A stretch of DNA of 64,000 nt, from contig NZ_JAHBAH010000001.1 in NCBI RefSeq assembly GCF_020510425.1, positions 4,073,001-4,137,000 on the forward strand, read 5' to 3'. The position numbers and the translations under genes were made by a program. Below the pieces are notes generated by a model. The model was not told the DNA's origin. It ran no database searches and worked only from the letters and a program-made list of their open reading frames with translations. This DNA is from Quatrionicoccus australiensis. GTDB taxonomy: Bacteria > Pseudomonadota > Gammaproteobacteria > Burkholderiales > Rhodocyclaceae. Of the stretch, positions 1 to 64,000 are shown piece by piece (within the stretch, counting starts at the first letter, position 1; each line of letters opens with the position of its first letter).

Positions 1-3
1 ATC

Positions 4-2160
4 ATGGTGCATGAATGGCAGGACAGGGATGCGCTGGAGCGGCGCCGCCTGGCCGAGGCCGTCGTGGCGGAACAGCCGGCGGGGAGCATGGTGGAGGATG
101 CTGACGGCGATCAGCCGCGCCTGTTGCATGAGTTGCGCGTCCATCAGATTGAGCTGGAAATGCAGAACGAGGAATTGCAGCAGGCACGCGCCGAGGCCGA
201 CACTGCCTGCGCACGCTATGCCGATCTTTACGACTTCTCGCCGGTCGGCTATCTGAGCCTTGACCGGGGCGGCAATATCCGCCTGTTCAACCGGGCCGGC
301 GCCCAGCTTCTTGGCCGGGAGCGTTCACCCTTGCTCGGTCGGCGCTTTGTCGATTTTGTTGCCGCGGAGTCACGCCAGGCACTCAACGAACTGCTGGGCC
401 GGGCATTTACCTCGTCGGGCCGGGAAAGTGGCGAGCTGGTACTGGATATCCGCGATCGGACACCGCCCCGGATTCATGTGCATGTCGAACTGCTTGCCGA
501 CAGCGCCGGGCGATCGGTACGCGCCGTTCTGATGGATGTTTCCGAACGCAAGCTGGCCGAGGCGCAGTTGCTCAAGCTCTCCCAGGTCGTCGAGCAAAGT
601 CCGGCAAGTATCGTGATTACCAATCTCGACGCGCAGATCGAATACGTCAACCAGGCGTTTACCGAGGCGACCGGCTTCAGCCGGGAGGAAGCCATTGGCC
701 AGAATCCGAACATCCTGCACTCAGGGAAAACGGCGCCGGAGGTGCATGCTGCGTTGTGGTCCAGCATCACCCAGGGCGAGATATGGAAAGGCGAGTTTCT
801 CAACCGGCGCAAGGACGGCAGCGAGTACATTGAATATGCCGTCGTCACGCCGATTCGCCAGCCGGACGGGCAGATTACCCACTACGCGGCGGTCAAGGAA
901 GACATTACCGAAAACAAGCGGCTCAGCCATGAACTGGCGCATTACCAGTTGCATCTTGAGCAACTGATTACCGAGCGCACGGCCGAGTTGATGCAGGCGA
1001 AAACCGCGGCGGAGAGCGCCAATGTCGCGAAAAGCGCTTTTCTCGCCAACATGTCGCATGAAATCCGTACGCCGCTCAACGCCATCAATGGCATGGCTCA
1101 CCTGATCCGGCGCGCCGGGGTGTCGGCGGAGCAGGGCGAGCGCCTTGGCAAGCTGGAAACGGCCGGGCAGCATCTGCTCGAAACGATCAATGCGATCCTC
1201 GATCTGTCGAAAATCGAGGCCGGCAAGTTCGTTCTAGAAGAGACCGATGTCAATGTCGAGGCCATCGCCGGCAACGTGGTTTCCATTCTTTTTGATCTGG
1301 CACAGGCCAGGAACATCAGCCTGGTTGCCCAGCCCCTGTCGCTCCCCTTTGCCTTGTCGGGTGATGCCGGACGCTTGCAGCAGGCCTTGCTGAATTACGC
1401 TGCCAATGCACTCAAATTCACCGAATCCGGCAGTGTCACGCTGCGCGTCGGGCTCGACGAGGAGTCGCCCAGTGATGTTTTGCTGCGCTTCGAGGTTGAA
1501 GATACCGGCATCGGCATCGCGCCGGAAGTACTGTCCCGCCTGTTCTGCGCTTTCGAACAGGCGGACAACTCGACCACCCGCAACTATGGCGGAACCGGTC
1601 TCGGGCTGGCCATCACCCGCAAGCTGGCCGAAGCGATGGGCGGCGCAGCCGGTGTCCGCAGCACGCCCGGGGTGGGCAGCACCTTCTGGTTCACGGTACG
1701 TCTGAAAAAGGCTTCCGGACGAGCGTCGACCGGTTCGGCTGCGCCAGGCGATGCGTCGGCTGAAAACATCCTGCGCGGCGAGCATGCCGGCAGTCGGGTG
1801 CTCCTGGTCGAGGACGAGCCGATCAACCAGGAAGTGATGCTCGCGATGTTGCTCGATGCCGGTTTGACGGTCGATCTGGCCGAAAACGGACTGGAAGCGA
1901 TCGCGCAGGTCGGCCAGCATGACTATGCGCTGATCCTGATGGATATGCAGATGCCAAAGATGGACGGGCTGGAAGCGACCCGCAAGATACGTCTGCTGCC
2001 CGACAGAAAGAACTTGCCGATCCTCGCGATGACCGCCAATGCCTTCGCCGAAGACAAGGAAAGCTGCTTTGCGGCCGGCATGGACGATTTCATCAGCAAA
2101 CCGGTTTATCCCGAAATCCTCTATGCAACCCTGCTCAAATGGTTGCGCCAGCCGACATGA
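4..2160 (+). CDS. Hybrid sensor histidine kinase with two PAS domains and a receiver
   Basis: Probable cytoplasmic hybrid sensor kinase of a phosphorelay. Visible order: N-terminal coiled coil (about 40-70), PAS (about 71-185), PAS (about 190-310), coiled coil, HisKA with phospho-acceptor His352 in the SHEIRTPLN box, HATPase with N-box and the DTGIGI and GGTGLGL glycine boxes, and a C-terminal receiver with acidic pocket near 600 and phospho-acceptor Asp647 in LMDMQMP. No membrane segment is seen, so the PAS domains probably sense an internal cue. The ATG lies three bases from the window edge, so the true start may be further upstream. The HisKA-receiver half resembles that of the kinase at 26583-29417, suggesting paralogy. 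The signal and partner regulator are unknown. Confidence 0.9.
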
Positions 2161-2163
2161 AAA

Positions 2164-2188
2164 AGCCCCGTCCGGAAAGAACGGGGCT
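2164..2188 (-). terminator. Hairpin terminator for the SYLF gene
   Basis: An 8-bp perfect stem (AGCCCCGT / ACGGGGCT) with a 9-base loop. On the minus strand it is followed by a run of T (the AAAA at 2161-2164 on the plus strand), so it fits a rho-independent terminator for the minus-strand gene ending at 2215. It directly follows the stop of the plus-strand kinase and may also serve that gene, although no T-run follows on that side. Confidence 0.7.
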
Positions 2189-2214
2189 GGCGGTCGGGGT
2201 GACCGGCGAAGGTT

Positions 2215-2778
2215 TCAGCGCTTGATGCGGCTGATCTTGGTGCCTTCGATGCTGAGGCTGGCCATCAGGCCCTGCTGGTCGAAGATGAAGGCATAGGCAT
2301 CGTCCTTCAGGGTCGATGAAGAAAGGTTCTTGGCGACGCCTTCATTGACCACGACAACCGTCGGGCCGACGCCGATTTCCCAGCCCTTGGAGGCGTCGAG
2401 ATACTTGACGGCCTTGTTGCTCATCAGGAAGACGACGTAGCCGTAGGATTCGGCACCGGCCTGCCAGCCCCAGGAGGCGGAGACCGAGTTGTAATAGCCG
2501 ACGACCTGCGAGTCACGGTTGAGCACGCCTTCACCGTAGCTGCCGCCAAAGACCAGGCCGGCCTTGATGATTTTCGGGAAGACTAGGATGGCGCGCGCCT
2601 TTTTCGACAGGGCTTCGGCTTCCGGGTGGGTCTTGTACAAGGTCTGCAGGGCCTGGGCGGCATCTGCATTCAGGTCTTCGGCGGAGGCGGCGCTGGCCTG
2701 GTGGCTGAATGCAGCCAGCGACAGGGTGGCGGCTGCCACCAGGAGAAAACGCTGTAAAACGCGCTGGGCTTGGGTCAT
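2215..2778 (-). CDS. Exported SYLF-domain (YSC84-like) protein
   Basis: 187-residue protein with an N-terminal signal peptide (hydrophobic core, then AAFSHQASA before the probable cleavage site near residue 30). The rest matches the SYLF/YSC84 family: an ILVFPKIIKAGLVFGG segment, a gly/ser-rich middle with the SWGWQAGAE element, and the GPTVVVV strand. SYLF domains bind lipids in eukaryotes; bacterial members are exported and of unclear role. I chose the ATG at 2778 because AAAGGA precedes it by nine bases and it gives a clean signal peptide; the open frame extends further upstream without support. It is transcribed alone between two hairpins. Confidence 0.85.
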   Translation of the reverse strand: MTQAQRVLQRFLLVAAATLSLAAFSHQASAASAEDLNADAAQALQTLYKTHPEAEALSKKARAILVFPKIIKAGLVFGGSYGEGVLNRDSQVVGYYNSVSASWGWQAGAESYGYVVFLMSNKAVKYLDASKGWEIGVGPTVVVVNEGVAKNLSSSTLKDDAYAFIFDQQGLMASLSIEGTKISRIKR

Positions 2779-2899
2779 GGCGATATCCTTTGAGTAGTCC
2801 GATGGGCGGATGGACACATGGCGGCTTGCCGGCAGGTGACTTCCAGACGACAGACTAGGCAGGATGGCGCCGCAATACTGTTCGATGGCGCACATAGCA

Positions 2900-2924
2900 T
2901 TGATGCCGGCAGTGCCGGCATCAA
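2900..2924 (-). terminator. Perfect hairpin downstream of kup
   Basis: An 11-bp perfect inverted repeat (TTGATGCCGGC / GCCGGCATCAA) around a 3-base centre, starting eight bases beyond the kup stop codon. No T-run follows in the minus direction, so it is either a weak terminator or an RNA 3'-end stabiliser for kup. The position between kup and the SYLF gene supports a 3'-end role. Confidence 0.55.
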
Positions 2925-2931
2925 GCTCAAC

Positions 2932-4812
2932 TCACAGAACCACTTGCGATCCCAGTTCAACCACCCGGTTCGACGGGATCTTGAAGAAGGCCGTCGCACT
3001 GCCCGCATTGCGGAACATCGCGACAAAGATCAGGGTGCGCCAGTAAGGCATGCTCGAACGCAAGGTCGGAATCAGCGTTTCGCGGCCGAGGAAGAAGGAG
3101 GTGTCCATCATGTCCAGGCTCAGTCCTGCTTCGGCCGTCAGGGCGAGCGCCGCCGGAATGTCCGGCTCGTCCTTGAAGCCGTACTGGACGACGACCTGGG
3201 CAAAGTTGTTCGGCAGGCGATGCACTTCCACCCGGTCGACCTCCGGCACAAAGGGAATATCGAAAACCTTGACGCTGAGGATGACGACCTGCTCATGCAG
3301 CACCTTGTAGTGCTTCAGGCTGTGCAGCATGGCATGCGGCACAGCTTCCGGGTCGGGCGTCATGAAGACGGCCGTACCCGGCACGCGTTCCACGTCGCAT
3401 TCGCTGAGGCTGGAAAGGAAAGGGCGCAGGCCCATGGCATCGGCGGCGAGGCGTGCGCCAAGCAGTTCGCGGCCGCGCTTCCAGGTGGTGAGCAGGATGA
3501 AGACGGCGAGACCGAAGACCAGCGGGAACCAGCCGCCATCGGGAATTTTTACCGAGTTGGCGAGGAAGAAGCCGAGGTCGATGCAGATGAAGGGCAGGGC
3601 GCCGAGAACCGCACGGGCCGGGCTCCAGTTCCACAGCCGGACGGCAACGGCGATGGCGAGAATGTTGGTGATCAGCATCGTGCCGGTCACCGCGATGCCG
3701 TAGGCGGCAGCCAGCTTCGACGAGGAGCCGAACTCGACGACGAGCAGGATGATGGAAATCAGCAGCAGCCAGTTGATTGCCGGCAGGTAGATCTGCCCCA
3801 TTTCGCGGTCCGAGGTGTGCTGGATCGCCAGACGCGGCGTGTAGCCGAGCTGCATGGCCTGCTGGGTGATCGAGAAGGCGCCGGAGATGACCGCCTGCGA
3901 AGCAATCACGGTGGCCACGGTGGCGAGGATGACGAGCGGATAGCGACCCCATTCCGGAGCCAGCAGGTAAAACGGGTTTTCAACGGCAGCCGGATCGGCG
4001 AGCAGCAGCGCGCCCTGGCCGAAATAGTTGATGACCAGGGCCGGCAGGACATAGCCCAGCCAGGCGTACTGGATCGGGCGGGCACCGAAATGCCCCATGT
4101 CGGCATAGAGGGCTTCGGCCCCGGTGATGCAGAGAACGACGGCACCGAGTGCGAAGAAGCCGAGAACGGAATTGCCGAGCAGGAAATTGGCGGCATAAAG
4201 CGGGTTGACCGCTGCCAGCACTGCCGGGTTTTCAATGATGGCGGCGCCACCCAGTGCGGCAATGACCGCGAACCAGATGAGCATGACCGGTCCGAACAGC
4301 GCGCCGACGCTGGCTGTTCCCTTGCGCTGGAAAATGAACAGGCCGATCAGCACGATCAGCGTGATCGGCAGGATGTAGGGCGTGAAGGCTGGCGTGATGA
4401 TCTCCAGCCCCTCGACGGCGGAAAGCACCGAAATCGCCGGGGTGATGACGCCATCGCCATAGAACAGCGCGGCGCCGAACAGGCCGAGCGTGACCAGCAG
4501 CTTTTGTTGCCAGGAACCGGGCGTGCCTTTTTGCATCGCCAGCGTCATCAGCGCAATGATGCCGCCTTCGCCCTTGTTGTTGGCACGCATGATGAAGGCG
4601 ACGTACTTCAGGGTGACGACAATGATCAGCGACCAGAAGAACAGCGACAGGATGCCGAGCACGTTGTCCGGCGTGATCGGTACCGGATGATGGGCGCCGC
4701 CGAAGACTTCCTTCAGCGAATAGAGCGGGCTGGTGCCGATGTCGCCGTAGACGATGCCCAGCGCAGCGAGCGTGAGCGTGGCCAGGCGCTTGTTGTCCTG
4801 TTTTTGTTGCAT
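2932..4812 (-). CDS. kup: Low-affinity potassium transporter Kup
   Basis: 626-residue inner-membrane K+ uptake permease (proton symport) of the KUP/HAK/KT family, close to the usual length of about 620-630. The N-terminus carries the family signature (GIVYGDIGTSPLYSLKE) followed by about twelve hydrophobic helices. The segment FIMRANNKGEGGIIAL and the hydrophilic C-terminal domain of about 150 residues are also typical. The kdpE gene starts upstream on the same strand with only ten bases between its stop and the kup start, so kup probably belongs to one operon with the KdpDE-type system. That suggests K+- or turgor-responsive expression, which is inferred from context only. Confidence 0.95.
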   Translation of the reverse strand: MQQKQDNKRLATLTLAALGIVYGDIGTSPLYSLKEVFGGAHHPVPITPDNVLGILSLFFWSLIIVVTLKYVAFIMRANNKGEGGIIALMTLAMQKGTPGSWQQKLLVTLGLFGAALFYGDGVITPAISVLSAVEGLEIITPAFTPYILPITLIVLIGLFIFQRKGTASVGALFGPVMLIWFAVIAALGGAAIIENPAVLAAVNPLYAANFLLGNSVLGFFALGAVVLCITGAEALYADMGHFGARPIQYAWLGYVLPALVINYFGQGALLLADPAAVENPFYLLAPEWGRYPLVILATVATVIASQAVISGAFSITQQAMQLGYTPRLAIQHTSDREMGQIYLPAINWLLLISIILLVVEFGSSSKLAAAYGIAVTGTMLITNILAIAVAVRLWNWSPARAVLGALPFICIDLGFFLANSVKIPDGGWFPLVFGLAVFILLTTWKRGRELLGARLAADAMGLRPFLSSLSECDVERVPGTAVFMTPDPEAVPHAMLHSLKHYKVLHEQVVILSVKVFDIPFVPEVDRVEVHRLPNNFAQVVVQYGFKDEPDIPAALALTAEAGLSLDMMDTSFFLGRETLIPTLRSSMPYWRTLIFVAMFRNAGSATAFFKIPSNRVVELGSQVVL

Positions 4813-4822
4813 CCTAGTTTCC

Positions 4823-5515
4823 TCAGGGCTGAAAGCGGTAACCGACGCCGGTTTCCGTCAAAAAATGGGCCGGCTGGGTCGGGTCGAGTTCCAGCTTTTG
4901 CCGCAGGTGGCCGACATAGACACGCAGGTAATGGCTGCTTTCGATGTAAGACGGGCCCCAGATCTCGCGCAGCAGGTTGCGCTGGGTCAGCACCTTGCCG
5001 GGCTGGGCGAGCAGCGTGCACAGCAGGCGATACTCGATTGGCGTCAGATGCACCGGCACACCGTCCCGCGTCACCGTGCGGCGCGAAAAATCGACGGCGA
5101 CATCGCCGAATTCGACCAGCGGCGACGCCGCCTCGCCGCTGCGGGCACGCCGGCGGAGCAGGGCGCGGACACGGGCGCGCAGTTCGCCGACACTGAATGG
5201 CTTGGTCAGGTAATCGTCGGCACCGGCGTCGAGCGCATCGATCTTGTCGGTTTCCTGCGAGCGGGCCGAAAGAATCAAGACCGGGACATCGGACCAGCTG
5301 CGCAGATCGCGGATCAGGTCGATGCCGTTGCCGTCGGGCAGACCGAGATCGAGAATCAGCAGGTCCGGCTTGCGGGTGCCGGCTTCGATCAGGCCCTGCG
5401 CCATGGTTTCCGCCTCCGCGACCTGGCAGCCTTCCTCTTCGACGGCGGCGCGGACAAAGCGGCGGATCTGTTTTTCGTCCTCGATGAGCAGGACCTTGGC
5501 CGGTGTCGTGTTCAT
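4823..5515 (-). CDS. kdpE: KdpE-type response regulator
   Basis: 230-residue OmpR-family transcriptional regulator. The receiver (about 5-118) has the acidic pair in IEDE, phospho-acceptor Asp56 in LILDLGLPDG and conserved Lys105 in the TKPF motif. The winged-helix DNA-binding domain (about 130-228) ends in the TGVGYRF strand usual for KdpE. Its start overlaps the kinase stop by four bases (ATGA), so the pair is translationally coupled. kup follows ten bases after the stop. In classical systems KdpE activates kdpFABC; here the adjacent candidate target is kup. Confidence 0.9.
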   Translation of the reverse strand: MNTTPAKVLLIEDEKQIRRFVRAAVEEEGCQVAEAETMAQGLIEAGTRKPDLLILDLGLPDGNGIDLIRDLRSWSDVPVLILSARSQETDKIDALDAGADDYLTKPFSVGELRARVRALLRRRARSGEAASPLVEFGDVAVDFSRRTVTRDGVPVHLTPIEYRLLCTLLAQPGKVLTQRNLLREIWGPSYIESSHYLRVYVGHLRQKLELDPTQPAHFLTETGVGYRFQP

Positions 5516-7050
5516 GGCAGTTCTTCCTCGACAATGGGCGGGATGCCGCGCGGCAGCGTGAAGCTGACGCAGGCGCCGCCATCCGGCCGGTTCTCGGCGG
5601 CGATCCTGCCGCCATGCGCCTCGACGATCGCCTTGCAGATGGCGAGGCCAAGCCCGGTGCCGGGTTTGCCCGATTCACTGGCGCCGCGCACGAACATCTC
5701 GAACAACTCGTCGCGCTGTTGTGCGGGGAAGCCCGGGCCGCGGTCGAGTATGCCGATTTCGACGGCTTCGCCCCGAACCTGCGCCTGCAGGTCGATGGTG
5801 CTGCCGCTCGGCGCATATTTGGCGGCGTTTTCCAGCAGGTTGCACAGCACGCGTTCGATCAGTACGGCGTCGAACTCAAGCAGCGGCAGGTCGCGCGCCA
5901 GGTCGACCTTGAGCGGATGCCCGGCCAATGCGCTGCCGAGCAGCTTGATGCTGGCGCCGACGACTTCTTCGAGCGGCTGCCATTCGCGGCGCAGGGTGAC
6001 CTGGCCGGCGTTCAGGCGGGCCATGTCGAGCAGGTTGCCGACCAGTCCGGCCAGGCGTTCGGCCTGTTCGTGCAGGGCCTGCGCCGTTTCGAGGGCGGTC
6101 GGCGGCAGCACCGGCTTGACCAGGAACAGCGAATCGGCGAGACCGACCAGTGCGGTCAGCGGCGTGCGCAGGTCATGCGACAGCGCCGACAGGATGGAAC
6201 TGCGCAGGCGTTCGGTCAGCATCCTGACCTCGCTGGCCTGGGCGACATCGACGTAATGCAGGCGCTCGACGGCGACGGCAATCAGCGAGGCGAGCGCTTC
6301 GAGCAGTGAGGTCGTCTCGGCCGACGGTTCCGGCGAGGTTTCGGCAAAGCGTACGGCGAGCACGCCACGAATGCGCATCGAGGCGCGCAGCGGCAGGTAG
6401 AGCGGTGCGTAGCCGAGGCTGGCAATTTCGTCGCTGCGCACCAGTTGACCGCTGGTCAGCGCAACCTGGGCGAGATGCGATTCGATCAGCAGCGTATCGG
6501 GCAGGGCAATGGCCTGCAGCGCAGGTGCGCGCTCATCGGGCAACAGGATGGCCGATTGCGCGGCGAGCTGCTGAGCGAGGAAAGCCTGAACGATTTCGCC
6601 AACCTGTTCGATGGTCAGCGTGCCGGCCAATTGGCGGGCAAGCTGATAGAGGGCTTGCGTCTGTTGCTCGCGGCGTTGCGATTCCTCGGCGCGTTGGCGC
6701 AGTCCGGCGGCGAGGTGGGCGGTGATCAGAGCGGTGACCAGCATCACGGCAAAGGTCACCAGGTACTGGATATTGCTGACCGCCAGCGAGAAGCGCGGCG
6801 GTACGAAAAAGATGTCGAAGAGCAGGACGCTGAGCACCGATGCGACGATGGCGGCATTGCGGCCGAGCTTGACCGCCACCAGCAGCACGGTGAGCAGGAA
6901 GAGCATGACGATGTTGGCGAGATCGAGATAGCCGAGCAGCGGCGTCGCCAGCGCCGTCGTGCCGATGCAGGCCAACACGGTCAGGACTTGTGCCCGGAGC
7001 GGCGTGATTCTTTCCGCTTGGCTTGCCAGTAATGCGCTGTTGTTTTCCAT
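5512..7050 (-). CDS. kdpD: Short KdpD-like sensor kinase lacking the N-terminal sensor half
   Basis: 512-residue kinase. It begins with the DUF4118 four-helix membrane domain (about 20-115, including the LFDIFFVPPRFSL region), then a GAF-like region (about 140-270), HisKA with His292 in SHDLRTPL, and HATPase ending in GTGLGLAI. This corresponds to the C-terminal half of canonical KdpD (about 900 residues). The cytoplasmic KdpD domain and universal-stress-protein domain are absent, and the upstream frame is not open far enough to encode them. Start ATG 7050 has GGAAG upstream; a TTG at 7089 is possible. It phosphorylates the overlapping kdpE product by inference. Confidence 0.85.
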   Translation of the reverse strand: MENNSALLASQAERITPLRAQVLTVLACIGTTALATPLLGYLDLANIVMLFLLTVLLVAVKLGRNAAIVASVLSVLLFDIFFVPPRFSLAVSNIQYLVTFAVMLVTALITAHLAAGLRQRAEESQRREQQTQALYQLARQLAGTLTIEQVGEIVQAFLAQQLAAQSAILLPDERAPALQAIALPDTLLIESHLAQVALTSGQLVRSDEIASLGYAPLYLPLRASMRIRGVLAVRFAETSPEPSAETTSLLEALASLIAVAVERLHYVDVAQASEVRMLTERLRSSILSALSHDLRTPLTALVGLADSLFLVKPVLPPTALETAQALHEQAERLAGLVGNLLDMARLNAGQVTLRREWQPLEEVVGASIKLLGSALAGHPLKVDLARDLPLLEFDAVLIERVLCNLLENAAKYAPSGSTIDLQAQVRGEAVEIGILDRGPGFPAQQRDELFEMFVRGASESGKPGTGLGLAICKAIVEAHGGRIAAENRPDGGACVSFTLPRGIPPIVEEELP

Positions 7051-7284
7051 GTCGTGCTTCCGGTGCTGGGGTGATTGCAGATTAGGCAAACCCGTATAAA
7101 AACGCTGACGATTCTCGCCGGCCTTGCGTAAAAAAGTCGTAAATATTTTGCTTCCCGGTTTTGTGCGTCAGCCCACAGACGCCGATCCAGGCGCTGCCTA
7201 TGCTCGACCTATCGGAGCCAACGGTGGTGCAAGCCGTACTGCCCAATGCGCAAGGCCTGACGCGGCGCGTTCCTGGCGAAGAGA

Positions 7285-7304
7285 AGGGCGGGTTTGCCCG
7301 CCCT
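7285..7304. other. Perfect hairpin in the intergenic region before the Cys-repeat protein
   Basis: An 8-bp perfect stem (AGGGCGGG / CCCGCCCT) with a 4-base TTTG loop, ending 37 bases before the ATG at 7342. No T-run follows. The rest of the 291-base gap 7051-7341 holds no convincing gene; it must contain the divergent promoters for the kdpD-like gene and for the 7342 gene. The hairpin probably lies in the 5' leader of the latter and could attenuate or stabilise it. Confidence 0.45.
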
Positions 7305-7341
7305 GGCATCACATTCGCAACCCATTCATCAAGGAACGACA

Positions 7342-7920
7342 ATGAACAAACTCAATCTCAGCATGCTTGCCCTGGCGCTTGGCCTGGCTTTCAGTACCGG
7401 TGCCAGCGCCGAAAACATGAACAAGGCCGACTACAGCGCCGCCAAGGACAAGATTGGCGCCGAGTACAAGAATGCCAAGGCCGCCTGTTCGTCGATGTCC
7501 GGCAATGCCGGCGATATCTGCGATGCCGAAGCCAAGGGCAAGGAAAAGGTCGGCATGGCCGATCTCGACGCAGCCTACAAGCCGAGTGCCAAGACGCAAC
7601 ATGAAGCTCGCGTCGTCAAGGCTGAAGCCGATTATGCCGTCGCCAAGGAGCGTTGTGACGACAAGGCCGGCAACGTCAAGGATGTCTGCGTCAAGGAAGC
7701 CAAGGCCACTGAAACCGCCGCCAAGGCTGATGCCAAGGCCGCGATGAAGACCTCGGATGCCAATGCCACGGCCAACGAAAAGACCAGCGATGCGCGCAAG
7801 GATGCCAGCGCCGACAAGACCGATGCCAATTACGCCGTCGCCAAGGAAAAGTGCGACGCGATGGCCGGCAATGCCAAGGATCGTTGTATCGATCAGGCCA
7901 AGCTGAAGTACGGCAAGTAA
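7342..7920 (+). CDS. Exported Lys/Ala-rich protein with three Cys-pair repeats
   Basis: 192-residue protein of unrecognised function. A signal peptide ends at about residue 23 (GASA). The mature part is about one-third Ala plus Lys and contains three related units of the form Y-x3-AK-x3-C, four to six residues, GN-x2-D-x-C, centred near residues 45, 105 and 175. A Thr/Asp/Ala-rich spacer lies between units two and three. Each unit has two cysteines about 12 apart, which suggests a disulfide-closed helical hairpin in the periplasm. The start at 7342 has AAGGA seven bases upstream. It is followed by two more exported proteins on the same strand. Confidence 0.8.
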   Translation: MNKLNLSMLALALGLAFSTGASAENMNKADYSAAKDKIGAEYKNAKAACSSMSGNAGDICDAEAKGKEKVGMADLDAAYKPSAKTQHEARVVKAEADYAVAKERCDDKAGNVKDVCVKEAKATETAAKADAKAAMKTSDANATANEKTSDARKDASADKTDANYAVAKEKCDAMAGNAKDRCIDQAKLKYGK

Positions 7921-8084
7921 GCAGTGTTTGTCCGGTGCGATTGTTCGGGCATCACCCCCGATCAGCGTGCCGGAGATCGGCCTGGCCGGCTGTTGTCTGG
8001 TCACGCAGGCAACAGCCGGCCAGGTGGCGATCTGCTGCCCGGGCCAGGCCAGCAGGCTTGCCATTTTCAGCTTCGGAGAACGTC

Positions 8085-8900
8085 ATGAACAGCTTATTGA
8101 AATCGGCCCTGCTGCTTGCCGGTACCCTGGCCGCGACACACGCGTTCGCCCAGGTCACCTTTTACGAACGGGAAAACTTTTCCGGGCGTTCCTTTTCGCC
8201 GCAGAAGCCCCAGATCGCCAATTTCGAGCGCCAGGGTTTCAACGACCGGGCCTCGTCGGTGATCGTGCTCAGCGAGCGCTGGCAGGTCTGTGATGACGTC
8301 CGGTTCGGCGGGCGCTGCGCGGTGCTCTCGCCCGGACGTTATCGTTCGCTGGCCACGATGGGGCTCAACGACCGGGTTTCCTCGGTCCGCCGCGTTGGCC
8401 GCAACGAACGAATCGATGACGATCTGGTCATGGTCGCGCCCGATCCGGTCTACGACAACCGCCGACGTAACAACGAACGTCTCTACGAGGCCGAAGTCAT
8501 TGCCGTGCGTGCCGTAGTCGGCCCGCCGGAACGGCGCTGCTGGATCGAACGTGAACAGGTGGTCGAAGAACAGAGCCGGGCCAATGTGTCGGGCGCGCTC
8601 GCCGGGGCATTGATCGGCGGCATCATTGGTCATCAGATCGGCAACGGCGGCGGTCGCGATATCGCCACGGTGGGCGGTGCCGTCGGCGGCGCCGCGATCG
8701 GTGCCAATGTCGGGAGGAGCACTGACGGCCAGCGCACGGTCGGGCGCGATGTGCAGCGCTGCGAAGAGAATGTGCGCCAGACGCAGCCGGATTACTGGGA
8801 TGTCACCTACCGCTTTCGCGGCATCGAGCATCAAGTGCAGATGACCTCGCCACCGGGCCGCACGCTGAGCGTCAATCGCCGCGGCGAACCGCGCAGTTGA
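8085..8900 (+). CDS. Exported beta/gamma-crystallin plus glycine-zipper protein
   Basis: 271-residue envelope protein. A signal peptide (to about residue 22, THAFA) is followed by a beta/gamma-crystallin-like double Greek key (about 23-108) with the paired motifs FYERENFSG and GRCAVLSPGRY, each followed by an SSV strand. The C-terminal half has a glycine-zipper 2TM segment (about 175-215, AGALIGGIIGHQIGNGGG) as in the Rick_17kDa/OmpA-associated lipoprotein family. No lipobox is visible. Start 8085 has GGAG seven bases upstream. It probably associates with the outer or inner membrane; function unknown. Confidence 0.8.
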   Translation: MNSLLKSALLLAGTLAATHAFAQVTFYERENFSGRSFSPQKPQIANFERQGFNDRASSVIVLSERWQVCDDVRFGGRCAVLSPGRYRSLATMGLNDRVSSVRRVGRNERIDDDLVMVAPDPVYDNRRRNNERLYEAEVIAVRAVVGPPERRCWIEREQVVEEQSRANVSGALAGALIGGIIGHQIGNGGGRDIATVGGAVGGAAIGANVGRSTDGQRTVGRDVQRCEENVRQTQPDYWDVTYRFRGIEHQVQMTSPPGRTLSVNRRGEPRS

Positions 8901-8983
8901 ATCCGCAGCAACGACGACCGGGCGGCAAAAATGCCGTTTTGTATCGGTCGACCGTCGCCGCAAACCATTTTTCGGAGCAGAAC

Positions 8984-9448
8984 ATGAATACCTTGCGCAA
9001 CCTTCCCCGTACTTCCCGTCCGCTTTCCCGTTCCGGCCTCTGCCTGGCCCTCGCGCTGGCGTCGACATCCGTGCTGGCGCAGGTGCCTCCGGCTGTTGCC
9101 GAAGCCAACACCCACAGTGCAGCCCAGGCCGAAACGCCCTGGCTGAGCGGTGGCATCGGCGACGAAGCACTGCTTGAAATACGCAAGGTGGCGTCCGCTT
9201 ATAACGTCCATATCGTGTTCAGCAGTCGCAGCGGCAGTTATCTCGCCAGCGTTCCCTTTCGCGTCCTCGATGGCGCTGGCCGTACCGTTTATACCGGGAT
9301 CAGCGACGGCCCGATTCTTTACCTGAAGTTGGCGCCGGGCGCCTATCGGGTGGCGGCTGAAATCGATGCGTTCTGGCAGGAACGCCGGATTCGCGCCAGC
9401 CGGACGGGCGCGCCGGTCAAGCTGATGTTCGTCGCCAAGGGCGAATGA
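8984..9448 (+). CDS. Exported protein of unknown function upstream of the ABC exporter
   Basis: 154-residue protein with a long N-terminal signal region (basic start, then LCLALALASTSVLA). The mature part contains a short beta-rich domain with a carboxypeptidase-regulatory-like pattern (PFRVLDGAGRTVYTGISDG followed by a YLKLAPGAYRV strand), reminiscent of small transthyretin-like sandwich domains. I do not recognise a named family. Start 8984 has GGAG upstream. Its stop overlaps the start of the ABC transporter gene by four bases (ATGA), so the two are translationally coupled and probably work together at the envelope. Confidence 0.7.
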   Translation: MNTLRNLPRTSRPLSRSGLCLALALASTSVLAQVPPAVAEANTHSAAQAETPWLSGGIGDEALLEIRKVASAYNVHIVFSSRSGSYLASVPFRVLDGAGRTVYTGISDGPILYLKLAPGAYRVAAEIDAFWQERRIRASRTGAPVKLMFVAKGE

Positions 9449-11148
9449 TCCAGTTCGACCGGCATCTGTGGCGACGCTTTCGGGTCATCGCCGCCCCGTA
9501 CTGGCTGCATGATGAAAAATGGCAGGCGCGCGGCCTGCTGCTCCTGCTTGTTCTCTTGCTGCTCGGCCAGACCGGCTTTGCCGTGTTCTTCAACGAGCAG
9601 ACCGGCGAATTCACGTCGGCCCTCGCGGCGCGCGACGAGGACCGCTTCTGGGCGGCGATCCGTACCTGTCTCGCGATCCTGGTCGTCGGCGTGCCGATCT
9701 ACGCTTTCTACTACTACGTGCGCGACTCGCTCGGCCTTTACTGGCGGCGCTGGCTGACCCGGCACTTTCTCGGCCGTTATTTCGCCAACCGCGCCTATTA
9801 CGAGCTGAACGGCAGCGCCGAGATCGACAATCCCGACCAACGCGTCGCCGAGGACATCGCCACCTTCACCCAGAAGTCGCTGCAGTTCCTGCTGGTCGTG
9901 ATCGGCGCGCTGCTGCAGCTGATCGCCTTTTCCGGCGTGCTGTGGTCGATCTCGCGCGAACTGGTGGTCTTCCTGATCTTCTATGCGCTGGCCGGCACGG
10001 CAATTACCGTACTCGTCTTCGGCAAGGTGCTGATCGGGCTCAATTTTTACCAGTTGAAGCGCGAGGCGGATTTTCGTTTCAGCCTGGTGCGCATTCGCGA
10101 AAACGCCGAGGCGATCGCCTTCTATCGCGGCGAGGTGCAGGAGTCGGCGCAGGTTGGCCGGCATTTCAACGAAGCCTTCAGCAATTTCAGCAAGCTGATC
10201 CGGGTGCAGTTGAACCTCAATCTCTTTCAGTACGGCTACAGCTTCATGACCGTCATCCTGCCCAGCGCGATCATCGCCGGCCGGGTGCTTGCCGGCGAGC
10301 TCGAAGTCGGCCGGGCGATCCAGGCGGCCGGTGCCTTCGCCGCGATTCTCGGCGCCCTGACCGTGATCATCGACAACTTCGACAGCTTCAGCAAATTCGC
10401 GGCCGGTATCGACCGCCTGCACAGCTTCGCGCACTTTCTCGCCGGCCGGGGCGAGCCGCCGCCGGCAACGGCTGCCCGCATCGGCTTTGTCGACAACCCG
10501 GAACTGATCATCGAGCACCTCACCCTGCAAACGCCGAACGGCGAACGCACGCTGATTCGCGATCTGTCGCTGCGTATCGCGCCGGGGCAGGGCGTGCTCA
10601 TCGTTGGCGCCAGCGGCTGCGGCAAAAGCTCCTTGCTGCGCGCCATCGCCGGCCTCTGGCACACCGGCAGCGGCCGCATCCTGCGCCCGGATTCCGATGA
10701 AATGCTCTTTCTGCCGCAGCGTCCCTACATGCTGCTGGCCAGCCTGCGCCAGCAACTGCTTTACCCGCTGCAGGCGCGGGAAATCGGCGACGAGGATCTG
10801 CTCGCCCTGCTGCAGCGGGTCAATCTGCCCAATCTGGCGGCGCATTTCGGTGGGCTCGATGCCGAGCTTGACTGGGCCAAGGTGCTATCGGTCGGTGAGC
10901 AACAGCGTGTCGCGATGGCGCGCGTGCTGCTCGCTGCGCCGCGTTACGCGATTCTCGACGAGGCGACCAGCGCCCTCGACATCGCCAATGAAGACAGTCT
11001 CTACCGCCAACTGGCGGCGAGCGGCACGACGCTGATCAGCATCGGCCATCGTCCGACCATTCTCAAGTATCACCCGCAGGTGCTCGAGCTGGTCGGTGAC
11101 GGCAGCTGGCGTCTGTATGCCGCTGACGATTACCGCTTCAATGTCTAG
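9445..11148 (+). CDS. SbmA/BacA-YddA-type ABC transporter (fused permease and ATPase)
   Basis: 567-residue inner-membrane half-transporter of the ABCD/YddA type. About 330 residues with around six membrane helices resemble the SbmA/BacA fold, including the SLGLYWRRWLTRHFLGRYF region. A nucleotide-binding domain follows: Walker A G388-S396 with Lys394, a variant signature SVGEQQ starting at Ser482 in place of the usual LSGGQ, and Walker B Asp505/Glu506 (ILDEATSALD). The variant signature is common in this subfamily, from memory. Such proteins import peptides or small molecules; the substrate here is unknown. Its start overlaps the upstream secreted-protein gene by four bases. Confidence 0.88.
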   Translation: MIQFDRHLWRRFRVIAAPYWLHDEKWQARGLLLLLVLLLLGQTGFAVFFNEQTGEFTSALAARDEDRFWAAIRTCLAILVVGVPIYAFYYYVRDSLGLYWRRWLTRHFLGRYFANRAYYELNGSAEIDNPDQRVAEDIATFTQKSLQFLLVVIGALLQLIAFSGVLWSISRELVVFLIFYALAGTAITVLVFGKVLIGLNFYQLKREADFRFSLVRIRENAEAIAFYRGEVQESAQVGRHFNEAFSNFSKLIRVQLNLNLFQYGYSFMTVILPSAIIAGRVLAGELEVGRAIQAAGAFAAILGALTVIIDNFDSFSKFAAGIDRLHSFAHFLAGRGEPPPATAARIGFVDNPELIIEHLTLQTPNGERTLIRDLSLRIAPGQGVLIVGASGCGKSSLLRAIAGLWHTGSGRILRPDSDEMLFLPQRPYMLLASLRQQLLYPLQAREIGDEDLLALLQRVNLPNLAAHFGGLDAELDWAKVLSVGEQQRVAMARVLLAAPRYAILDEATSALDIANEDSLYRQLAASGTTLISIGHRPTILKYHPQVLELVGDGSWRLYAADDYRFNV

Positions 11149-11185
11149 CGGCGGCGTTCGGCCTGCATTTTCAGGAGAGAAGAGC

Positions 11186-11359
11186 ATGAACGAAGAACTG
11201 CCGCGCCGTGGCAAGTTGTATCCGGCAAATCATCCGGGGTGCGCACATTGGGCGCCGCTTGTTCCGCCAGCGGTCGACCCTCTGGACGGGGCAAAAACCG
11301 TGACGCCGACCGAAGCGCCGGTTCGCCGGCCGCAGCCAGCGCTCAGGCGGCTGCTTTGA
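11186..11359 (+). CDS. Possible small protein of 57 residues
   Basis: A short frame starting with ATG at 11186 behind a good ribosome site (AGGAGA, seven bases upstream) and ending at 11359. The product is Pro-rich and basic with no hydrophobic segment and no family I recognise. It starts 37 bases after the ABC transporter stop. Its last 17 bases overlap the 3' end of the convergent LapA-family gene. The ribosome site argues for translation, but the composition (9 Pro) could equally reflect chance in GC-rich DNA. Confidence 0.35.
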   Translation: MNEELPRRGKLYPANHPGCAHWAPLVPPAVDPLDGAKTVTPTEAPVRRPQPALRRLL

Positions 11360-11555
11360 CCCGGTGATGCTGCAGGTTGGCGTGCAGGAACCAGCCGAGC
11401 AGCACGCCGGTCACCAGGGTAAAAAAGATCAGCAGGGCGCTCGACATCGAGGTCTGCCAGACGAGAAACGAAATTTCAACGATCGCCACGTTCTGGGCGA
11501 TGAAAAGCACCGCCAGGACCGAGAGGGTCAGCACCAGGATCAGTTTCAGGTTCAT
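11343..11555 (-). CDS. LapA-domain (DUF1049) small membrane protein
   Basis: 70-residue inner-membrane protein with two hydrophobic helices: residues about 3-22, then a QNVAIVEISFLVWQ loop, then about 38-60 (LLIFFTLVTGVLLGWFL). This arrangement is diagnostic for the LapA/DUF1049 family, whose E. coli member acts with LapB in control of LPS synthesis; most members are uncharacterised. ATG 11555 is used; the extra upstream codon is TTG. It is the last gene of a minus-strand run of small envelope genes. Confidence 0.85.
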   Translation of the reverse strand: MNLKLILVLTLSVLAVLFIAQNVAIVEISFLVWQTSMSSALLIFFTLVTGVLLGWFLHANLQHHRVKAAA

Positions 11556-11574
11556 CAATTGCTTCTTTCGCGAA

Positions 11575-11607
11575 GACAGGCCGCGACCTTGCGGGGCGCG
11601 GCCTGTC
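11575..11607 (-). terminator. Hairpin between the 104-residue gene and the LapA gene
   Basis: An 11-bp perfect stem (GACAGGCCGCG / CGCGGCCTGTC) with an 11-base loop, nine bases beyond the stop codon of the minus-strand gene at 11616-11930. No T-run follows, so it is a possible partial terminator or RNA-stability element separating the BON/coiled-coil pair from the LapA gene. Confidence 0.5.
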
Positions 11608-11615
11608 CGGTGGGC

Positions 11616-11930
11616 TTACTTGTACTTGTCCTGGGCGGCATTGATGCCGACGCGGAAGTCGTCCCAGAGTTTGTCGGCGGTCAGTTTGAGCTGCTCCCAG
11701 GCGGCACCGGTCGACCTGCCCAATTCGTGCATTTTCTCGGAGGCGGCCTGCTGCTTCAGGCGGAGTGCCTGCAGCTCCTCAGTCCGGTGCAAGCGAAGAT
11801 CGGCGGCGACGTTGCCCATCTTGGCTTCGAGCAGAACGATCTGGGCGTTCCACTCCTTGAGTTGGGCTGCCATTTTCTGCTGATAGATGTTTTCGTTTTC
11901 CACGCTCATTCCTTTTCTGTTCTGACTCAT
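11616..11930 (-). CDS. Small coiled-coil protein, function unknown
   Basis: 104-residue soluble protein, predicted helical almost throughout, with heptad-like spacing (MAAQLKEWNAQIVLLEAKM onward). No signal peptide. It resembles small conserved betaproteobacterial coiled-coil proteins without assigned function. The chosen ATG (11930) overlaps the stop of the upstream BON lipoprotein gene by four bases, indicating coupled translation. An internal ATG at 11909 has AAAGGA immediately before it but with too little spacing. Confidence 0.7.
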   Translation of the reverse strand: MSQNRKGMSVENENIYQQKMAAQLKEWNAQIVLLEAKMGNVAADLRLHRTEELQALRLKQQAASEKMHELGRSTGAAWEQLKLTADKLWDDFRVGINAAQDKYK

Positions 11931-12346
11931 TTGCCAGCGGTTGTCGTCAGGTGATTGACCACGTTCTTGACGCCGCTGACACCGGCAGCCAGCGTCTTGG
12001 CCCGGTCGTTGAGCGCAGCGGTGTCGACCGTGCCGCCCAGGGTGACGACGCCATTGACGGTATCGACGGTCATCTTCAGGGAGTCAAGCCCGGGTTCGGC
12101 GAGGAAGGCCGTCTTGACGCGGGTGGTGATCTCGGTGTCCTCGATTGCGGTGCCGGTCTTGCTGCCGGCATCGCTCAGCTTTTTGTCCAGTTTGTCGGTT
12201 GCTTCGGAGACTTTCTTGCCGGCATCGCTGGCCGTCTCGTCGAGTTTTTTGCCTGCCGATTCGGCGGGGCCGGGTTTGTCGCAGGCGGTGAGTCCGGCGG
12301 CAAGGATCAGGGAAAAGCCGAGTAGCTTGAATTGCTTGGTGTTCAT
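11927..12346 (-). CDS. BON-domain lipoprotein
   Basis: 139-residue lipoprotein. Its lipobox LTAC places the lipidated cysteine at residue 22. A charged Lys/Asp/Ser-rich linker (about 25-68) follows, then a single BON domain (about 70-135: ITTRVKTAFL, GVVTLGGTVDT, AAGVSGVKNVVN). BON proteins such as OsmY are periplasmic or outer-membrane and often stress-induced. It heads a minus-strand pair with the overlapping coiled-coil gene. The 63 bases between its ATG and the DUF3309 stop would carry its leader. Confidence 0.85.
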   Translation of the reverse strand: MNTKQFKLLGFSLILAAGLTACDKPGPAESAGKKLDETASDAGKKVSEATDKLDKKLSDAGSKTGTAIEDTEITTRVKTAFLAEPGLDSLKMTVDTVNGVVTLGGTVDTAALNDRAKTLAAGVSGVKNVVNHLTTTAGK

Positions 12347-12409
12347 GGTTTTACTCCGAAAAAGCTGAAAATTGCCGCCGACGCCAGTCGGGGCGGGGTT
12401 TCACAAAGG

Positions 12410-12568
12410 CTAGAGGCGGCCGGTCAGGACCAGGATGACGAGCACCAGTACAACCAGCCCGATACCGCCGCTTGGCGCGTAACCCCAGCCGCGGCTGTGC
12501 GGCCAGGCGGGGATGGCGCCGAGCAGCATCAATACAAGAATGATCAGCAGAATTGTTCCCAGTGTCAT
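12410..12568 (-). CDS. DUF3309-type 52-residue membrane protein
   Basis: A 52-codon frame behind a textbook ribosome site (AGGAGG, six bases before the ATG). The product has an N-terminal helix (TILLIILVLMLLGAIP), a short loop with the W-P-HSRGWGYAPSG motif and a second helix (GLVVLVLVILVLTG). This is the pattern of the DUF3309 family of small proteobacterial membrane proteins. It is the first gene of the minus-strand set of small envelope genes and too short for ordinary length cutoffs. Function unknown. Confidence 0.85.
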   Translation of the reverse strand: MTLGTILLIILVLMLLGAIPAWPHSRGWGYAPSGGIGLVVLVLVILVLTGRL

Positions 12569-12804
12569 TTAAGTCCTCCTGACGGAAAGTTCGCGCAAAG
12601 TGCGCCGCCCAACCGGGCGAAATGGCTGCACTGATTGCAGTGATCGCATTCTTGGCGATTGCCCCGGCACAGTCTGTTGCCTGGCACACAGACCGGGAGA
12701 TGACTTCCATGGGAACTTTTGTCCGGATGCCGGGCGAACCCGGTATCCGGCAAGCCTTGCCTGGTGGCAGGCTTGCCTGTTTTCCCAGTTACCCAGGAGG
12801 CATG

Positions 12805-13066
12805 ATGACTACCGAAATCAATAGCGCACCCATCGTCGGTTGCAAGGAAACCCGTTGCTAACGAAATCAAGGGAATGGTCGGCGGTGCCGGCGAACTCAT
12901 CGATCAGGCCGGGCAGGTCATCGCGGCCGAAGCTGGCGTCGTTGCCGGCAAGGCACGCTGCATGTCGGCCGCGACCCGGCAGTACGTGCACCGCAATCCG
13001 TGGACCATCGTCGGCATTGCAGCGACCGCCGGCCTGGTCATCGGCGCCTTGCTCAGTCGACGCTGA
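12805..13066 (+). pseudogene. DUF883/ElaB-YqjD-type gene broken by a +1 frameshift
   Basis: The frame opening at ATG 12805 behind AGGAGG (12795-12800) reads 18 codons and stops at 12859-12861. If one C of the CCC run at 12851-12853 is removed, the frame continues from GTT GCT AAC GAA ATC into an 86-residue protein ending at 13066. Its C-terminal region (RNPWTIVGIAATAGLVIGALLSRR-type membrane anchor) and upstream helix are typical of ElaB/YqjD/DUF883, a small family that tethers ribosomes to the inner membrane in E. coli. Either a real disruption or a single-base sequencing error. The 236-base stretch before it (12569-12804) shows no gene I can support. Confidence 0.75.
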
Positions 13067-13169
13067 GCGGGTCGTACTCCATTCAAACCCGCATCACCGA
13101 CGAGCAGCTTGCAGCGGCGATTTTTACTTTCGGATCGCCACTTTTCCGACTTTTCAAGGATGCCCCGCG

Positions 13170-15647
13170 ATGAGCGATTTGCTGACGACGGTTCTGCTGG
13201 TTGAGGACAACCCGGGCGAAATCGGGCTGATTACCGGTGCCCTGGCCGGGGCGCCCGGGCAGGTGTTTTCTGTCGCGACGGCAAATTGCCAGGCGGCAGC
13301 GGTCGACCGCCTGGAAAAGGGCAAAATCGATGTCGTCCTGATTGATCTGGGCTTGCCGGACGGGCAGGGCATGGCCCTCTTCGAGCGCGTCTTCATGATG
13401 CAGCCCGGCATCCTGATCATTCTGCTCTGTGCGCCGGCCGACGAAGAAATCGCCCGTCTCGCCGTGCAGCGCGGTGCCGAGGATTATTTCGTCAAGGGCC
13501 ACGTCGATGCGCACTGGCTGCCGCGTGCCCTGCATTACCTGATCGAACGCAAGGCAACGCGGGAAGCGCTGCGCGAGAGCGAGGCACGCTTTCGCGCGAT
13601 GAGCGACGCGTCGCCGCTCGGTATTTTCGTGTCCGATGCGCAGGGCGACTGCATCTACACCAATGCCGCTTACCACGAGATATCCGGGCTCAACCTGGAA
13701 CAGACCCTGGGCACCAGCTGGAGCATGGCGATTCACCCGGACGACAGGCAACGCATTGTCATCGCCTGGCGCGATGCGGTGCGCGGCGACGAAGCCTTCC
13801 AGGCCGAGGTGCGCTTTTTGCGCCGTGATGGCAGCATCGTCTGGACGCGCCTGAATGCGGCGGCGATGCGCGATGGCTGGACCTTGCGCGGGCGCGTCCA
13901 GATCGTCGAGGACATCACCGCCCGCAAGGCCGTCGAAGCCGAGTTGAAACAGATACAGGAAGACCTGTTCGCGGAGAAGGAGCGTGCCCAGGTGACGCTC
14001 AACTCGATCGGCGATGCCGTGCTGACGACCAATCTGCAGGCCAATGTGACCTATCTCAATCTGGTCGCCGAGGCGATGACTGGCTGGTCGCGCGAGGATG
14101 CGCTGGGCCGGCCGCTCGCCGAGGTCTTCCGGATCGTTGACGGGCAGAGCCGGAAAGTGGCAGAGAGTCCGGCCCTGCGGGCGATGAGCGAGGACCGGGT
14201 GGTCGGGCTGGCTGCCAACAGCATGCTGATCCGGCGCGATGGCAGCGAAGCGGCGATCGAGGATTCCTCGGCGCCGATTCATAACCGCGACGGCAAGGTG
14301 GCCGGTGCGGTGATCGTCTTTCACGATGTCAGCGCCTCGCGGGCGATGGCGCAGAAAATGTCGCATCTTGCCCAGCACGATTTCCTGACCGGCCTGCCGA
14401 ACCGGCTGCTGCTCACCGAGCGGCTGTCGCAGGCGATCGGCCAGGCGCACCGTCACCGCAAGCAGGTCGGGCTGCTTTTTCTCGATCTCGACTATTTCAA
14501 GAACATCAACGACTCGCTCGGGCACCTCATCGGCGACCAGTTGCTGCAATCGGTGGCCGGGCGCCTCGCCAGCTGCGTGCGCAATACCGATACGGTCTGC
14601 CGCCAGGGCGGCGACGAGTTCGTCATCCTGCTCGCCGAGATCGAACAGCCGCAGGACGCGGCGCAGATTGCCGAAAAGTTGCTTGCCTCGCTGCTCACGC
14701 CGCATCTGATCGATGGCCACGAACTGCATGTGACCCTGAGCATCGGCATCAGCATCTACCCGAACGACGGCATCAGCGCCGACAGCGCCATGCAGAACGC
14801 CGATACCGCGATGTATTACGCCAAGGCCAATGGCCGCAACAATTACCAGTTTTTCACCAGCGACATGAATACCCGCGCCGTGCAGCGCCTGCTCGTCGAG
14901 AACAGCCTGCGCCGTGCCTTGAGCAAAGGCGAGTTCGAACTGCACTACCAGCCGAAGATGGACATCGCCTCCGGCCGGATGATCGGCAGCGAGGCGCTGC
15001 TGCGCTGGAAGGACCCGAAGCTCGGCATGATCTATCCCGGCCAGTTCATCCCGGTTGCCGAAGAATGCGGTCTGATCGTGCCGATCGGGCGCTGGGTCTT
15101 GCGCGAGGCCTGTCGCCAGGTACAGGCCTGGCTGGCAGCCGGTCAGCCAGCGGTGCCGGTGTCAGTCAATATTTCGGCGGTGGAGTTTCGCCATGTCGAT
15201 TTTCTGCCGAGCGTTGCCGCGATTCTTGCGGAAACCGGCCTGCCACCGGGCTATCTCGAACTGGAACTGACTGAAAGCATCCTGATGCACGAGGCGGCAT
15301 CGTCGGAGTCGATGCTGACCGCACTCAAGGGCATGGGGCTGAATCTGGCGATCGACGATTTCGGGACCGGCTATTCCAGCCTCAGCTACCTGAACCGCTT
15401 TCCGATCGATACGCTGAAGATCGACCAGTCCTTCCTGCGCGATATCGCGACCAACGCTGACAACGCCACCATTGTCAGCGCGGTGATCGGCATGGGGCAA
15501 AAGTTGAAGCAGAAGGTGGTCGCCGAAGGGATAGAAACGGCCGAACAACTGGCTTTCTTGCGCGATGAGAAATGTGATGGCGGGCAGGGCTTCCTGTTCA
15601 GCTACCCGGTGTCGGCGGAGAATTTTGTTGCCTTGATGAATAGTTAA
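13170..15647 (+). CDS. Receiver-PAS-PAS-GGDEF-EAL c-di-GMP enzyme
   Basis: 825-residue cytoplasmic signalling protein. Order: receiver (about 7-125, Asp59 in LIDLGLPDG), PAS (about 140-260), PAS (about 270-395), GGDEF (about 400-560) and EAL (about 575-820). The diguanylate cyclase motif is intact (GGDEF at 480-484) with an RNTD inhibitory I-site five residues before it. The phosphodiesterase side is also intact (EAL at 608-610, DDFGTGYSSL, KIDQSF, EGIET). It can therefore be bifunctional. A receiver domain at the N-terminus suggests control by an unlinked kinase. Start 13170 has AAGGA nine bases upstream. Confidence 0.92.
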   Translation: MSDLLTTVLLVEDNPGEIGLITGALAGAPGQVFSVATANCQAAAVDRLEKGKIDVVLIDLGLPDGQGMALFERVFMMQPGILIILLCAPADEEIARLAVQRGAEDYFVKGHVDAHWLPRALHYLIERKATREALRESEARFRAMSDASPLGIFVSDAQGDCIYTNAAYHEISGLNLEQTLGTSWSMAIHPDDRQRIVIAWRDAVRGDEAFQAEVRFLRRDGSIVWTRLNAAAMRDGWTLRGRVQIVEDITARKAVEAELKQIQEDLFAEKERAQVTLNSIGDAVLTTNLQANVTYLNLVAEAMTGWSREDALGRPLAEVFRIVDGQSRKVAESPALRAMSEDRVVGLAANSMLIRRDGSEAAIEDSSAPIHNRDGKVAGAVIVFHDVSASRAMAQKMSHLAQHDFLTGLPNRLLLTERLSQAIGQAHRHRKQVGLLFLDLDYFKNINDSLGHLIGDQLLQSVAGRLASCVRNTDTVCRQGGDEFVILLAEIEQPQDAAQIAEKLLASLLTPHLIDGHELHVTLSIGISIYPNDGISADSAMQNADTAMYYAKANGRNNYQFFTSDMNTRAVQRLLVENSLRRALSKGEFELHYQPKMDIASGRMIGSEALLRWKDPKLGMIYPGQFIPVAEECGLIVPIGRWVLREACRQVQAWLAAGQPAVPVSVNISAVEFRHVDFLPSVAAILAETGLPPGYLELELTESILMHEAASSESMLTALKGMGLNLAIDDFGTGYSSLSYLNRFPIDTLKIDQSFLRDIATNADNATIVSAVIGMGQKLKQKVVAEGIETAEQLAFLRDEKCDGGQGFLFSYPVSAENFVALMNS

Positions 15648-15754
15648 TAAGTTATAAAACAAAGACAAGGATAATTTATCTAATGTAACACATGAACAGT
15701 TAGACGGAATTGTAAGCCTGAAAAAGCACCTTCCTGTGCCCCCAAATTTGTTAC

Positions 15755-15769
15755 TAGACGACTGGTCTA
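15755..15769. promoter_or_regulatory. NemR-type operator upstream of the TetR gene
   Basis: Sequence TAGACGACTGGTCTA: half-sites TAGAC and GTCTA separated by five bases, 23 bases before the regulator's ATG. The same half-sites occur before nemA at 16436-16450. E. coli NemR binds a TAGACC-GGTCTA palindrome, so this is probably an autoregulatory site for the TetR-family regulator. Confidence 0.75.
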
Positions 15770-15791
15770 ATTCGTGGCAGACTGCCGTCCC

Positions 15792-16379
15792 ATGAACTTA
15801 CGTCACGACAATACGCGTCAGCACATCATCGATATCGGTTACGGGATCATCGCCGGCAAGGGCTTTTCCAGCGTCGGCCTGAACGAGATCCTGAAGACGG
15901 CGGGTGTGCCGAAAGGCTCTTTCTATCACTACTTCGAATCCAAGGAGCAGTACGGTCAGGCCTTGCTCGAAGACTATTTCGCCAATTACCTGGTCGGCAT
16001 CGACGAGTTGCTGCAAGCCGAAGCGGCGTCCAGCCACGAGCGCCTGATGCGCTACTGGCAGCGCTGGCTGGACAAGCAGTGCGCGGCGGCCTGTTCCGAC
16101 CAGAAGTGCCTGGTCGTCAAGCTCAGCGCCGAAGTCGCCGATCTGTCGGACACCATGCGTATCACGCTGCGCGACGGTACCGACCAGATCGTGGCGCGGA
16201 TTGCCGCGCTGATCGAAGCCGGCGTTGCCGATGGCTCGCTGCCGCCGCTGGCGCCGCTCGCTACCGCGCAAATGCTTTACCAGCTGTGGCTGGGTGCCAG
16301 CCTGCTCGGCAAGCTGCATCGCAACAGCGAAGCGCTCGATAACGCCATGCAGTTCACGCAAACCCTGTTTTCCCGCTAA
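15792..16379 (+). CDS. nemR: NemR-like TetR-family repressor
   Basis: 195-residue TetR/AcrR regulator. The helix-turn-helix (about 20-50) contains GLNEILKTAGVPKGSFYHYFESKE. In the ligand domain a cysteine cluster (KQCAAACSDQKC, about 95-106) resembles the redox-active cysteines of E. coli NemR that sense electrophiles and hypochlorite. It lies immediately upstream of nemA, and matching operators precede both genes, which supports the nemR assignment. I chose ATG 15792; a GTG at 15774 is in frame, but the operator lies just upstream of both. Expected role: derepress nemA and perhaps the following genes under electrophile stress. Confidence 0.85.
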   Translation: MNLRHDNTRQHIIDIGYGIIAGKGFSSVGLNEILKTAGVPKGSFYHYFESKEQYGQALLEDYFANYLVGIDELLQAEAASSHERLMRYWQRWLDKQCAAACSDQKCLVVKLSAEVADLSDTMRITLRDGTDQIVARIAALIEAGVADGSLPPLAPLATAQMLYQLWLGASLLGKLHRNSEALDNAMQFTQTLFSR

Positions 16380-16435
16380 GGCGAAAGTGCTTTAGCGGTC
16401 GACGTCCTGAATCAGCCTTTTTTTAAATCAAAGTT

Positions 16436-16450
16436 TAGACGACCGGTCTA
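16436..16450. promoter_or_regulatory. NemR-type operator upstream of nemA
   Basis: Sequence TAGACGACCGGTCTA, matching the site at 15755-15769 in 14 of 15 positions and having the same TAGAC-N5-GTCTA half-sites. It ends 38 bases before the nemA ATG, within the expected promoter region, so it is the likely repressor site controlling nemA. Confidence 0.8.
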
Positions 16451-16488
16451 ATTTATTTTTCGGAATACCCCGTTAAGGAGAATCACCC

Positions 16489-17571
16489 ATGACTACCTTG
16501 TTCGACCCCATCCAGATCGGCGACATCGCACTCGCCAACCGTATCGTCATGGCGCCGCTGACGCGTAACCGCGCCATCGCCGGCAATGTCGCCGGTCCGA
16601 TGACTGCCGAGTATTACCGTCAGCGCGCCACGGCCGGCCTGATCATTGCCGAAGCCAGCCAGATCAGCCCGATCGCCCAGGGTTACCTCGATACCCCGGG
16701 CATCTACAGCGCCGAGCAGGTCGCCGGCTGGCGCCAGGTCACCGATGCCGTGCATGCGGCCGGCGGCAAGATCGTGCTGCAACTCTGGCACGTCGGCCGT
16801 GTCTCGCACAGCTCGCTGCTGCCGGATGGCGCTGCTCCGGTGTCGTCGACCGACAAGGTCGCGAATGCCTCGACCTTCACCAAGGACGGCTTCGTTCCCG
16901 TATCCACGCCGCGCGCCCTGCGTGACGATGAGATTCCCGGCCTGATCGAGGATTACCGCCTTGCTGCGCGCAATGCCATCGATGCCGGCTTTGACGGCGT
17001 CGAGATCCACGCTGCCAACACCTACCTGATCGAGCAGTTCCTGCGCGACAGCGTCAATGAGCGCAGCGGCCCGTACGGCGGCAGCATCGCCAACCGCGCC
17101 CGCCTGCTGCTCGAAGTCGTCGCAGCGATCAGCAAGGAAATCGGCGCCGGTCGCACCGGTGTGCGCCTGAGCCCGATGACCACCTTCACGGCACCGCTCG
17201 ACAGCGATCCGCAGGCGCTCTACGGCTATATCGTCGAACAGCTCGCACCGTTCGGTCTGGCTTACCTGCATGTGATCGAAGGCGAAACCGGTGGTACGCG
17301 CACGCCAGAAGGCAAGGCTTTCGACTACGAGGCCCTGCACCGTGCTTTCCCGGGCGCCTGGATGCTCAATAACGGCTATTCGCGCCAACTGGCGATCGAT
17401 AACGTCGCCGACGGCAAGGCCGATCTGGTCGCCTTTGGCCGGCCCTTCATCAGCACGCCGGACCTCGTCCGTCGCCTGCGTGAAGACAAGCCGTTCAACG
17501 AACTGCGTGCCGACAAGCTTTACGGCGGCGGTGCCGAGGGTTACACCGATTACCCGACGCTGGCTGCCTGA
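16489..17571 (+). CDS. nemA: N-ethylmaleimide reductase, Old Yellow Enzyme family
   Basis: 360-residue FMN-dependent ene-reductase that reduces activated alkenes, maleimides and nitro compounds with NADPH. The TIM-barrel starts with LFDPIQIGDIALANRIVMAPLTR. The substrate-binding pair His174/Asn177 lies in the EIHAANTYLIEQFL element, followed by the active-site Tyr179. FMN-binding elements (RLSP near 225, AFGRPFI near 320) are present. Length matches family members. AAGGAG precedes the ATG. It is regulated by the adjacent nemR through the operator at 16436. A terminator at 17589 separates it from the DMT transporter gene. Confidence 0.95.
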   Translation: MTTLFDPIQIGDIALANRIVMAPLTRNRAIAGNVAGPMTAEYYRQRATAGLIIAEASQISPIAQGYLDTPGIYSAEQVAGWRQVTDAVHAAGGKIVLQLWHVGRVSHSSLLPDGAAPVSSTDKVANASTFTKDGFVPVSTPRALRDDEIPGLIEDYRLAARNAIDAGFDGVEIHAANTYLIEQFLRDSVNERSGPYGGSIANRARLLLEVVAAISKEIGAGRTGVRLSPMTTFTAPLDSDPQALYGYIVEQLAPFGLAYLHVIEGETGGTRTPEGKAFDYEALHRAFPGAWMLNNGYSRQLAIDNVADGKADLVAFGRPFISTPDLVRRLREDKPFNELRADKLYGGGAEGYTDYPTLAA

Positions 17572-17588
17572 TTTCTGATTCACCCCGT

Positions 17589-17624
17589 GCCCCGACCGGT
17601 CAACCGCCGGCCGGGGCCGTTTTT
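17589..17624 (+). terminator. Rho-independent terminator after nemA
   Basis: An 11-bp stem with one mismatch (GCCCCGACCGG / CCGGCCGGGGC) around a 7-base loop, followed by CGTTTTT. It lies 18 bases after the nemA stop, so nemA is normally terminated before the next gene. Confidence 0.85.
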
Positions 17625-17636
17625 CCCGGAAATTTC

Positions 17637-18551
17637 ATGTCCGAATACCGCCGCTGGCTGCCTGCGCTCGCCCTGATCGTTCTCTCCCTGACCTGGGGTT
17701 ACACCTGGGTGCTCGCCAAGCAGGGCCTGGCCTACGCGCCGCCCTTTGCCTTTGCCGCCGAACGCTGTGTCGGTGCCGCGCTGGCACTGATCATCGCGGT
17801 CAAGCTCAGTGGCCGCCGCTTGAGCCTGGTCGCGCCACGTCAGACCATCGCCATCGGCCTGGCGCAGGTTGCCGGCTTCATGATTTTCCAGACCTGGGCG
17901 CTGGTCGAAGGCGGCCCCGGCAAGACGGCGGTACTCATCTTCACGATGCCGATCTGGACCCTGCTGCTTGCCTGGCCGATTCTCGGCGAGCGCGTGCGCG
18001 GCAAGCAGTGGCTGGCTGCGGCGAGTACGCTGGGCGGCCTGTTGCTGATCATCGAGCCCTGGGACATGCACGCCAGCCTGTTCAGCAAGTTCCTCGGCCT
18101 GATGGCGGCATTGTGCTGGGCGACTGGCACCATCCTGATCAAGCGCCTGCGCGGCAAGACGCCAGTCGACCTGCTGACTCTGACCATGTGGCAGATGATC
18201 ATCGGCGCAATACCGCTGGTACTGCTGGCTTTGCTCATTCCCGAGCGGTCGACCGACTGGAGCGGCAGTTATCTCGGCATCCTTGCTTTCATGTCGATTG
18301 CCAGCACCGCCATGTGCTGGTGGCTGTGGATCTACATCCTCGATCGCGTGCCGGCCTGGGAGGCCAGCCTGTCGGTACTTGGTACGCCGGTCGTCGCCAT
18401 CCTGTCGTCGCGCCTGATTTTCGGCGAAGCCTTCAAGAGCACCGAGATTGCCGGAATCCTGTTGATCGGCAGCGGTCTGGCGCTACTTTCATTGCTCGGC
18501 TGGGCAGCGAGCCGGCGCAATCCGGCCAGGGTCATTGAGGAAAAAACATGA
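17637..18551 (+). CDS. EamA/DMT-family metabolite exporter
   Basis: 304-residue inner-membrane transporter with about ten helices arranged as two EamA repeats (about 10-140 and 150-290). The N-terminal [14 protein letters not shown] and the [20 protein letters not shown] segment of repeat one are characteristic. Members export amino acids or other metabolites; the substrate cannot be assigned. Its stop overlaps the start of the following flavin monooxygenase gene by four bases (ATGA), indicating a two-gene unit, possibly sharing electrophile-stress control with nemA by read-through. Confidence 0.85.
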
Positions 18552-19552
18552 ATACGCTCGTGAAGCCGAAACTGGCTATGCTCGATCTCGTCACCGTCCG
18601 CGAAAACGGCACGGTGGGCGAGGCGCTGAACATCGCCCGCGATACCGCCCTACACGTTGAGAATCTCGGTTTCACGCGCTACTGGCTGGCCGAACACCAC
18701 AACATGCCGGGCATCGCCAGTTCGGCCACAGCCGTGCTGGTCGGCCACATCGCCGGGGCGACCAGCCGCATCCGTGTCGGTTCGGGCGGCATCATGCTGC
18801 CCAATCACGCGCCGCTGGTCGTTGCCGAAGCCTTCGGCACGCTGGCCGAACTCTATCCGGGGCGCATCGACCTCGGACTCGGCCGGGCGCCGGGCACCGA
18901 CCAGCAAACCATGCGTGCATTGCGGCGTGACCGGATCGAGACCGAAGCCGACTTCCCGCGCGAAGTCGCCGAACTGCAGCGCCTGCTCGGACCGCGTCAG
19001 CCGGAGCAGCAGGTCATCGCCGTGCCCGGCAACGGCACCGAGGTGCCGATCTGGCTGCTCGGCTCCAGCCTGTTCTCTGCCCGCCTGGCGGCGGAGCGCG
19101 GCCTGCCTTATGCCTTCGCCTCGCATTTCGCACCGGCCATGCTGTTGCAGGCCATCGAAATCTACCGACGCAATTTCCGTCCTTCGGAAAAACTGGCTCA
19201 GCCTTACGTGATGATCGGCGTGCCGGTAATCGCTGCGCCCAACGATGACGAGGCCGAGTTCCTCGCCAGCAGCACCTACCAGCGCGTGCTCGGCATCCTG
19301 CGCGGCGACCGGCGCTGCCTGCCGCCGCCGCAAGAAAACTATCTGGCCGGCCTGTCGCGCCAGGAACTTGCCGGCATCGAGGGCTTTCTCGGCGCCGGTG
19401 TGGTTGGCGGGCCGGACAAGGTTGCAGCCGGTCTGCGCGAACTGCAGCAGGCAACGGCGGCCGATGAAATGATGCTGGTCTGCGACGTCTTCGATCCGGC
19501 GCTGCGCCTGCGCTCGCTCAGCCTGGTCGCGCAGGCGGCAGAGGCGATCTGA
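18548..19552 (+). CDS. Luciferase-like (LLM) flavin-dependent monooxygenase
   Basis: 334-residue LLM-class oxidoreductase, TIM-barrel fold, using reduced flavin. It has the family's N-terminal LAMLDLV strand, the [24 protein letters not shown] segment, the [24 protein letters not shown] flavin-binding stretch and the [13 protein letters not shown] motif. These fit the YhbW-type subgroup (oxidoreductases of unknown substrate). It is translationally coupled to the DMT exporter gene upstream. The convergent gene ends two bases beyond its stop. Confidence 0.88.
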
Positions 19553-19553
19553 T

Positions 19554-20054
19554 CTAGCCGGGGCGCCGGAACTCGCTGGCGATCCAGGCGCTGGCGCTCT
19601 TCATGCTGAGCTTGAAACTGGCCTCGACCTTTTGTTCGGCGAGTTGCTCGCCAGCGATATCGTAGGCTGCCAGCACGGCATAGGGGTCGTCTTCGTCGGG
19701 CACGATGTCGAGCGTGACGCTGACCGGGCCGGCTTCGGTCGTCACCGTGATCTTTTGGTGATACAGCGCATGCAGGTGGTGTTCATGCCGGCGCAGGACT
19801 TCCGAGGCAGTCTTGACCAGGGTCGCGAAGGCATTGGCGTCGAGCGGCTTCGGGTTCTTCTTGTCGCGGCCCATGGTCCACGGGCCGACCAGGGCCGGCT
19901 CCGACTCGCCGTCCTTGATCATCGCGACCGCCCAGCCTTCGTCGTCCTCGTTCTTGATGACGCGCGCCGTCCAGCCCTTGTTGCGCCAGAGCAGCGCCTC
20001 GAAAATGGCACTGTCTGCGTCGTCGGCGATGTCGTTCTGGTTGTCTGCGTTCAT
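19554..20054 (-). CDS. Conserved hypothetical protein downstream of an orphan parB
   Basis: 166-residue soluble acidic protein that I do not recognise. It has an N-terminal ALLWRNKGWTARVIKNEDDEGWAVAMIKDGE segment that looks like a beta-hairpin unit, a central helix rich in His (RRHEHHLHALYHQK) and a C-terminal Trp-containing tail. ATG 20054 was chosen because the upstream part of the frame overlaps parB. It lies 19 bases downstream of the parB stop on the same strand, so the two are probably co-transcribed and functionally linked. Confidence 0.7.
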   Translation of the reverse strand: MNADNQNDIADDADSAIFEALLWRNKGWTARVIKNEDDEGWAVAMIKDGESEPALVGPWTMGRDKKNPKPLDANAFATLVKTASEVLRRHEHHLHALYHQKITVTTEAGPVSVTLDIVPDEDDPYAVLAAYDIAGEQLAEQKVEASFKLSMKSASAWIASEFRRPG

Positions 20055-20073
20055 GGCGGGCTTTCTCTGCGCT

Positions 20074-21072
20074 TCAGGCGGCCGAGCCGGCGTCGCCCTG
20101 CATGGCCAGGAACTCGTCGACCAGGCGGGAGAGGACTTCTTCCTCGTCGCCATCGGCCAGGCCGAGAATCTCGGCGACCAGGCGGATCTTCGAAGGATGG
20201 ACGCGGCGGCTGGCGCTTGGCTGCGGTGTCGGGGCGGCGACCGGAGCACTGACGGCGGTGGTCGTTGCGGCGACCGGCTCCGGGCTTTCCCAGGCAGGTG
20301 TCGTCACAACGGGCGCTTCGGCTTCTTCCACAGCCGGCTTCTTCTTGCTGCGGCGCAGGCCTTCTTCGCTCAGCGCACGGTCGACTACCGTTTTCGAGAG
20401 TTTTTCACCTTCCGGCAGTTGTTCGACCTGATCGATCAGGGTGTCGGCCTTGGCGACGTTTTTCTGAGCTAGGCGTTCGAGCTGGATTGCCGTGCTGGTG
20501 CTGGCGATCTTGCCGGAGTCGAGCAGGGCGGTCACTTTTGGCGACAGGTTGGCGGCGGCGGTGGCCTGGTTGAGCCAGGTCGGGTTGCGGCCGAAATGTT
20601 CGGCCGCGGCCTCGCGGCTCTCGAAGCGTTCGGCGATAGTCTGGATGGCGCCGGCCATTTCACGCGGCTCGAGCGGTGCACGCAGGCCCAGGCCGAGATT
20701 CTCGAAGACCTGGATTTCCAGCGCCTCGTCGCCGTCGCAGGCGCGGACCAGCGCCGGCAGCTGCGTTTCGCCGGCCAGTTGGGCTGCACGCCAGCGGCGT
20801 TCGCCGACGATCAGGCGATAGCGCCCGGCGGCATCGGCCGGGCGGACCAGCACCGGATGGATCAGCCCCTTGCTCTGGATCGAGTTGGCCAGGCCCTTGA
20901 GGCCGACCTCGTCGCAATGCCGGCGCGGGTGCGCCGGATCAGGTTCGATCAGTGCAATATCGATCAGCTTGAGTTCTGCAGAGTTGTCTTTGAAAGCCAC
21001 GGTCCGGATACCTGTTCTGGTTGCTGCGCCGGTCGCTGACGGATGGCCGGCGATGGGCGAAAGGGGCAGCAT
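20074..21072 (-). CDS. Orphan ParB/RepB/Spo0J-family protein
   Basis: 332-residue ParB-like protein. The N-terminal nuclease-like/CTP-binding domain (about 25-120) has DPAHPRRHCDEVGLKGLANSI, KGLIHPVLVRP and the GERRWRA box. The helix-turn-helix (about 140-185) includes AAEHFGRNPTWLNQ. A Pro/Ala/Thr-rich linker (about 240-290) precedes a C-terminal dimerisation-like tail. The usual ENxxR motif is altered: EN is followed by LGLGLR, about three residues longer before the LxPxExA stretch. No parA is adjacent. ATG 21072 has AAAGG seven bases upstream; a GTG at 21000 is an alternative. The replication terminus lies about 19 kb away, unlike chromosomal parAB near the origin. Confidence 0.8.
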   Translation of the reverse strand: MLPLSPIAGHPSATGAATRTGIRTVAFKDNSAELKLIDIALIEPDPAHPRRHCDEVGLKGLANSIQSKGLIHPVLVRPADAAGRYRLIVGERRWRAAQLAGETQLPALVRACDGDEALEIQVFENLGLGLRAPLEPREMAGAIQTIAERFESREAAAEHFGRNPTWLNQATAAANLSPKVTALLDSGKIASTSTAIQLERLAQKNVAKADTLIDQVEQLPEGEKLSKTVVDRALSEEGLRRSKKKPAVEEAEAPVVTTPAWESPEPVAATTTAVSAPVAAPTPQPSASRRVHPSKIRLVAEILGLADGDEEEVLSRLVDEFLAMQGDAGSAA

Positions 21073-21129
21073 GTTCGACCTTTTTGCCGGGCATTTCAAC
21101 TGCTAATTGCAATGCATGACGCTCTCCGC

Positions 21130-22176
21130 TCAGAACTGGAACAGGCTGAGGCCAAGCCCGATGCGGCTTTGCCGATGGTTGTAGTCGAGCAGGGTTTCGC
21201 CGTAGCCGGTGAACAGTTGCAGATACCAGCGCAGGCCGGCCGGCTTGTCGGCAAAGACCGGGTGGGTCATGTCGAGCTGCAGCGAACCGCGGTTGAAGTT
21301 GCTGAAATTGCTGCGCCAGGTCAGGCCGAGGGTGCTGACGCCGGGAAACCAGTTCACCGCCAGTTCGCCGCGCCCGATATGGCTGGTCAGATCAGGGTTC
21401 TGGTCGTTCTTGTTCTCCGGCAGACGGCCGTTCAGGCGCAGGCTGACACCGACATCGCCGTGTTCCAGGCCGATGCCGGTATAGATCCGGTTCCAGCTGC
21501 GCGACAGCGGGTCGCTCTGGCCGTTCGACTGGTGGGCGAAGCCGACCTGCAGCATGCGCAGGTTCCAGCCGAAAGGCAGCTCGCCAATCGCCGGCGGCAC
21601 CGGGATGACGTAGATCGCCTCGGGCTGGTAATCGGTGCTGCGAAAGGGCGCCGAGTCGTTTTGGTCCCAGATCTGCCACAGCGATTTCTGGGTATAGGCA
21701 AACCACAGGTCGGCGCCGGGCAGGAAGAGGTCTTCGGCGATCTTGGCGCGCAGCGAAATCTGCAGTTTGGCCTCGATGCTGCGGTAGTCCGGGTTGCCGG
21801 CGCCGGCCGGCTGGGTTGGACTGCTCGGCGAGCGGTTGATGTTGCTCGTGTAATGCACCGGCAGCAGGAAATTGGGCAGGTAGGTGCGGACGACGAATTT
21901 GCCGCGCTTGTCTGTCGCGCCCAGCTCCCAGACCTTGGACATCACCGAGGGCGTGCGGCCGGCGTCGTGGTCATCGAGTGCTTGTGGCACCACGGCCGTG
22001 CTGGCCGCTACCGGGCCAGGCGGGGCGCTGCGGCCGGCCTGGCGGTCGTAGCATGCCAGGCGTTGCGCGTCGTCGCTGCGGGCGGCACAGTCGGCGCCGG
22101 TTTCGGCTGCTTTTGCGGGGTTGACCGCCAGGCCGAGCAGGATCAGGCTCGCGCTGCGCAGGAATTTCCTCTTCAA
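21130..22176 (-). CDS. pldA: Outer-membrane phospholipase A1
   Basis: 348-residue OMPLA. A signal peptide (to about residue 23, AKA) is followed by a low-complexity region with a paired-cysteine DUF-like motif (about 30-50), then the beta-barrel. Catalytic residues lie in the FAHQSNGQSDPLSRSWNR motif: His215 and Ser217, with the Asn of SWNR in the triad position. YTQKSLWQIWD and the final GLGLSLFQF strand with terminal Phe are typical. It hydrolyses phospholipids that reach the outer leaflet. It overlaps the upstream Spy/CpxP-like gene by four bases, which suggests an envelope-stress-linked operon. Confidence 0.93.
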   Translation of the reverse strand: MKRKFLRSASLILLGLAVNPAKAAETGADCAARSDDAQRLACYDRQAGRSAPPGPVAASTAVVPQALDDHDAGRTPSVMSKVWELGATDKRGKFVVRTYLPNFLLPVHYTSNINRSPSSPTQPAGAGNPDYRSIEAKLQISLRAKIAEDLFLPGADLWFAYTQKSLWQIWDQNDSAPFRSTDYQPEAIYVIPVPPAIGELPFGWNLRMLQVGFAHQSNGQSDPLSRSWNRIYTGIGLEHGDVGVSLRLNGRLPENKNDQNPDLTSHIGRGELAVNWFPGVSTLGLTWRSNFSNFNRGSLQLDMTHPVFADKPAGLRWYLQLFTGYGETLLDYNHRQSRIGLGLSLFQF

Positions 22177-22658
22177 GGCGCACTCGCTTCCGCTCTCGGT
22201 GCCTGGGGCATGGGCTTGGCGCGCGGACGGTGGCTAGGGGTGACGTGAAAGTCATCGAAGATCTTTTTCTGCTCGACACTCAAACCGCCATAGAAGGCCT
22301 TGAGGACGACGAGATGTTCGCGCATTGCCTGCAGCCGGGATTGCAGGCTTTCCTGCATGCGTTCGGCCCGCTCCACGGTGCTCAGCCTGGCCCAGCCGTC
22401 GATATTGCGGCTACTTTGCCGGCGCATTCCGTTCTCGGACTCAAGCAGCTCTTTCCAAGCGCTTTCCTGCGTGCTGTCGAGTTTCAGTGCTGCATGCAGC
22501 TTTTGCTGCCGTTGCGCCATGCGCTGGGCACCGTAGTCGCTGGCAAAGCCATGGTCCTGCATCGGGCCGCAAACGACATCGGCGATCACCGGCAGGGAGA
22601 ACAGGCTCAGGGAAAGGGCGAGGAATATCGGGGGAAGCAGCAGGCGGGAATGTGACAT
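22173..22658 (-). CDS. Spy/CpxP-like periplasmic protein
   Basis: 161-residue exported protein. A signal peptide ends near residue 26 (PVIA). The mature part is helical with LTxxQ-like features: a LHAALKLDSTQESAWKEL helix and a LKAFYGGLSVEQKKIFDDFH segment, as in the Spy/CpxP/P5 family of periplasmic chaperone-like stress proteins. The C-terminal tail is Pro/Arg-rich. It is the first gene of the pair with pldA, whose start overlaps this stop by four bases. Confidence 0.8.
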   Translation of the reverse strand: MSHSRLLLPPIFLALSLSLFSLPVIADVVCGPMQDHGFASDYGAQRMAQRQQKLHAALKLDSTQESAWKELLESENGMRRQSSRNIDGWARLSTVERAERMQESLQSRLQAMREHLVVLKAFYGGLSVEQKKIFDDFHVTPSHRPRAKPMPQAPRAEASAP

Positions 22659-22845
22659 GAAAGTCTCCGTGGGCGGTGCGGATCAGGGCACCCCTTCGAT
22701 GTGGATCGACGGCGTGGCCAAGCCCGCGTCGGTGGTTGCGTATTCGCAATCATCCTTGTCCGGGCTGCTTTTCTCTGTGCGTTGCCGCACGCAGCATCGC
22801 GCCCAGGCCGAATCGGCCGGCGAGGGTGTAAGCAATTTCGCTATA

Positions 22846-22861
22846 CTGTGTGGATGAACAG
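22846..22861. promoter_or_regulatory. Candidate LexA box overlapping the dinB start
   Basis: CTGTGTGGATGAACAG has the CTGT-N8-ACAG ends of a proteobacterial SOS box, but its middle lacks the usual alternating AT. It spans the dinB ATG (22854). The position on a known SOS gene makes it plausible; binding across a start codon would block early elongation or initiation. Confidence 0.5.
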
Positions 22862-24002
22862 TAATCGGCGAATTGCCCACCTCGACATGGACGCGTTTTT
22901 CGCCTCTGTCGAATTGCTGCGCTATCCGGAACTGCGCGGTCAGGCGGTGGTGGTCGGCGGGCGCAACGTGCATCAGCCGGTCGAACAGCCCGACGGCAGC
23001 AAGCGCTTTGCCCGCCTCGGCGATTATGTCGGGCGCGGCGTCATCACCACCTCGACCTACGAGGCGCGTGCCCTCGGCGTTTTTTCCGGCATGGGCCTGA
23101 TGAAGTCGGCGCAGCTTGCCCCGGATGCGATCCTGCTCCCGGCCAATTTCGATGCCTACCGCGACTATTCGCGACGCTTCAAGGCCGCGGTGGCAAGCAT
23201 TGCGCCGAAGATCGAGGACCGGGGCATCGACGAGATCTACCTCGACCTGAGCGACATTCCGGAAGCCAGCGAGCCGCTGGCGCGGCGTATCAAGCAGGCG
23301 GTGTTCAACGCCACCGGCCTGACCTGCTCGATCGGCATCACGCCCAACAAGCTGTTGGCAAAAATCTGCTCCGACCTCGACAAGCCGGACGGCATCACCA
23401 TTCTCGGCATGGAGGAGGTAGCAAGCCGGATCTGGCCGCTGCCCGCCAAGAAGATCAACGGTATCGGTCCCAAGGCGAGCGAGCGCCTGGCCCGGCTCGG
23501 TATTGTCAGCATCGGCCAACTGGCGGCGGCACCGCTCGGGTTCCTGATCGAAAAGTTCGGCGAGCGTACCGGCGCCTGGCTGCATCGTGTCGCGCACGGC
23601 ATCGACGAGCGCCCGGTCGTCACCGAATCGGAACCCAAGTCGATCAGCCGGGAAAGCACCTTCGAGCGGGATCTGCATGCGCGCCAGGACAGGGCGGCCT
23701 TATCGGAGATTTTCACCGCCTTGTGCATGCGCGTTGCCGACGATCTGCAACGCAAGGGCTACGCCGGCCGAACCATCGGCATCAAGCTGCGTTATGCCGA
23801 TTTCCACGCGGTGACGCGCGACCTGAGCCTGCCGGTCGCGATCAGCAGCGGCCCGGAAATCCGCCAGGCCGCCGGCGAATGCCTGAAGCGCGTGCCGCTG
23901 GAGCAGAAGATCCGGCTGCTCGGCGTGCGGGTCAGTGCCCTGGTTCCGCTCGAGCAGGCGGATGATCCTTGTGTCGCAATACAGGCGGAGTTGCCCTGGT
24001 AG
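22854..24002 (+). CDS. dinB: DNA polymerase IV (Y family)
   Basis: 382-residue error-prone translesion polymerase. The metal-binding Asp11 is in HLDMDAFFASVE, and the second catalytic pair is in the GIDEIYLDLS segment. The thumb helix-hairpin-helix (KINGIGPKASERLARLGI) and little-finger domain (after about 240) follow. No clear C-terminal clamp-binding QxxLxLF peptide is visible, although the family usually has one. ATG 22854 gives the standard N-terminus; the upstream frame is not supported. A possible LexA site overlaps the start. Confidence 0.93.
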   Translation: MNSNRRIAHLDMDAFFASVELLRYPELRGQAVVVGGRNVHQPVEQPDGSKRFARLGDYVGRGVITTSTYEARALGVFSGMGLMKSAQLAPDAILLPANFDAYRDYSRRFKAAVASIAPKIEDRGIDEIYLDLSDIPEASEPLARRIKQAVFNATGLTCSIGITPNKLLAKICSDLDKPDGITILGMEEVASRIWPLPAKKINGIGPKASERLARLGIVSIGQLAAAPLGFLIEKFGERTGAWLHRVAHGIDERPVVTESEPKSISRESTFERDLHARQDRAALSEIFTALCMRVADDLQRKGYAGRTIGIKLRYADFHAVTRDLSLPVAISSGPEIRQAAGECLKRVPLEQKIRLLGVRVSALVPLEQADDPCVAIQAELPW

Positions 24003-24017
24003 CGGTCTTGGCGCGGT

Positions 24018-26150
24018 TTAATGCACCTGTGCTGTTTTGCCGGTTTTCTCGGCAAGAAAATCCGCCGACTTGCGCAAGCCGACCTCGTCGCCGAGGATGC
24101 GCGCCGCCTCGTTCAGCAGGGGACCCGGGGCCTTCTTGCGTTCGTCGGCTTCGGCAATATCCTGGCTGAGCGGGCGTTCATCGGCTTGCAGGCCATCGTC
24201 GCTGAAGGCGCCCAGCTTGCTCGCGGCACGTTTGCCCTGGGATTTTGCTGCCGCGTTGCGCACTTCCTGCTTCGCCGCCCGGGCTTCCTGGGCATCGCGC
24301 AAGCGCCGGCGTTCCGCTTCGTTCAGAGAAAGGCTATTGCTTTTGCGCTGGCGGGCAATTTCGGCGATGTCTTCCTGCAATGCGACGAATTCGCGGTCCT
24401 GCCTGATGCGTACTTCGTGGCGGCTGCGCAGCGCGCCCAGTTCGTTGTTCAGGTCGCCCTGCACCGTATATGCCGCGGGAGCAATCCTGATCCAGGGCAG
24501 GGCGTTCTCGAAGGCTGCCTCGCGCTGGCTGTCGGCATCATCGTCAAACGGAAAGGCGATGTCCGGGGTCACGCCCCGTAATTGGGTGGTTCCACCGTCA
24601 ATGCGGAAGAATTGCGCGATGGTCATTTTCAGTTCGCCGTACAGCGGCCTGTCCTGGCGGGCCAGGCGGTCAAGATCGATCATGGTCTGTACCGTACCCT
24701 TGCCAAAGCTCGGTTCGCCGATGATCAGGCCGCGCCCGTAATCCTGGATGGCGGCCGCGAAAATTTCCGAAGCGGAAGCCGAGTCGCGATTGATCAGCAC
24801 GCCGAGCGGCCCATCCCAGGCGCTGCCGGCCTTGGTATCCTTGGCGACGCTGATCTCGCCCTTGGCATTGCGCTGTTGCACGACGGGGCCGGTGTCGATG
24901 AACAGGCCGGTCAGTTCGACCGCCTCGACCAGCGAGCCGCCGCCATTGCCGCGCAGGTCGATCAGGACGCTATCGACCTTCTCCTTTTTCAGCTCGCCGA
25001 GGATGCGCTCGACATCGCGGGTGGCGCTTTTGAAATTGCGCTCGCCCTTCTGCCGGGCTTCGAAGTCCTGGTAGAAGGAGGGCAGGGCGATGACCCCGAT
25101 GCGCCGGGTGATGCCCCCATCGCTGACCGGAATGATCGATTTTTTCGCGGCCTGCTCTTCCAGGCTGATTTTCTTGCGGGTCAGCTGGATCAGCTTGTGT
25201 TTTTCGGCGGCACCGGCCGCGGCCGGCAGGATGTCGAGCACGACGACGCTGTCTGCTTCGCCGCGGATCAGGCGCACGGTGTCGTCGAGACGCCAGCCGG
25301 TCACATCGACCAGCGGGCCGTTGGCGCCCTGGCCGACGCCGACGATGCGGTCGCCGACCTTGAGCTGCCCCGATCCGGCAGCCGGGCCGCCGGCCATCAA
25401 TTCGCGGATGGTCGTGTATTCATCGCGCTCCTGCAGCACGGCGCCGATCCCGAACAGCGACAGGCGCATCGAGATGTCGAAGTTCTCGGTCGCACTCGGT
25501 CCCAGGTAGTTGGTGTGCGGTTCGACCGCCATGGTGTAGGCGTTCATGAAGATCTGGAACGCATCTTCACTCTTCAACCGGCCAACGCGCTTGATGGATG
25601 CTTCGTAACGCTTGTCCAGGGTTTCGGCTATCGCCTTGTCGTCCTTGCCCGCCAGTTTCAGGCGCAACCAGTCATTTTTTACGCGCTTGCGCCACAGGTC
25701 GTCGGCTTCGGCAGCCGATACCGGCCAGTCGAGCTTTTCTCGCGACAGTACGAGACTTTCGTCCCGCCCGAAGTCAAAACCGGATTTGAGCAGGGCGCGA
25801 GCATAGACATAACGTTCAGCGACCCGTTGGGTGTAGAGATTGAAAATACCGAATGCCGGAGCGAGATCCTGATTCCGGATGGCGTCATCCAGGCGCGTGC
25901 GCAAGGGCGCCAGGCGGTCGATGTCGTTGCGGTCGAAAAAATATTTCTCGCCATCCAGCGCCTTCAGGTAGCGGTCGAATATCTGCCCCGACAACGCATC
26001 GTCGAGCTGGTTTTCCCGGTAGTGAAAGCGGGAAACCAGTTCCGAAGTGACCGCTACTGCGCCGGGCTGCTGCGGTAGTGGCGCCAGTTCCAGCGCCAGG
26101 GCCGAGGAGGAGATTGCTGCGAGCAGCAGCCAGCTGATGGGTTTTTTCAT
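24018..26150 (-). CDS. prc: Carboxy-terminal processing protease Prc (S41)
   Basis: 710-residue periplasmic tail-specific protease. A signal peptide (MKKPISWLLLAAISSSALA) is followed by the long N-terminal helical domain (YRENQLDDALSGQIFDRYLKALDGEKYFF), a PDZ domain (about 230-310) and the S41 catalytic core. The core has the SASASEIF serine motif and, about 25 residues later, the GKGTVQ lysine motif. The C-terminal Lys/Arg-rich extension fits Prc. Length is close to E. coli Prc (682). ATG 26150 was chosen because it gives the signal peptide; an upstream ATG at 26192 is in frame. It processes lipoprotein and cell-wall enzyme substrates. Confidence 0.92.
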   Translation of the reverse strand: MKKPISWLLLAAISSSALALELAPLPQQPGAVAVTSELVSRFHYRENQLDDALSGQIFDRYLKALDGEKYFFDRNDIDRLAPLRTRLDDAIRNQDLAPAFGIFNLYTQRVAERYVYARALLKSGFDFGRDESLVLSREKLDWPVSAAEADDLWRKRVKNDWLRLKLAGKDDKAIAETLDKRYEASIKRVGRLKSEDAFQIFMNAYTMAVEPHTNYLGPSATENFDISMRLSLFGIGAVLQERDEYTTIRELMAGGPAAGSGQLKVGDRIVGVGQGANGPLVDVTGWRLDDTVRLIRGEADSVVVLDILPAAAGAAEKHKLIQLTRKKISLEEQAAKKSIIPVSDGGITRRIGVIALPSFYQDFEARQKGERNFKSATRDVERILGELKKEKVDSVLIDLRGNGGGSLVEAVELTGLFIDTGPVVQQRNAKGEISVAKDTKAGSAWDGPLGVLINRDSASASEIFAAAIQDYGRGLIIGEPSFGKGTVQTMIDLDRLARQDRPLYGELKMTIAQFFRIDGGTTQLRGVTPDIAFPFDDDADSQREAAFENALPWIRIAPAAYTVQGDLNNELGALRSRHEVRIRQDREFVALQEDIAEIARQRKSNSLSLNEAERRRLRDAQEARAAKQEVRNAAAKSQGKRAASKLGAFSDDGLQADERPLSQDIAEADERKKAPGPLLNEAARILGDEVGLRKSADFLAEKTGKTAQVH

Positions 26151-26582
26151 CGTGAGCTTGGGCGAAATGGCAGGGGTGTCGGTCTGATGCATGGCGATCA
26201 GGAGCAATTTGCCGGAAATGATAATGCCGGGCAGTATAAGGAATCGGATCGGCTTGAAATGTGGTTCAAGTGTGACAACGGGTTGCAGGTTGGCAACAGG
26301 AAGACGCTGGTCTTCCACCCGGTCAACTCCCGGAAATACCTGAAAACTGGAGGCTGCAGCGATCTTTTCGCGTGGCAAGCGGGTCAAGCCGAGCTGTGCC
26401 GGCCATGCGCCGGCGCACCGGCCAAGATGCTGCGTACGGTATCATGGTGGCCCTTGCAAGCCCCCGAATGCGCCCGAACGGAAAGGCGGGCGCTGATCGA
26501 GAGACTTTTATGTCTCTCGCGATGACGAAAAATCCGAGAGAGCTGGCACTGTTTCGCTATTTTCTGACTGACAGGATCGGTA
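26151..26582. other. Intergenic region between prc and the second hybrid kinase
   Basis: 432 bases with divergent genes on either side. It must hold both promoters. I see a perfect 8-bp hairpin at 26498-26519 (CGAGAGAC, 6-base loop, GTCTCTCG) about 65 bases before the kinase start, and a GC-rich palindromic patch (GCCGG repeats) near 26400-26430. No protein frame with family resemblance is visible. Confidence 0.5.
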
Positions 26583-29417
26583 TTGCCCCGCAACGCCTTC
26601 AACCTCCGTATTTCCACGCTGAGTGCCATTGCCACTGGCGTTCTGGTCATTCTGATCGGCGCCATGTTGTCCCGGTTTTTGTTTGTTGAATGGAAAACCT
26701 TCAACACGACCGGCGAGGGCCTCTGGGTGACCGAGGTTGCCTACAAGGGCATGATCGCAGCCGAAAAGGCCTCGTTCGAACGCGGTCCTTCCAACGGCGT
26801 CCTGGGCGATGGCGACCCGCCTGCTGCGGCGAAACGGGAACGTTTGGACAAGGCTCGCCTGGTGACGGATCAGGCCTTGCAGAATTTCATGGCAGCCATT
26901 CGCGGGCAATCATGTCCGCCCGGCTGTCCCATGGCCGCAGATATGTCGACCGTGATTGACCAGCTCGATAAGGCCCGCCATGTTGTCGAGCAGGTTTCTG
27001 CCATGCCGCGGCCGCAGAGATCGGCCGATCTGGTCACCCAGGCGGTCAACCAGATGTTTGCTGTCATTCCCGGGTTGATCCAGCTCACGGCAGAGTTGGC
27101 GCGGACCGCCATCGATATTGATCCGGGGGTTGAGCCGGCGATTTTGGGTGCGATGTATGCCGTCGAACTCCGGGAATACGCCGGCCGACTCGGCTCGCAA
27201 TTCACGGCAGCCCTCACCGAGCAAAAGCCGCTGACCTTGGCCGAGCAGCAAAAAATCAACATCCTGCGTGGTCGAATCGCGCAGTTGCATGATCTTATAG
27301 AAGTGCATACGCAGCAGTTGAAGGCGCAACCGCTCCAGAAAAATGCCTTCGACACGATGGAGGAGGACTATTTTCAGAAGGGGCTGAGCTTTGTCGATCA
27401 GGTCGAGGCGGCCAGCCGCGAGGGGCGTCCCTACGGCTTGAGTACCGCCGATTTTGCCGCACGTTACGTTCCCTACATGAAGTCCGTCGTTCTGTTGCGG
27501 GACGCCATGATGCAAACCGCCCTCGAGCGGGCCAAGGAACGGCATGCCGCCGCACTCGAGAGCCTGATCGTTGTTGCCGTGGTCGGTGCGCTCACCTTGA
27601 TGCTGGTGGGTATTCTCTTCCTGATGATTCGCTGGCGGGTGATCAATCCGCTGTTGCAAGTGACCAATGCCATTGTCGAAATTGCGCAAGGCAAGCTCGA
27701 TACGGAGCTTCCCGAGCCGGTGCACGAAGACGAAGTTGCCGAAATTCAGCGTGCCGTTGCCGTACTGAAAGCTGCCAGTACCGACAAGCAGCGCCTGGAG
27801 GATGAGCAAGGCCGGATTATTGAATCGATTCCCGGTGTTTTTTATGTTTTTGACAGCGCCGGTCGCTTCCTGATGTGGAATCGGAACTTTGAGAACTTTG
27901 TCGGGCTTTCTGCTGCCGAGATTGCTCAATCGCATCCACTCGATTTCTTTGATGGACAAGATAAAGACCGGATTGAAAAAGCCGTCATTGAAGTTTTTTC
28001 CGCGGGATCCTCCTCCATCGATGCGGTTCTTGTCGCCAAGGACGGCAAGCGGGCGCCTTATTTTTTCAACGGTTATCGCTTTGAGCGCAGTGAAGGGGTG
28101 GTCCTGATCGGTGTCGGTATCGATATCACCGAAAACGTACGTGCCAAGGCAGAACTCGAACAACACCAGGCCAGGCTGGAGGAACAGGTCGCCGAGCGAA
28201 CGCGCGAACTCGGGCAAGCCCTGGATGCGACGAAGGCTGCCAGCCTCGCCAAGAGCACTTTCCTTGCCAACATGAGTCACGAGTTTCGGACCCCGATGAA
28301 TGCCATCATGGGTATGACCGGCATGGCGCTCAGGCGTACCGAGGATCCCGGGCTCCGCGACCAGTTGGGCAAGATTGAAGGCGCCTCACGGCATCTGCTT
28401 GCCATCATCAATGACATCCTCGATATCTCCAAGATCGAGGCTGAGCGGTTGACGCTGGAAAAGAACGACTTTTTGCTCGGCGAGGTGCTGGAAAACATCA
28501 CCAGCCTGATTGAGCACAAGGTCCGCGCCAAGGGGCTCGCACTGCAGATCGACCTGCCCGAGGAAATTGCCGGACTTCAGCTGCGTGGTGATCCGGTACG
28601 CCTGGGCCAGATCCTGCTCAATTACACCGCCAATGCCGTCAAGTTCACCGAGCATGGCTCGATCACGGTGCGGGTCCGCTCGCAAGGGGAAACGCCGGAT
28701 GACGTGCTGCTGCGCATTGAGGTTGTCGATACCGGGATAGGGATTGCCGAAGAAGATCAAAAGCGCCTGTTCAAGGAGTTTGAACAAGCCGATGGCTCGA
28801 TGACTCGAAAATACGGTGGAACCGGGCTGGGTCTGGCGATCAGCAAGCGCCTGGCCATGCTCATGAAGGGTGAGGCGGGCGTCGAAAGCGAGCCCGGTAT
28901 CGGCAGCACCTTCTGGTGCACGCTTCGCCTGGACAAGAGCCGGAGCCTCGCCAGACCGATTGCAATACGTGCTGGCGAAACAGCCCTGGCCAGCCTGCAG
29001 GCCTCATTTGCCGGCACCTGTGTGCTGCTCGCTGAAGATGAGCCGATCAATCAGGAGGTGTCCTGCAGCCTGCTGGAAGAAGCGGGCCTGGTTGTTGATC
29101 TTGCGGTGGACGGGCAACAGGCCTTGGAACTGGCTCGACTAAACACTTACGCCTTGATCCTGATGGATATGCAGATGCCCAACCTGAATGGCATTGATGC
29201 CACGCGAGCCATTCGAACCCTGCCGGGCCACGCCGCCACTCCGATCCTGGCGATGACTGCCAATGCCTTCGAGGAGGACCGTCATGCCTGCATCGAAGCA
29301 GGCATGAACGATCACATCAGCAAGCCGGTGGATCCCGAGAGGCTGTACGAGACTTTGTTGCGATACCTGTCCGAGCAACACCGCCCGAGCGTTGATGACA
29401 TTCCGGCGGCAGGCTGA
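26583..29417 (+). CDS. Membrane hybrid sensor kinase with periplasmic domain, PAS and receiver
   Basis: 944-residue kinase. TM1 (about 12-34), a large periplasmic domain (about 35-320), TM2 (about 324-346), HAMP (about 346-400), PAS (about 410-520), coiled coil, HisKA with His566 (SHEFRTPMN), HATPase (DTGIGI, GGTGLGL) and receiver with Asp862 (LMDMQMP). The periplasmic part is helical with a CPPGC motif (Cys111, Cys115) that may bind a cofactor or form a disulfide. The start is TTG at 26583, the only in-frame option keeping TM1; a weak AGGA precedes it. The C-terminal half resembles the kinase at 4-2160. Confidence 0.88.
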
Positions 29418-29482
29418 AAACTCTCTGTTAGCCGCTTTCCGACGTCAATCGGGACCGCCCCGCCATCGGCCGGGCGGGTAGT

Positions 29483-30880
29483 TCAAGGCATGCGGAAAGT
29501 ACTCGCTTCTTCAGCCTGCAGTGCCGGATTGCGCGGTGAAAAGACCCGCAAGCGCAGCGCGTGCGTCCCTGTCGGCAAAGCATCAGCCGGCGCCGAGACG
29601 GTGACTTGCAGCGGCGCGATGCTGCCCGGTGCGGCGCTGACCGTATTGGCCCCGACGATTTGCAGCGCGGCATCGCCGACGACGGCGACAGCGACAGCGA
29701 ATTCCTGTGCTTCCTCGGACAGATTCATGACCTGCAAAGTGTAGGCGTTCTCGATGCGCCCGTCGGCCGTCTCGCGGGCAAGCACGCCGCGGTCGCGCAG
29801 CACGTCGAAACGCAGCTCGGCATGGCGGCTGACGGTCCACCCGCCCAGCAAGGCAAAAACCAGTAGCAGCGCCGCATAGGCGACGACGCGCGGACGCCGG
29901 AACCAGGCCTGGCGGCGCGGCACGGCGGCAAGTTCGTTTTCCGAGGCGAAGCGGATCAGCCCGGTCGGTGCGCCGATCCGCGTCATCACCTGATCGCAGG
30001 CATCGATGCACAGGCCGCAGTTGATGCAGGCGTATTGCAGGCCGTCGCGGATGTCGATGCCGGTCGGGCAGACCTGGACGCAGATGCCGCAATCGATGCA
30101 ATCGCCGGCCGGGGAACTGCGCCGCTGGCTGCTGCGCGGTTCGCCGCGCCCGTTGTCGTAGGCTACGCTGCGCGTTGCCGGGTCGAACATGACGCCCTGG
30201 AAGCGCGAATACGGGCACATGTGCTGGCACACCGCCTCGCGCGCCAGGCCGGCCTGGACGTACGTGAAGGCAGCGTAGAAGATCAGCCAGAAACCTTCCC
30301 AGGGACCGACCTGCCAGCCGGCCAGGGTCGGCAGCAACTCGCGGATCGGTGTGAAATAGCCGACGAAGGTGATTGCCGTCCACGCCGCCAGCGCCGCCCA
30401 GAGAGCGTGCTTGAGCGTTTTGCGGACAATCTTGTTCAAGGTGAGCGGGCCGCGGTCGAGTTGCAGGCGCGCCAGGTGGTCGCCCTCGACGCGCGCCTCG
30501 ATCCACGTGAACATGCTGGTATAGACCGTCTGCGGGCAGACGAAGCCGCAGAACAGGCGGCCGGCCAGCGCCGTGGTCAGAAACAACCCGGTCGCCGCGA
30601 TGAGCAGGACGAGGGCGAGCAGCAGCGCATCCTGCGGCCAGAGGACAAGGCCGAACAGGTAGAGTTTTTCGTGCGCGATATCAAAATGCACGGCCTGGCG
30701 CAGTTGACCGTTGGCCGGCCAGTTCAGCCAGCAGGCCCCGTAGAAGATGGCCTGGGTGAGGCCGACGCAGAGCCAGCGCAGGCGGTTGAAACGGCCGCTG
30801 ACGGCCTTGGCGTGGATCTTTCCCTGCTTGCGGTAAAGCTCGAGTTTGGCGGCGCGGATTTTACTGACGGGCTGGCCCAT
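29483..30880 (-). CDS. ccoG: Cytochrome oxidase accessory protein CcoG (FixG/RdxA)
   Basis: 465-residue membrane iron-sulfur protein needed for copper delivery/cbb3 oxidase assembly. It has about five membrane helices. An upstream CGFVCPQT and a QHMCPYSRFQ motif precede two ferredoxin-type 4Fe-4S motifs (CIDCGICVQVCP and CINCGLCIDACD). The C-terminal domain is immunoglobulin-like (about 350-465). All family hallmarks are visible and the length is standard. No ccoNOPQ genes lie in this window, so it stands apart from its usual operon or that operon is elsewhere. Confidence 0.93.
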   Translation of the reverse strand: MGQPVSKIRAAKLELYRKQGKIHAKAVSGRFNRLRWLCVGLTQAIFYGACWLNWPANGQLRQAVHFDIAHEKLYLFGLVLWPQDALLLALVLLIAATGLFLTTALAGRLFCGFVCPQTVYTSMFTWIEARVEGDHLARLQLDRGPLTLNKIVRKTLKHALWAALAAWTAITFVGYFTPIRELLPTLAGWQVGPWEGFWLIFYAAFTYVQAGLAREAVCQHMCPYSRFQGVMFDPATRSVAYDNGRGEPRSSQRRSSPAGDCIDCGICVQVCPTGIDIRDGLQYACINCGLCIDACDQVMTRIGAPTGLIRFASENELAAVPRRQAWFRRPRVVAYAALLLVFALLGGWTVSRHAELRFDVLRDRGVLARETADGRIENAYTLQVMNLSEEAQEFAVAVAVVGDAALQIVGANTVSAAPGSIAPLQVTVSAPADALPTGTHALRLRVFSPRNPALQAEEASTFRMP

Positions 30881-30961
30881 TTCCTGTTTCCCCGTATGGC
30901 GATGGCAAAGCCGAAGTAGAGCATCGCAGGTGAAACAGCAACAGATTCAGGATATCAGATT

Positions 30962-32389
30962 TTATATAGGCACAGATTGGCTGGCGGCGCCGGCCAGGCG
31001 GCCGAGCAGGGCGATGGCGGCCTCTTGCCGCGCATTGTCCGGATGCCCAAAATTGAGGCGCAGGAAGTTGCCGTACTCGCGCTTGGCGGAAAAGATCGGC
31101 CCCGGTGCCGTACTGACGCCGTGCGCCAAGGCCTGCCGATGGACGCCCAGCGCATCGACGCCGGCCGGCAGTTCCAGCCACAGGAAATAACCGCCTTGCG
31201 GCCGGGCGATGCGGGTACCCGGCGGAAAATGCCGCTCGACGCTGGTGACCATCGCCGCCGCCTGGGCTGCCAGACACTGCCGCAACTGGCGCAGATGCTT
31301 GTCGTAGCCGCCCTGTTTCAGGTAATTGGCCAGCCCGATCTGGATCGGCACGCTGGTCGCCAGGCTGCTGGTCAGCTTCTGGCGGCGGATCTGCTCGACG
31401 TAGCGGCCGGCCGCCACCCAACCGATGCGATAGCCCGGTGCCAGGCATTTGGAAAAGGATGAAACATGCATGACCAGCCCGTCATCGTCGAGCGCCTTGC
31501 TGCACAGCGGCGGCTGCGCGCCGAAATGCAGCTCGGCATAGACGTCGTCCTCGATCAGCGGCACCTGGTGCTGGCGGAGCAGGGCGATCAGCTCCTTTTT
31601 GCGCGCATCGGGCATCAGGCTGCCCGACGGATTCGAGAAATTGAGCATGCATAGGCAGGCCTTGACCGGATGTCGCGCCAGCACCTCGGCCAGCGCCTCC
31701 AGGCTGAGGCCGTCGCGCGGATGGGTCGGGATCTCGACGACCTTGAGACCCAAGCGTTCGGCCGCCTGCAGACCGGCGTAGAAGGTCGGCGACTCGACCG
31801 CGATCAGGTCGCCCGGCTTGGTCACCGCCTGCAGGCAGAGATTGATGCCTTCCATGGCACCGGCGGTGATGATGATTTCCTGTGGCGCCACGTTGGCGCC
31901 GTGCGCCAGGTAGCGCAACGCGAGCAGGCGGCGCAGTTCGGCATTGCCTGGCGGCAAATCGTTGAGCGTGTCCTGTGGCATGAGATGGCGGGCGGCTGTG
32001 GCCAGTGAGCGCCCGAGCTTGGCAAGCGGAAACAGCGCCGGCGACGGAAAGCTGGAGCCGAGCGGCAGCACGGCGCTGTCCTTGCTGCTGTCGAGAATGC
32101 GAAAGATGAAGTCGCTCACTTCCAGTCCGGTCGAATCGCTGCCGGGCTGCGTCATGCTCGGCTCGGGCAGGCGCGGATCAAAGCGGGCACGCACGAAGTA
32201 ACCGGACTTCGGTCGCGCCTCAACCAGGCCGCGACTTTCCAGCAACTGGTAGGCACTGCTCACGGTGATCGGGCTCAATCCCTGCGTCCGGCAAACCTGG
32301 CGGATCGAAGGCAAACGATCACCAGGCCGGAGCAGGCCGTCGGCAATCAGCTTTTCGGTAGTGGCAGCGAGCTTTTGGTAGAGACTCAT
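30962..32389 (-). CDS. MocR-type GntR regulator with aminotransferase domain
   Basis: 475-residue PLP-dependent regulator. An N-terminal GntR winged helix (about 1-75: GDRLPSIRQ, GLSPITVSSAYQLLESRGLV) is followed by a fold-type I aminotransferase domain (about 110-470). The PLP lysine lies in the SSFSKCLAPGYRIGW motif, preceded by the EDDVYAELHF strand. MocR proteins sense amines or amino acids; no divergent target gene is visible because the phage attachment site lies only 65 bases upstream. It is the last host gene left of the prophage. Confidence 0.9.
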   Translation of the reverse strand: MSLYQKLAATTEKLIADGLLRPGDRLPSIRQVCRTQGLSPITVSSAYQLLESRGLVEARPKSGYFVRARFDPRLPEPSMTQPGSDSTGLEVSDFIFRILDSSKDSAVLPLGSSFPSPALFPLAKLGRSLATAARHLMPQDTLNDLPPGNAELRRLLALRYLAHGANVAPQEIIITAGAMEGINLCLQAVTKPGDLIAVESPTFYAGLQAAERLGLKVVEIPTHPRDGLSLEALAEVLARHPVKACLCMLNFSNPSGSLMPDARKKELIALLRQHQVPLIEDDVYAELHFGAQPPLCSKALDDDGLVMHVSSFSKCLAPGYRIGWVAAGRYVEQIRRQKLTSSLATSVPIQIGLANYLKQGGYDKHLRQLRQCLAAQAAAMVTSVERHFPPGTRIARPQGGYFLWLELPAGVDALGVHRQALAHGVSTAPGPIFSAKREYGNFLRLNFGHPDNARQEAAIALLGRLAGAASQSVPI

Positions 32390-32454
32390 TCGCGAATGGT
32401 ATCAGCCAGGGAAACAAAACCTGAACGCAATCGGACGTGCTTGAAATATACGGT

Positions 32455-32471
32455 AGTTTACATAATACAAA
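32455..32471. other. attL: XerD-like arm and core of dif
   Basis: AGTTTACATAA (32455-32465) matches 9 of 11 positions of the E. coli XerD arm read as ATTTAACATAA. The central hexamer TACAAA (32466-32471) is identical to that in attR. The bases beyond (ACGCCCCAGCG) do not resemble a XerC arm and come from the phage. So the left junction holds only half a site and should be poorly recombinogenic. Confidence 0.8.
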
Positions 32472-32838
32472 ACGCCCCAGCGGCGAAAGTCAGTATTGGT
32501 GCGGCTTCAGCGGGGGCCGCTGTCACAAAGTTTGTGACAATTCCCATAATTAGCGCATAACTCGCCATTTTCCCGAAATTCTGCGCATTTGTGACAAAAG
32601 GGAGCCAGAAAGCGCGTTTCTCCTCCTTCCGCTCTGTTGCTAGTTCCGACGCTGCTATTACTGCTTTTAGCTCAACATTTAGCAGTTCCGATAATTTGAC
32701 GCATGCCATGGCCGGAAGTCCTCGCTGATGGGCCTTTGCGTTGGTTATATTGTTAGGAATAACGCCGAGATAGTCAGCTAACGCAGTAACGCTGCCTTTT
32801 TCAATAATTCCCGCTTCGATGTAGTCGCGCAGTTCCAT
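32458..32838 (-). CDS. Phage DUF3693-type regulator with C-terminal membrane segment
   Basis: 126-residue protein encoded opposite to the rest of the phage. The N-terminal helix-turn-helix (about 5-60: VTALADYLGVIPNNITNAKAHQRGLP) and the following ELKAVIAASELATERKEEKRAFW segment are typical of the DUF3693 inovirus family, thought to act as repressors. A hydrophobic C-terminus (about 92-126) follows. ATG 32838 has AAAGGA six bases upstream; the longer frame upstream is unsupported. Its stop (TAA, 32458-32460) is completed by host DNA at attL; in circular phage DNA the frame would extend 20 codons. Three operator-like repeats lie between it and rep. Confidence 0.8.
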   Translation of the reverse strand: MELRDYIEAGIIEKGSVTALADYLGVIPNNITNAKAHQRGLPAMACVKLSELLNVELKAVIAASELATERKEEKRAFWLPFVTNAQNFGKMASYALIMGIVTNFVTAAPAEAAPILTFAAGAFCIM

Positions 32839-32862
32839 TTCTAGTCCTTTAGCCATATTGAC

Positions 32863-32921
32863 CAACCAAAATTGATTGCGCTTAAATGCGATCAAATTTG
32901 GTTGTCTATCAATTTCGGTTG
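32863..32921. promoter_or_regulatory. Three operator-like repeats between the phage regulator and rep
   Basis: Three related 14-base elements: CAACCAAAATTGAT (32863-32876), then in the opposite orientation ATCAAATTTGGTTG (32891-32904) and ATCAATTTCGGTTG (32908-32921). The first two form a large inverted repeat. They fill the gap between the divergent regulator and rep genes, as operators of a phage lysogeny switch would. The rep ATG begins one base after the third copy. Confidence 0.7.
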
Positions 32922-34325
32922 ATGGGTCGACGATATCACAAGGGGCGTTTTGTGCGAATTCGCAAAAGTAACAAGCTGAAAGCTGTGTCTCCCGAACTGG
33001 TCGAGACTGCATCGCGCATGACTGCGGATGATTTCCGCACTGCCTTTGATCCGCTCGGCGCAGATCTGGCTCACCTCAAAAAACTAGACGTGCAAAACAA
33101 AGCTTCGCAACAGCGCCTTGCTCATACCTATGCTCCCCGGCTCCGCGGCGCGGAGCGGCCCGACGCGAAGGAGGGCGCGCAGCGCGGCGGATGCCCCCCC
33201 CATGCTAACAGGGGGGAAAAAGGTTCCGAAGGGGCAGAGCACGTCAAACTGGTGATTGAGGGTGGGGTTTTGAAGGAAGTCCCCAAGCGTCGCGGATTTG
33301 GTGGGGATTCCGCCTTCGTTGATTGGGTCAATTTCACCTTCAGTGAAGAGACCATTCTTAGCACTTCCCGTTCTGCTCGCCGTGTTGTGGAAATCGACGG
33401 CGAACTGTCGGAAGAATTCGACGGTGCAAACGGCATGGTTCCGGTGACGGATTACGAAGTCATGGTTGCCATGTCGGCCCGACTTGAATTCATCTTTGGC
33501 TTCGGTATCCGTGGCAAGCGCGGAAAGGGCATGCACTTCTACCGCGATTCGTGGGATATCGGCGATTCATGGGGCGTTGTTTGCCACGGCGGCAACCGCG
33601 GTAGCGTCCTCGTATCAATCAATGGTTCCGGGCTGGCAGCGGCCAAAACAGGCTGGGAAATGCGCCTGAAAAACTTCCTTGAAACTGCTGATCGTGGTCG
33701 TCTGACTCGCGTCGACTTCGCCCATGACGATTTCACGGGCGAGACATACAGCGTCGACAAGGCTGATCGCGACCATACGGACGGCCTTTTCCACATTCAC
33801 GGCATGCACCCGGACTGTGAGCATCGCGGCAACTGGAAACACCCGAACGGCAAGGGGCGCACCCTCAACATCGGCAACCGTAAAAATGGGAAGTTCTGCC
33901 GGGTCTATGAAAAAGGTCGCGAGCTGGGCGACAAAAACAGTGATTGGGTGCGCATTGAGGTCGAGTTTAAAAACGTCGACCGCGTTATCCCCCTGGACTG
34001 CTTGCTCGCTCCCGGTGAGTACCTCGCCGCGTCCTATCCGGCCTTTGCGTTCATCAGCGAAAAACAGTCACGCATCGAAACAAACCGGCGTGTTGCACAA
34101 GCCAATGTTGATAGCACCTTTGACTGGCTCCGCCATCAATGCGGTGCGTCCATCGGTCGTCTTGTCGATCTGTTCGGCGCAGATGACGTCCTGAAAAAAG
34201 TCGTTCGCGATGGCTTTCCGGCGTGGTTCAAGGTGCCCGACTTCAAGCTGGCTCCTGAAAGCATCCATCAATTTAGCCGTCAAGTTTTTCCGGTTGTCCT
34301 TTCTGAACAAGCTGCCGTCTGGTAG
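32922..34325 (+). CDS. Phage replication initiation protein (Rep_trans family)
   Basis: 467-residue rolling-circle replication initiator, functional equivalent of Ff pII. The conserved core (about 130-440) includes FVDWVNFTF, the LTRVDFAHDDFTGE metal-binding-like segment and the FCRVYEKGRELGD motif followed by WVRIEVEFKN, as in PF02486. An N-terminal region of about 110 residues is poorly conserved in appearance and contains a GC-rich, hairpin-bearing insert (33140-33216) that may be the replication origin. No good ribosome site precedes ATG 32922; starts further downstream (e.g. 33018) cannot be excluded. Confidence 0.85.
   Translation: MGRRYHKGRFVRIRKSNKLKAVSPELVETASRMTADDFRTAFDPLGADLAHLKKLDVQNKASQQRLAHTYAPRLRGAERPDAKEGAQRGGCPPHANRGEKGSEGAEHVKLVIEGGVLKEVPKRRGFGGDSAFVDWVNFTFSEETILSTSRSARRVVEIDGELSEEFDGANGMVPVTDYEVMVAMSARLEFIFGFGIRGKRGKGMHFYRDSWDIGDSWGVVCHGGNRGSVLVSINGSGLAAAKTGWEMRLKNFLETADRGRLTRVDFAHDDFTGETYSVDKADRDHTDGLFHIHGMHPDCEHRGNWKHPNGKGRTLNIGNRKNGKFCRVYEKGRELGDKNSDWVRIEVEFKNVDRVIPLDCLLAPGEYLAASYPAFAFISEKQSRIETNRRVAQANVDSTFDWLRHQCGASIGRLVDLFGADDVLKKVVRDGFPAWFKVPDFKLAPESIHQFSRQVFPVVLSEQAAVW
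33140..33216. other. Hairpin-rich segment inside rep, candidate replication origin
   Basis: A perfect 7-bp hairpin (GCTCCGC / GCGGAGC with GGC loop, 33140-33156) is followed by a very GC-rich stretch. Then a run of eight C (33194-33201) faces six G (33211-33216) across a short loop. The encoded residues are low-complexity (Arg/Gly/Pro/Ala) and sit outside the conserved Rep domain. Rolling-circle phages often carry the nick site next to hairpins within or near rep. That this is the origin is inference. Confidence 0.45.
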
Positions 34326-34345
34326 CACAAATGGAGATTCAAAAA

Positions 34346-34645
34346 ATGGAAGCAAAAACGCAATGTCTGGTACTCGGTGCCAAGTTCTTCAAGGGCGAAA
34401 TTGAAGGTCAGCATCACGACATGACCAAGCTTTTCGTAGCCATGCCGGTGTCGGAGAAGGATACGGCCAGCTACGGCAAAGCTGGCCATGATGCGATTGA
34501 CCTCAAGTTCGGTACCTCGGAAGAGTATCAAAAGCTGAAGTCTCTCCCGTTTCCGATCATGGCCGAACTCGGCCTGAAGCTGACGACGGACGGCTATGAA
34601 GTGCTGTCCTTCCGCGCCATTTCGCAGCAGCCAAAGGCCGCTTAA
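34346..34645 (+). CDS. Phage single-stranded-DNA-binding protein (gV-like)
   Basis: 99-residue protein in the position of the Ff gene V product, directly after rep. It has the beta-rich pattern of small inovirus SSBs (CLVLGAKFFKGEIEG, LFVAMPV, GYEVLSFRAISQ). It should coat new viral strands and switch replication to packaging. I prefer ATG 34346, which has GGAG nine bases upstream, over the in-frame ATG at 34331 that has none. The next gene starts two bases after its stop. Confidence 0.75.
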   Translation: MEAKTQCLVLGAKFFKGEIEGQHHDMTKLFVAMPVSEKDTASYGKAGHDAIDLKFGTSEEYQKLKSLPFPIMAELGLKLTTDGYEVLSFRAISQQPKAA

Positions 34646-34647
34646 TC

Positions 34648-34887
34648 ATGTCTCTGCTCGACGTTCGCAGGGTTTATGTCGTACAGGACCGGGCGACCGG
34701 TTCGTTCGTCGACATCAATATGAGCTTCGTTTTTTCGCTCAAGCATGCGGCGCGGGCAGAGTCTCTTGATGTTGTACGGGAGTCGATGAACTGCGCGATC
34801 TATGACGGCACGCTGGATTGCCCGATGGGCTATGACGTTCACACCTTCTTCGTGCCGGCCAACGAGTGGGAAGCGTCCGCGTCATGA
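34648..34887 (+). CDS. Small phage protein, unknown function
   Basis: 79-residue protein with no signal peptide and no membrane segment. It starts with DVRRVYVVQDRATGSFVD, a beta-hairpin-like segment, and has two cysteines flanking MGYD near the C-terminus. Located between SSB and the secreted 88-residue protein, whose start overlaps its stop by four bases (ATGA). I do not recognise a family. Position suggests an early or assembly-related gene. Confidence 0.65.
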   Translation: MSLLDVRRVYVVQDRATGSFVDINMSFVFSLKHAARAESLDVVRESMNCAIYDGTLDCPMGYDVHTFFVPANEWEASAS

Positions 34888-35150
34888 CTCGCTTAAATCT
34901 CTCGATGCTCTGGCTTCTCTTCTCTTTTCCGTGTCTTGCTCACGCTGATACGGCCATGGAAATCATCTATGGCAAGTGGGTCAAGGTCACTCCGTCAGAG
35001 GTTCTTAAGCCCGTGTCGGACTACGTTCCGCCGCGCTCCGCTGCTGGTGCTGTCACCAACGAATATAAGCGCAAGCCGGAGGGGCAGGTTGTTATTCACG
35101 CCTTCCAAAATCCCGTTCCTGCGCCCTTCGTAAAGCCGGGGTCCAAGTAA
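34884..35150 (+). CDS. Exported small phage protein, unknown function
   Basis: 88-residue protein with a signal peptide (LSMLWLLFSFPCLAHA, cleavage near residue 21). The mature part of about 66 residues is Pro-rich and basic. It is translationally coupled to both neighbours: ATGA overlap upstream and TAATG overlap downstream. It may be a minor virion or periplasmic assembly protein; I recognise no family. Confidence 0.65.
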   Translation: MTRLNLSMLWLLFSFPCLAHADTAMEIIYGKWVKVTPSEVLKPVSDYVPPRSAAGAVTNEYKRKPEGQVVIHAFQNPVPAPFVKPGSK

Positions 35151-35401
35151 TGGCCGTCTGCACCTCTCTTGCCCTTGTCTCCGGTGTCCAGGTGCTGTCT
35201 CCGACTGCCGTTGATCCATCGGTGTGCTCTGGCCCTGTCGTCCTGTCCTCGACTGAATATGTCAATTGGACTGCCCAAATAGCCGCGTTCGGCTGGGATT
35301 CTGGTCTGTTTGAAAAGACATGGCAGGGTGGCCTGCTCATTTTTGCTACTGGTTTCGGTGTCGGCCTGCTTATTTCTCTAGTCCGAAAGCTTCGCGTCTA
35401 G
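35150..35401 (+). CDS. Small phage membrane protein, possible minor coat
   Basis: 83-residue protein with two Cys near the N-terminus (Cys4, Cys26) and one membrane helix near the C-terminus (LLIFATGFGVGLLISLV) ending in basic RKLRV. No cleavable signal peptide is clear. The helix plus a short basic tail and the position immediately before the major coat gene suit a minor coat protein (pVII/pIX role), by inference. The start overlaps the previous stop (TAATG). Confidence 0.65.
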   Translation: MAVCTSLALVSGVQVLSPTAVDPSVCSGPVVLSSTEYVNWTAQIAAFGWDSGLFEKTWQGGLLIFATGFGVGLLISLVRKLRV

Positions 35402-35465
35402 TTCCTGCTGCGTCGATCTTGAACAGTCGACGCGGTTTATCCAACCTCTCTAAAGGAGAAAAACC

Positions 35466-35684
35466 ATGTTCAATCGTGCTTGTTCCCGTGTTGCCATTGC
35501 CGCCTCTGGCGTTTTCGCTTTCGCCATGTCTGGTCTTGCCGCTGCTGCGGTCGATACCACTGCGGTTGAAGCTGCTCTCACGACTGCGCAGGGTAGCGGT
35601 GAAGGCGTTGGCGGCAAGGTCATTGCTGTTGTGGCCGGTCTGGTCGTCGTCGGCGTGATCATCGCCCTCGTCAAGAAGATTTAA
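35466..35684 (+). CDS. Major coat protein (pVIII-like)
   Basis: 72-residue precursor. A signal peptide runs to about Ala27 (SGLAAAA). The mature protein of about 45 residues has an acidic/amphipathic N-terminal helix (VDTTAVEAALTTAQ), a glycine hinge, a membrane helix (KVIAVVAGLVVVGVIIALV) and a basic KKI tail that would face packaged DNA. This is the classic inovirus major coat layout. A strong ribosome site (AAAGGAG) and an immediately downstream terminator match its need for high expression. Confidence 0.9.
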   Translation: MFNRACSRVAIAASGVFAFAMSGLAAAAVDTTAVEAALTTAQGSGEGVGGKVIAVVAGLVVVGVIIALVKKI

Positions 35685-35691
35685 GGGTGAT

Positions 35692-35741
35692 TCAGGGCGC
35701 ACTTCCTCTGCCTCGCATTGGGAGTGCTGTCCTGATTTTTT
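35692..35741 (+). terminator. Terminator after the major coat gene
   Basis: Outer stem TCAGG / CCTGA and inner stem GCACTTCC / GGAGTGC (one bulge), followed by TTTTTT at 35736-35741. A terminator after gene VIII is a conserved feature of filamentous phages (seen in Ff) and separates highly expressed genes from the minor-coat and morphogenesis genes. Confidence 0.85.
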
Positions 35742-35766
35742 CCACTTCAAAAAACGGGGCGTTTCG

Positions 35767-35838
35767 GTGATATCAATCCTTGTTGGCGCTCTCCTTGTTG
35801 CCGTCTTTGTTATCGGCGTTCGGATCGGCTCTCTATGA
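35767..35838 (+). CDS. 23-residue membrane peptide, possible minor coat protein
   Basis: GTG-initiated frame of 24 codons between the coat terminator and the pIII-like gene. The product is a single hydrophobic helix (SILVGALLVAVFVIGV) ending in RIGSL. Its TGA overlaps the pIII ATG by four bases (ATGA), which is the coupling used throughout this operon. Ff pVII and pIX are similarly tiny (about 32-33 residues). The ribosome site is weak (GGGG nine bases upstream). Too short for standard gene calling. Confidence 0.6.
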   Translation: MISILVGALLVAVFVIGVRIGSL

Positions 35839-37178
35839 TCGCCCGTCTATTTCTCGTTGTTCTCGCGCTGCTCTCTGCGCCGTCGTTTGCTGCGGATCCG
35901 GCGATTCCCGCGACAAAGGAAACAGCCGTTAAGGTTGATGGTTGGGTGACCGATAACGGTGCCTATTTCCCTAAAGGTAAATTTCAGGAAGGTCCTTTGA
36001 CTCTTGCCGGTGGTATATCGGCTTGTAAGGCGTTTCAGCCTCCGGGGTCTAGCGAGTATCTATCTTTTACTCCTAATTCGGACATTACCGCTGGTAACTG
36101 CATCTGGCGTGATGCTGTGGTTTCTAATTGGGTGGTTCAGTTCGCTATTGTTGTTTACAAGCATTGTCCGGCGGGTTACTCGGATGTCTCGGGGGTTTGC
36201 GAAAAGTGGGTTTGTCCAACTGGTTACACTGGTCCGACTATGATCGGCACCGTCCGCATGTGTGAGCCGTCTAATCCTTGCGCTGATCGCGACAAAAAGC
36301 CTAACGACTTTCTCTGGGTTTCCTACAACAAGGGGCAATCCCCATACGGCTATCGCTGCAAGGATGGTTGTACGGTTTCCCAGACTGGCCCTGTCTCGCA
36401 TCCCACAATGAACCCTAACGGCGACTGGTACACCGGCGGAACTGCCGATCGTCACGACTTAATGCAAATTCAATATTATGCAATTAAGTGCGAAGCCAAT
36501 GCCCCTCAGTCGTCCCAAGGCGACCAGCCCCCGCCCAAGGTTCCTCCTGTTCCTAAGGCTCCAAAATGCGACCCCGGCGAAGGCGTGCTCACCACTTCTA
36601 CCGGCAAGGTTGCCTGCGTTCCTGAGGGCACCATGGGTGCAGCAAAGCCCGCCGAGTCTGACACGCAAAAACGCGAAGAAGATGCCAACGGCGTAAAAAA
36701 CACGACGAAAAACACGACAAAAGACCCTGTTACCGGTGCCACAACCGTTACGGAAAAAACAACGGATGCCAACGGCAATGTAATTTCTAGTTCGTCGTCC
36801 TCCAGCGGTGCCGGTGGTGGTGGCGATAATTCGGGTGACGAGCCCGGCCAGTGCGCCAAAGAGCCGGATTCACCTATCTGCAAAAAAGGCACCATCAAGG
36901 ACAAGGGCAATTACGGCACTGATCAGGACGGCAAGCTAGAACAGGCGAAGGCTGAACTATCGGCTAAGTTTTCCGAGATTCGCGGCGCTTTGTCTAACCA
37001 GTTTCGCTATAACGGCTCCACTGGCGGCGGCTCGTTGCCATGCCCTGCGCCCGTCACTGTCCTCGGCGCGACTATCTCGTTTTGTGTGGCTGACTACTCC
37101 TCTAGCCTCTCGGTCATTGGCGATATTATTGTTTTCGCAGCCACCATCATTGCTGCAATCATCGTGGTGACTGCCTAA
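35835..37178 (+). CDS. pIII-like minor coat/attachment protein
   Basis: 447-residue exported protein in the gIII position. Signal peptide to about residue 19-20 (PSFA). An N-terminal cysteine-rich receptor-binding region (about 21-225) contains EGF/lectin-like spacing (CPAGYSDVSGVCEKWVCPTGY). A Pro/Lys/Thr and then Ser/Gly-rich linker (about 225-340, including seven consecutive Ser) leads to a C-terminal domain with a final membrane anchor (about 424-446). Attachment proteins vary by host, so similarity to Ff pIII is architectural only. Base composition is more AT-rich than host genes. Confidence 0.8.
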   Translation: MIARLFLVVLALLSAPSFAADPAIPATKETAVKVDGWVTDNGAYFPKGKFQEGPLTLAGGISACKAFQPPGSSEYLSFTPNSDITAGNCIWRDAVVSNWVVQFAIVVYKHCPAGYSDVSGVCEKWVCPTGYTGPTMIGTVRMCEPSNPCADRDKKPNDFLWVSYNKGQSPYGYRCKDGCTVSQTGPVSHPTMNPNGDWYTGGTADRHDLMQIQYYAIKCEANAPQSSQGDQPPPKVPPVPKAPKCDPGEGVLTTSTGKVACVPEGTMGAAKPAESDTQKREEDANGVKNTTKNTTKDPVTGATTVTEKTTDANGNVISSSSSSSGAGGGGDNSGDEPGQCAKEPDSPICKKGTIKDKGNYGTDQDGKLEQAKAELSAKFSEIRGALSNQFRYNGSTGGGSLPCPAPVTVLGATISFCVADYSSSLSVIGDIIVFAATIIAAIIVVTA

Positions 37179-37498
37179 TGTTTGAGTTCCTAAATTCAGT
37201 ATCGGATTTCTTCCAGTTCGGCATATACGGCTGGTTTGAAGAGACCGCGATTTACCTCACGTCGACGCTGCTTATCTGGTGGGTTAAAGCGCAAATTTCA
37301 TCCATTGAATTCGCTTGGGGTGTCGCGCAGCAGATCCTGCAGGGCTTCGATGTGGCGTCGAAGATCGCACTCGGTTTTTCCCAGCTTCCCGGTGATGCTG
37401 CGGCTACCGCTGCATTTTTCCGCTTTCCCGAAGCTGTTAGCATCATCGTGAGCGGCGGCGCTACTCGCTTCGTTCTCCGTATGCTGCCGGGGTTCTAA
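37178..37498 (+). CDS. pVI-like (DUF2523) minor coat protein
   Basis: 106-residue membrane protein with hydrophobic segments near 20-38, 60-75 and 85-100, located between the pIII-like gene and zot, the pVI position. Pattern (FGIYGWFEETAIYLTSTLLIWW) fits the DUF2523 inovirus family, which forms part of the virion terminal cap. It overlaps both neighbours by one base (TAATG). Confidence 0.8.
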   Translation: MFEFLNSVSDFFQFGIYGWFEETAIYLTSTLLIWWVKAQISSIEFAWGVAQQILQGFDVASKIALGFSQLPGDAAATAAFFRFPEAVSIIVSGGATRFVLRMLPGF

Positions 37499-38691
37499 TG
37501 CCCATTAAAATTCATCACGGCCCCCCAGGGTCATTTAAGACGGCTGGGGCCATGGCAGATGACTTCATCCGCGAAGCCAAGGCGGGGCGCTTGATTGTTA
37601 CCAACGTTCGAGGGGTCACAAGGGAGCGCGCCTTAAAGGTCTTTCCAGACCTGCCGGATACCTTCGATGTAATCAATGTTCCCGATACCGACGAAGAAGG
37701 GCGCAAGCGGTGGGCTGAGTGGTTCCACTGGGTGCCTAAAGGTGCCTTTATCTTCGTTGACGAAGTGCAAGACATCTGGCCGAAGCGCTGGAAAGAAGCC
37801 GACATTCGCGCCCTCGACTATCCGGGCGGCTTGCGCAAAGCTACCGCCGATGATCGCCCGTTCTGCTGGGATCAGGCGTGGGATAAACACAGACATTGGA
37901 ACTGGGATATAGTCGCCACCTGTCCCGCTTATTCAAAGGTTCGCGAAGATATTAAGGCTGTTGCAGATGCTGCGTACAAGCATAAGGACCTTGCGCTGAT
38001 CGGTTGGACTGGTCGCTATGTTGAGGCGATGCACCTCGCGGACGATACTGGCAAGGCGCAGTCTGATTTCCTGACCATCCAGCAAAAGAAGGTTCCTTCC
38101 CATGTCTTTAAGCTCTACGACTCAACCGCCACAGGCGCATTCCGCGTCAATGCCAACGGCTTCAACCTTTTCAAGTCGCCTCGCGTCGCGTTACTTCTCG
38201 CTGTACTGTGCGGCGCTCTCTATATGGGCTTTGCTGGCCCTCCCATTAAGCTCTTTCCGGGTTCTCCTTCGGTGGCTACTGCAAACCCCGGCGGCGCGGC
38301 TTCTTCGTCGTCTGGTGCTCAGGTTAGGCCTGTTTCTACTGTCGCTGTATCTCCTGTCGATTTTTCTAAGGATGCTCGCGTAGAGCCGTTGATTGATGGT
38401 GATGCCTTCATTCTCGCTTCGTTCCGTGGTGCCGGTCGTCATATGCGCTATGAGCTTCGCCACAAGGGCGCGCGCATCACTGACGAGGATTTGCTTGATA
38501 TGGGCTACGCCGTCACGCCTCGCGGCTTCTGTGGCCTGCACGTTGCGCGTGATGGCTTCCAGCGGTTCATAACCTGCGACATTCCCAAGGAAGAGCGCAG
38601 GGAACGTGAGGCTGAAAAGAGTGTTGTCGCTGCTGACAAGGGCAGGGCGGGGCGTGATTCTGTTCCTGTCGATCCTCCCTTAAATGGTTAG
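37498..38691 (+). CDS. Zot-family assembly ATPase (pI-like)
   Basis: 397-residue inner-membrane morphogenesis ATPase. Walker A GPPGSFKT (8-15), Walker B with Asp88-Glu89 in FIFVDEVQD, one membrane helix (about 231-250) and a periplasmic C-terminal domain of about 145 residues. It drives extrusion of phage through a secretin. No pIV secretin gene is present, so a host type II/IV secretin is the likely partner. Overlaps the pVI-like gene by one base. Confidence 0.92.
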   Translation: MPIKIHHGPPGSFKTAGAMADDFIREAKAGRLIVTNVRGVTRERALKVFPDLPDTFDVINVPDTDEEGRKRWAEWFHWVPKGAFIFVDEVQDIWPKRWKEADIRALDYPGGLRKATADDRPFCWDQAWDKHRHWNWDIVATCPAYSKVREDIKAVADAAYKHKDLALIGWTGRYVEAMHLADDTGKAQSDFLTIQQKKVPSHVFKLYDSTATGAFRVNANGFNLFKSPRVALLLAVLCGALYMGFAGPPIKLFPGSPSVATANPGGAASSSSGAQVRPVSTVAVSPVDFSKDARVEPLIDGDAFILASFRGAGRHMRYELRHKGARITDEDLLDMGYAVTPRGFCGLHVARDGFQRFITCDIPKEERREREAEKSVVAADKGRAGRDSVPVDPPLNG

Positions 38692-39003
38692 CGTCGGGAG
38701 TGTCGCGGGCGGTGTCACAAGTGCTGCGGCGACGCCGCCGCAATAGACGCCCTCCGCATCCTCGGCTATCGTCCTGGTTAGATCGCACTAGACTAGACCG
38801 ATCAGCGGGTCATATGACCAAAGCCGACCCCGAAGGCCATGCACTCAAACCGCTCACCCCTCTACAAACCCGCTTTTTCCTCTTTGGTGCTGGCTGTAAT
38901 TCATTTTCTAGGCCTGATAGATCAGGGCGCTAGGCTGGTGAGCCCCGGCCTGTAAGGGATTCGCTAGTATAAAATGATAGTTTCATCATCTCGGGAGGGT
39001 CGC
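38692..39003. other. Phage intergenic region with hairpins
   Basis: 312 bases without a convincing gene. It contains a 7-bp hairpin TGCGGCG / CGCCGCA (38725-38742), a perfect 12-base palindrome GGTCATATGACC (38808-38819), a 5-bp hairpin CCTGA / TCAGG (38913-38926) and a -10-like TATAAA near 38970 for the next gene. Such a region after the morphogenesis gene is where filamentous phages keep the packaging signal and complementary-strand origin; assignment is inferred. Confidence 0.5.
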
Positions 39004-39384
39004 ATGCGCTATCTATTTTTGCTGTTGTTGTTAGCGGCTCAATTGGCCAGCGCTGACGCTTACAAATGCAAAGGCGAAAATGGTAAGGCGGTCATTACTG
39101 CTACGCCATGTGAGGCTGGCTATACGGGCGTAGGTGTGGCCAGGTCAGATAGCACAGACCAGCACTCATATAATCAAGCGCAGGCCGATCTGCGTCGTCA
39201 AAAAGAATGGCTTGCGGGTCGTGAGGAAGCTCAGCGAAGGGATGCTTCAATCGCTCATCGTCAGTCGTCAGTTGCTGCGCTTCCGTCGCCTCCGGTTCCA
39301 GAACAGTCCAGTTCCGGTTCGATTTTTGATAAGTCGTGGGGCTGCGGCGGTCGTTCGTGTCCTTCAACAGCTACAAGGCGTTGA
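39004..39384 (+). CDS. Exported DUF4124-domain protein carried by the prophage
   Basis: 126-residue protein with signal peptide (LFLLLLLAAQLASA) and an N-terminal DUF4124 unit (YKCKGENGKAVITATPCEAGY), followed by a Gln/Arg/Ser-rich tail. DUF4124 proteins are common periplasmic proteins of betaproteobacteria; a host member is at 50904-51383. GGGAGG precedes ATG 39004. It is not part of the known inovirus core and may be a cargo (moron) gene. Confidence 0.75.
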   Translation: MRYLFLLLLLAAQLASADAYKCKGENGKAVITATPCEAGYTGVGVARSDSTDQHSYNQAQADLRRQKEWLAGREEAQRRDASIAHRQSSVAALPSPPVPEQSSSGSIFDKSWGCGGRSCPSTATRR

Positions 39385-39396
39385 TTTCATCGGGTC

Positions 39397-39687
39397 GTGT
39401 TTCAGTTTTCGCTTTTCCCGGCTGACACAAAAAGCCATTTCGGTGCGATTGCCAATTACTACTGGCAGCTTCGGGCGATTCGTCCGCATCAAGGCGCTAG
39501 GCGGCGGTGGTTGTATCGTCAGATAGCGAAACATAAGGCCATTTTGATTGCCGATGGATACGACGTGGAACTCTTGCGTCTGTGGTGCCGGCAGTGGGCA
39601 AGGTGCTATCGCGAAGAGTCCAGGGTGCGTTTTCAGGTCTATTTACAAAATAATTCGACTATTTCGCAAAAAACCCGATGGACATAA
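39397..39687 (+). CDS. Hypothetical protein at the prophage right end
   Basis: 96-residue basic protein with an aromatic-rich N-terminus (HFGAIANYYWQLRAIRPHQGARRRWLYRQIAKHKA) and two cysteines in a WCRQWARC motif. No signal peptide or membrane helix. GTG start at 39397, 12 bases after the preceding stop, no clear ribosome site. It ends 12 bases before the dif arm. The composition looks coding, but I do not know the family. Confidence 0.55.
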   Translation: MFQFSLFPADTKSHFGAIANYYWQLRAIRPHQGARRRWLYRQIAKHKAILIADGYDVELLRLWCRQWARCYREESRVRFQVYLQNNSTISQKTRWT

Positions 39688-39699
39688 AAATATTCTGCG

Positions 39700-39727
39700 A
39701 CTTAACATAATACAAATTATGCGTGTA
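39700..39727. other. dif: attR / chromosomal dif site
   Basis: XerD arm ACTTAACATAA (39700-39710, 10 of 11 matches to E. coli ATTTAACATAA), hexamer TACAAA (39711-39716), XerC arm TTATGCGTGTA (39717-39727, first seven bases identical to E. coli TTATGCGCACC). It is a complete 28-bp dif, reconstituted from a phage XerD arm and the host XerC arm. It should remain functional for chromosome dimer resolution. Confidence 0.88.
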
Positions 39728-39741
39728 TTTGATCCCGCAAA

Positions 39742-39760
39742 AACCACCTTTTCGGTGGTT
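39742..39760 (-). terminator. Bidirectional terminator beside dif
   Basis: Stem AACCACC / GGTGGTT with TTTTC loop. On the minus strand it is followed by TTTTGCGG, suitable for ending the gene at 39772-40356. On the plus strand it is followed by CTTGTTTC and may stop transcription leaving the prophage. Confidence 0.8.
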
Positions 39761-39771
39761 CTTGTTTCGAC

Positions 39772-40356
39772 TTAGCGTTTTGCCGGTGAAAACGATTCTT
39801 CCTCGATCAGCCAGTGTCCTTCGCTACGCCGCAATTGCAGTTTCTTGATGCCCTTGTCGCTACGGATCTGCGAGCGATAGTTCTGCGAGAACGTCACGGT
39901 TGCCTGATTCAAGGAGTCGACAACGATTTTCGGCTCGCCCAGCGTCAGCTCGATTTTTCCGGCCTGCGCGATAACGCGTTTGCGACTGGCCTGCCAGTTT
40001 GCCGGGCCAACTTCGCGTCCCTTGAAGTTCGGCGTGTAGAACGCCAGGTAGGCATCGACATCACGGGCTGCCCAGGCGTCGCGCCAGGCATTCAGAGTGC
40101 TGCGAATCTCGCTTTCCGTCGTCGGGCCTGATTCAGCGGCCTTGCTGACAGGTGCCGCAGCTGCCGGACTGGCGGCAACACTCATCGGCACGGCGGTTTC
40201 AACGCTCGCCTCTGTTTTGCCACTCGTCTGGACGCTTTCGCTTTGTGCCGGTGCATCGAACAGCCAGTCAATCGTCTTGTTGCAGCCGGACAACCCCGGA
40301 AGGATTGCCAGCGCGGTCAATAGTCCAACGGTGCCTTGTCCAAATACCCTTTTCAT
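39772..40356 (-). CDS. Lipoprotein with SnoaL/NTF2-like (Cds6-type) domain
   Basis: 194-residue lipoprotein: lipobox LSGC near residue 25, an Ala/Pro/Ser/Glu-rich linker (about 30-85), then an NTF2-like domain (about 88-192) starting TESEIRSTLNAWRDAWAARDVDAYLAFYTPNF. This domain resembles the C-terminal Cds6/L,D-transpeptidase-associated module. Function unknown, probably envelope binding. ATG 40356 follows GGGAG. First host gene right of dif. Confidence 0.8.
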   Translation of the reverse strand: MKRVFGQGTVGLLTALAILPGLSGCNKTIDWLFDAPAQSESVQTSGKTEASVETAVPMSVAASPAAAAPVSKAAESGPTTESEIRSTLNAWRDAWAARDVDAYLAFYTPNFKGREVGPANWQASRKRVIAQAGKIELTLGEPKIVVDSLNQATVTFSQNYRSQIRSDKGIKKLQLRRSEGHWLIEEESFSPAKR

Positions 40357-40407
40357 TACTCCCCCCTCGTTTGGCATATGACAGAGTCGCCATACTCTCA
40401 CATAAGC

Positions 40408-41067
40408 TTACTGAATTTCTATGCTTACCGAGCGTCCGGACTTGCCGCCAGCTCGCCGCAGCAGGTCGCCGATGTCGGTGTTCTGGTTCTTGAGTGCAAC
40501 ATCGAGTGCCGTTTCTCCGGACTGCAGTGTTCTCGCCGGATCAGCCTTGTTTTTCAGGAGCAGTTCGACGATTTCGCGATGGCCGCCGCGAGCTGCGGCG
40601 ATCAACGGTGTCGTGCCATTTTCGCTGGGTGAGTTCAGGTCGGCCCCGGCCTTGATCAGCAATTCGGCAATGTCGAGACGACCGGCAAATGCGGCATAAG
40701 CTAGCGGTGTCCAGCCCGGCATATTGACGTTGGCGCCAGCCGCCAGCAACAGTTCTACCACTTTGCGGTGGCCGAAATAAGCAGCCAGGCGCAGCGCAGT
40801 ATCACCCGAAGCATTGCGGGCGTTGAGCTTGGCGCGCTGCTTGATCAGGAAATCGACCAGTTCGGCATGGCCGTCCCGAGCGGCAAGCATCAGCAGCGTA
40901 TTGCCGTCGATGTCGGTACTGTCGATCGAAGCCCCCTTCCCGGTCAGCGCGGCGACTTCACGCGTGTCACCGAGCTTGGCGGAGCTGATCAGGTCATCAT
41001 AAGTTGCCGCTTGGGCGAAAACAGGGAGCAACAGCGCGACCGCTACGGTCAACAACGTTTTTTTCAT
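40408..41067 (-). CDS. Exported ankyrin-repeat protein
   Basis: 219-residue protein. Signal peptide (TLLTVAVALLLPVFAQAA) followed by about five ankyrin repeats (DIDGNTLLMLAARDGHAELVDFLI, SGDTALRLAAYFGHRKVVELLL, TPLAYAAFAGRLDIAELLI, NGTTPLIAAARGGHREIVELLL and a terminal partial one). Periplasmic ankyrin proteins act as binding scaffolds; partner unknown. The long upstream extension of the frame overlaps tatD and is not used. It starts five bases after the tatD stop on the same strand, so is probably in the tmk-holB-pilZ-tatD operon. Confidence 0.85.
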   Translation of the reverse strand: MKKTLLTVAVALLLPVFAQAATYDDLISSAKLGDTREVAALTGKGASIDSTDIDGNTLLMLAARDGHAELVDFLIKQRAKLNARNASGDTALRLAAYFGHRKVVELLLAAGANVNMPGWTPLAYAAFAGRLDIAELLIKAGADLNSPSENGTTPLIAAARGGHREIVELLLKNKADPARTLQSGETALDVALKNQNTDIGDLLRRAGGKSGRSVSIEIQ

Positions 41068-41072
41068 GATTT

Positions 41073-41846
41073 TCAAGGGCGCTTGGCGTGTTTGAAGAGG
41101 CGGAAGAAGTTGTCGGTCGTTGCATCCGCCAGCTGTTCGGCTGACAAGCCGCGCAGACGGGCGATTTCTTCGGCGACGTGCATGACATAGGCCGGCTGGT
41201 TGGGCTTGCCGCGATACGGCACCGGCGCCAGATAGGGCGAATCGGTTTCGACCAGAATGCGGTCGAGCGGGCATTTCTGCGCAACTTCCTTTACCTGGCT
41301 GGCATTCTTGAAGGTGACGATGCCGGAAAACGACAGATAGAAACCGAGATCGAGCGCCTGGCGCCCGATTTCCCAGTCTTCGGTAAAACAGTGCATGACG
41401 CCGCCAACCGTATCAGCGCCCTCTTCCTGCAGCAGGCGCAGCGTGTCGGCTGCTGAGTCGCGGGTATGCACGACCAGCGGCTTGCCACAACGTTTGGCGG
41501 CTTCGATATGGGTGCGAAAACGGGCGCGCTGCCATTCCGGCTTGTCTTTCTGCCAGTAATAATCGAGACCGGTTTCGCCAATGGCAATGATCTTGGGATG
41601 GCTGGCCAGCTCAACCAGGCGATCTGCCGTCGGCTCCTCGACATCGGTGTATTCGGGATGCACACCAACGGTGGCAAACAGCCGCTCGTCCTGTTCGGCA
41701 ACCGCCATGACCCTGGCGTGATCCTCGAGATTGACGCCAATGCAGACGGCGCACCCTACCCCGTTTTCCTGCATGCGTTGCAGGACATCAGGCAGACGAT
41801 CCGCCAGATCCGGGAAATCAAGATGGCAATGCGAGTCGACCAGCAT
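41073..41846 (-). CDS. TatD-family metal-dependent hydrolase (YcfH type)
   Basis: 257-residue TIM-barrel hydrolase/DNase. The metal motif HCHLDF is at residues 6-11, with GVHPEY, GETGLDYYW, VVHTRDS, GVMHCFTE and the ETDSPYL strand giving the other ligands. ATG 41846 begins the standard MLVDSHCHLD N-terminus. Same order (tmk-holB-pilZ-tatD/ycfH) is found in many proteobacteria, which supports the YcfH assignment. Confidence 0.93.
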   Translation of the reverse strand: MLVDSHCHLDFPDLADRLPDVLQRMQENGVGCAVCIGVNLEDHARVMAVAEQDERLFATVGVHPEYTDVEEPTADRLVELASHPKIIAIGETGLDYYWQKDKPEWQRARFRTHIEAAKRCGKPLVVHTRDSAADTLRLLQEEGADTVGGVMHCFTEDWEIGRQALDLGFYLSFSGIVTFKNASQVKEVAQKCPLDRILVETDSPYLAPVPYRGKPNQPAYVMHVAEEIARLRGLSAEQLADATTDNFFRLFKHAKRP

Positions 41847-41853
41847 GGGTCGC

Positions 41854-42216
41854 TTAAAGCGTATGCGTCGGACGGGTGGATTGCATGACGCCGCCGAGCA
41901 GGCCCTCGATCTTGCGGCGCGCTTCCTGACCACTTTCGTCATTGTTGAAATGCACGCCGATGCCCTGCGCCCGGCCATTCTGGGCGCCCGGCGGAGTGAT
42001 CCAGACGACGGTGCCGGCAATCGGCAGCTTGGCCGGATCATCCATCAGCGACAGCAGCATGAAGACTTCGTCACCGAGGTTGTAGCCGCGCGTCGTCGGA
42101 ATGAAGATACCGCCACTGCGCAGATGCGGCATGAACGCAGCGTATAGCGCGGATTTCGAGTTGATGTTCAGCGAGAGAACGCTCGGGCGCTGCGGGGCGG
42201 ATTTGGCTTCACTCAT
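41854..42216 (-). CDS. pilZ: PilZ-domain protein (type IV pilus biogenesis type)
   Basis: 120-residue PilZ protein. Pattern from VLSLNINSKSALYAAFMPHL through GGIFIPTT, LGDEVFMLLSLMD and GTVVWITPPGAQNGRAQGIGVHF matches the PilZ proper of the holB-pilZ-tatD cluster, which often lacks the RxxxR c-di-GMP-binding motif. No RxxxR is visible here, so it probably acts through protein partners (PilB/FimX type). Confidence 0.88.
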   Translation of the reverse strand: MSEAKSAPQRPSVLSLNINSKSALYAAFMPHLRSGGIFIPTTRGYNLGDEVFMLLSLMDDPAKLPIAGTVVWITPPGAQNGRAQGIGVHFNNDESGQEARRKIEGLLGGVMQSTRPTHTL

Positions 42217-42222
42217 CGTTGA

Positions 42223-43242
42223 TCAATTGGCAAACAGGGCTCGATAGTCCAGAAAAACACCTTCCAGAAAAAGTTTTGCGTTGAGCGGTTGCTCTGCTTC
42301 CTGGCGGCGTTTAATCATGTCGCGGTAGGCGTGGTTCAGGCGTACGGCCGGAATCATATCAGCCAGACCGGATATTGTGGCCTGCTGCGGCAGAAAATAT
42401 CGCACTGGCAAGCCGTTGCGGGCCATCGTCAAATCGACCAGCCATTTTTGCAGGGCTTCAACAACGGTCTTGAGCAGCAGCTTGCCCTTGCTGTCCTTGA
42501 TGACCTTTTCCAGTTCGGCTGCTATGCCGAGCGCATCGGCATTCCTGCCGGTCGACAGGCGTTTGATCAGCATTTCCAGCCAGGCGCCCTGCCCGGATGC
42601 CGACAACTCCAGCGCCAGCCCCGGCGAACCACCGGCCAGCGCCAGCCAGCGCCCGGCGTCGGCAAGCCCGGCTTCAGCCAGTGCTTTCTCGGCGGCCTTG
42701 GTTTGCGGCAGCGGTACCGGTACCACCTGGCAACGACTGCGTATCGTCGGCAGCAGACGCAACGGTTCATTGGAAATCAATAAAAACAATGTTCCTGGCG
42801 CAGGTTCTTCAAGTGTTTTGAGAAGTGCGTTTGCGGTATTGCGATTCATCGCTTCGGCCGGATTGACCAGAATGATGCGCAAACCGGCGCGGTGCGTACC
42901 GATGGTCAGGAAGTCGTCGAGCCCCCGCACCTGATCGATGGTGATCTGCTGGCTCGGCTTTTTCTTGCCGTCCTCGACCTCGCCTTCATCGGACAAGGCG
43001 TCCGGTTGCAGCAGACGAAAATCGGGGTGGTTGCCCTGGCTGTACCAGTTGCAAGCCAGGCATTTGCCACAGGCCTGACCGTTGCCCTGCGGCTGTTCGC
43101 ACAGGAGGCTGGCGGCAAACAGGCGCGCGAGATCGTACTTTCCCGTACCTTTCTGGCCGACCAGCAACAAGGAATGCGGCAACTGCTGGCGACGCGCCTG
43201 CAGTCCAGCCCAGACTTTGCTGTGAAGATCAATAACGTTCAT
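42223..43242 (-). CDS. holB: DNA polymerase III delta-prime subunit
   Basis: 339-residue clamp-loader subunit. It has the P-loop-like GQKGTGK (altered from GxxGxGKT, as usual for delta-prime), a zinc module (CGKCLAC with an upstream Cys), the [14 protein letters not shown] strand and the sensor-1 [13 protein letters not shown] region. The start overlaps the tmk stop by four bases. It loads the beta clamp with DnaX and HolA. Confidence 0.93.
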
Positions 43243-43853
43243 AAACAATTCGTTGTGACGATTTGTTCAAGTGTTTTACGAATATCTTCCCGGCTGTGAT
43301 TGGCGTCAACAACCCGAATGCGCGACGGATTGGCATGAGCGCGCTCGATATAAGCCTGGCGCACCCGCTCATGAAAGTCGGCACGTTCCTGCTCGAAGCG
43401 ATCCAGCACCCGGCTGGCCAGCGCGATACGTTCACGCGCCACATCGAGCGGCAGATCGAAAAGCAGCGTCAGGTCCGGCTGCACATGCTCATGCACCCAA
43501 TGTTCAAGGGTCAGGAACTTGCTACGATCCAGGCCGCGCCCGCCGCCCTGATAGGCGTAGGTGGCATCGCTGAAACGGTCGCAGATCACCCATTCGCCAC
43601 GCGCCAGCGCCGGTTCGATCAACTGCGCCAGGTGTTCGCGTCGCGCCGCAAACATCAGCAGCGTTTCGGTTTCCAGATGCATCGGGTCATTGAGCAGCAG
43701 AGCACGCAGCTTTTCACCAAGCTCGGTGCCGCCCGGTTCACGTGTTACCTGAACCGTTTTTCCCTGCGCCCGCAGCCATTCGGCCAGCCATTCGACATGG
43801 CTGCTCTTGCCGGCACCGTCGATGCCTTCGAAAGTGATGAATTTACCTTTCAC
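43239..43853 (-). CDS. tmk: Thymidylate kinase
   Basis: 204-residue dTMP kinase. P-loop [10 protein letters not shown] (8-17), [11 protein letters not shown] substrate loop, [17 protein letters not shown] and the LID-region [12 protein letters not shown]. It makes dTDP for DNA synthesis. Overlaps mltG upstream and holB downstream by four bases each, indicating a tightly coupled operon. Confidence 0.95.
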
Positions 43854-44845
43854 TTTCCTCCCCTTTGATATTTGTTAACTGCACGATTGTGTTCGTCGAG
43901 CGTACGCGAAAATTCGCTGCTGCCGTCGCCGCGTGCGACAAAATAAAGCACGTCGCTTGGCGCCGGATGCAATGCCGCCTGCAGCGAAGCCAGGCCGGGC
44001 ATGGCGATCGGTGTCGGCGGCAGACCCGGCCGACGGTAGGTATTGTACGGCGTGTCTTCGAGCAGGTCGCGCTTGCGCAGGTTGCCGTCGAAGCCTTCGC
44101 CAAGGCCGTAGATCACCGTCGGATCGGTCTGCAGCAGCATGCCCTTGCGCAGGCGGTTGACGAATACGGCGGCCACTTTTGTCCGGTCGCTCTCGCGCCC
44201 GGTTTCCTTTTCGATGATGGATGCCATGATCAGCGCTTCATCTGGCGTCCGGTACGGCAGGCCGGCATCGCGCCGCGGCCATTCGCTGTCCAGCCTGGCC
44301 TGCATCGCACGCACGGCGCGGGCGAGCAACTCGAGGTCACTCGACTGCTTGTCGAACATGTAGGTATCGGGAAACAGGCGGCCGTCGAGCACACCGCCGG
44401 CAATGCCGAGCTGTTCGGCGAGCTGCGCTTCGGACAGACCGCTGCTCAGGTGCTGCAGGTCTGGATGCCGGTCGAGACGGGCGCGCCACTGGCGGAAAGT
44501 CCAGCCCTCGACCAGCGTCAGGTTGCCCAGCGTGGTTTCACCCCGGGTCAGCTTGGTGAGCAGTTGCAAGGGCGTAACGCCGTTGCTGGCCGAGTAGCTG
44601 CCGGCCTTGATCCCCGTTTCAGCCTTTTGCAGACGGGCCAGCCCGGCCAGCAGATTCGGCTCGACCGTGATGCCGGCGTCGCGCATCTGTCCGATCGCCG
44701 CGCGCAGGCTGCTGCCCGGCGTCACGCGAAAATCGAGGGGCGAGGTTTTGAGTGTCAGGGGCTGGTTGGCCCAGTACCAGATGCCGGCGGCCGATGCGGC
44801 CAGGAGCAGGAAAACCAGAAAAAATGCTTTAATTAGGAAGCGCAC
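43850..44845 (-). CDS. mltG: Endolytic murein transglycosylase MltG
   Basis: 331-residue inner-membrane enzyme that cleaves nascent glycan strands. One N-terminal membrane helix, then a LysM-like/PF02618 domain with [23 protein letters not shown] motif ([12 protein letters not shown]), the catalytic region [26 protein letters not shown] and the [12 protein letters not shown] strand. The catalytic Glu is in IIEKET. Start GTG 44845 puts the membrane helix at the N-terminus; upstream codons overlap the divergent ygfZ. Confidence 0.92.
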
Positions 44846-44906
44846 GGGAACTCGATGGTTGCAGGCCGGTCTTGCCCGTGTGAAACGAGCACGTTTAAAC
44901 GGGCGA

Positions 44907-44912
44907 TATAAT
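44907..44912 (+). promoter_or_regulatory. Possible -10 element of ygfZ
   Basis: Perfect TATAAT hexamer 25 bases before the ygfZ ATG in the 91-base divergent gap with mltG. A matching -35 at the ideal distance is not clear, so the call is tentative. Confidence 0.4.
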
Positions 44913-44936
44913 ATCCCAAACCCCTCAGGAGCCCTC

Positions 44937-45953
44937 ATGAACCCCAACTGGCGCAGTTTTCTCGAAGCCGCCGAAGGCAACTTCGACAGCGCATCTTCCG
45001 ATCTTCTCAACTTTGGCGATGCTGCTGGCGAATTGCAGGCAGCCACCAAGCAGACAATCATCACGCCGCTGACCCATCTCGGCCTGATCGAAGTCAGCGG
45101 CGACGATGCCAAGACTTATCTGCACAGCCAATTGACCAGCGACATCAATCACCTGGCTGAAGGCAAGGCGCAGCACAGCGGCTGGTGTACGGCCAAGGGC
45201 CGTTTGCAGGCGAGTTTCCTCGCCTGGCGCAAGGGTGACAGCTATCAGCTGGCGCTGGCCGCCGACTTGCAGGAAGCAACCCAGAAGCGCCTGCAGATGT
45301 TCGTGCTGCGCGCCAAGGTCAAGCTGACGGCGCTTACCGACAGCACGGTGCTGCTCGGTGTTGCCGGCCCGCAGGCAGCGGAAGCGCTGGCCGATGCCGG
45401 CCTGCCCTGCCCGGCCGAAGCGATGACTACGGCACAAGAGGCAGGCAATACGGTGATCCGCCTTGACGCTTCGCGTTTCGTGATCGTTGCGCCGCAGGAT
45501 GCCATGGCAAGCCTGTGGCAGACGCTCACCGTCAAGGCCCGCCCGGTTGGTGTGCCGGTCTGGCGCTGGCTGGATGTCGAAGCCGCTTATCCGCTGGTCA
45601 CGCTGGCGACCAAGGAAGAATTCGTGCCGCAGATGGCCGACTTCGAAAAAATCGGCGGCGTCAGTTTTCAGAAGGGCTGCTATCCGGGCCAGGAAATCGT
45701 TGCCCGCACGCAGTACCTGGGCAAGGTCAAGCGCCACCTCTTCCGCCTGCGCAGCGCGCACGCGCTCAAGGCCGGCGACCCGCTGTTCTCGCCGGACAAT
45801 CCCGACCAGCCCTGCGGCACGGTAATGACCGTCGCGCCGGCACCGAGCGGCGGTTTTGCCGCCCTCGCCGTCGTCCAGTCCAACTTTGCCGACAACGTGC
45901 ATCTCGAATCGCGCGAAGGCCCGCAAGTTGAAGCGGTAGCGGTCAACCCGTAA
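44937..45953 (+). CDS. ygfZ: Folate-binding iron-sulfur assembly protein YgfZ
   Basis: 338-residue GcvT-like protein that helps maintain Fe-S enzymes. The diagnostic K-G-C-Y-P-G-Q motif lies at 246-252 with Cys248. N-terminal GLIEVSGDDAKTYLHSQLTSDI and WCTAKGRLQASFL segments are standard. CAGGAG precedes ATG 44937. Divergent from mltG, as in other betaproteobacteria; followed 12 bases later by the NRDE gene. Confidence 0.93.
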   Translation: MNPNWRSFLEAAEGNFDSASSDLLNFGDAAGELQAATKQTIITPLTHLGLIEVSGDDAKTYLHSQLTSDINHLAEGKAQHSGWCTAKGRLQASFLAWRKGDSYQLALAADLQEATQKRLQMFVLRAKVKLTALTDSTVLLGVAGPQAAEALADAGLPCPAEAMTTAQEAGNTVIRLDASRFVIVAPQDAMASLWQTLTVKARPVGVPVWRWLDVEAAYPLVTLATKEEFVPQMADFEKIGGVSFQKGCYPGQEIVARTQYLGKVKRHLFRLRSAHALKAGDPLFSPDNPDQPCGTVMTVAPAPSGGFAALAVVQSNFADNVHLESREGPQVEAVAVNP

Positions 45954-45965
45954 AAAAGGGCAAAA

Positions 45966-46715
45966 ATGTGCCTGATCGTCGTCGGCTGGCGGGTGCATGC
46001 GGCTTACCCGCTGCTGCTTGCCGCCAACCGCGACGAGTTCCATGCCCGGCCAACAGCCGCCGCGGCGCGCTGGCCGGATGCACCACAGATCGTCGGCGGC
46101 CGCGATCTTGAAGCCGGCGGCACCTGGCTCGCGGTCAGCGCCGGCGGTCGCCTGGCGGCCGTGACCAATGTGCGCGAACCCGGAATGGCCAAGGGCGCGC
46201 GCTCGCGCGGCGAACTGACGCACAACTTCCTGCTCGGCAGCGAATCGGCGCTCGACTACGCAACGCAAATCGATAGTGCAGCCTATTCCGGCTACAACCT
46301 TCTGCTCAGCGATGGCGAGGAACTGGTCTATACCTCGAACCGTGACGACGCACCGCGCGTGCTCGCGCCCGGCATTTACGGCCTGTCGAACCATCGCCTG
46401 GACAGCCCGTGGCCAAAACTAGAGAAGGCGCGCGCCGGTTTCGCGCAGGCACTGGTAACGCTGCCCGACGAAAATGCCTTTTTTTCGCTGTTGACCGATA
46501 GCGAGATCGTCGCCGACGACAAGCTGCCGCAGACCGGCGTGCCGCTCGAATGGGAACGCCTGTTATCCGCCGTTTTCGTGCAATCGGCCAGCTACGGCAC
46601 GCGCGCCTCGACCGTGGTCAGACAGGACTGCGCCGGCAGCTTTCGCCTGCACGAACGCAGCTTCGGGCCGAACGGCGAGCTGCTTCAGTCTTCGGTGATT
46701 TCCACCGGCGTGTAG
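45966..46715 (+). CDS. NRDE-family (TANGO2-like) protein
   Basis: 249-residue protein with the family's N-terminal MCLIVVGW (Cys2 potentially catalytic, Ntn-like) and AANRDEFHARPT motif giving the family its name, then GGRDLEAGGTWLAV and AAVTNVREP. Eukaryotic TANGO2 is linked to heme/lipid trafficking; the bacterial role is unknown. The last 31 bases overlap the convergent L,D-transpeptidase gene. Confidence 0.9.
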   Translation: MCLIVVGWRVHAAYPLLLAANRDEFHARPTAAAARWPDAPQIVGGRDLEAGGTWLAVSAGGRLAAVTNVREPGMAKGARSRGELTHNFLLGSESALDYATQIDSAAYSGYNLLLSDGEELVYTSNRDDAPRVLAPGIYGLSNHRLDSPWPKLEKARAGFAQALVTLPDENAFFSLLTDSEIVADDKLPQTGVPLEWERLLSAVFVQSASYGTRASTVVRQDCAGSFRLHERSFGPNGELLQSSVISTGV

Positions 46716-47167
46716 CACGGCACCCGATCGAACAACTCGATCAGGTCGGCGTTGCGCATGCGCACGCAGCCGTGCGAGCCGGGCGTCGTCATGTCGGTGA
46801 CGTCGGGCGTGCCGTGGATATAGATGTAGCGGCGCATGGTGTCGACGCAGCCGTGCCGGTTGCGCCCGGCTTCGCAGCCCGACAGCCAGAGGATGCGGGT
46901 CAGGATCCAGTCGCGGCCGGGAAACTGCTCGGCCAACTCCTGTGTCCAGATTTCGCCGGTCGGTCGACGCCGCACGAAGACCGTATTTGCCGGCTGGCCG
47001 GCACCGATTTTGGCGCGAATCAGGTGTTGACCGCGCGGCGTCTGGAAACTACCGGATACCTCACCGACTCCGGCGCCAGCGGTCGACACCGGATATTCGT
47101 GCAAAACCTCGCCGTTGTCGGCGAACAGCGTCAGCCTTTGGCGTGCGACGGAAACCAGCAGTTTCAT
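46685..47167 (-). CDS. L,D-transpeptidase (YkuD) domain protein
   Basis: 160-residue enzyme consisting almost only of the YkuD domain. Active site motif SHGCVRM places the nucleophile at Cys134, with the upstream histidine His119 in YIHGT. No signal peptide is visible at the chosen ATG 47167, unusual for a cell-wall enzyme; similar leaderless short YkuD proteins exist in betaproteobacteria. It starts two bases after the tadA stop and overlaps the convergent NRDE gene by 31 bases. Confidence 0.85.
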   Translation of the reverse strand: MKLLVSVARQRLTLFADNGEVLHEYPVSTAGAGVGEVSGSFQTPRGQHLIRAKIGAGQPANTVFVRRRPTGEIWTQELAEQFPGRDWILTRILWLSGCEAGRNRHGCVDTMRRYIYIHGTPDVTDMTTPGSHGCVRMRNADLIELFDRVPCYTPVEITED

Positions 47168-47169
47168 GC

Positions 47170-49310
<2,141 letters not shown>

Positions 49311-49330
49311 TTTCAAAACCTTGAATAAAA

Positions 49331-49353
49331 AGGGCGGCTCCGGGAGCCGCCCT
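49331..49353 (-). terminator. Terminator between guaB and guaA
   Basis: Perfect 10-bp stem (AGGGCGGCTC / GAGCCGCCCT) with a 3-base loop, followed on the minus strand by TTTTATTC. It lies 17 bases beyond the guaB stop and 20 bases before the guaA ATG, so it should cut read-through into guaA and set the guaB:guaA ratio. Confidence 0.85.
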
Positions 49354-49370
49354 CAGTAACACGGAAAGAA

Positions 49371-50846
<1,476 letters not shown>

Positions 50847-50903
50847 TTAATCCAAGGTCACAAAATCGTATTATACAGAAAACCAACGGAAACCCAGACC
50901 ACC

Positions 50904-51383
50904 ATGAAATCTCCGCTCATTTTTGCCCTTTGCGTCATGTCGACCGTTGCCGCCGTTTCTGCCCAGGCCCAGACCTATCAGTGGAAGGACAAGAACGGGC
51001 GCACCGTGATCTCCGATACGCCGCCACCAGCCTCAGCCAGATCAACACAAATCGGCGAAGCTGTACCGCCAGTTACTACGCCTATACCAGACACCAGCAA
51101 ATCAGCCACCCCTCCCCAAACCTCGGCAGACAAGGATCTTGACTTCAAGAAGCGACAAAAGGAAGCCAAGGAGAAAGCCGACAAGGATGCCAAGGACCAG
51201 GCCGCCGCGGCAGAAAAGCGCGAGGTCTGTGATCGTGCCCGGCGCAATCTCGCCGCCCTTGAGTCAGGCCAGACCCTGGCCACGCCGGACGAGAGCGGTC
51301 AGCGCCAAGTCCTCGACAACAGTCTGCGCGAACAGGAAATCGAACGGGCAAGAAAAATTATGGCAGAAACCTGCAACAAGTAA
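50904..51383 (+). CDS. Exported DUF4124-domain protein
   Basis: 159-residue periplasmic protein. Signal peptide (to about 22, AVSAQA), DUF4124 unit (TYQWKDKNGRTVISDTPPP), Pro/Thr-rich linker, then a Lys/Asp/Ala-rich coiled coil (about 75-110) and a short helical tail with two Cys. Divergent from guaB. Function unknown; the prophage carries another DUF4124 protein. Confidence 0.8.
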   Translation: MKSPLIFALCVMSTVAAVSAQAQTYQWKDKNGRTVISDTPPPASARSTQIGEAVPPVTTPIPDTSKSATPPQTSADKDLDFKKRQKEAKEKADKDAKDQAAAAEKREVCDRARRNLAALESGQTLATPDESGQRQVLDNSLREQEIERARKIMAETCNK

Positions 51384-51404
51384 TCTGCCGCTAACAATAA
51401 ACGG

Positions 51405-51731
51405 TCAGGCTTCAGGGGCGTCGGCATCACCGGCGCCTTTTTTCATGATCTTGCCTTCGGCGGCGCGCTGCTTGCGCACTTCTTTCGGGTCGGCAATCAG
51501 CGGCCGGTAGATTTCGACACGATCACGATCGCGCAAGATACTGTCGAGCTTGGAAAGCTTGGCGAAGACACCGAACTTGTTTTTCTTGAGATCGATTTCC
51601 GGATGCTTGACGAGCAGACCGGAGGCTTCCAGCGCCTGCAGCAGGGTGGCGCCTTGCGGCAACTTGACGCCGACCAGCGCCTGTTTGTCGGCAAGTGCAT
51701 AGCACACCTCGACATTGATCATTTCAGCCAT
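51405..51731 (-). CDS. rnfH: RnfH-family ubiquitin-like protein (RatB)
   Basis: 108-residue beta-grasp protein. INVEVCYALADKQALVGVKLPQGATLLQALEASGLL and the LRDRDRVEIYRPLIADPKEVRKQRA stretch are the UPF0125/RnfH signature. ATG 51731 overlaps the ratA stop. The ratA-rnfH pair opposite smpB is conserved across proteobacteria. Molecular role unknown. Confidence 0.9.
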   Translation of the reverse strand: MAEMINVEVCYALADKQALVGVKLPQGATLLQALEASGLLVKHPEIDLKKNKFGVFAKLSKLDSILRDRDRVEIYRPLIADPKEVRKQRAAEGKIMKKGAGDADAPEA

Positions 51732-52167
51732 GGCTGGCTCCATAAACCTGGGTAGCGCGACGCACGAAGGCATCCACGAAAGTATTGGCGATATGGCTGA
51801 ACACCGGCCCGATCACCTTTTCAAAAAGCTTGCTGGAAAACTCGTAATGCAACTGGAACTCGATCTTGCAGGCGTTCTCGGCCAAGGCCCTGAAATGCCA
51901 TGAACCCTCCAGCCGGCGAAACGGACCATCAACCAGCCGGATCTTCATCACCGCAGGGAACTCCTTGTCGTTTTCCGTCGTGAAGCAGGATTTGACCGAG
52001 TGGTAATTGATATGCAGGGTCGCCACCGTTTTCTGCGCATCACGAAACTTGACTTCGGTCTGGCTGCACCAGGGCAAAAAGGCCGGATAATCCTCGCAAC
52101 GATCCACCAACTCGAACATGCGGGTCGCGGATTGTTCAATCAGTACTGTTTTTTCGACCAGAGCCAT
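51724..52167 (-). CDS. ratA: RatA/COQ10-family START-domain protein
   Basis: 147-residue helix-grip protein: VEKTVLIEQSATRMFELVDRCEDYPAFLPWC, then GPFRRLEGSWHF and HYEFSSKLFEKVIGPVFSHIANTFVDAFVRRA. E. coli RatA was described as a toxin blocking 70S assembly, while eukaryotic COQ10 homologues bind ubiquinone; the latter role is likely general. Overlaps rnfH by 8 bases and is divergent from smpB with 57 bases between starts. Confidence 0.9.
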   Translation of the reverse strand: MALVEKTVLIEQSATRMFELVDRCEDYPAFLPWCSQTEVKFRDAQKTVATLHINYHSVKSCFTTENDKEFPAVMKIRLVDGPFRRLEGSWHFRALAENACKIEFQLHYEFSSKLFEKVIGPVFSHIANTFVDAFVRRATQVYGASHG

Positions 52168-52224
52168 GCGGCAGCTACGTTCCTGTATCCTGTAAAATGG
52201 CGATTTTAATGGATCACTGGCAGC

Positions 52225-52674
52225 ATGAGCATCACGGTCAACAAAAAAGCCTTCCACGAGTATTTCGTCGAAGAGAAGCACGAAGCCGGCATTGCCCTCG
52301 AGGGATGGGAGGTCAAGGCGATTCGTGCCGGCCGGATGAACATCAAGGAATCCTACGTCATCATCAAGAATGGCGAGATCTTCCTGATCGGCATGCACAT
52401 CACGCCGCTACCCAGCGCCTCGACCCACGTCCACCCCGATCCGACCCGCACGCGCAAACTGCTGCTGCACCGTACCGAGATCGCCAAGCTGATCGGCAAG
52501 GTGGAACGTGCCGGCTACACGTTGATCCCGCTCGACCTGCACTACAGCAAGGATCGCATCAAGCTCGAGGTCGGCCTGGCCAAGGGCAAGAAACAGCACG
52601 ACAAGCGCCAGGACGAAGCAGAAAAGGATTCCAAGCGCGAAGCCCAGCGCGCGATGAAGGAACGCCTGCACTAA
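52225..52674 (+). CDS. smpB: SsrA-binding protein SmpB
   Basis: 149-residue tmRNA-binding protein for trans-translation ribosome rescue. [57 protein letters not shown] and the basic C-terminal tail ([20 protein letters not shown]) are canonical. No ssrA (tmRNA) gene is seen nearby. The next gene starts seven bases after its stop. Confidence 0.96.
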
Positions 52675-52681
52675 GGTGAGC

Positions 52682-53308
52682 ATGGACGCCCTGCTCTACT
52701 GGGTCGGCCTGGCCGCCGTGGCAGTCAATGCCCTGACCGGCGTCCTCGACGCAGGCCGCAAGCAGATGGACCTGGTCGGCGCCCTGCTGGTCGGTGTTGC
52801 CACGGCACTCGGCGGCGGCACCATTCGCGACCTGCTGCTCGACCGCAACGTATTCTGGGTGGCCGACCAGACCTACCTGATTGCCGCACTCGGCACCGGT
52901 TTTGCCACCTTTTTCCTGGCCCGGCGCCTGCCGCTGCATCCGCGCTTTTTCCTGATTCCCGATGCAATCGGCCTCGCCTTGTTCACCGTCGTCGGCACGC
53001 AAGTCGCGCTGCAGTGGCACACGCCCTGGCTGGTCGCCAGCCTGATGGGCGTCACGACCGGCGTGGTCGGCGGCGTCTTGCGCGACATCCTGTGCAACGA
53101 CGTGCCTCTGGTTTTTCTCAAGGGCGAGCTCTATGCCAGCGCGGCCTGGATCGGTGCATTGACGCTGATCGGCCTGCAGGCGCTGGATATTCATGCGGTG
53201 AACGCGAGCTGGATCGCAATGGCCGTGGTTCTGGCATTGCGCCTCGCTGCCATGCGCTACCACCTGACCTTGCCGGCCTTCCGTCAGAAACTGGAAAACG
53301 CCGACTAA
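52682..53308 (+). CDS. TRIC/UPF0126-family membrane protein (YadS/YicG type)
   Basis: 208-residue protein with about seven membrane helices in two similar halves, each starting with a GxxDAxRK- or GVxxGVxGGxLRDIL-type glycine motif (GATALGGGTIRDLLLDR and GVTTGVVGGVLRDILCNDVPLV). The family forms trimeric cation channels related to eukaryotic TRIC; a glycine transporter role has been reported for some members. ATG 52682 preferred with AAGGTG five bases upstream. Convergent with the Crp-like gene (4-base overlap). Confidence 0.88.
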   Translation: MDALLYWVGLAAVAVNALTGVLDAGRKQMDLVGALLVGVATALGGGTIRDLLLDRNVFWVADQTYLIAALGTGFATFFLARRLPLHPRFFLIPDAIGLALFTVVGTQVALQWHTPWLVASLMGVTTGVVGGVLRDILCNDVPLVFLKGELYASAAWIGALTLIGLQALDIHAVNASWIAMAVVLALRLAAMRYHLTLPAFRQKLENAD

Positions 53309-53904
53309 ACCGCGGCTAGGCCATCCAGGTTGACGCTGAAGCTGCGCGTCGCATGCACGCCGCTGATTTTGCGCGGCGCCAGTACCTCGGCCCGTTCCAG
53401 CTTCTTGATGATGCGCGAGATGGTCTCGAAACGCAGGTCGGTGATGTCAGCCATATCCTGCCGTGCCGGCAGAACGACACTGCCGGAAGCATCGGCAAGC
53501 AGGCGAATCAGGTTGACGACGCGGGCGAGCGCCTCGCCGCCGCGCAAGGCCACGACATCGGCGGCGCGCTTCTGGGCGATGGCCAGCGACTGAAGCAAGG
53601 ACTCGCCGGCCGCCACCTCCCCCTCCGGCCAGGGCGAAAGATCACATTGCGTCAGCGCCGAAGCACTGAAAGTGTAGGCACCGAACAGCAGGGATTCGCA
53701 ACCGATGATGTCGCCGGCAATCGCCAGGCTGGCAAAGCTGGACTCCCCGGAAGCGGCGAGCGCATCAAGCCGGACCACGCCGCTCCGTACCCGCCAGGCC
53801 AACCCGTCGCAACCGGAACGATAGATCGCCTCACCGGAAGCGCAGGCACGCGCGGCGCGAGTCGGAATACTCTTGTTACGGTCGACCAGTGAAAACAGGC
53901 CCAT
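53305..53904 (-). CDS. Crp/Fnr-family regulator, divergent sensor domain
   Basis: 199-residue regulator. The N-terminal cyclic-nucleotide-like beta-roll (about 10-110) has RSGVVRLDALAASGE and IAGDIIGCESLLFG. The C-terminal winged helix (about 130-199) contains LPARQDMADITDLRFETISRIIKKLERAEVL, the recognition helix type of FNR/CRP. No N-terminal Fe-S cysteine cluster typical of FNR is seen, so the signal is unknown. ATG 53904 has GAGG six bases upstream. Lies beside tRNA-Asp. Confidence 0.85.
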   Translation of the reverse strand: MGLFSLVDRNKSIPTRAARACASGEAIYRSGCDGLAWRVRSGVVRLDALAASGESSFASLAIAGDIIGCESLLFGAYTFSASALTQCDLSPWPEGEVAAGESLLQSLAIAQKRAADVVALRGGEALARVVNLIRLLADASGSVVLPARQDMADITDLRFETISRIIKKLERAEVLAPRKISGVHATRSFSVNLDGLAAV

Positions 53905-54077
53905 TTCGAACCTCATCGATAAGCAGAGAATGACGCGACAGAAGTGCGGGAGAAAACAGCGCGCCGAGCTTAGCGGCGAATAGCGCGGACGGGAATGCGG
54001 CAAATTGCCGCAGCACCAACAAAAAAGGCTGCTTTCAACCCGGGGTCCGGATGAAAAACAGCCTTGCTTGCTGATGC

Positions 54078-54154
54078 TGGCGGAGTGGACGGGACTCGAA
54101 CCCGCGACCCCCGGCGTGACAGGCCGGTATTCTAACCAACTGAACTACCACTCC
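54078..54154 (-). tRNA. tRNA-Asp (GTC)
   Basis: 77-base tRNA with encoded CCA. Acceptor stem GGAGTGG / CCACTCC, discriminator G, anticodon loop CTGTCAC giving anticodon GTC, and T-loop GGTTCGAGTCC. Nearly identical in layout to E. coli tRNA-Asp. Transcribed leftward, away from mutS. Confidence 0.97.
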
Positions 54155-54318
54155 GCGGCGAATCGCCCGTTTTGCAGCCGGCGACTCGAAGCGGGGCACA
54201 TAGTAGCACAGACTTAGCTGTCCGCCGCCGGGCACAGCGAATACAATAGCCGCCCTCGTCGCCGCTTCCCTTTACGTGCAGGAGCGGTGCCCCATCCCGA
54301 CAGATATCAGCGAAGAAC

Positions 54319-56910
54319 ATGAGCAAAAAAGAGACCTCCAGCCCGGCCAAGGACGGCATTTCCCCGATGATGCGCCAGTACATGGGCCTCAAGGCGGCAC
54401 ACGCCCAGGACAAGCTGATGTTCTACCGGATGGGTGACTTCTACGAACTGTTCTTCGAGGATGCCGAAAAGGCGGCCCGCCTGCTCGACATCACACTGAC
54501 GACGCGCGGCCAGTCGGCCGGGCAGCCGATCAAGATGTGCGGCGTGCCTTTCCACGCCGCCGAACAATACCTCGCCCGCCTGGTCAAGATGGGCGAATCG
54601 GTGGTGATCTGCGAGCAGATCGGTGACCCCGCGACCAGCAAGGGCCCGGTCGAGCGCGCCGTGGCGCGCATCGTCACGCCCGGCACGCTGACCGATGCGG
54701 CGTTGCTTGACGATCGCCGCGACAGCTGGCTGCTGGCGCTGTGCGTGCACCGCAACACCGTCGGCCTGGCCCGTCTCAACCTGGCGAGCGGCGAATTCAT
54801 TCTGACCGAAACCGGCAACGAGCAACTGGCGGCAACGCTGGAACGCATCCGCCCGGCGGAAATTCTTTACCCGGAAAGCTGGGTCCCGGACGTGCCGCTC
54901 GAAGGTGCCCGCACCCGCCAGCCGGACTGGTATTTCGAGGTCGACTCGGCGAAGCGCCTGCTCTGCGATCATTTCAAGGTCGCCTCGCTGGCCGGCTTCG
55001 GCGCCGAAGGCCTGCGCCCGGCCGTGGCCGCGGCCGGTGCCCTGCTGCAATACGCGCAGACGACGCAGGCCGGCAATTTGCCGCATTTGCGGGCGTTGAC
55101 CGTTGAGCTCGAAGGCGCCTACCTCGGCCTCGACACCGCCACCCGGCGCAACCTGGAACTGACCGAAACCCTGCGCGGCCAGCCTTCGCCGACGCTTTTT
55201 TCGCTGCTCGACAATTGCGTCACCAGCATGGGTGCCCGCCTGCTGCGCCACACCCTGCATCATCCGCTGCGCGAACGGGCAATTCCCGCCGCCCGCCATG
55301 CCGCCGTCGAGGGTCTGCTCGAGGATTACGGCCGGATCGCCGGCGAGGTGCGCCGCGAACTGCGCGGTATCGGCGACATCGAGCGCATCGCCGGCCGCAT
55401 CGCGTTGAAGAATGCCCGGCCGCGCGACCTCGCCAGCCTGCGCGACTCGCTGGCCCGCCTGCCGGCACTGCGCGCACCGCTCGTCGAACAGCCTTCGCCA
55501 CTACTGCAACAGCTTTGCCACGAAATGCAGACGCCGGCCGCGGCGCTCGATCTACTGATCCGCTCGATCGCCGCCGAGCCGGCTGCCCAGATTCGCGACG
55601 GCGGCGCCATCGCGCCGGGCTACGACGCCGAACTCGACGAACTGCGCTCGCTCAACGACAACTGCGGCGCCTTTCTCGTCGACATGGAAGTGCGCGAGCG
55701 TGAACGTACCGGCATCAACAGCCTCAAGGTCGAATTCAACAAGGTGCATGGCTTCTACATTGAAGTCACCCACGCCAATACCGACAAGATTCCCGACGAC
55801 TACCGCCGGCGCCAGACGCTGAAGAATGCCGAGCGCTACATCACGCCGGAACTGAAGGCTTTCGAAGACAAGGCGCTGTCCGCCCAGGAACGCTCGCTGG
55901 CCCGCGAGAAGCTGCTCTACGAGGGCATCCTCAACGAACTCGCACCGGCCATCCCGACCTTGCAGGTCATCGCCGGCGCCGTTGCCCAGCTCGACCTGCT
56001 GGCCGGCTTTGCCGACACGGCTTTGAAGCGCAACTGGAGCCGCCCGGAATTTGCCGATGAAATCGGGTTGACCGTGCAGGCCGGGCGCCACCCGGTGGTC
56101 GAGGCGGAAATGGCCAACAGCGCCGACACCTTCATCGCCAACGACGTGCTGCTTGCCGAAAACCGCCGCCTGCTGCTCATCACCGGCCCCAACATGGGCG
56201 GTAAATCGACCTACATGCGGCAGACGGCGCTGATCGCCCTGCTCGCCCACATCGGCTGCTACGTGCCGGCCGAACGTGTCGTGCTCGGACCGCTCGACCG
56301 CATCTTCACGCGCATCGGCGCTTCCGACGACCTGGCTTCCGGGCGTTCGACCTTCATGGTCGAAATGACCGAAGCCGCGGCCATCCTGCACCACGCCACC
56401 GCCAACAGCCTGGTGCTGATGGACGAGATCGGGCGCGGCACCTCGACCTTTGACGGCATGTCGCTGGCCTTCGCGATCCTGCGCCACCTGATCGACAAGA
56501 ACCGCTGCCTGACGCTGTTCGCCACGCATTATTTCGAGATGACGCGGCTCTCGCACGAATACAGCGAACTGGCCAACGTGCACCTCGACGCCGTCGAGCA
56601 CAACGACCGCATCGTCTTCATGCACTCGGTCGAGGAAGGCCCGGCCAACCAGAGTTATGGGATCCAGGTCGCGGCCCTGGCCGGCATCCCGAATGCCGTG
56701 GTGCGCGCCGCCCGCAAGCAGTTGCGCGAATTCGAGCAGCGCGCGACGGTCGACCCGCTGCAACCGGATCTTTTCGCTCAGGGCGAGCCTGAGCCATTTG
56801 AAGCGGAGCCGCATCCGGTGCTCGAACAACTCTCCGGCATCGATCCCGACAGCCTGACGCCGCGCGAGGCGCTCGACGCCTTGTACGCCCTGAAGAAGCT
56901 GCTCAAGTGA
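54319..56910 (+). CDS. mutS: DNA mismatch repair protein MutS
   Basis: 863-residue mismatch-recognition ATPase. Mismatch-intercalating Phe41-x-Glu43 in GDFYELF; connector, core and clamp domains; Walker [10 protein letters not shown] (623-631, Lys629); Walker [18 protein letters not shown]-terminal helix-turn-helix region and tetramerisation-like tail ([12 protein letters not shown]). Length standard. The following gene starts by GTGA overlap. Confidence 0.97.
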
Positions 56911-57824
56911 AAATCTGGCTGGCCGCCTTGCTGCTTGCCGCAAGCACTGCGGCACCAGCCGAGATCTACCGCTTCGGCCTGATCGGCGATGTCCCCTACT
57001 CCGATTACGAACGCCGCGAATTGCCGAAAATGCTTGATGCCATCGTCGACAGCCATGTCGATTTCGTGGCTCACATCGGCGACATCAAGCACGGCAAGGA
57101 TCGTTGCGACGACAGCCTGTTCGAGGATCGCTACAAGCTGTTCAATGCGGTACGTGTTCCCTTCGTTTTCGTCCCCGGCGACAACGAATGGACCGACTGC
57201 AATCGTTCGTCGAACGGTGCCTACGATCCGCTGGAACGTCTCGGCAAATTGCGCAGCCTGTTCTGGAAGGGCGATTTTTCCCTGGGACAGAAAAAGCTGC
57301 GCCTGGAAAAACAGTCAGGCAGCTACCCGGAACACTCGCGTTTCCGGCTTGGGCCGGTACTCTTCGTGACCCTGAACATTCCCGGCGGCAACAACAACTT
57401 CGGCCTCGGCAAACAGGCCTCGGCGGAATTCCAGGCGCGTAATCCGGTCGTCCTGAAATGGCTGCAGGACAGCTTCGCCTTGGCCCGTCGCGACAAACTG
57501 GCCGGCATCGTGCTGTTTTTCCAGGCCGATCCTGCCTGGAAAAACTTTGCCCAGGGCCTGGCGCATGAAGGCTACCGCGAATTTCTCACCATTCTGCGCG
57601 CGGAAACCATCGCGTTTCGCGGTCAGGTCGTCGCCGTGCATGGCGACACCCACATGAGCCACATCGACCAGCCGCTGCGGGACGGCGACGGCAAGACACT
57701 GGCCAACTTCACCCGCGTCGAAACCTTCGGTTACCCGGTCATGGGCTGGACGCGCGGCATCATCGATACGGATTCGCCAACGCTGTTCCGCTTCGAAGCC
57801 CAAGCCTGGACTTCACAGAAATAA
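56907..57824 (+). CDS. Exported metallophosphatase-like protein
   Basis: 305-residue protein. Short signal peptide ([14 protein letters not shown]), then a calcineurin-like phosphoesterase pattern: [11 protein letters not shown] (metal-binding GD), [23 protein letters not shown] (GDNE) and the distal [16 protein letters not shown]. Substrate unknown; similar proteins are annotated as metallophosphoesterases. GTG start overlaps mutS stop by four bases (GTGA). Confidence 0.8.
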
Positions 57825-57829
57825 AAAAA

Positions 57830-57847
57830 GCGCAGATCGCTCTGCGC
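57830..57847. terminator. Bidirectional terminator between convergent genes
   Basis: 7-bp stem GCGCAGA / TCTGCGC with TCGC loop, preceded by AAAAAAA and followed by CTTTTTT, so it works for both the metallophosphatase gene (plus) and slyD (minus). Confidence 0.92.
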
Positions 57848-57873
57848 CTTTTTTCCGGGAAACTGCCTGAAAC

Positions 57874-58371
57874 TCAGTGGCAGTCTTCTTCGTCATCACC
57901 ACCATGGACGTGGCCGTGTTCGAGTTCTTCTGCGCTGGCCGGACGAATCGAGGTCACGGTGCAGGTGAAGACCAGGGCCATGCCGGCCAGCGGGTGATTG
58001 CCGTCGAGAACAACCTTGTCATCGGCAATATCGGTCACCCGGTAGATGATGAAGTCTTCTTCATTGCCGTCTTCGGCGCCACCTTCGAACTGCATGCCAA
58101 CCTGCAGCTCTTTCGGGAAATCCTTGCGCGGCTCGATCTGCACCATTTCGGCATCGTAGTCGCCGAAAGCTTCGTCAGGTTGCAGCTTGACCTTGACCGA
58201 CTCGCCGACGGCCTTGCCCTGCAGGGCTTCCTCGATTTTCGGGAAAATGTCGTCGTAACCGCCGTGCAGATAAACGAGCGGCTCGCGGCCTTCGTCCACC
58301 ACTTCGCCATCCGGATCGGTGACATGGTAGTCGAGGGTGATGACGGTATTTCTGGCGACCAGGGTATTCAT
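57874..58371 (-). CDS. slyD: SlyD-type FKBP peptidyl-prolyl isomerase
   Basis: 165-residue PPIase/chaperone. FKBP core with NTVITLDYHVTDPDGEVVDEG, PLVYLHGGYDDIFPKIEEAL, the inserted-in-flap domain and NHPLAGMALVFTCTV. The short C-terminal tail has His and acidic residues (HGHVHGGDDEEDCH) for metal binding, briefer than E. coli SlyD. The start overlaps the bcp stop by four bases. Confidence 0.92.
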   Translation of the reverse strand: MNTLVARNTVITLDYHVTDPDGEVVDEGREPLVYLHGGYDDIFPKIEEALQGKAVGESVKVKLQPDEAFGDYDAEMVQIEPRKDFPKELQVGMQFEGGAEDGNEEDFIIYRVTDIADDKVVLDGNHPLAGMALVFTCTVTSIRPASAEELEHGHVHGGDDEEDCH

Positions 58372-58841
58372 GAATTCAGTTCCTTGACCAGGCGCAGCAC
58401 TTCCAGTGCGTGACCCTTGTAATTGACGTTGTAGAGCGCATGGCGAATGATGCCCGTGCGGTCGATGATGAAGGTGGAACGGACGATGCCGTATTTTTTG
58501 TGGCCATCCACCTCTTTGGCCTGCCAGACACCGTACTGCTTGCAGACGGCACCATCGGCATCCGACAGCAATTCCAGACCGATGCCTTCCTTGTCGCGAA
58601 ACTCGGCGTGTTTCAGGCATTCATCACGATTGACGCCGAGCAGGAGGCAATCCTGCCGTTCAAAATCCCCTTCGTGATCGGAAAAATCGGTCACTTCCTT
58701 GATGCAGCAGGGCGTACCGTCCTTCGGATAGAAAAAAAGCACAAGATGCTTTTTTCCCTGGAAATTCGCCAGATCGACAGTCTCCATGTCGGCATCCGGC
58801 AAGGCAAATGCGGGAGCTCTTTCTCCAACCTTGAGCAGCAT
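58368..58841 (-). CDS. bcp: Thiol peroxidase Bcp/PrxQ
   Basis: 157-residue peroxiredoxin. The catalytic site is in FFYPKDGTPCCIKE: the conserved T-x-x-C pattern gives the peroxidatic Cys as the second Cys of the CC pair, and no resolving Cys occurs five residues later as in E. coli Bcp. Other cysteines (DCLLLG, DECLK, AVCKQYG) could resolve. It reduces hydroperoxides. Coupled to slyD by ATGA overlap. Confidence 0.9.
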   Translation of the reverse strand: MLLKVGERAPAFALPDADMETVDLANFQGKKHLVLFFYPKDGTPCCIKEVTDFSDHEGDFERQDCLLLGVNRDECLKHAEFRDKEGIGLELLSDADGAVCKQYGVWQAKEVDGHKKYGIVRSTFIIDRTGIIRHALYNVNYKGHALEVLRLVKELNS

Positions 58842-58937
58842 GTTGTTCTCCTTGAGCGCTCTCTCTGGGGGACTGCTGAGAGCGATTCTAGCGGAGGCAA
58901 TTGCTGGTGACTACAACGGTCGACGCCTTTTTTACAG

Positions 58938-59222
58938 CTATTTTCCGGGAACTTTTTCCGGAATCTGCACAAAGGTTTCGTCCTGGCGGACCATGCCCAA
59001 CTCGAAACGGGCCCGCTCCTCAATCGCGTCGTAGCCCTGCTTGAGGTCGCGAACTTCGGCATCGAGGCCGGCGTTGCGGATTTCGAGCGACTTGGTGACC
59101 TCCTTCTGTTGCTGCAATTGACGGTCGTACTCCCAGACCTTCAGCCAGCCGCCCTTACCCACCCAGAGGGGGTACTGGAGCAGGCCGATGGCTGCGAGGA
59201 GGCCGACCGTCAGCCAGCGCAT
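58938..59222 (-). CDS. ftsB: Cell division protein FtsB
   Basis: 94-residue bitopic division protein: N-terminal membrane helix ([19 protein letters not shown]), a periplasmic coiled coil ([26 protein letters not shown]) and the [24 protein letters not shown] tail that contacts FtsQ. Starts six bases after the eno stop, the conserved eno-ftsB arrangement. Confidence 0.93.
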
Positions 59223-59228
59223 CTGCGT

Positions 59229-60524
<1,296 letters not shown>

Positions 60525-60548
60525 TTATCAATTAATTGAAAGAACTAC

Positions 60549-60857
60549 TTAAATTAAACTATCAACACCGGCGATGACCAGCATGTTCATTTCGGCAGCA
60601 TTTTCGCGTACTTTGCGCGCCGCCTGATATTCGGCGGAATCATAAAAGCGCTTGGCCTGCTCGACCGTATCGAACTCGACAACGATCATCCGTTGCGGCG
60701 GCGTCCATTTGCCTTCGAGAATCTCGGCGGCACCGCCCCGAACGAGGAAACGCCCGCCATATTGCTCGACCGCTGCCTGCGACATCAGGCGATAACGGGC
60801 CATGGCGTTGGCGTCATGTACTTTGACCTCGGCGACGATATAGCCCTTTTCTGCCAT
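60549..60857 (-). CDS. DUF1330-family protein
   Basis: 102-residue ferredoxin-like-fold protein. KGYIVAEVKVHDANAMARYRLMSQAAVEQYGGRFLVRGG and IVVEFDTVEQAKRFYDSAEYQAARKVR are the DUF1330 signature. Role unknown. Its ATG overlaps the kdsA stop by one base (TAATG), so it is co-translated with kdsA. Confidence 0.88.
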   Translation of the reverse strand: MAEKGYIVAEVKVHDANAMARYRLMSQAAVEQYGGRFLVRGGAAEILEGKWTPPQRMIVVEFDTVEQAKRFYDSAEYQAARKVRENAAEMNMLVIAGVDSLI

Positions 60858-61689
60858 TACTTCAGTTCCTCGAAGCCCGCACTCTTGACCGCCTTGTCGA
60901 GCACCGACAAGGTAGCCAGCAGGCTTTCCATGCGCTCCAGCGGCCAGCTGTTCGGGCCATCCGACCAGGCTTTTTCCGGACAGGGATGGGTTTCCATGAA
61001 CAGGCCGGAAATGCCGACCGCCACGGCGGCACGCGCCAGGACGGGCACGAACTCGCGCTGCCCGCCGGAAGTCGTTCCCTGCCCGCCCGGCAACTGCACG
61101 CTGTGCGTTGCGTCGAACACGACCGGACAAGCGGTTTCGCGCATGATCGCCAGGCTGCGCATGTCGGAAACCAGGTTGTTGTAGCCGAAGGACGCGCCGC
61201 GCTCGCAGACCATGATGTTGTCGGCGCCGTTGTTCACTTCGCGTGCCTTGGCGACGACATTCTTCATGTCGCCCGGGGCAAGAAACTGGCCTTTTTTGAT
61301 GTTGACCGGTTTGCCGCAGGTCGCAACCGCGTGAATGAAATCGGTCTGGCGACACAGGAAGGCCGGCGTCTGCAGCACATCGACCACACTGGCCACGGCC
61401 GGAATGTCTTCGACGGTATGCACGTCGGTCAGCACCGGCACGCCGATCTGGCGCTGCACTTCCGAGAAGATGCGCAGGCCTTCGTCCAAACCAAGGCCGC
61501 GCACCGAAGTGCCGGAACTGCGGTTGGCCTTGTCGTACGACGCCTTGAAGATGTAGTTGATACCCAGACGGGCACAAACTTCCTTCATGTAGCCGGCGAC
61601 ATCCAGGCACAGCTGCTCTGATTCAGCCGTACAGGGTCCGGCAATCAGGAAAAAAGGTTGGTCGAGGCCTGCTTCGAAACCGCACAGAT

Positions 61690-61693
<4 letters not shown>
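60857..61693 (-). CDS. kdsA: KDO-8-phosphate synthase, metal-dependent type
   Basis: 278-residue aldolase condensing PEP and arabinose-5-phosphate for LPS core. The [13 protein letters not shown] segment places a metal-ligand Cys at residue 21, the mark of class II (metal-dependent) enzymes; E. coli KdsA has Asn there. [35 protein letters not shown] and MTHPCP-like METHPCPEK are also present. AAGGAG precedes the ATG. Overlapped by the stop of the 46-codon duplicate upstream. Confidence 0.95.
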
Positions 61694-63542
<1,849 letters not shown>

Positions 63543-63627
63543 TCAATTCCGGGTCTTTTAACCGGTCGACCGCCAGCCCTGCGTCATTTTGTTAGAATCG
63601 CGGGTTAGCCAGCCACCAGACAACACC

Positions 63628-64000
63628 TTGAAAAACGTTCTCGTCGTCAATTATTCGCAAACCGGGCAACTTGCCGACGTTACCGCACAGGTGATCGCCC
63701 CGCTTGCAGCGGCCGGTCACAAGGTGCATCTGGAAACCCTGGTTCCGGAAACGCCGTTTCCCTGGCCGTGGTCGCTGGTCGATTTCGTCGATGTCTTTGC
63801 CGAGTCCGTGCAGCTCGATGCGCCGCCGTTAAAACCGCTCAGCATTGCGCCGGACGCCGAGTTCGACCTGGTCATTCTGACCTACCAGGTCTGGTACCTG
63901 TCCCCCGCCCTGCCCATCGTTGCTTTCCTCAATAGCCCCCAGGGCAGGCATCTGCTCAAGGGCAAACCGGTGGTGACGCTGGTCGCCTGCCGCAATATGT
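63628..64000 (+). CDS. Flavodoxin-fold oxidoreductase, truncated by window end
   Basis: At least 124 residues, open at the window edge. The N-terminus (KNVLVVNYSQTGQL) is a flavodoxin FMN-phosphate loop; LVILTYQVWYLSPALPIVAFLN follows. It resembles proteins annotated as dialkylresorcinol condensing enzymes/NADPH-dependent reductases, from memory only. No ATG fits; TTG 63628 is the most likely start, with a -10-like TAGAAT near 63593 in the 160-base divergent gap with pyrG. Confidence 0.65.
   Translation, partial: MKNVLVVNYSQTGQLADVTAQVIAPLAAAGHKVHLETLVPETPFPWPWSLVDFVDVFAESVQLDAPPLKPLSIAPDAEFDLVILTYQVWYLSPALPIVAFLNSPQGRHLLKGKPVVTLVACRNM

Follow-up and report, generated by a model that had tools for sequence, protein, structure and literature searches.

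That integration of a phage can trim its own regulator is not a new idea: it was proposed for phiRSS0 and is a tested switch in the mycobacteriophage BPs. In the Ralstonia phage phiRSS0, attP lies within ORF13, and the accessible part of the report describes a new stop on integration that shortens the product from 156 to 130 amino acids (aa); different functions of ORF13 before and after integration are proposed there, with the data cited to a manuscript in preparation (Yamada 2013, PMC3816273). For BPs, the accessible text describes a gp33 prophage form of 103 aa that is active and a viral form of 136 aa that is degraded via a C-terminal tag (PMC4557955). The Xanthomonas phage XacF1 has its attP in the coding region of a putative regulator, ORF12, which integration may split according to the portion of the paper available (PMC4076744). 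A phage resolvase and a different att core are given for phiRs551 in the available description, and the accessible part of a paper on a Cupriavidus inovirus contains nothing on the regulator C-terminus.

The DNA analysed here (the window) is a stretch of 64,000 nucleotides from Quatrionicoccus australiensis (contig NZ_JAHBAH010000001.1, positions 4,073,001 to 4,137,000). It holds one integrated inovirus of 7.2 kb at dif (32460..39716, both att cores included), recognised by its core pair and its inovirus gene set. The 12-bp core ACATAATACAAA is present at attL (32460..32471, forward strand) and at attR (39705..39716, forward strand); these two copies at the prophage ends were the only ones in the whole 4.31-Mb assembly, and the core appeared in 0/100 shuffles of the window, which places the repeat beyond chance. 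Between the cores, and in inovirus order, the forward strand carries a replication initiation protein (Rep_trans, 32886..34325, E 5e-29), a coat protein candidate (35466..35684, phrog_2145, E 1e-10), a protein in the pIII position (35835..37178, function assigned from gene order, with phrog matches all of unknown function), a DUF2523 minor coat protein (Ace-like, 37178..37498, from domain and phrog matches) and a Zot/pI-type assembly ATPase (37498..38691, PF05707, E 3e-49). The insertion site is of dif type with a short shared core, as in XerCD/dif-integrating inoviruses; no phage integrase was seen in the prophage, and from the site we infer that XerC/XerD would be the recombinase. At attR a complete dif-type site (39699..39726, reverse strand) is formed by a phage XerD arm and a host XerC arm, named after the usual layout of dif. 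The phage-side XerC arm at attL deviates from dif.

When the empty site was rejoined in silico, a complete dif was obtained, the XerD arm of which starts TGTAAACTA. The same arm was found in the dif sites of two other genomes of the genus (L040 and L055, in G013 and G028), and no regulator relatives were found in either genome. Since the rejoined site is a dif and its arm matches those of these two genomes, the assignment of host and phage flanks holds. An earlier reading made from the letters of the window (the sequence-only reading) had taken the 12-bp repeat as the prophage boundary, and both the two genome copies and the rejoined dif arm known from other genomes bear this out. The cumulative GC skew of the window has its maximum at 36001-40000, as expected for a dif at the replication terminus. 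Of 76 genomes in the genus, 59 had sites of dif type (at most one mismatch to the pattern). Thirty dif loci were read and three were excluded as ends of prophages of this inovirus family; in the remaining 27, only partly screened for other prophages, the base after TATGT was T in 15 and A in 12. Two of these loci (L042 and L044) had a distant regulator match within 150 bases.

The regulator gene is on the reverse strand at 32458..32838 and encodes, when integrated, a helix-turn-helix (HTH) protein of 126 aa (phrog_638 transcriptional regulator, E 9e-11). Its C-terminus reads GAFCIM, ends in the core and is followed by TAA, and the TAA (32458..32460, reverse strand) is formed at attL: the T (32460) belongs to the core and both A's (32458-32459) to the host. 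The sequence-only reading had claimed that the last codons lie in the core and that the stop borrows host sequence, and two of the three stop bases are indeed host. Directly beside the core the host has an A and the phage a T, and this difference is decisive. The in-silico attP reads ATG TTA AGT CGC..., with TTA in place of TAA, and the frame runs on into a phage-coded tail of 20 codons plus stop (39643..39705, reverse strand), which is fused to the regulator only in attP. The form predicted from this join has 146 aa (126 plus LSRRIFLCPSGFLRNSRIIL); its stop codon lies at 39643-39645, where the sequence-only reading had given 20 more codons and a TAA "near 39642". No circular copy of the window phage was found in the viral contigs, and 0 of the 31 exact TTTGTATTATGTTAAG matches in them carried its left arm.

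The window tail is the second shortest among 16, with 20 aa vs 41 aa in each of the near relatives L004, L111 and L151. It looks shortened, because the same-frame translation past its stop still resembles the tails of these three phages. A short AT-rich stretch borders the XerD arm on its outer side in the window (39680-39716) and in L151, L004, L111 and L114 (in relatives it reads AAAATATTTT); it is common to phages that read it in different frames, which hints at a role at the DNA level near att.

The arrangement recurs in relatives. The homologue set comprised 152 proteins (99, plus 52 more from the best 120 of 416 proteins, giving 151, plus the query), and a recognisable core was found in 131 of them among the matches listed: 53 stop at the core, 15 run on for 1-14 residues and 63 for at least 15. 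All three frames of the core are in use (CIM, FVLC, YYV), and short and long forms can be close kin (P0014/P0003, 88% over 126 aa; P0037/P0041, 87%).

For the exchange itself, regions round 35 regulator matches and the earlier loci were searched for core pairs, which gave 14 two-ended prophages; L136 was excluded because its two ends are identical over 52 bases counted from the core, leaving 13 informative ones. The phage tail is exchanged on integration in all 13 (the window and 12 relatives). Among the nine frame-a prophages, the frame stops at once in the host arm in 9/9 (with just two host bases known for L004) and the phage arm is open in 9/9, with tails of 15-41 aa. The frame-b prophage L113 is the mirror image: a host T stops the frame, and with the phage A it is open for 40 codons. 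With frames a and b taken together, the host arm stops at once in 10/10 and the phage arm is open for 15-41 codons in 10/10. Integration of the frame-c prophages L114, L112 and L138 replaces phage tails of 36, 36 and 33 residues by host-coded ends of 39, 14 and 11 residues. A rule of stopping exactly at the core is broken by frame-b endings KV/KIV and frame-a endings LNQR/LSCRY, which were also found.

Three of ten viral contigs tested (L006, L061 and L062) carried direct repeats at their termini, of 55, 141 and 99 bases, as is typical of circular assemblies. In these the regulator passes through the core into 29-36 further codons; because they carry it in real sequence, the long form in the inovirus family is more than an in-silico construct. 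A first pattern scan of viral contigs gave 31 matches, mostly unrelated; four of them (L147, L151 with a weak match, L159 and L171) combined a dif-like site with a regulator-profile match on the strand concerned; L147 is the same contig as L058, and L159 the same as L004. A second scan gave 56 matches, also mostly unrelated: L006 was already in the set and the other 55 had no profile match. Little was added by a further viral scan (eight loci, most already in the set) and an order-wide genome search (4/399 genomes). At the level of sequence, a regulator with one C-terminus in the free genome and another in the integrated genome is well supported. This part of the interpretation offered by the sequence-only reading stands (13/13 prophages and three circular contigs); as an idea it had been published for phiRSS0.

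Three further features of the relatives were observed. The 52 bases from the core of the excluded prophage L136, identical at 13969 and 5940 (regulator strand), resemble a tandem array, the inner junction of which would encode a free-type regulator inside the chromosome. In nine of 20 loci scanned (L115, L117, L118, L121, L128, L129, L142, L144 and L080) the regulator relative extends at its 3' end into a gene for tRNA-Phe, -Pro, -Ser or -Lys, and phages that target tRNA genes may likewise have the end of the regulator gene on their attachment site. Finally, the linker between a conserved TNFVTPxPAEAAP stretch and the core varies fast and shifts the core frame even at 92% identity before the core (P0049/P0055, P0054/P0055 and other close homologues).

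Compared with the described systems, the window phage resembles phiRSS0, another inovirus at dif, in which attP falls on the 3' end of an HTH regulator gene in reverse orientation, the product loses its C-terminus on integration, and a like hypothesis on function was put forward; phiRSS0 is a Ralstonia phage, and its ORF13 is likened to the window regulator by its published description rather than by sequence. XacF1, compared by description as well, is also an inovirus at dif with attP inside a regulator, and the two ORF12 forms are not analysed in the accessible part of that paper. The likeness to BPs lies in an attP inside the repressor gene and in a protein shortened by integration (the viral form of gp33 is 33 aa longer), which the window shares at the level of sequence. 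BPs differs, as far as its available text goes, in having its own integrase and an ssrA-like tag, whereas no integrase was seen in the window phage, whose tail ends RIIL. An ssrA-like tag was not concluded to be the general role of the tail, as the endings of the long forms vary: AAA, AAT, QAI, QPI, QTV, ATP and others, with IAA and VAA in prophages.

The explanation that we favour as a whole, and hold to be moderately probable, is an integration-dependent repressor switch with two forms, the short one being the stable repressor. Host XerC/XerD would put the inovirus into dif, and the attP core would supply the last codons of the phage HTH regulator. As long as the genome is circular, the phage XerD arm would leave the frame open and add a basic C-terminal tail; in the lysogen the host XerD arm would give a stop directly after the core, and the tail would be lost. 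Probable targets of the regulator are the repeats that precede the replication gene. Lysogeny is probably maintained by the tail-less form as a stable repressor, and the tailed form would be weaker, unstable or different, as in BPs. The analysis establishes the sequences, both reading frames and their repeated occurrence among relatives; production of the two proteins, repression of replication by the regulator and an effect of the tail on its activity are inferred. By the precedent of BPs, it is reasonable and plausible that the regulator would act as a sensor of integration state.

For the protein itself, matches to phrog_638 and phrog_4441 identify an HTH domain. In the model of P0003, a relative that is 71% identical and in the long form, the HTH covers residues 1-80 with a mean pLDDT above 90 and is followed by a long helix to residue 105 and then by a low-confidence tail. 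Cro, HigA and P22 C2 were among the listed PDB structural matches, none of which reached E 0.001, and a Pfam YdaS_toxin match on the regulator was below its cut-off (18.9 vs 30 bits). Operator-like repeats (CAACCAAAATTGAT, with two inverted partners) lie between the regulator and rep at 32863..32921, and 7 of 13 phages had palindromes, with a different sequence, flagged at comparable positions. The HTH model and these repeats support, without proving, a role of the regulator as repressor of replication. Separately, the TNFVTPxPAEAAP stretch follows a moderately hydrophobic segment in the window (32503-32562, regulator residues about 93-112) and in relatives; by eye it looks like a signal-peptidase-type A-x-A motif, and A112 is invariant in the alignment. 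The best 19-residue hydropathy of the regulator is only 1.45, so a membrane segment is uncertain.

The two forms could exist and their difference still be neutral: the gene would merely end at attP, an antisense gene would keep the tail free of stops, and the regulator would work alike in both states. We consider this reading possible, if rather unlikely. It fits the tail lengths, which were within chance in each of 16 genomes (p 0.13-0.65 in base-composition shuffles; 0.44 for the window, whose tail is short); tail length, unlike the ACATAATACAAA repeat, is not beyond chance and was rejected as a sign of selection. It also fits the presence, on the strand opposite the tail, of a small conserved phage gene (39397..39687, forward strand; phrog_27692, E 2e-5), which has relatives in 11/11 phages examined and is codon-aligned with the tail in 8/11 (the exceptions being L114, L112 and L006). 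The gene end RQLTLF, read antisense, gives tail motifs such as KQRQL. Because this conserved gene sits opposite, conservation of the tail peptide can be passive, and a description of the tail as a plainly conserved domain was scaled back once the gene, which inflates apparent conservation, had been found. The rates inside the overlap, however, go the other way: third positions of the antisense gene differ less there (0.449 over 167 codon pairs, vs 0.561 over 312 outside) and second positions more (0.329 vs 0.189), and this comparison of six non-independent pairs from four phages points weakly to a double constraint on the overlap.

Neutrality is also at odds with the matching of core frame and arm base, seen for phage arms and host arms alike. 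The phage arm base was A in 0/10 frame-a vs 2/2 frame-b cases (Fisher 0.015, shared ancestry ignored), and the host arm base was A in 9/9 vs 0/2 (Fisher 0.018, shared ancestry ignored; the second frame-b host is L110, the other end of which was not found and the arm of which was taken as host). Identities within the frame-a set go down to 31% (G009/L134). This comparison of frame against arm was not met among the listed open-licence papers on this theme in inoviruses or filamentous phages, and it may still be published.

The tail frame, too, is kept when the core frame shifts. A profile was made of 34 frame-a tails and no others, and with the 99th percentile of 1160 shuffled tails as cut-off, 17 of 29 frame-b and frame-c tails matched it; the 12 that did not are what a neutral difference would allow. 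In P0054 and P0055 the core frames differ and the last 25 residues are common. Where DNA was at hand, the phage's own frame scored best in 8 of 11 cases, with L111 and L134 still below the 99th percentile; the tail DNA of L114 and L112 is read in another frame than the profile-matching one, and that of L006 matches in no frame. We regard this keeping of frame across core frames as better evidence for selection than the overlap rates, and take the tail to be selected in many, though not all, members.

In an opposite logic to that of BPs, the tailed form would be the active one, for example on host genes or at the membrane, and integration would turn it off. Yamada (2013) proposes, in the accessible text, that the full-length ORF13 of free phiRSS0 regulates host genes and that the truncated form keeps the prophage, and the tails are net basic in 16/16 phages, which would suit such an activity. 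The remaining frames of this DNA also give a basic charge (a mean of 4.0 per 40 residues vs 6.2 in the tail frame), which makes the charge weak evidence, and we judge an active tailed form to be unlikely, and somewhat less probable than a neutral difference. Misplaced prophage ends or a defective element, in which case the predicted attP would never form, would agree with the missing circular copy in the viral contigs and the deviating XerC arm at attL, but are very improbable given a core unique to the two prophage ends, an empty-site join that yields a dif arm known from other genomes, and the presence of the core inovirus genes.

The two-form repressor switch, with the short form as the stable repressor, is the account that we carry forward. 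Its extension to the family of dif-integrating inoviruses is tentative: the regulator would be a two-state switch with the host dif arm as a working part, the phage arm would be kept open in whichever core frame is used, and stable lysogeny would favour hosts whose dif arm supplies the stop.

The same arrangement recurs across many related environmental inoviruses, and the analysis gives independent comparative support to the 2013 proposal for phiRSS0. Should the two forms be functionally different, the repressor would be set by insertion itself, and a single host dif base would decide the outcome. If the family-wide two-state switch is true, host dif alleles would have a part in which phages are able to settle, and the origin of integration-dependent immunity in these inoviruses would be independent of the mycobacteriophage systems.
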